Positions 1 through 64,000 of a DNA stretch of 64,000 bases are shown piece after piece. The translations under genes were made by a program, and so were the position numbers. Position 1 is the stretch's first letter. The number at the start of each line of letters is the position of its first letter. Origin of the DNA: Owenia fusiformis (lineage: Eukaryota; Annelida; Polychaeta; Sabellida; Oweniidae); the NCBI GenBank assembly GCA_903813345.2, contig CAIIXF020000009.1, positions 3,348,001 through 3,412,000 of the forward strand, in the 5' to 3' direction. A model generated the notes under the pieces. It worked only from the letters and a program-made list of their open reading frames with translations, did no database searches and was not told the origin of the DNA.

Positions 1-1066
1 CGCTATATCTGATTCTCTCTTTAACATGAACATGGAGAGCAAGTAAACTGGAGCGATACAAATTTGAATTCTATACAATCTCTTAGATGAGTGAAGTGTA
101 TCTGAAAAAACAAAATCATTTTTTGCAATGATTGATTTTTCTTTGGAAAAGTGATGGGTAAAGAATGAATAAATTGAACAAATGCTTGTGTTTATAAATG
201 ATATACGCTTTTAAGTAATTATATTATTAAAATTTTAATTAAAATAAAACAAAACAAAGATGTATACATTTGAAAGAACATGTGTTTCATCAATATTATG
301 ACTTTTCCAGATATTTATTCGTCAATGTTGTAAAATTCATTGGGAGTATGGGACGTCTGCATTGTTTTCAATAACTTTCAATAACTTCGTATTGGACCAG
401 AACTGGCTCAAAACAAAATTCCTTCAAAGGGCTGATTTAGCCATTGCCAAAGATGGGTTATTTTGTCCGAGAAGAAACAGCTTTTAAGTTAATTGTGCGA
501 AATTATTATTATTTCTAAATGTAAAATCTCACGCTCTGGGGTCTTCCGAAAATTAAATCTCACCCCGTGCCTAAGGTTGCCAAACGTTTTGAGGGAAGCG
601 TAACTTCACTATGACGTGTTTTTAACAAAAAAAAGGCTCTCGTGCTCACCATAGCAAATATCAATTCATTTACTGCTCATATATGTAGTTTTCAAATAGC
701 AAAGTGATTTAATGTTTCTGGTTATATGCATTTTTTGCAAAATGATATTTTGGGAAATCCTGACCGGGGGTTCGTTCGAACCCACCGAACCCCCGCTGCC
801 TATGGCTATGCCTAATTCACTAATCAGAATTGTGATAGGTGGATTGAATCATGAGAAATTGAAAGCCCGATTGAATTAATGTCCATAACTATCTGTGACT
901 CACCTCTATTCTTACGACAAAGGTGATATATTTGCCTAGTGAAGAAATAGAAAATAAACATCTCTAGGAAAAGCTTGTTTGTTAACTTCACGTTTTACGA
1001 GTGTTCTATATTAAATGTCAATGACGGTAAATGATGTTTTACGACATAGTAACTCATAGCAACTAC
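1..1066. other. Gene-free flank left of the large transposon
   Basis: No open frame with convincing coding character or splice context was found. The stretch is AT-rich. At about 767-811 there is a GC-rich piece with the self-complementary core GGGTTCGTTCGAACCC, followed by CCGCTGCCTATGGCTATGCC. It resembles the edge of the G-rich 'GGCGTAGCCAGC' dispersed repeat seen elsewhere in the window. The last 8 bases before the transposon belong to its target-site duplication. Confidence 0.6.
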
Positions 1067-1074
1067 ATGTATGA

Positions 1075-1172
1075 CAAGGAGGATTGGCTCCCAGAGTGCA
1101 CCACCGATATTCTGTCCCATATATGGTAGCGTGACCTTTGACCTTGTTGACACGTGACAGGTTTCAAAATGG
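1075..1172 (+). repeat. Left terminal inverted repeat of the 13.27-kb transposon
   Basis: It matches the reverse complement of 14253-14341 from CAAGGAGGATTGGCTCCC through TTTCAAAATGGC. The differences are one substitution (GTGC against ATGC), one 1-base gap and one insertion of about 11 bases in the left copy that contains an E-box, CACGTG. It contains TGACCTTTGACCT (1132-1144), which is a perfect DR1 nuclear-receptor half-site pair on the other strand. It ends with an ATG (1169-1171) that opens a 15-codon frame, possibly a short first exon of the transposase gene (GTAAAC donor-like site after TTTTCA). Confidence 0.9.
1132..1144 (-). promoter_or_regulatory. DR1-type nuclear receptor site in left TIR
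   Basis: On - it reads AGGTCAAAGGTCA, two AGGTCA half-sites one base apart, the DR1 consensus bound by RXR/HNF4/COUP-TF-type receptors. The same 13 bases occur in the right TIR at 14271-14283. A role in transcription of the two terminal genes is inference from its position 25-30 bp before the ATG at each end. Confidence 0.5.
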
Positions 1173-1940
1173 CGGATTTCACGAAAGTTAAATTTTTAGA
1201 ATTTTCAGTAAACTAGCAATTCATTGTCAATTGAAGAGTCTTTGGTATGTATTTTGTATTGCCTTACATTCCAACAACAGTATTTTACTTTTTGAATAGC
1301 TTCTAAGTTCTATATAATATCACATTCTATGTTTAGTACAAACAAATAAAAATCTAGAATATTTGGCATTTGCATTTTCTCCTTGTCAAAATCTGTACAA
1401 TGTATAGTTTATTCTAGGCCCACAGAGGCATGTAGCAATATATATATATGTATATATATGATTGTCAGAGTCTCTATACTGTATACTATAGTTATTTCTA
1501 CTAACTGTTTTTTTACTCAAACCAGATCCATATCCCCTAAAATTTGTTTATTTTACATTTTGTTTACTCTCAGCCACTGATACCATGTTTACCTTATGAA
1601 AAGGCCTGTGAAAAAGACACAATTGTTTTATGTCCCCTATTTTCCCCTTTTAGTCAGAAGAAAAATGCTGAAGATGCCTGAGTCTTTTCTCATACAGTAC
1701 ATGTAGGGTAGTTGCTCCAAGTCTGGCTGCCACTGACTTAAACACAGAGCCCCAATGAAAAAACACCAGATGTAAGAGCTTTGTCCACTTATGTTTATAA
1801 AACCAATAAATTTGTACATCTTATAAATCCACTTCAAAATATCATTATTGAAATACAGAAAGGTGTAAATTTTAAAGAAATCAAATCATTACATGTATTT
1901 TATTAAATGTGTTATTTCTGAACATAAAACCGCATTGTAA

Positions 1941-3113
1941 ATGTATGTACATATTAAACAAATACTGGATGACCATGAGGTGGATATGCCAGAATACCTA
2001 TCTGAGGAAAAAAATACTAGGCGAGGCAATGTCATGTCATTTAAATCATCCTTTTCAGTTGAAAAAAGGCCACGTGTCCCAGGGGATACACCTCCCCCAA
2101 AGAGGCTAGTAATAACACCCAAGAAGTCAACAAGACCGCAAGTGGTAGTTACCCCAAGAAAGACCCCCTTAAAATTAAAGAGAGCGTTATTTTCCCCAAC
2201 AAAAGTACCTGTTCAGGTAAGGTGACTTATTTTATCCAGGCCAGAGAGTTGTGCATTAAGAGAAAAAATTGCAAGGATAATTACAATTGACCAATTTGTA
2301 AAGATAACCTTATTACAGTTGAGTTCCAATATATTTTTTACCATCTCAAATATATAGTTCACCATAGGCTCATGCATTATATATAATCTATGTTTTCATT
2401 CATTTTGATTAAATTTGAATAATTTTACTCTAGGTGATACAAAGTTCTACAAAGACTGTGCAAAAGACACCATTCTCAATTTGGCAAGAGAGGGAGACCA
2501 CTGCTCTTGTTGACTTCATAACGAGGTACACTTTGTCAGTATAATAATTCATAGAGTTGAGTCAAGAGTAATAATTTGCACATTTATTTCAAAATAGGCT
2601 GCAATTTGCATTTGTATTTACCTACAGTACATGTCACTCTCTGTAATCACTTCAAGCTGAAGTTTTTGAAATTTATTTTTTACATTTGTTAATTAGGATC
2701 CATAAACCAAATGAAAAACCAGGTGTTAGTCCTTGGCCGAACTACTCTAATAAAAATGCCTTCTGGGACAAAGCTGCAAGCTTTGTGTCTCTCAAGACTG
2801 GTTTGAAAAGGCGAACAGGTAACATGATCATTTTTATTTTACATTGTTTAAATTGACTGCACACCAATGATGCCAATACCCTTCATGATACCTGGCTGGT
2901 CCAAATGAGTGCATGTTTTGCTGAATATAAACAGGCAATACTGTAAGCGTTTGGTCCAAAATAATATGACAACATCATGTCTTAGGGTTCATATCTCCAC
3001 TCTTTGTCTATATTCATATAAAGTTAATAACAAGTAATGTTACCGGGTTAAAGAACATTATGTAAGTAAAACTATTTTGAGAAAAGCTACTTGCTTGTCT
3101 ACTTGCCTGCCAA

Positions 3114-3197
<84 letters not shown>

Positions 3198-3485
3198 CCA
3201 GACCATTTAACCATGCAAACAAAACATCATATATTTTCAGGAGTTAGTGTATGCTCTAAAGTACACAGGGATATTAAATTTAAATTCTTAACGTTCCAAG
3301 AGGCTAAGGAGAGGCATGGACTGTCGGATGACATTCAACATTCTGTTGACATTGACAATCTTAATTCAAAGGAAAAGATTGAACTTTCAAGGAAGTTAAT
3401 CAATTCAATGCCAGCTGGTAAATTGGAAGAGGTTGAAGATTATTTAGATGAACAATTCCACAATATATCTGGGGATTTGTTCTAA
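1941..3485 (+). CDS. SANT/Myb-like DNA-binding part of the transposon's transposase gene (4 exons)
   Basis: Exons are 1941-2216, 2434-2525, 2697-2818 and 3241-3485, with consensus GT-AG borders and matching phases (0, 2, 1), giving 244 codons and a TAA at 3483. The ATG at 1941 follows an in-frame TAA; an upstream exon starting in the TIR (1169) is possible. Residues 1-92 are basic and Pro/Lys-rich (PPPKRL, VTPRKTP), typical of a nuclear tail. Residues ~105-160 read W-x-E-R-E-T-T-A-L-V-D-F-I, then FWDKAASFV, the spacing of a SANT/Myb/MADF-like trihelical DNA-binding domain. The C-terminus is a charged helix (SKEKIELSRKL to VEDYLDEQF). The next coding segment continues at once in the +1 frame. 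I therefore think this is the N-terminal part of one transposase, cut off by a one-base frameshift, and not a separate protein. Most likely role: TIR recognition. Confidence 0.7.
3105..3199 (+). repeat. (TGCC)n microsatellite next to a splice acceptor
   Basis: An almost perfect run of about 22 tetranucleotide units (CCTG/TGCC) fills the end of the third intron of the transposase gene and stops 40 bases before its acceptor (TTTTCAG at 3234-3240). Long frames read across it on - (poly AGRQ) are repeat artefacts. Confidence 0.95.
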
Positions 3486-3486
3486 T

Positions 3487-6400
3487 CCAAGAACTTTTAT
3501 ATCAACTTCATTAAAAGCAATGGAACGGCTTCAAAGAGAAGAGAGGCCCAATACTCTCCTTAAGATGGCAAACATAGTAACTAAATATAAAATAAGTTTT
3601 GAGAGAATGCCTTGGGGTCTTATACAATACCAGATAGACTTCTTCTTCTGCTCCAATATTAACCAGGTGGGGGACCAGGTTATCTTTCAATGTGCTCAAA
3701 TGTCCTTATTATCAAAATCCTCATAATATTTAGCCTAACATTCAACCAAGTCTAACCTTTTCCTTTTTATAATATTGCTTGCTGAGATAATATAGTAATA
3801 CCTCAAAATGCATCTGGGATTGGCTAGAAGTGTTTGGATAAGCAGGTATATAAATATATAAATTTAGGTATATGTCTATGGGAGATAACAAGTTTTTGAT
3901 TGGGAAATAATGTAAACATTGAGAGGTGCTCTCTTTAAAGAGGCTCCATTTCAAGAGGTGTTGCGATATATAGGTTTAACTGTAGTTTATTCATAAATAT
4001 AAAAATATATTTATTCAATGATCTAACTTTGAATTATTTATATATTCAAGCAGGTTTTTGATCAAGACATATCAAATAAGACTTATGCTGTGTTTAAATT
4101 ATATGTGCCTTACTCTAACACCTGCTAATGCACAGATTACAGTACCACCAGACTTTATGCAGTGGATTGAGACACTGGATGCAGAATATCCAACCAGACT
4201 ACTCCGCCTCATAAGGGGTCCAATGTGGAGTGGCCTGAACAACAAACAAGACGTTGGAATGCCATCAAAGGTAACATTGAATTGATTGAATCACACACTT
4301 TTAAATGCCAAGAAACTGGAAGATGAAATAACATATTATGTATATACAGGTTATACAGGTAATACTCTTACATTCCTGAGAGTTTTAGGGGACATTTAAA
4401 GGAAATATGATTTATACTTAGTCTTCTACTGCAAGTTCATTGCTCATGATGAAGTTCATGATGATCAATATAAATTGTATTTAATTTAATTCATTAGTTG
4501 TTTTTGGAAAGATGTCTGATATTTAGTATTGCCTGATAATATTACCTTTGTAGGTGTTATCCGTTTATTCATCTATCTATGACATTCCTCTACTGTTGAA
4601 ATGACAAAATGAATGTTAAGTTGGAAAGTAATGTATTATATAGATGAAAACACATAAGTTGAACCTCTCTGTATAAATCAAAATTATTCTCTCTTACCAA
4701 TAACGCCTTTTTACATATATGTAGGCAAAAGTAAATATTGCATGCCCAAGCCAACGAACCATTTGTAACAGAACAAGAGAGTCTGATTTCACCACAGATC
4801 CAGAGATACAGGTATAAACTTAACTAACAATGCACCATTATTTGTTGATATGCTTTATTCCAAAATATCATGTAAAATATACAACTCATGAACTCAACAT
4901 AACCATACAATGGTATTGACTGCCAATTTGGTTACACTTTTCAAAGCATTTAGAATGGCCATTTAGTGGGAACCCGTATCAGAGTACAGTAGAACCTGTG
5001 TAATTGGAACATTCTTGGGACCACAAAAAAGTGTTCCACTTGGGAGGTGTTCCACTTAAAGATGTTCATTCATATTGAGTAGATAGGCCATGGGACTTTA
5101 AGAACACTATTCCACTTGTGAGGTGTTCCACTTACAGAGCTGTTCCACTTAGCAGGTTCTACTGTACATCATTTGGTTACAATACTCTCAAAATGAGTTT
5201 ATATCCATGCAATAATTGAAATCATTAAGAAATGAAACATCATGAAATATCTCTTTTTATTACGGAAGGTTGAAGCCTTAACAAAGCTTAAAAAGGGCAG
5301 ATATTGGATTAAGGTGGATGGCACTGATGTCAAACCTGCCTTGCAAGAATCAGTCGCTGGAGAGTGGAATGGGGATGTGGACTTACGAGATGGGACTCTG
5401 GGAATCCTAAAACGTGAGCGAGATGAAAGGGTATGGGCAATCAACATCCTTTGCCACACCCAACATCCGGATGGTGATGTGATTCTTAGTGAGATAGTCA
5501 GATTCAGAGAAGACAGGATATTCTTGACAGAAAGTCACGCCAACTTAAGCAGATCTTATATAGCAGCTCTTGGCAAAGAGACTGCCGAGCGCAAGCTCCG
5601 GGAACTAGCATGGAGTACCGTGGAGTGCAGTCAGTTGGTAACAAGTCTGGACATGTTAGCAGCACTTCTGGAGCACTGCCTTCGCATGGTCCAGGAAAGA
5701 GATCCTAACTTTCCACCTGCATGCTTCCAACTGGAACGTCTGGAGGATGACTGGAAGTCATACATAACAAAGGTAACCAACAATCATGCTTGGCTTTCAG
5801 AAATGATTTTGTGGTGATGACATAATGTGGTGGTGACATGTTGTCAAATTTTTGTGGTTGGTGTTCGGCGGTTGCTGTTTATGGCAATCAGCGGTTAGTT
5901 ATTGGCCAAAACCCGAATGGATTAAAATGATTTATAAGTTGCACAGGCAATTTTAGCAAATTGATATATACTTTAATAAACATTTATACTGTAAATTCAT
6001 TCTAAATGCTCTCTGTATAATTGTTTGGATAGTACAAATCAGGCAGTACAAATCTAGATATTCATGCCAGTTGGTGCTATTGCCCCCCACCCTCAAACTG
6101 AGAGTAGCTCTTGTAAATTTGAAATATGCATCAATTTCTAGCTTTTCAAGAAAAAGCGTACAATGGCAGATCATGTTATGGTATTTATGGTATCTGAAGA
6201 GACAAGGCTCACTAAACCATACAGTATTCCAGTCCAATACATCCCCTACCACACCATACGGGATCAACAACTCCGATGTCTGGTCAACAAGGTGAAAGCA
6301 GCAATGATGGCTGTACAGGCAAAGCCTATAGGTACACATATTAGTGAAATGTATAAGAATGTGAAGATATCAAATATAAACTCTGCCAAACTAATAATTG

Positions 6401-9400
6401 TAGGTCGTGCAAAATTATATTTATCAAGCCCTTTGTTCCAATTTGATATTAAATGAATGCTGATATATCAATTGAAATGTTCCAAAGATACAAAAGCATG
6501 AATATGTAAATCTGATTATTTATACATTTGATATTTCAATGAGTTATATACTTGTTTATTCAATAAAAGTATAGTCTAGTAAAACTCTCCTTATTGGAAT
6601 ACCTATGGAAACAGCTAAATGTGTTCGGATTGGGAGGTGTTTACATTTTAACTTTTTTGCATTAGCAAGATTTGAAGAAATGTGAACTCATTACCCATCA
6701 AAGTTAATAGCTCAATTGACCACAAACTGTGTCATATCACTGTTCAATTGATAGATGTTCACATTTCATAGGGTAGTCAGTGTGAGAAAAAATTGGTGGA
6801 TTAAAAGATGTTCTAAATGCAGGTTTCACTGTCTTGATTATATTTTTGGCACATTTAAGGAACTGTAACAGATGGCGAGTTCCATACATTGAGGACCAAA
6901 GGGAATAAGGAAGCTCTTCACCTGTATGAACTTATTGTTCAGAGTAGAGACTTCGTAAGACACATGAAGAAGGACACTCTCCTGAACATGCTACTACCAA
7001 CAAGTAAATAATTATTAATTTAAAGGGACAACAAGGACTTTAGAGAGAATATTAGAAAATCAGGGCAACATTTGGCTTAACTTCTTCTCTTACATACATT
7101 TTTTCTTAAAATGTATGGAACTATCAGTTTCCGCCTAAAGAAGTGTAAATTCAGTTCAAAGCTTCTATAAAGGGAGTCCAAATTGAACTTTTAAGATCCA
7201 TCACGTTTTAAGAGGAATATCAACTTTGTAGATAATAAAAATATATATTAGTCTTGATAATTATCCAAACTTAAATATATTTTGATACTGGACCATGATC
7301 GTTGAATCTCTGCACATAATGTTGCACCTTTAAACACAATCATGTGTATGTTTCATTTGACATGCTATCATATGATAACATTAAATAACATACCAAAACT
7401 TTCATTATTATAGGGATTGCTGAGGGTCAATATGTAGTTAATCCTCCAACATTTGTACCAGCAGAAGTGGTCATAAGGATCCACATGAGCATCTTACAAG
7501 GAGCTCCCATTGAACAAGCTTTGGCCATGGAGAGGCAACGACAAGTTCCTGATGGTTACAACCCTTATCCATACAAAAAAAATCTAATCCCGGAGTCAAT
7601 GACTGATACTCTTAGAAGTATTGTGGCCACACTCAGATTTCGTGAGATGGTTTCAACATTCTAGCAGGAGGGGAGAGACTTTTCTTCTCATGTTTATGTT
7701 CCAGAGGTAATTATACAGCAAGAATTTGGGATTATGAACGAAAATATAAGCATAATGGGAAAAATCTTTGTATCATAAATAAGAGTTGAGGTATTTATTT
7801 GGTTTGCTCACTTTCGATAAATGATATGATTTTTGCTGATGACTTCTCCTATATCATCTGAAGTGATATTTTGAACTGTAAGACTATCACTGCACAAAAC
7901 ATTTAACACAAATCACTGGAATGGTCACAACCCATGTTTCAATAAGGATGAAATGTATATCATTAACTTAACAGGTAGATGAAATTACTGGGGACGTTTT
8001 CCACGAAAGGGGTGACCACAACCACATCCTCAAAAGGATTGCTACATCTACAAGAGAGATGAAATGCCAGCAACTTCACCCTGAGGGTTTTGATGAAGCT
8101 CTCAATGACCCTACAACAGGTAATTAGGGTTTGAACTACAGTAAGGCCTGGTTCAATGGTCATTGAAACGGCTGAGTTGATTTTTTCTCTTGGTATAAGA
8201 AAATAATATGGCAACATTGTGAAGTGTGTGTAATTCATACATATGGTATTCTCTGGTTTACTGATGTTCACTTGCTAAAAGTTTGATAGTTTCATTAAAC
8301 ATTCACAATGTACAGTTGTAGACTGCTCTCCATGGGCAACTGTAAAGATTGCTACTTATGTCAATTGTTGAACAATCATTTCAAAAATCATTTCATTTGC
8401 AACACTTGGTAAAATATTGTATGTTGTAGTCAACAGTCAATATTGTTGACTTTAATTGGAATGTTATTAAATTTATTCATTTTATTTACTTTTTGAGGTA
8501 CTGTTAAGATTTTTTTTATTTGATTGTAACTTTATAAATTGAATGAATCATCTAAACATATTTCTATGCTCTGTCAAAAGAATACTTTATGGTGATTAGC
8601 AATGTGTGAATAAAACTTCCTTTGTGTACATAGACATCATATAGCTGTAATTGGTTGATTAATTGTAAGATATGTATGTACCCTAAAGGTCTCACACATG
8701 CTGCATTGGTTGGCCTACGCAAACAATCTGTGCTAGATGCAGAGCGCCTATTGTCACACCGTATGGCAAGGTTCATGGAGGTAGATAACTTTCATCATAT
8801 ACTTGGTTTCGCTTCATTGTTCCCATTCAATACAAATATCAATAATAAGAAGGAACACTTTCATTTATCAATCATGAACCATATTGATATGTTTAATATT
8901 ATTTATTGAATATGTTGTTATGAAAAAAGTATTTCACCTATCGCATCCATTCACAAAAATTACTTTTATGTTTATTTTAGACTCTTTTTATTCTCTGAAT
9001 TATAATGTTGCATAACAAGACTGTCAATAGGCTTACAAAAAAGAGCAAAATTAATATGAAACCTTAACATACTGCACTGGCTATAATCATTGGCATAACC
9101 ATTATTACCATGGTTACCAGGCAAATCATCAGTACTTAGATGCTATAGCAACGTGGCACGAGTGCAGTGATGGGCGAGGGCTTAGCCAGTTGGAAAGGTC
9201 CAAAGGAAACTACAATATGCTTAATTATATCCTGGATGACTGGATGCCATGGCATCGGGACACATATGATTTCAGTCTAATTGACATCAACAGGTACACA
9301 CTATAAAATATACATATGACTCAGGAGTTAGCAATTCTAGTATGTTACAAATGTTATAGTCCATGCAATTAGCCAGACATTGTGGGTTCATTAAATTCCC

Positions 9401-10708
9401 CCCATTCTAGAGATTGTGATCATATGGCAGTTTTGAGGAGTTGCTCACTATAAACCCTTATCAAGACTTAAATGTTGGTCCAATATTCAAATTATACAGT
9501 GAAACCTATGTACGTGGATCTTCTTTAGTACCTATACAAAGTGTTCCACTTAAGACATGTTTCTGAGGTGCATCGAACATAAAGTCAGTTGGTCTTTTCC
9601 ACTTTACAGGTTTTACTGTAACTAAAATATTCTAATATGTAGAAAATGAACAAAAAAGGGGTGTAAAGGGGGTTTCAAATAACATATTTTTCGTTACTCT
9701 TGCTCCATGTACTGTACTACAGTATAATATTCACTTTTCTAACTTTTTGGTTAATCTCGGATACAATAAACCATAAAATTTGATTATGTATAATATCATT
9801 CTTATATATACCTCAGCACATACAACTTGAATTAAACAAGATCAATGAAAAACTATTTAATAGTGTTACATTTTTTAATCTGGTAATTGTTTTAGTATTT
9901 GATACATTTTATATTGAGGGGTTCTTTGCATTATCCAGGCGACTACTAGACGGGTCCTTCACCTTGAAGGATTTCAAGTTCCAATGGAGGAAAGTAGTGA
10001 GGTACATATGATGAAGAAACTTGGCCAGAATGTGCATTAAATAAAATTGTGATTGTGATTACATAAATTTATTTGACACTGAAAGTCACATAGAGAAGAA
10101 TCACGCCTTTCAGTGGTAACAGAACATTTACATGTAGTTATAGAATAGAAATAAATTGAAATGTAGCAATCATCTGTAAGTTACAAATACATGCACCTAT
10201 CTCTGTTTTAATAATACGTGTACATTTCATATTGTACATGCAATTATACCAATCTGCCATGTCTTAGTGTTTATAGTATTTATTCAAGTATTTTTAGACA
10301 AACACACAAAATATAAACTAAGAAATGATGATCTGTTAATAAACAAATTACATATATGCCACTTCCACTTATTAAATATGGCAACATCTGTTTAGGGAAT
10401 TTGTACGAAGAACAGATCCTGACCTTAGATTTTATTACTGGTCCAGAAATGAGCGATACAGAGAAGAGGAACCAAATTTTGACATTCCTTGTGACCAAAT
10501 TGATGAGCATCAGTACCATGAACGACACCAAGCACCCCGTCTTCATCGCCGTATTCACAATACACGTGAAGACAGATCTATAATTGCCCCAGGAAGAGCT
10601 TTCCTTCCAGTCAGAAATCAAGTTCACCTGAGACAACGACTCTATAGACCTGTGGCTGAATTGCCACCGATACCAGAGGAGTTACAGAGAGTGCTGCCTC
10701 ATCAATAG
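3487..10708 (+). CDS. Transposase-like catalytic region, P-element/THAP9-like RNase H pattern (12 exons, broken)
   Basis: Exons: 3487-3666, 4136-4270, 4725-4811, 5269-5772, 6151-6331, 6860-7003, 7414-7706, 7975-8119, 8689-8780, 9121-9293, 9939-10001, 10396-10708 (TAG). All phases join. Together with the SANT part it would give about 1,010 residues. The first exon holds MERLQREERPN and a weak GTGGGG donor. Exon 5269-5772 has WIKVDGTDVKPAL followed by WNGDVDLRDG, with a candidate first catalytic Asp at 5317. Exon 6151-6331 begins its domain with DHVMVFMV, and VTDGEF (Asp at 6871) is a candidate second Asp. Then come GDHNHILKRI and LTHAAL...AERLLSHRMARF. This order (D-x-x, VFMV, TDG, HxLK, late helix) parallels P-element/THAP9 transposases; the assignment is inference, and hAT-like folds are the alternative. 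Lesion: in-frame TAG at 7662-7664, after which the frame stays open to the donor. A poly(A) signal AATAAA lies at 10927. Confidence 0.7.
4985..5166. mobile_element. Small MITE with ends TACAGTAGAACCTG / CAGGTTCTACTGTA
   Basis: Imperfect 14-bp terminal inverted repeats enclose about 180 bp with internal direct copies of GTTCCACTTG. It lies in an intron of the transposase gene. Related copies with the same end pattern and the same GTTCCACTT core are at 9495-9620 and, more diverged, at about 6576-6833. TA is the likely target (Tc1/mariner type). Confidence 0.7.
6576..6833. mobile_element. Diverged MITE of the CAGTAGAACC family
   Basis: Ends CTAGTAAAACTCTCC and GCAGGTTTCACTGT are degenerate inverted repeats. 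The interior has GGATTGGGAGGTGTTTACA and related words shared with the copy at 4985-5166. It lies in the transposase gene intron between 6331 and 6860. Confidence 0.45.
9495..9620. mobile_element. Short MITE of the CAGTAGAACC family
   Basis: Starts TACAGTGAAACCT and ends AGGTTTTACTGTA, with internal GTGTTCCACTTAAG as in the copy at 4985. It lies in a transposase-gene intron and is about 126 bp long. Confidence 0.65.
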
Positions 10709-11621
10709 TGCAAAAGTCCATTTAAAGATTCAGTGTCTCTTAGGTTTCTCAGTGATACCCCGTTATAACATAGGTTATTGCAAAGAATTTCTGCATTTTA
10801 ACTTGGACAGATTTTCTAAATCTTGACATACACAAGGTAAAAGCAAGGGATAGTATGGGTTTTCTCTATGGTTGAAATAAGAGTGTGATCATTTTTCTTC
10901 CAGAAAATCAGAAGCAGATAGATTAAAATAAAGAACAATAATACATTTAACATGGTTAAAAATTGCATATGAAGTCAACATGATTGAAATGGTTTATTGC
11001 TCTTGCAAGATGACAAGAGACCAATTCAATAATTATCATTATACTGTACTTACTTTTTATCAGGATTATGAATGGATCTATAAGATATACATGTCTTCAA
11101 GGTCAGATAATAGTCATAAACTAAGATAAATGTATCTGAAATTGTTTGAAATAACCTTTGTGGGGTTTGGAAAATATTTGAGTTTGTGATAGATTGTTTT
11201 AAACAGATAACAAACTCTATGCTGTACTTTTGTTAAAGGCAGAATCAGATATGTACTATAGATGCTGAAAAAATTGCAAGTTACATGGTATGATTGATCT
11301 ACCAATCCATTCCCTATGATCTCAAAAACAATATTCCCCAAGATATCTGTGATATGTTATGAATTGGTGAAATTATAAGTACTATTCTCACAAATAAAAA
11401 TGGTTACCATAATTATTGAAAAAGAATGCATTATTGTTGAAACACTTGAATCAGTTTATTGAAATAAAGTATGCACTCTGGGGATTTCAGGAAAATACAC
11501 ATGACAAGGAATGACATGACCTAAAAACATTTGAAAAGGAAACACTTTTTGTTAAACTTGCTTGCTAGATCTGATTCTCCCTTTAACAGAAGTGATACCA
11601 AATATGTTTTATTGTAATTGT
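10709..11621. other. Convergent intergenic spacer inside the large transposon
   Basis: Lies between the 3' ends of the transposase-like gene (+) and the HIRAN-like gene (-). I see a poly(A) signal AATAAA for the + gene at 10927-10932, and for the - gene AATAAA read on - at 11608-11613, 9 bases past its stop. No further gene is apparent. Confidence 0.6.
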
Positions 11622-14257
11622 TTAAATTTTGTCGTTGTACTTATAATCTTTTGATTGTTTTTCCCACTTTCCATTTTTGACAATAGTTATTTTTGCCCTC
11701 AGGTTGTACGAAGAATGTTTAGGAGCATATTGTCTGAAAATACTTGTTAAAGAGACCGATATAATTTTGTTCCCACGGAGGGCTTTGGTAACTCTGGGAA
11801 TATCACATCCAGGAATGTAGCCCAGCCTATAATTGTCATTAGCATTATGCAAAACAACCAAAGCATTCCTATCGATCATGTTTGTATCCTCACTTTTAAG
11901 TTTCAATGGATATGGCTTACTAGGATCTGATTGTGAATTTTTTTCAGCCCTGCAATGTTTGATTGAGTTCTGGTATTCCTCTTGCCATGTTGAGCCAGCA
12001 ACTGTTACTTCTATGGCACTGGGTTCATCATCATCTTCATCTTCCAATCTGTCACGCTCTTCAGTTTGATCTGTACTTTGAGTAATCTTCTCATGTGGAA
12101 TTAAGGGAGGGGATGGGCTCTTACATGAACAATTGCAATGTGCCGCAGCTGCAGAATCCACTTCCGGAAAGCCAGTGTCTGGACGTTGCTTTCCACTTGC
12201 ATTGGCAACTAATCCTCCAGCTCCTAAGAATAAGAAATGGAAATTGAACATCAATAGTCTTTCTATTTTTAAACATGTCGAATGAAACTGGGCACTATAT
12301 TATGTTGGTTTAACATCAATATTTTGAATAGCATGAAGCCATGATCATTTGTACATGTTTTGGCTAGCATTAAGCTCCATAGGCTTATGTAAAGTACCAG
12401 ATTTAAATTAGTTAATTATTACTATTGAGTTTTGGGTGACCATACCCCCAATTTTTTATGTTATAGTAGAAAACAAATGTTTATTGAAAGATGAGATGAA
12501 AGATGAAAGCCATGAACCTGATGAAACATTTTGCTGTATTTTTTTTAAGTAATCCAGATGCATGTTATATATGCAAGTATAACAAAATGTGTTCCGTTAA
12601 TATTTGACAGTAGTAATATTAGAATGTGCATGTATAGCTACAGGATGCAGCAACAAGTTGCCTTCATTGTAAAGAAACAATATAAGACGTTAAGAATGTG
12701 TTCAAGAGATTAAGATTACAGCAATGAATTTTAACATGATACAATGCTTGTATGCTCAAACTCTCATAAAATTGCTGACATATCCTGGGCTAAATAATGT
12801 AAAAATACATGTATTTTACATGAAAAGTTCCATAGTACAGATTATACTATTATTGATAGCTGATAATAAATGACATCATTTTCATACCAAGAATCATTTT
12901 AGTTATGTTTAACTTTACCAAAATATATCCAGTTTAAGTTATAACCACTTGCCTGGAAGTAGTTTTAAATTAGTGATCAGCTCTACCTCCACCGTCTCTT
13001 CATTTTCTTTGTCATAGAGCTGCAATCCAAAAGAAAAGTACAAGTTCTACACATTTTTAGTGTCATGTTGAACATTATCCAGATAATACCTCTCCTATAC
13101 ATGGAAACACTATTTCATGCAACAATCATCATTGGCCCTGGTGTTCCTGCACTGTAAAAGGAACATTTACCAAAATGAGTCTTTTGGTCTGGAACTTACC
13201 ACCACACAAGTATTTTCCAAGTATTACCCTGGAGTCATCTCAGTCAGCAATTATAATATGCACGTATAAGTTGAGAATGTGTTCGAGAGATTAAGATTAC
13301 AGCACTGAATTTTTAAGTGACACAATGCTTGTATGCTCAAACTCTCATAAAATCGCTGACATATCCTCTGTTCTCCCAGCCCTCCAGGTACTGTATGACC
13401 AATTATACCAGTCTCGTAGGATCAAATCTTCCTTACACCTTACATTAAAATGGGGAGGCAGTCTTCCCTGTTATAATTTCTAGCATACATATTAGAAGTA
13501 CATGAACCCCCATAAATGCTTTTTCAAATCAACCCCACACCTTTTATACGTTCTTGTATATTCATACAGTAGGTGTGGGGTTGATTTGAAAAATTAGCCC
13601 ACATGTATGATTGCATGGGTTTCATTAGGCTTGGGTAACCAAACCAGTCTGGCCCAGTTATCTACTCCTGATTCTGAAATATCGTCAGGAGTTGATAACT
13701 GGGTCAGACGGGTTTGGCTATAGGCTTGGGTAGATTGAGACTTATAGGTAGAAGCCTCTAATGCGTTAGATTATTGTAGTGATTTACCAATCCTCAGAGA
13801 CCAAGAGGGTGCATGAATGCATTGAGACTCTAGGCTCAAGAATTTCAAAGGAGGGGGGGTACATGTAGTATGTTTCCAACAGACCTAATATAATATTCAG
13901 ACGAAAAGGATACAGTCTAGGGGGATTTACTACCCATGGATTCATAATGAATGCAAATATTGGTGCAAAGAATAGTCATAAGCTTACCTTTACTGACGAA
14001 GATCCTTCTACAAGTACATAAACAGGAGCAACAAATGTCTCTAGAGAAGTCAAATTGTTAAAAGAATCGAGAATAGTAGCATATCTGCGATCAGAGAGGT
14101 TAGAGAGAAAGGAGACGTGACAAATCCTAATATCTAACACGATAAAGTTACAAGATTGAAGTTGGTACGTTTTTGTAGTATTTTCCAGGCAAGAAATATA
14201 CAAAATCTCTCCTTTTTTGATAAAATTTCCGCTTGTTTTCTTTAGCACGGAAGCCAT
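11622..14257 (-). CDS. HIRAN-like domain protein carried by the large transposon (3 exons)
   Basis: On -: exon 1 14257-13988, exon 2 13019-12953, exon 3 12223-11622, giving 312 residues ending TAA. Phases 0 and 1 join exactly. Exon 1/2 uses GTAAGC. Exon 2 ends in a GC donor with the classic AG|GCAAGT context. The start ATG lies in the TIR and is 14 bp from the DR1 site. Residues 1-90 begin MASVLKKTSG and are not recognised. Residues ~140-150 hold an HCNCSC cluster, then an acidic stretch EDEDDDE. Residues ~215-290 read KSEDTNMIDRNALVV, LGYIPGCDIPRV, ISVSLTSIFR. This is the pattern of a HIRAN domain (Asp-Asn-Ala-(V)-V, then GYIP, then a second strand), known in HLTF/Rad5 to bind 3' DNA ends. 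It is intact while the transposase is broken. An accessory role in transposition, such as end binding, is inference; the domain call is by eye. Confidence 0.75.
12688..12790. repeat. Direct repeat copy A in HIRAN-gene intron
   Basis: About 100 bp starting AAGAATGTGTTC and ending CTGACATATCCT recurs at about 13268-13372 with roughly ten substitutions and small gaps (shared blocks AGAGATTAAGATTACAGCA and CTTGTATGCTCAAACTCTCA). A local duplication inside the transposon. Confidence 0.8.
13268..13372. repeat. Direct repeat copy B in HIRAN-gene intron
   Basis: Partner of 12688-12790, same orientation, lying about 580 bp away in the first intron of the HIRAN-like gene. Confidence 0.8.
13516..13600. 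repeat. Stem-loop 1 in transposon intron
   Basis: Arms TTTTCAAATCAACCCCACACC and its near-perfect complement GGTGTGGGGTTGATTTGAAAAA are separated by about 35 bases, giving a stem of more than 20 bp. Confidence 0.8.
13638..13723. repeat. Stem-loop 2 in transposon intron
   Basis: Left arm CCAAACCAGTCTGGCCCAGT continuing TATCTACTCCTGA, right arm TCAGGAGTTGATAACTGGG continuing TCAGACGGGTTTGG: about 32 paired bases with few mismatches and a ~16-base loop. It follows stem-loop 1 directly. Confidence 0.8.
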
Positions 14258-14341
14258 TTTGAAACCTGTGAGGTCAAAGGTCACCGCTACCATATATGGG
14301 ACAGAATATCGGTGGTGCATTCTGGGAGCCAATCCTCCTTG
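14253..14341 (-). repeat. Right terminal inverted repeat of the 13.27-kb transposon
   Basis: Inverted copy of 1075-1172. It holds AGGTCAAAGGTCA (14271-14283), a perfect DR1 motif, and contributes the ATG (14257-14255 on -) that starts the HIRAN-like gene. The outer end CCAATCCTCCTTG abuts the target duplication ATGTATGA at 14342-14349. Confidence 0.9.
14271..14283 (+). promoter_or_regulatory. DR1-type nuclear receptor site in right TIR
   Basis: Reads AGGTCAAAGGTCA, identical to the left-TIR copy in inverted position. It lies 14 bp upstream of the ATG of the HIRAN-like gene on -. Confidence 0.5.
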
Positions 14342-14463
14342 ATGTATGAGCTCCTCAGCATTGTTTTATCATGACGTCATATAACCCTCTTGTTAACAAA
14401 TTCTCGGAATATGGTACCATTATCTGTGACGTCAGTGACACATTGCCCCATTAACAATAGACT

Positions 14464-14883
14464 AGATGCGAGTAGATATAATCTTGATTTACGTCATTAA
14501 ATATTCAGAATTCAGTCAAAGTGATATCATATTTGAAATCTACAAGCAAAAATACATCTAGAAATATGGTTACAGAAATTGTTTATCAACTTTGAAAATT
14601 TAGTTTTTTTAAATGTAATTTCTTGTTCGGGGAGATTCCCAATAGAGCCCATGTTATAAAATCAAAAAAAGTTAAATATCTTTTCTTGTTATGGACAGAT
14701 AATATTTTCTTTAACTGGACATATTTTAATTTACATAACTATTAGATACATAAGGGTGATATGAAAATTGAACCGCTAAAACAGATGAATATTAAGTTAA
14801 AGGGAACTTTCTCCTATACCCGCCATGCTATCTGACCCGAACGAGCCACCTAGTGGTGAAACTGGTAACTACCTACTCGCATC
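14464..14883 (+). mobile_element. 420-bp MITE with GATGCGAGTAG ends, copy 1
   Basis: Bounded by GATGCGAGTAG and CTACTCGCATC. The whole length aligns, in reverse orientation, with 30082-30500 (shared blocks TTGATTTACGTCATTAA, GGGGAGATTCCC, CACCTAGTGG/CCACCAGGTGG, ACTGGTAACTACCTACTCGCA). No coding frame is present, so it is non-autonomous. No clear target duplication was found. Confidence 0.8.
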
Positions 14884-15239
14884 TGAGTCATTAAACCAAT
14901 AAACGAAATATACGAGCGTACGTCACTGATTTTTCAAATCCCATTGCATAATTTGGGACAATGCTTTTATTTGTTTTCCTAAGTTGTTCTAATTTCATTC
15001 ATTATATTCCAGCAGAATCTACATATGTGTTGCAAATGTTTTACAGACATTATGAGTCTTATGACAACACTATCATGTAACTTGCTTTTTCTGCTAAATG
15101 CCAACAGCATGAGAAAATATTAGTTTTCCGCATTCTAGTTTTATTTTATATGTCTCTGATTAGATGTATAAGAAAATCATTATATGGTATGGCCAGCAAG
15201 ATTGTGTAGTAAGTGTACTCCGTATAACACTTAAAAAAT

Positions 15240-15548
15240 AAAAAAAGGTTCCACCTATCTTAAAGAATATCAAAGTTTATTGAAATAAATATATTTAATG
15301 AAATTCTAAAAATGTCAGAAAAAGCAAAACTCTGGTTATAAATAACTTACAGAAAAAATTGACCATGGAATTGAATAAAAATTGAAAATATAAAAAGTTC
15401 CACCTATCTCAAAGAATATCAAAGTTTATTGAAATAAATATATTTAATGAAATTCTAAAAATGTCAATAAAAAGCAAAACTCTGGTTATAAATAACTTAA
15501 AGAAAAAATTGACAGTGGAACCTTTTTATATTTTCAAATTTTATTCAG
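15240..15548. mobile_element. Tandem-duplicated MITE (2 x ~150 bp)
   Basis: Two direct copies of a ~150-bp unit (15243-15391 and 15392-15545) share GTTCCACCTATCT, AAAGAATATCAAAGTTTATT and TCTGGTTATAAATAACTTA with few differences. The right end GTGGAACCTTTTTATATTTTC is the inverted complement of the unit start (GAAAATATAAAAAGTTCCAC), so the outer ends form terminal inverted repeats. Confidence 0.8.
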
Positions 15549-18436
15549 GGGTACATGATCTAACTAGTTTAAAACAATAAAAACAATATGTCAATTTTCT
15601 ATTCTATTTTTTTCCTCAAAAAATGTCAAAGTTATGAAAATTGAAAGTCAATTAAAATTTGATATGGCGTCAATTGTACTGCCAAACTTGGGTAAGGGGT
15701 CAAAACCCTATATCTATTCTGTTATTGCAATGCTAGCTTTATTAGTACTCATGAAAAATAATTGGCACCAAAACACTTCAGCTTATCAAATGCCGTAAAT
15801 TAAAAACAATCTTGTAGGCAGTATGATGATTTGAGGCATTTTTTTCCGTAACGTCATACCCATCTAATCTTTAAGACGATGTACTGAAATATTTTCACAG
15901 TGAAGATCCGATTTACTTTATATATAATGAAAGCATATATGATCCCCTTTTGAAAAAATCAAACAGAAACAGAACATTCAGGACACCCACAAATCAGCTA
16001 GGTCAGAGATGGGTCCCCTTAATGAGCTGCAAATTTAGGATCAATTGAGACCAATTTCCCTTGATCACCCTATGCAGACTGTGCTATACGAAAACAAGCA
16101 GTGCGTAAATTATTGTGGAAATAATGTGAAATTGCAGCTGTTACACAGCGTTAACAGCATTCATTCAATATTGGTGATCAAATGACATATCAATACAAAT
16201 TATATTTGCGTTTTGAAAGTTGAAAGGCTTCTTTGTCATTTTCTACAAATTTTGATACATTAAATAAAAATGTGCTACCTCTAAGCAAGCGGTGCTGATA
16301 TCCGTTAAGCGACAAAAAATCAAACAGAAACAGAACATTCAAAACACCCAAATTCTTTTTCAAAGTAGAGCATGTGCCAAAATAATAAGAAATAATTTTT
16401 ATATTCATCAATAAGTAAGTGACATCACCTATTAAATAATGTACAGTCCAGATCATGTAGTAAATGTTAAGCATAAAAATGTGTGTCAAAGTGGTTAAAA
16501 ATTATTCTGATTGATATTAAAGTAGTGACACATATTTTATTAAAATTCGAAGAAATGGCATCTGTAACAGATGGCAGGTTGTGACATTTTGCATGTTAAT
16601 GCCATGTTATATCATCCGGTACTCCAGTATTCTGATTGTATTTTGAATCTTTCACCAGTATGGTCCTTTTATTTATTCCAGTATATATTTTACCCATGGC
16701 ACTTACCTCAGTATCTATTCACATGGTATCATACACCAGTATAGATATTTTATTTTATTCCAGTATGTATGTTTCTAATGACAATATATTCACTTGGTCT
16801 CTATTACGGATGCTACACTTCATAGTTATCTCTTTCATATTCTTTGATATGCAGATTCTCATTTCAGGAACATAATATAATAATGTCAAATAATGTCATA
16901 AATGTCAAGATGGCTGTATATAAAACTTAGGAAGTTGTCTTTTAATAATTTTTTTATGTTAAGAAGTTATGTCAAGAAAACAATATTACCACATAACTAA
17001 AACAATGCAGAAATATCAGATATGACTGGTTTATGTAACAGATAATTTTACTCCTTTAAATTGTTGGTGAGGAAATGCAAGGATGAAGAAAAAAGACTGA
17101 TATTATTGCTATATTTATCAATTGGCCAATAAATTCAATTTCATTAAAATACCTAATGTATACCTAAGTATTCATCAAAACCTGCAATATATCTTACCAC
17201 ATTTCTTTAGATAAACATTTATTGGCATCTCTATGAACTGTTTTCTGATGAAAGTTAATCAGGTACATAAGTTCAAGGTCACAGCACAACTCAAATATTA
17301 TATTGCTTAAACTACAATTCAACATGATTTTGTTGTTTCTTGAAGGATCTATGTAAATGTTAACTTATAACTTTAAAAATGAAAAAATTTAAAAATTATA
17401 TTACTGTAGATTGGGTTAATTTGGTGCCCACTTTAATTTGGCGAAATTGAAAAATTCACCAATATAAATCTTCACCAAAATTTAGAATGAATCCCCGGGT
17501 ATTATCTAGGGTATTTCGTCTAGTGTATTTAGGTCACTTCCAGTTTAGTTTTTTCCAAAAATATGTTAAAAATGTCTCTCATAAATTGGCTCAGAACTGG
17601 TCAGTCACTCATTAATACTCAGGGAAAAACTAGAAAGGAAAAGCGCGTTATAGTAACAGCATTGATCGAGGTACAAAATGTAAATGATCTCACAAAAAAT
17701 GGTAATTCGTAAACAGCCCGTAAGTTTAACATTGCATTAACATTTATTGTGCATATCCGTCAAAATAAATAGCCGCCAATATGCCAAAAATGGCAAAATC
17801 GCCGAATGAATTTTGTCGGTTAAAATTGAATCTAGCTCATCACCAATTTATTCAATAATATATATGGCCAAATACATTTTACGAATAGATTTTACTTACT
17901 TACTTTAACTTAACTCAAAGAATTTGAATTCTTTAATTATGAAGTTTAATTAACAATTTAATTATGCTCTGTATATACATATTTCATAGTAAATGTAATT
18001 CATAGTACAAATAAAGATATTCACCTACTGCCAAAGATCGCTTAGATAATGATTCATAACATTTTTATTATCTGAATGATTTTTGACTTTCCTAGTACAT
18101 TAAAACTAGATAGGCACCATTGAGCAACTCCACAAGAAGTTCCAAATAACTAGCTCAACTGTAGATACACTTTGAAGATGTGCTCTAAATGTTGTCCATT
18201 CCTTTGCAGGCACACCTTGATTCTGCAGGCAAAGTTCTTGAAGACCCTAACACATTCCTCCAGAGAAATGGTCCTGATATATCTGGTGATCTCTCTTCAA
18301 GTCTTACAATACACATGATCCTTCAAGTGTGTACTGAAGTGAGTTCACCTCACTACTGGGGGCAAGTTTTTTTAATTCTTCAATATCGTTGAAATTTTTA
18401 TATATGACAAACATAGAAATGACATTAATAAACCAT

Positions 18437-19934
18437 TTAACTCTTTCAGCTGGTTAGGTGACTATAGTCGACTTATCGGTACACGTGGTTAGGCGACCGT
18501 AGGTCGACATTTATGGAAATCATTTTCTTTCATTTAAATAGATGGCATACCAGTACAGTTCCCGGTTAAAAATGTGCCTACCATTTCTACACTGAACTAA
18601 ACTGTCAACATAACTTCCGTATCCGGTAAAATTATGAAAAATTCCAGTAAAATTCGAACAATTTTGCCACTATTTACTTATTTTCACGATAGATTGTCTA
18701 GCTTGTTTTTTAAAAATGGCTGCCAGAGGAATAAGAATAAATGAAGATAATGCAGAGGCTATCTTTGCTGATTCTGGTTCTGAAAGTGGCTCAGATATCG
18801 ATGATAATGATTCTGATCAAAATGAAAATTTACAAAATGACAAAGATCAAGCTATTCAAGGTAAGTAAATGTAAAATGGGCTTACACCAAATCATCAGAT
18901 AGTACATTTCCCTAATGAGTAATGTGTTCTAGCATAATATATGTCATATATGTCAGAAATGTAGGCCTAGTCACCAAAATTTTTATGAATATGCGCTTTG
19001 ACTTTCAGTTGGTGGTGATCAAGTTGTACCTGACAGACCACGTCGTCATGCAATTCCACCAGACAATGGCCAGTATGATTGGCATTTGTATGACTCCACT
19101 GATCCGTATGAAGTCAATTGGATACAGGAATTCAATATTCCACGCCGTGGTGGTGTTCTCGTCAATACAGACAATTTCACACCTTATGACTATTTCAAGA
19201 TATTTTATCCTGATGAACTATTGACAAAGATAACAGATGAGACCAATAATTATGCGTTCAGCCACTTTGATGTGCCTGGTGGACTTGATAACTTCAGCCC
19301 AAGATCTCGGCTGAGACAATGGTACGAGGTGACAGTAGATGAGCTAAGAGCATATACAGCGATACAATTGGCCATGGGCATTGTATCTAAGCCAAGCCTT
19401 AGGGATTATTGCCCCATGTTTTGAAATCTATCATACACATAGAAACTTTCGTGCTGCTGCAGGACAAATTATATACGGAATGTGATGATTTTATTCTGAT
19501 ACAAACAGTTATAATCTGATAATATCATATAGTTGGATATACTAAAGTGTACTGAATGTACTTTGTATGTACTGCTACTTGTCTCTGATATTTGTATGAC
19601 TTTTAGTATCCATTTTTATGAAGTACAGTGTATTGAAAATGTTGATATTAAGTGTATTGAAAATGTAGATATAGAATAAGTTGGCTAACTTATTAGTTGG
19701 CTAACTTTTACATCACCTTTGGTATTCTAAATGTCAAACTTAAGCTGCAAAAGTTTGAGAAATGGAAAATGAATATATTTACTATAAACACTGAAAATTT
19801 GAAGTAATTCTGTCTAGTACTTTTAGAGATATTGGAAATTTAAACTTATAACTGCTAAAACGTCGATTTTCGGCAAAAAAATAACCGGTTTAAGCTACAT
19901 GGAAAATACGGAATTAACCGGGCGAAAGAGTTAA
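18437..19934 (+). mobile_element. piggyBac deletion derivative (1.49 kb) with TTAA target duplication
   Basis: TTAA at 18437-18440 and 19931-19934 flanks inverted ends CTCTTTCAGCTGGTTAG and, on the other strand, CTCTTTCGCCCGGTTAA. TTAA targets are diagnostic of piggyBac-class elements, and the encoded protein supports this. The element carries only the N-terminal part of the transposase, so it must rely on enzyme from elsewhere. Confidence 0.93.
18716..19424 (+). CDS. Truncated piggyBac-type transposase, N-terminal part, 2 exons
   Basis: Exon 1 18716-18860 (ATG in AAAATGGC), exon 2 19009-19424, phase 1 across GTAAGT...TTTCAG, giving 186 residues ending TGA. Residues 1-48 are acidic, with repeated SGSESGSD/DDND, as in piggyBac N-termini. 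Residues ~105-180 read NFTPYDYFKIFYPDELLTKI, TNNYA, WYEVTVDELRAYTAIQLAMGI and PSLRDYCP, matching the conserved start of the DDE_Tnp_1_7 family (FxPxDYFxLFFPDELL, ELRAFLGLxLxMGI, PSLxDYW). The chain then stops before any of the three catalytic Asp residues, so it cannot be a transposase. The frame itself is free of lesions. It may be a dominant-negative or domesticated fragment, or just a young deletion product. Confidence 0.85.
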
Positions 19935-20564
19935 ATAAAGATTTATACAGAAAGCTCCTATGAAACTTGACTATACGCAGAAAGACCTGAATAAGTGCAT
20001 AACTTGTTATTCATTATGATACTTTATATAAATTTTTACTCAACTGTGAAATTGATCAGATTGATTAGTTTCACTAGATTCTAATAACTGATTTATCCAA
20101 TGCAGGGCGTGATTTATTAAGTTAAAAATAATGCAAAATAATTAATATTTCTTTGTAAATAATATTTCTTTGTAAAAAAGGTAAATTTTAAAAAAAACTC
20201 AGTTTCCATAGAAATTGCCCATATGAGCATTTAATGTTCACATGCCCATGGTGATACTAATGACACTTTGTTGCTCTTTGAAATGAGGTAATTTGTATGT
20301 TAATTAATGACAATACCTCCATTATGGGGCCATATTTGCATTATAAGATATCAGATTTTTGAAAAAGATATACTTCATAATTATACAATTTGGATTGATG
20401 TAGTGTATTATAGCCAGTGAGTGCAATATAATATTTATGTTACAATTTACATCATAATTTGAAATTATGACAGACATATGCAGAAAATGAAATTGTTCAG
20501 GGTGAAACAAATAATGCCACCCACATAATGTTGCATAATACTGAAAGGGAATAATGTATTCTTG

Positions 20565-21350
20565 GTAGCTTAAACTCACTGATACTGAATAAGGTAGGTC
20601 TTCTAAGGTAGACTAGCATATTAGGTGCACTTTTATGAGCATTACAATATGTGATGTACATGTTGCCCATTCCTTTGCAGGTAGACCTGGATTCTCAAGC
20701 AAAGTTATTGATTACCCTAACACATACCTCCACAGATATGAGCTACTGGTCTCAAAGATATTGATTAAGGTAGGTCTTTTAGGTAGCTAACCTCACTGAT
20801 AGTGACTATGATAGGACTGGTAGGTAACTCTCCTCGCTGATAGCAAATAAGAAAGTTCGTGTAGCTAACCCCATCGGTAGTGAATACTATTGGCTTCTTG
20901 GAAGCTCACCTCACTGAAAGTGACTAAGGTAAGGTTTTGTTGGTAGTTTACCTAATTGATAGGGAAAAATGTTAGCCTTCTTGGTAACTCACCTCACTGA
21001 TGGTGACTAAGGTAGGTTTTCTTGGTAACTCACCTCACTGATAATGATGTATATTTTGTACATGTAACTCATCTCACTGATAATGAATATGGTATGTTTT
21101 ATAGATAGCTTACCACATTGAAAGTAAAAAAAGTGGGTCTTCTTAAAAGCCCACCTCACTTTTAGTGATCAATGTGGTTTCTTTGGATAGCTCACCTCAC
21201 TGATAGGGAATAAGTTAGGTCTTGGAGGTACACATATTTTATCTCAGGTAGATATTCTGGGAAGCTCACCTCACTGATAGTGAATAATGTAGGTTTTTGG
21301 AATAGGTCACCTCACTGAAACTTTCTAAGGTAGGTCTTGTCTATATACAA
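20565..21350. repeat. Degenerate minisatellite, core CTCACCTCACTGATAGTG
   Basis: About 13 imperfect units of roughly 55-65 bp. Each contains a form of AGCTCACCTCACTGATAGTG followed by AATAAGGTAGGTCTTCTTGG. Unit length varies and many copies carry substitutions, so the array is old. It begins just after a short repeated segment (20670-20745) shared with 18200-18310. Confidence 0.8.
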
Positions 21351-21795
21351 GGCGAGTAGGCCAAATAAATAAAGTATGAGTTTAATAGTTCAACTGACCC
21401 TATGGGAAAATTTGGTATCATAGCAAAGCTCAGAGAATTGTCTATGTCGTGTGATAAATAATTTGTGTTGGAATAGGTGACGTTGTCATGGAAACGGGCG
21501 TTGAACAAAATATGTCCTTAATAAGAATAAAAAGTACAGCACCATTGCAAGGGATATCTGGTTAAGTCAATGTGCAACTTTGAAAGAATGAAAATTAAGG
21601 AATTGAAAGAATTTTAGTTTATCTTCAACATTTAACTCAAAAGTATACATATTCTACTCTTTTTTGATTATTGTGATGTCATAATGGTCTATTTTGAATG
21701 AAAAACAGTTGGTCTCATATGCAATTATTAACACCATTAGATTGTGTAATCACAATTGCTTACAAATGTTACCTTTATGTATATCAAATGAAAGC

Positions 21796-22130
21796 TATGG
21801 AAGGTACTTTACAAATGAATCCTGTAGCCAGGATTCAGGCAGGATTCATATGTAAGGTAGTTTTCAAATAAATCCAACCTTCAGGATTCGTGCAGGATTC
21901 ATATGGGAGGTACTTTATAAATGAATCCTGTAGCCAGGATTCAAGCAGGATTCATATGTAAAGTAGTTTACAAATGAATCCAACCTTCAGGATTCGCGCA
22001 GGATTCATACGGAATGTACTTTACAAATGAATCCTGCAACCATGATTCAAGCAGGATTCATATTCAAAATAGTTAACAAATGAATCCAGCCTTCAATAAT
22101 CATACGTGATTCATATGAAAAATGAATCAT
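21796..22130. repeat. Tandem repeat with GGATTCATATG units
   Basis: Three dimeric units of about 107 bp, each made of two related ~53-bp halves: AATGAATCCTGTAGCCAGGATTC type and AATCCAACCTTCAGGATTCG type, both followed by CAGGATTCATATG. Each half holds an inverted pair GAATCCTG/CAGGATTC, so single strands could fold repeatedly. Confidence 0.85.
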
Positions 22131-23504
22131 ATAATCGTTTGATTTTCACCATTCTTAACATGGAGTGACTTTGTGGCCAAATTTTGAAATATAAATCCCC
22201 CTGGGATTTTTTTAAAAATACCACCCTGGGAAAATACTTGCTGTATGTTTAGCGAACCTTCCTCTGGGCTACGGGCTTGAAGCAACAGCACGATTTATTC
22301 CACAGGTTTACACATGTACTAAATATAACTATTAATCACCTTCTCCCAAATGATGGTAGTGACCCGTATCATGTCCGATTATAACATTCATTTTTAGTGT
22401 AATACAAATCAAACTAGAATATACCCATGGTATTGTATTATACTGTTGGAAATTTCGAAAGACTTTAGAGTCTTAAAAGACTTTTGTTTTGATGAGTCCG
22501 GGCCTTCGTTAAACGAACCTTATTATGTTTGTTTAAGCCAATATTAAGACTCATTTATTGTGAGCATTTCTGTAGTTTTTGAAAACTTGTAAGTCCACAT
22601 AATTGAAGTGGTTAAGTAACATGTGTAAAATAAGATAATAATTATTTAACGATCCGTCTATTTCTTTGAACTGTTTTTACAACTGCGGATCACCATGATT
22701 ACGGTTGATTCTTAGGAATTGTTTTAGAATTTATGAAATACAATATTTACTTCCGTATAGCCACGTTTAGGCCTTAGTTTAGGCAACATTATTTTCAAAC
22801 AAACGGGCCTTATATTGCCGAAAAGACCTGTGCAAAAGTGTTTCAAGAGCCTAAAAGAAGACCGTTTTCCAGAGTATGTCCTAACCCCCTTGCCAATGTC
22901 TAAGTCCGCCCCTGTGAACTACCTTGATAATGTCCCCTTGTCACCCCCCCCCCCTCCAGTTCAACCAATTATTTAAACCATGCTGCCTATATTAACATTA
23001 CCATATAATCAAAACTGGTATCCGTTTGAGTTTTCTAACCCTGCTATGAAGGATGTAACAAAAGTATCTAGAATGGTATATTACACTTTTTTCTGAATGT
23101 TGATATCCAAAAAAACATATCTTTGGTTTATCAACACATACCGGACACAATATAACGAGTATACACATAGCAACATAGATAAGAGAATTGGGGAAAATTA
23201 CAATCCCTTTGATCAAATTATTAAGATTTAATCTCCGGCTGAGGTGTAATCGAAGTGTTGATACACATAATTAGCAATTAGAAATGCTTTAATGATTTAG
23301 TTAGATTAAAGTTTTCAATTGCCTTTGAAACAACATCTTATATCAAAAGAATGGATATTGAGAGTATGGATGTATTCATATTCATATCAAACATTCATAT
23401 ATATTTTACAGTGGAATTCCTTCAATAAATGCAACATATTTACCAATTTGGATTTCCTGCATAATGATAAAATGTTAATGATATCATTTTTGATAAAACC
23501 CCAG

Positions 23505-23600
23505 GGCCGTAGCCAGCTTTCAGTCGGGAGGAGGGGGGGGGGGGCTGTAATCGCCAAAATATTTGCGGTTTTCAGTCGTGACATAAGGGACATAAGGGAG
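23505..23600. repeat. G-rich dispersed repeat (GTAGCCAGCTTTCAGTC family)
   Basis: GGGCCGTAGCCAGCTTTCAG, a run of G, then ATCGCCAAAATATTT and TTTTCAGTCG. Related copies are at 24510-24650, 42448-42725 and 49993-50210. All share GTAGCCAGCTTTCAGTC, a variable G tract and TGCGATCGCC. No coding potential. Confidence 0.85.
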
Positions 23601-24298
23601 GCAAAAAAGATTTGTTTTGAATGTTTACAAAAATGATGCAAGCTTCAAACTAAAAATCATTTTAACGCTCTTTTCTTCATCTACCTAATGTTTGTATTTT
23701 ATTGCTTGTGGGGAGGATGTGCGAACCCCTCGCTGCCCTTGTTACGCTTATAAACCCAATTAGAATTCCCAAGGAATCAACTTTATTAAGTATATGTGCA
23801 TATGTGAAAATTAGCTTGCATGTAGAAATTGCATTGTATGCAAACCTTCCCCCGACCGACCCAGTTATAATTATGGCTTTTGAATAATGTCTGCCCTTGA
23901 TGCATGCATCGGTTAATAAGTGGTGCTAAGAATATTGTTGTAGGCCCTGGTGAAGGGAAATGTCATGAAGATTTGACGTATATCGTGATATAGCCGCGCC
24001 ACCTTTGTCATTATCCTTCCAAACGCAAACGGCAGATAAGAGGGGTTCTGGCGTACCAGAATGTTTGACGTAAGATTAAAAAGGAATGAATGATTGATCA
24101 TTATTAATCTGGTGCTTAATAAGCCACTTACAATATATAATTTTAATTCTAAAATGATACGTGACGTCATAACATGGGCTTTTTCTAGTTGAAAGCCCAT
24201 GGTCACAATAACTAGAAAAGTTGGAGTATGTATGACCGCTAAAATTCATAAATGCAAATATTTTTTTTTGTCTGTGTTTATCATATTAGAATCGTAAC

Positions 24299-24464
24299 AA
24301 AGACCTCGATTTTATGATGTATGTCAGATATATAACCTCAAATTTTATTCTGGCCATTGACAAAGACCTCAATCGCTACGCGATTTCGGTCTTTTGACAA
24401 TGAACAGAATAAATGTTTTGGTCATACTGTATATCACGCCATAAATCATAAAATCTCGGTCTTT
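24299..24464. mobile_element. Palindromic MITE (hairpin element)
   Basis: The whole 166 bp folds on itself. AAAGACCTCGATTTTATGAT pairs with ATCATAAAATCTCGGTCTTT, TATTCTG/CAGAATA pair inside, and the apex is CAATCGCTACGCGATTTCGG. No open frame. Confidence 0.8.
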
Positions 24465-24509
24465 ATTCCTTAAATATAGTTGATATTGTGTCACGTTTGT
24501 TATAACACA

Positions 24510-24650
24510 TAGGTGTAGCCAGGGGGGGGGGTGCGATGGGTGAATGATCGCATCCCCCCCATAACCAATAAAGAAAGAAGAAGAAAGGACCTTTGAATGC
24601 CTTGTACTTGAAACCCCCCCCCCCACTGAAAACCGAATTATTTTGACGAT
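24510..24650. repeat. G-rich dispersed repeat, second copy with inverted C tract
   Basis: GGTGTAGCCAGG, a G tract and TGCGATGGG are followed by ATGATCGCATCCCCCCC and, farther on, a C tract with CACTGAAAACCG. This looks like two family members in opposite orientation. Confidence 0.7.
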
Positions 24651-25245
24651 CGCCCCTGTAACATGTATTCAATTGATACAGCTATAAAATAAAAGAAGAC
24701 ATGACTGTTTTGGCATTTTGAAAATAATACTTTTGTTATCCCATCGAACGAAGTTCGGAGGGATATAGGGAACGCCTCCGTCCGTCCGTCCGTACGTCCG
24801 TCCGTACGTACGTCCGTCCGTCAACATTGGCCGCAAAAATTAAAACTGCTATTCAGATTGAGTCATATCCACATTCATTTTATGCATATCCATAATGCCT
24901 ATTTGACCTATCATCGCCATTTCCCAAGTAGTTATTCAAAAGTACTAGGGTAGTGTGAAGTGTAATCTCGAAGTGCGATTTCCCGACTCAATTATTGTCA
25001 TTACGAAGTCGTTGCAAATATATTTATTGCTTCACATACGTGGGTTGGAATGGTTTTATCTTTTTTTATTAATATGTTTTGAGAGGACGTATATAATTTT
25101 TCATAACAATCAATATTTATTCCTTGACTATTTCTTAGAGGATGTGTATAACTTACAAAATTGCTTCAACTTTCAGTATCACTCATTGATTCAACAATAG
25201 TGCTAGCTTACGTGTTGGAAATACTAACGTTTGCCCGCTTGCAAC

Positions 25246-63474
<38,229 letters not shown>

Positions 63475-63639
63475 TAACATTATAAAATTATAAAATAATA
63501 TTTTAATTCATGGAAATTCAAATCATTATCTAAACAGGGTGACTGAAGTCATTACCAGCATTTTATGTCATGGTACATTTTGTCTGGATATCAGTATAAG
63601 ATAACATAATATATATTTTCCCAAGTGGAACACAATTGA

Positions 63640-63645
63640 AATAAA
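63640..63645 (+). terminator. ABCC1: Poly(A) signal AATAAA of ABCC1
   Basis: First canonical AATAAA after the stop codon (166 bases downstream). A transposon copy begins 80 bases later. Confidence 0.5.
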
Positions 63646-63725
63646 TATTGAAATAGTGGATTATATGTTATTCATCTGAAGGGTTGTATGTTTATTGAAA
63701 TTGTTTCTTGATTTCAAATGTAATC

Positions 63726-64000
63726 TACACTGTTGCTCATAAATATGGAATAGTTTATAGATACGAACTGTTTGATGGAATTTCTACAAAATGATAACAT
63801 TTTGATGAAAATTTGCAATGTGTTCTCATTCCCTCATCAGTTTTGCATATAAAACTGATTGGTATGAAAAGTTAAAACATTTATGGTTGATTAAACTTGT
63901 ATTCACTCAGGTGACCCCATGACCTCATGATATTGGTAAATCGAAAGAGGTGTCCAAATCTTAGTTGTAACCATTGTGCACATTTTATAAAACTTTAATT
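63726..64000 (+). mobile_element. Second copy of the CACTGTTGCTC Tc1/mariner family, cut by the window end
   Basis: TA then CACTGTTGCTCATAAATATG. The following 270 bases match 26249-26520 with about one change in fifteen or fewer, including CTCATCAGTTTTGCATATAA and CAGGTGACCCCATGACCTCA. Only the 5' untranslated part is inside the window. Confidence 0.9.

Follow-up and report, generated by a model that had tools for sequence, protein, structure and literature searches.

DNA transposons differ in the target duplication that they leave on insertion: the PIF-Harbinger and ISL2EU groups duplicate 2-3 bp and Kolobok duplicates TTAA. The ends of the P element start with CA, and in Ping/mPing-type pairs one large element is accompanied by many tiny derivatives of its ends. 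Members of the P superfamily (P element, THAP9 and Galileo) have a THAP domain, and the duplications of the superfamily are given as 7-8 bp, with Galileo at 7 to 8 bp (PMC4168063). According to PMC8230255, the second Asp is followed in the P signature string by a [C/D](2)H motif, and P and THAP9 carry their insertion domain between beta5 and alpha4. Accessory genes have been described elsewhere; ISL2EU and PIF-Harbinger (PHIS) are two-gene elements in which the extra ORF is a YqaJ nuclease in ISL2EU and a Myb/SANT protein in PIF/Harbinger and others (PMC4482050), and KolobokP elements are reported as animal DNA transposons with a second nuclease (PMC9587614). Here, a 64,000-nucleotide stretch of the genome of the annelid Owenia fusiformis (the window) was analysed, and it carries a two-gene element whose lineage is unusual, seems not to have been described and is a distant relative of the P element of the fruit fly.

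Results

The 13.3-kb element at 1067-14349 was confirmed as a real DNA transposon with two inward-facing genes. The terminal inverted repeats of about 90 bp proposed in the initial annotation were borne out: the left arm (1075-1173, + strand) and the right arm (14253-14341, - strand) enclose two spliced genes and pair in a 57-nt block with 98% complementarity (1075-1131 with 14285-14341) and in a second block with 91% (1152-1173 with 14253-14274). A perfect 8-bp duplication, ATGTATGA, abuts both ends exactly (1067-1074 and 14342-14349). The layout is not a chance pattern: only two stop-to-stop frames of at least 150 aa lie inside the element, and they correspond to one exon of each gene. Genome DNA searches also revealed two unrelated dispersed repeats nested in it, one often palindromic and shared just upstream of the tentative first transposase exon (1951-2027), the other palindromic and in the first intron of the second gene (13636-13720).

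Both arms recur elsewhere in the genome in near-identical MITEs of 182-203 bp, built from the left and right arms of the element; 26 such MITEs were examined, and in 16 of them the aligned part showed no difference from either window arm. Their target duplications were of 9 bp in 18 cases and 8 bp in seven, and one MITE had none. When flanks were deliberately mismatched, none of 650 pairs shared more than 5 bp, against the 8-9-bp duplications of 25 of the 26 MITEs. One MITE (L022) sits in the terminal repeat of another copy and has duplicated GGCTCCCAG of known sequence. The 8-bp duplication claimed earlier thus stands for the window copy, whereas the family duplicates 8-9 bp, mostly 9, and the inference drawn from a fixed length of 8 bp fails on the 18 MITEs with 9 bp.

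These counts refer to the 26 near-identical pairs among 38 places retrieved. Among the other 12, duplications of 9 bp were seen at L035 and L036 and of 8 bp with one mismatch at L037, none was found with the boundaries used at L039, L040, L042 and L044, and five (L033, L034, L038, L041 and L043) were left out of duplication scoring. The terminal repeats have 74 matches in the genome, each standing for an arm rather than a copy; as scoring covered 40 of 1323 first-look candidates, the copy number is a lower bound.

A single copy of the element itself was seen in the genome, accompanied by tiny, recent copies of its ends, at least two dozen in number. Genome searches with transposase exons and with second-gene exons returned the window copy only, and a search with the N-terminal part found the three exons of the window plus, elsewhere on C3, a pair of partial remnants. 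Searches with internal DNA detected a further left end on C12 (761 aligned bases, 97%), with no right end within the 20 kb examined, and otherwise unrelated nested repeats. The suggested search for further copies with the terminal repeats yielded the 26 MITEs, which carry both distinct arms, mostly with 9-bp duplications, and no second autonomous copy. Whether the repeats move apart from these genes was thereby tested from one side, that of the MITEs.

On the + strand, ten exons of the transposase gene (3448-9293) share one frame across nine GT-AG introns, except for one TAG at 7662-7664. The chain begins with exons 3448-3666, 4136-4270, which aligns with relatives in the same genome (see below), and 4725-4811, in which AKVNIACPS aligns with INFAVPS of the relatives. 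Exon 5269-5772 contains the probable first catalytic Asp (codon 5317-5319) and a helical insert, exon 6142-6331 the RNase H strands of the region matched by the TNP-like RNase H family PF21787, and exon 6860-7003 the probable second catalytic Asp (TDGEF, codon 6871-6873). The in-frame TAG falls in exon 7414-7706; a D(2)H motif, DHNH, starts at 8014 in exon 7975-8119, and exons 8689-8780 and 9121-9293 follow, the latter with the WHECSDGRGLSQLER block common to the relatives.

Upstream of this chain lie a tentative first exon with a basic N-terminus (2034-2216, exon start set by eye, start codon tentative), two exons of the so-called SANT region (2434-2525 and 2697-2818, the second being the one with the remnants on C3) and exon 3241-3485, which ends in a stop and is out of frame with the exon that follows. 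Downstream, an open stretch at 9895-10001 (end set by eye) includes the probable catalytic Glu (IEGFFAL, 9913-9933) and the exon RRLLDG..., and a last exon with a stop, whose start was set by eye, lies at 10396-10708. No piece linking exon 9121-9293 to the stretch at 9895-10001 was found in the element. This transposase copy is probably dead, as judged from the TAG, the frame break near 3485 and the stretch missing after 9293, before the probable catalytic Glu. The SANT label of the initial annotation is not supported, for no SANT or Myb Pfam family reached E<=10 with the N-terminus, whether joined or trimmed.

The second gene lies on the - strand and consists of exon 1 (13988-14257), with its ATG inside the inner edge of the right terminal repeat, exon 2 (12953-13019, end set by eye) and exon 3 (11622-12223, start set by eye), which includes a weak HIRAN-like core. 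Two exon boundaries were shifted by one base by eye to fit the ORF frame of the last exon; with this frame adopted, the second intron would have a GC donor. Since its ATG lies in the right repeat, the gene is counted as the element's own, and the annotation of a separate opposite-strand component is supported by this and by a relative with the same layout. HIRAN as a firm name for its product did not hold up. The HIRAN family PF08797 matched only a trimmed 92-aa piece, at 12.0 bits against a cut-off of 24.7 (E 0.2), and RCC1 matched the same piece with the same E-value. The gene was not among the four HIRAN matches of the genome at E<=1, and hhalign against three HIRAN frames of the genome gave E 0.032 with a probability of 1.6%. 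The predicted fold of its main exon (mean pLDDT 35.1) was too poor for use. Of the two inward-facing spliced genes described before, the layout is thus retained, with a broken transposase frame and with neither domain label confirmed.

Profile comparison shows that the transposase chain has homologues in the same genome, which form a lineage. A profile of five relatives matched it with 27.4 bits (E 6.9e-7 at Z=20000), against 0.8 bits for the best of 200 shuffled chains. Three collinear blocks were aligned, over the first and second Asp and the WHE/ERSK block, and none in the nuclease stretch; single blocks were not significant alone (best domain i-E 0.15). Taken alone, exon 9121-9293 matched the C7 relative over 36 aa (33%; E 1e-5 in a search space of 27 kb). 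When the genome was searched with the C-terminal part of the C7 relative, the window was absent from the 20 matches at E<=1, and a multi-copy sequence family that matched weakly (L068, L074) had one short block in common.

The C7 relative has a 76-bp inverted repeat (94.7%) and a 9-bp duplication, TGATTAACA, identified by eye just outside the repeat, from which two unmatched bases separate it on either side, and its second gene faces inward, which gives the two-gene layout of the window. For the C5 and C11 relatives no 8-9-bp duplication was found at the inverted repeats. A C2H2 zinc-finger frame occurs in or near the element in relatives; in L067 this frame and the transposase face outward. 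A YqaJ nuclease domain scored above the cut-off in L066 and L067, and in L067 it clearly separates catalytic Asp one from catalytic Asp two; at E<=1 neither the L065 long frame nor the L057 frame gave a YqaJ match, L069 being outside that scan. The first-Asp pattern as such was present in two of the five relatives only (L065 and L067), and the D(2)H-type motif took the forms DPHH, DFHH, DFSH and DGDH in relatives. The viral contigs scanned held no relatives of the element.

Discussion

We consider it likely that the window carries a cut-and-paste DNA transposon with a divergent DDE/RNase H transposase distantly related to P/THAP9, a helical segment between the first two catalytic Asp, an accessory gene and MITEs moved in trans. 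The + strand gene would have encoded the transposase, which would have bound the inverted ends of about 90 bp, excised the element and placed it into targets cut with a stagger of 8-9 bp. A long helical segment would lie between the first and second catalytic Asp of this enzyme, the place at which at least one relative (L067) holds a YqaJ-type nuclease domain. The - strand gene, starting at the right end, would supply an accessory protein, weakly HIRAN-like here, and the MITEs may have arisen by internal deletion and then been moved in trans.

The catalytic region weakly resembles the RNase H family of P/THAP9. The window matched PF21787 with 20.6 bits (E 5.7e-4), below the curated cut-off of 24.6, and with 19.5 bits when the genome was searched; among the relatives, L057 (E 0.0022) and two of the six members of alignment A1 (best 5.6e-5) also matched. 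The lineage is therefore not wholly unplaced, and this qualifies the initial proposal of an unnamed lineage of large two-gene DNA transposons, which otherwise keeps its layout, its own MITEs and the lack of a described family in the literature searched. The order D...D...D(2)H...E, the short duplication and the inverted ends, which start with CA, are further likenesses to the P superfamily. Several results count against the main reading: the broken frame of this copy, the PF21787 score below its cut-off, the lack of any block significant alone, the absence of the window from the search with the C7 relative, the YqaJ domain not detected in L065 and L057, the first-Asp pattern in two of five relatives, the outward-facing frames of L067 and the lack of a duplication at the C5 and C11 repeats. 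The canonical P proteins of the genome do not fit the relatives in the catalytic part (see below), and when the relatives, with the window excluded, were compared with P by hhalign, E was 0.37. Sequence and profile searches of the PDB returned no transposase and nothing relevant; designed repeat proteins that topped one of them, matched several times over, were taken as artefacts.

An ordinary, very divergent P-superfamily member that has lost its THAP domain, with 9-bp duplications within the normal slack of the superfamily, is a possible reading, though we would not favour it. The PF21787 matches in window and relatives speak for it, as do the DHNH after the second Asp, placed as in the P signature (PMC8230255), and the variation of the Galileo duplication between 7 and 8 bp (PMC4168063). 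However, 18 of the 26 MITE duplications are of 9 bp, and no THAP match was found at E<=10 in the joined or trimmed N-terminal exons, where the frame is broken and an exon may be missed. The long extra segment lies between the first and second Asp, against the beta5-alpha4 insertion of P and THAP9 (PMC8230255), and a second gene is present. In their catalytic part, the canonical P proteins of the genome also failed to fit the profile of the relatives (L052 at -2.4 bits, L050 and L055 absent), and L056 matched it in its YqaJ stretch only. With a weak P link, no THAP match and overlong duplications, the element was not assigned to P. Tentatively, it could belong to a separate superfamily of cut-and-paste transposons, sister to P. 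The marks of this group would be duplications of 8-9 bp, two inward genes with start codons at the inner edges of the inverted ends, and an RNase H transposase split between the first and second Asp by a helical module, inside which some members would have a full YqaJ recombinase-type nuclease.

It is improbable that the element belongs to Mutator, hAT or Merlin, superfamilies that have long inverted ends and duplicate 8-10 bp. Duplications of 8-9 bp and ends of about 90 bp would fit Mutator-like elements, and the [C/D](2)H motif is not exclusive to P, being common to hAT and Mutator. Yet no Mutator, hAT or Merlin Pfam family matched the window exons or A1 members at E<=10 or the relatives scanned at E<=1, and TNP-like RNase H was the only transposase family matched in these scans. 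The duplications, mostly of 9 bp, also depart from the 8 bp of hAT, and, at 8-9 bp, from those of PIF-Harbinger and ISL2EU, for which no DDE family matched at E<=10. The NCBIfam search gave nothing useful. A composite origin, with two unrelated host genes picked up by a MITE-type element of older date, is hardly credible, for although the coding copy is single and unrelated repeats are nested inside it, the second gene's ATG lies within the right repeat, the protein is homologous to a transposase lineage and one member of that lineage has the same layout with comparable ends.

The divergent transposon with its accessory gene also differs from the other systems that it recalls. From ISL2EU and PHIS it is set apart by the YqaJ domain, which in its lineage lies inside the transposase frame, and no DDE family of theirs was matched; KolobokP has the TTAA duplication and a different accessory enzyme. 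Ping/mPing-type pairs, similar in their many tiny derivatives, have an unrelated transposase. Among the published papers in the matches listed, titles and abstract beginnings describe neither the lineage, nor a transposon that carries HIRAN, nor a transposase with an internal YqaJ domain; Repbase and Dfam lay outside the scope of this search.

The MITEs would be tractable substrates, many being near-identical to the element's ends, with readable target sites. If the lineage holds, it would provide a DDE transposase that tolerates an entire domain of the exonuclease type between the first catalytic residue and the second, at a place that differs from the one at which P, Hermes and RAG1 have their described insertion (PMC8230255), and it would raise the question whether a YqaJ-type nuclease processes excision gaps.

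Ends, target-site duplication and derivatives of the element

The window occupies C9:3348001-3412000 in a 498-Mb assembly, in which contigs C1-C12 measure 32-62 Mb each. The element was found at 1075-14341, bounded by inverted ends with 98% complementarity over 57 nt and a second matching block further in. Past position 57 the sequences diverge, so that the left and right arms can be distinguished. The inverted ends and the two inward-facing genes, one on each strand, described in the initial annotation were borne out. The sequence ATGTATGA borders the element on the left and on the right as the 8-bp duplication of this copy.

A search of the genome with the left TIR gave at least 74 matches (40 of 1323 candidates scored), which were arms and not copies. 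Among 38 places fetched from this search, 26 were MITEs of 182, 191-193 or 201-203 bp. All 26 combine the left arm of the window element with its right arm, and in 16 both arms were identical to those of the window over the aligned 85-99 bases; their movement would have been recent enough for such near-identity to persist. Flanking duplications were of 9 bp in 18 MITEs and 8 bp in seven, with none in the remaining one. As a control, the left flank of one MITE was paired with the right flank of another, and the shared sequence never exceeded 5 bp in 650 pairings. One MITE (locus L022) sits within the TIR of another copy, where GGCTCCCAG of that known sequence was duplicated, which settles where the ends lie and that the duplication measures 9 bp. 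Taken with the window copy, these duplications indicate that the family inserts with an 8- or 9-bp stagger; the 8-bp size initially proposed holds for the window copy but not for most of the family.

Both arms and an 8-9-bp duplication are thus present in 25 of the MITEs. No second autonomous copy was seen in genome searches with the transposase and second-gene exons. The window was the sole match of the main transposase exon and of the second gene's exon, and the N-terminal transposase exons, besides matching the window, picked up one exon twice on contig C3 as partial remnants. On C12, a left end of the element was present (761 aligned bases at 97%), and no right end was found for it within the 20 kb read. 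Directly outside this left end (locus L033, 9901-9142) lies another fragment of the same TIR.

Transposase gene and its relatives

On the + strand, nine GT-AG introns join ten exons (3448-9293) in a single frame throughout, with an in-frame TAG at 7662-7664. The exon just upstream (3241-3485, + strand) has a stop at its end and overlaps the ten-exon chain in a different frame. The block carrying the probable catalytic Glu, IEGFFAL, is present at 9913-9933 (+ strand), and the approximately 50 residues preceding it in relatives were not found between 9293 and 9896. Because of the TAG, the frame break and the missing residues, the transposase of this copy, structurally whole in appearance, is probably dead. 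A CCTG microsatellite (3110-3199) lies in an intron shortly upstream of an exon of this gene.

A whole-genome search with PF21787, the TNP-like RNase H of P/THAP9 proteins, gave 27 matches at E<=1, including the window (19.5 bits) and a place on C7 (19.7 bits). A search with the C-terminal portion of this C7 protein retrieved relatives on C3, C11, C5, C1 and C6 (20 matches, E<=1), the window not among them. The relatives include long open frames, measuring 1221, 1438 and 1467 aa. Scored with a profile of five relatives, the window chain reached 27.4 bits (E 6.9e-7, calculated for 20,000 sequences), compared with at most 0.8 bits in 200 shuffles. The match consists of three collinear pieces, the first-Asp, second-Asp and WHECSDGRGLSQLER blocks, none of them individually significant; in a search of 27 kb, the exon carrying the WHECSDGRGLSQLER block on its own matched the C7 element with an E-value of 1e-5. 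A dispersed sequence at L068 (4839-8221) and L074 (1164-4709), 97-99% identical between both loci, has one short block resembling the W(Y)xAxD block of the lineage.

The YqaJ nuclease (PF09588, cut-off 22 bits) was called in relatives L067 (38.1 bits) and L066 (30.8 bits), in scans covering L057, L065, L066 and L067. In L067, the YqaJ E-x-K (725) falls between the first Asp (403) and the second Asp (956). The same motif order occurs in L065 at 65, 383 and 617, and L066 has a deviating first-Asp pattern; Pfam called no YqaJ at E<=1 in L065 or in the L057 frame. In the window protein the helical part of the insert is present and the nuclease absent. In ISL2EU elements, YqaJ is known as a separate ORF, according to the text available from PMC4482050. 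Elsewhere, at L056 (1579-8712, - strand; C3:16786001-16796000), one 2378-aa open frame combines a P-type transposase with zinc-knuckle-like motifs (by eye) and, at residues ~1720-1906, a YqaJ-like stretch supported by the relatives' profile; 2362-aa frames on C331 and C486 match the same family.

Relation to the P superfamily

The joined window exons matched PF21787 at 20.6 bits (E 5.7e-4), below the cut-off of 24.6. The D(2)H motif, included in the P signature string in the portion of PMC8230255 consulted, is DHNH in the window and also occurs in relatives, and IEGFFAL resembles by eye VENYFSL of a P-type protein in the same genome. In HH-suite comparisons, whose probabilities were all low (0.2-31%), the window matched P in the second-Asp region at E 0.0013 and the relatives matched P in the Glu region at E 0.0012. 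Relatives with the window gave E 0.0073 against P and relatives without it 0.37, while window against relatives gave 5.2e-4. On the other hand, no THAP domain was found in the window transposase, the host's canonical P proteins matched the profile of the lineage nowhere except in a YqaJ stretch, and the element's MITEs mostly duplicate 9 bp, unlike Galileo of the P superfamily, for which an excerpt of PMC4168063 gives 7-8 bp. We therefore describe the element as P-like without placing it in the P superfamily.

Second, putatively accessory gene

The - strand gene has three exons and an open frame of 312 aa, two exon boundaries having been shifted by one base by eye. A 98-nt direct repeat (92%) lies in its second intron (12689-12786) and its first (13270-13367). 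Its ATG falls just inside the right TIR at the inner edge, and AAAATGG also occurs near the inner edge of the left arm. The C7 relative has AAAATGG at both ends, and its right-end frame MATQWKVERA continues into GTAAGT (by eye). Both genes of such elements may thus begin at TIR edges.

HIRAN could not be kept as a firm label for the second gene. When a piece trimmed to 92 aa was scanned, the core DTNMIDRNALVV...RLGYIP scored 12.0 bits against PF08797, and RCC1 had the same E-value; longer pieces of the product gave no match, and the four HIRAN matches in the genome (E<=1) did not include this gene. A HIRAN-like identity is therefore a lead only. The opposite-strand gene of the C7 relative is an inward-facing C2H2 zinc-finger frame; a similar inward-facing frame lies inside the surrounding inverted repeat of the C5 relative, and the C11 frame, C2H2-like by eye, faces outward. 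The accessory gene thus seems to vary among families. Near-identical HIRAN-domain frames at L059 (4308-5057, - strand; C134) and L061 (3432-3794, + strand; C6), seen by eye, indicate that HIRAN genes are repeated in the host genome; a third, at L060, stands beside frames resembling pogo/Tigger transposase (by eye).

Novelty and proposed mechanism

Among the papers listed in literature searches, judged by their titles and the opening of their abstracts, there was no account of this lineage, of a HIRAN-bearing transposon or of YqaJ inside a transposase. The protein sets of cnidarians and molluscs contain similar unnamed proteins, and sequences of the lineage may therefore well stand in databases undescribed.

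An element with such ends, duplications, derivative MITEs and collinear catalytic blocks would move by DDE cut-and-paste with a target stagger of 8-9 bp. The MITEs would have been mobilised in trans by an intact copy now gone from the assembly, or missed by the searches. The accessory protein might aid end recognition or end protection. HIRAN binds 3′ ends of single strands, and such binding, speculatively, would suit the excision product.
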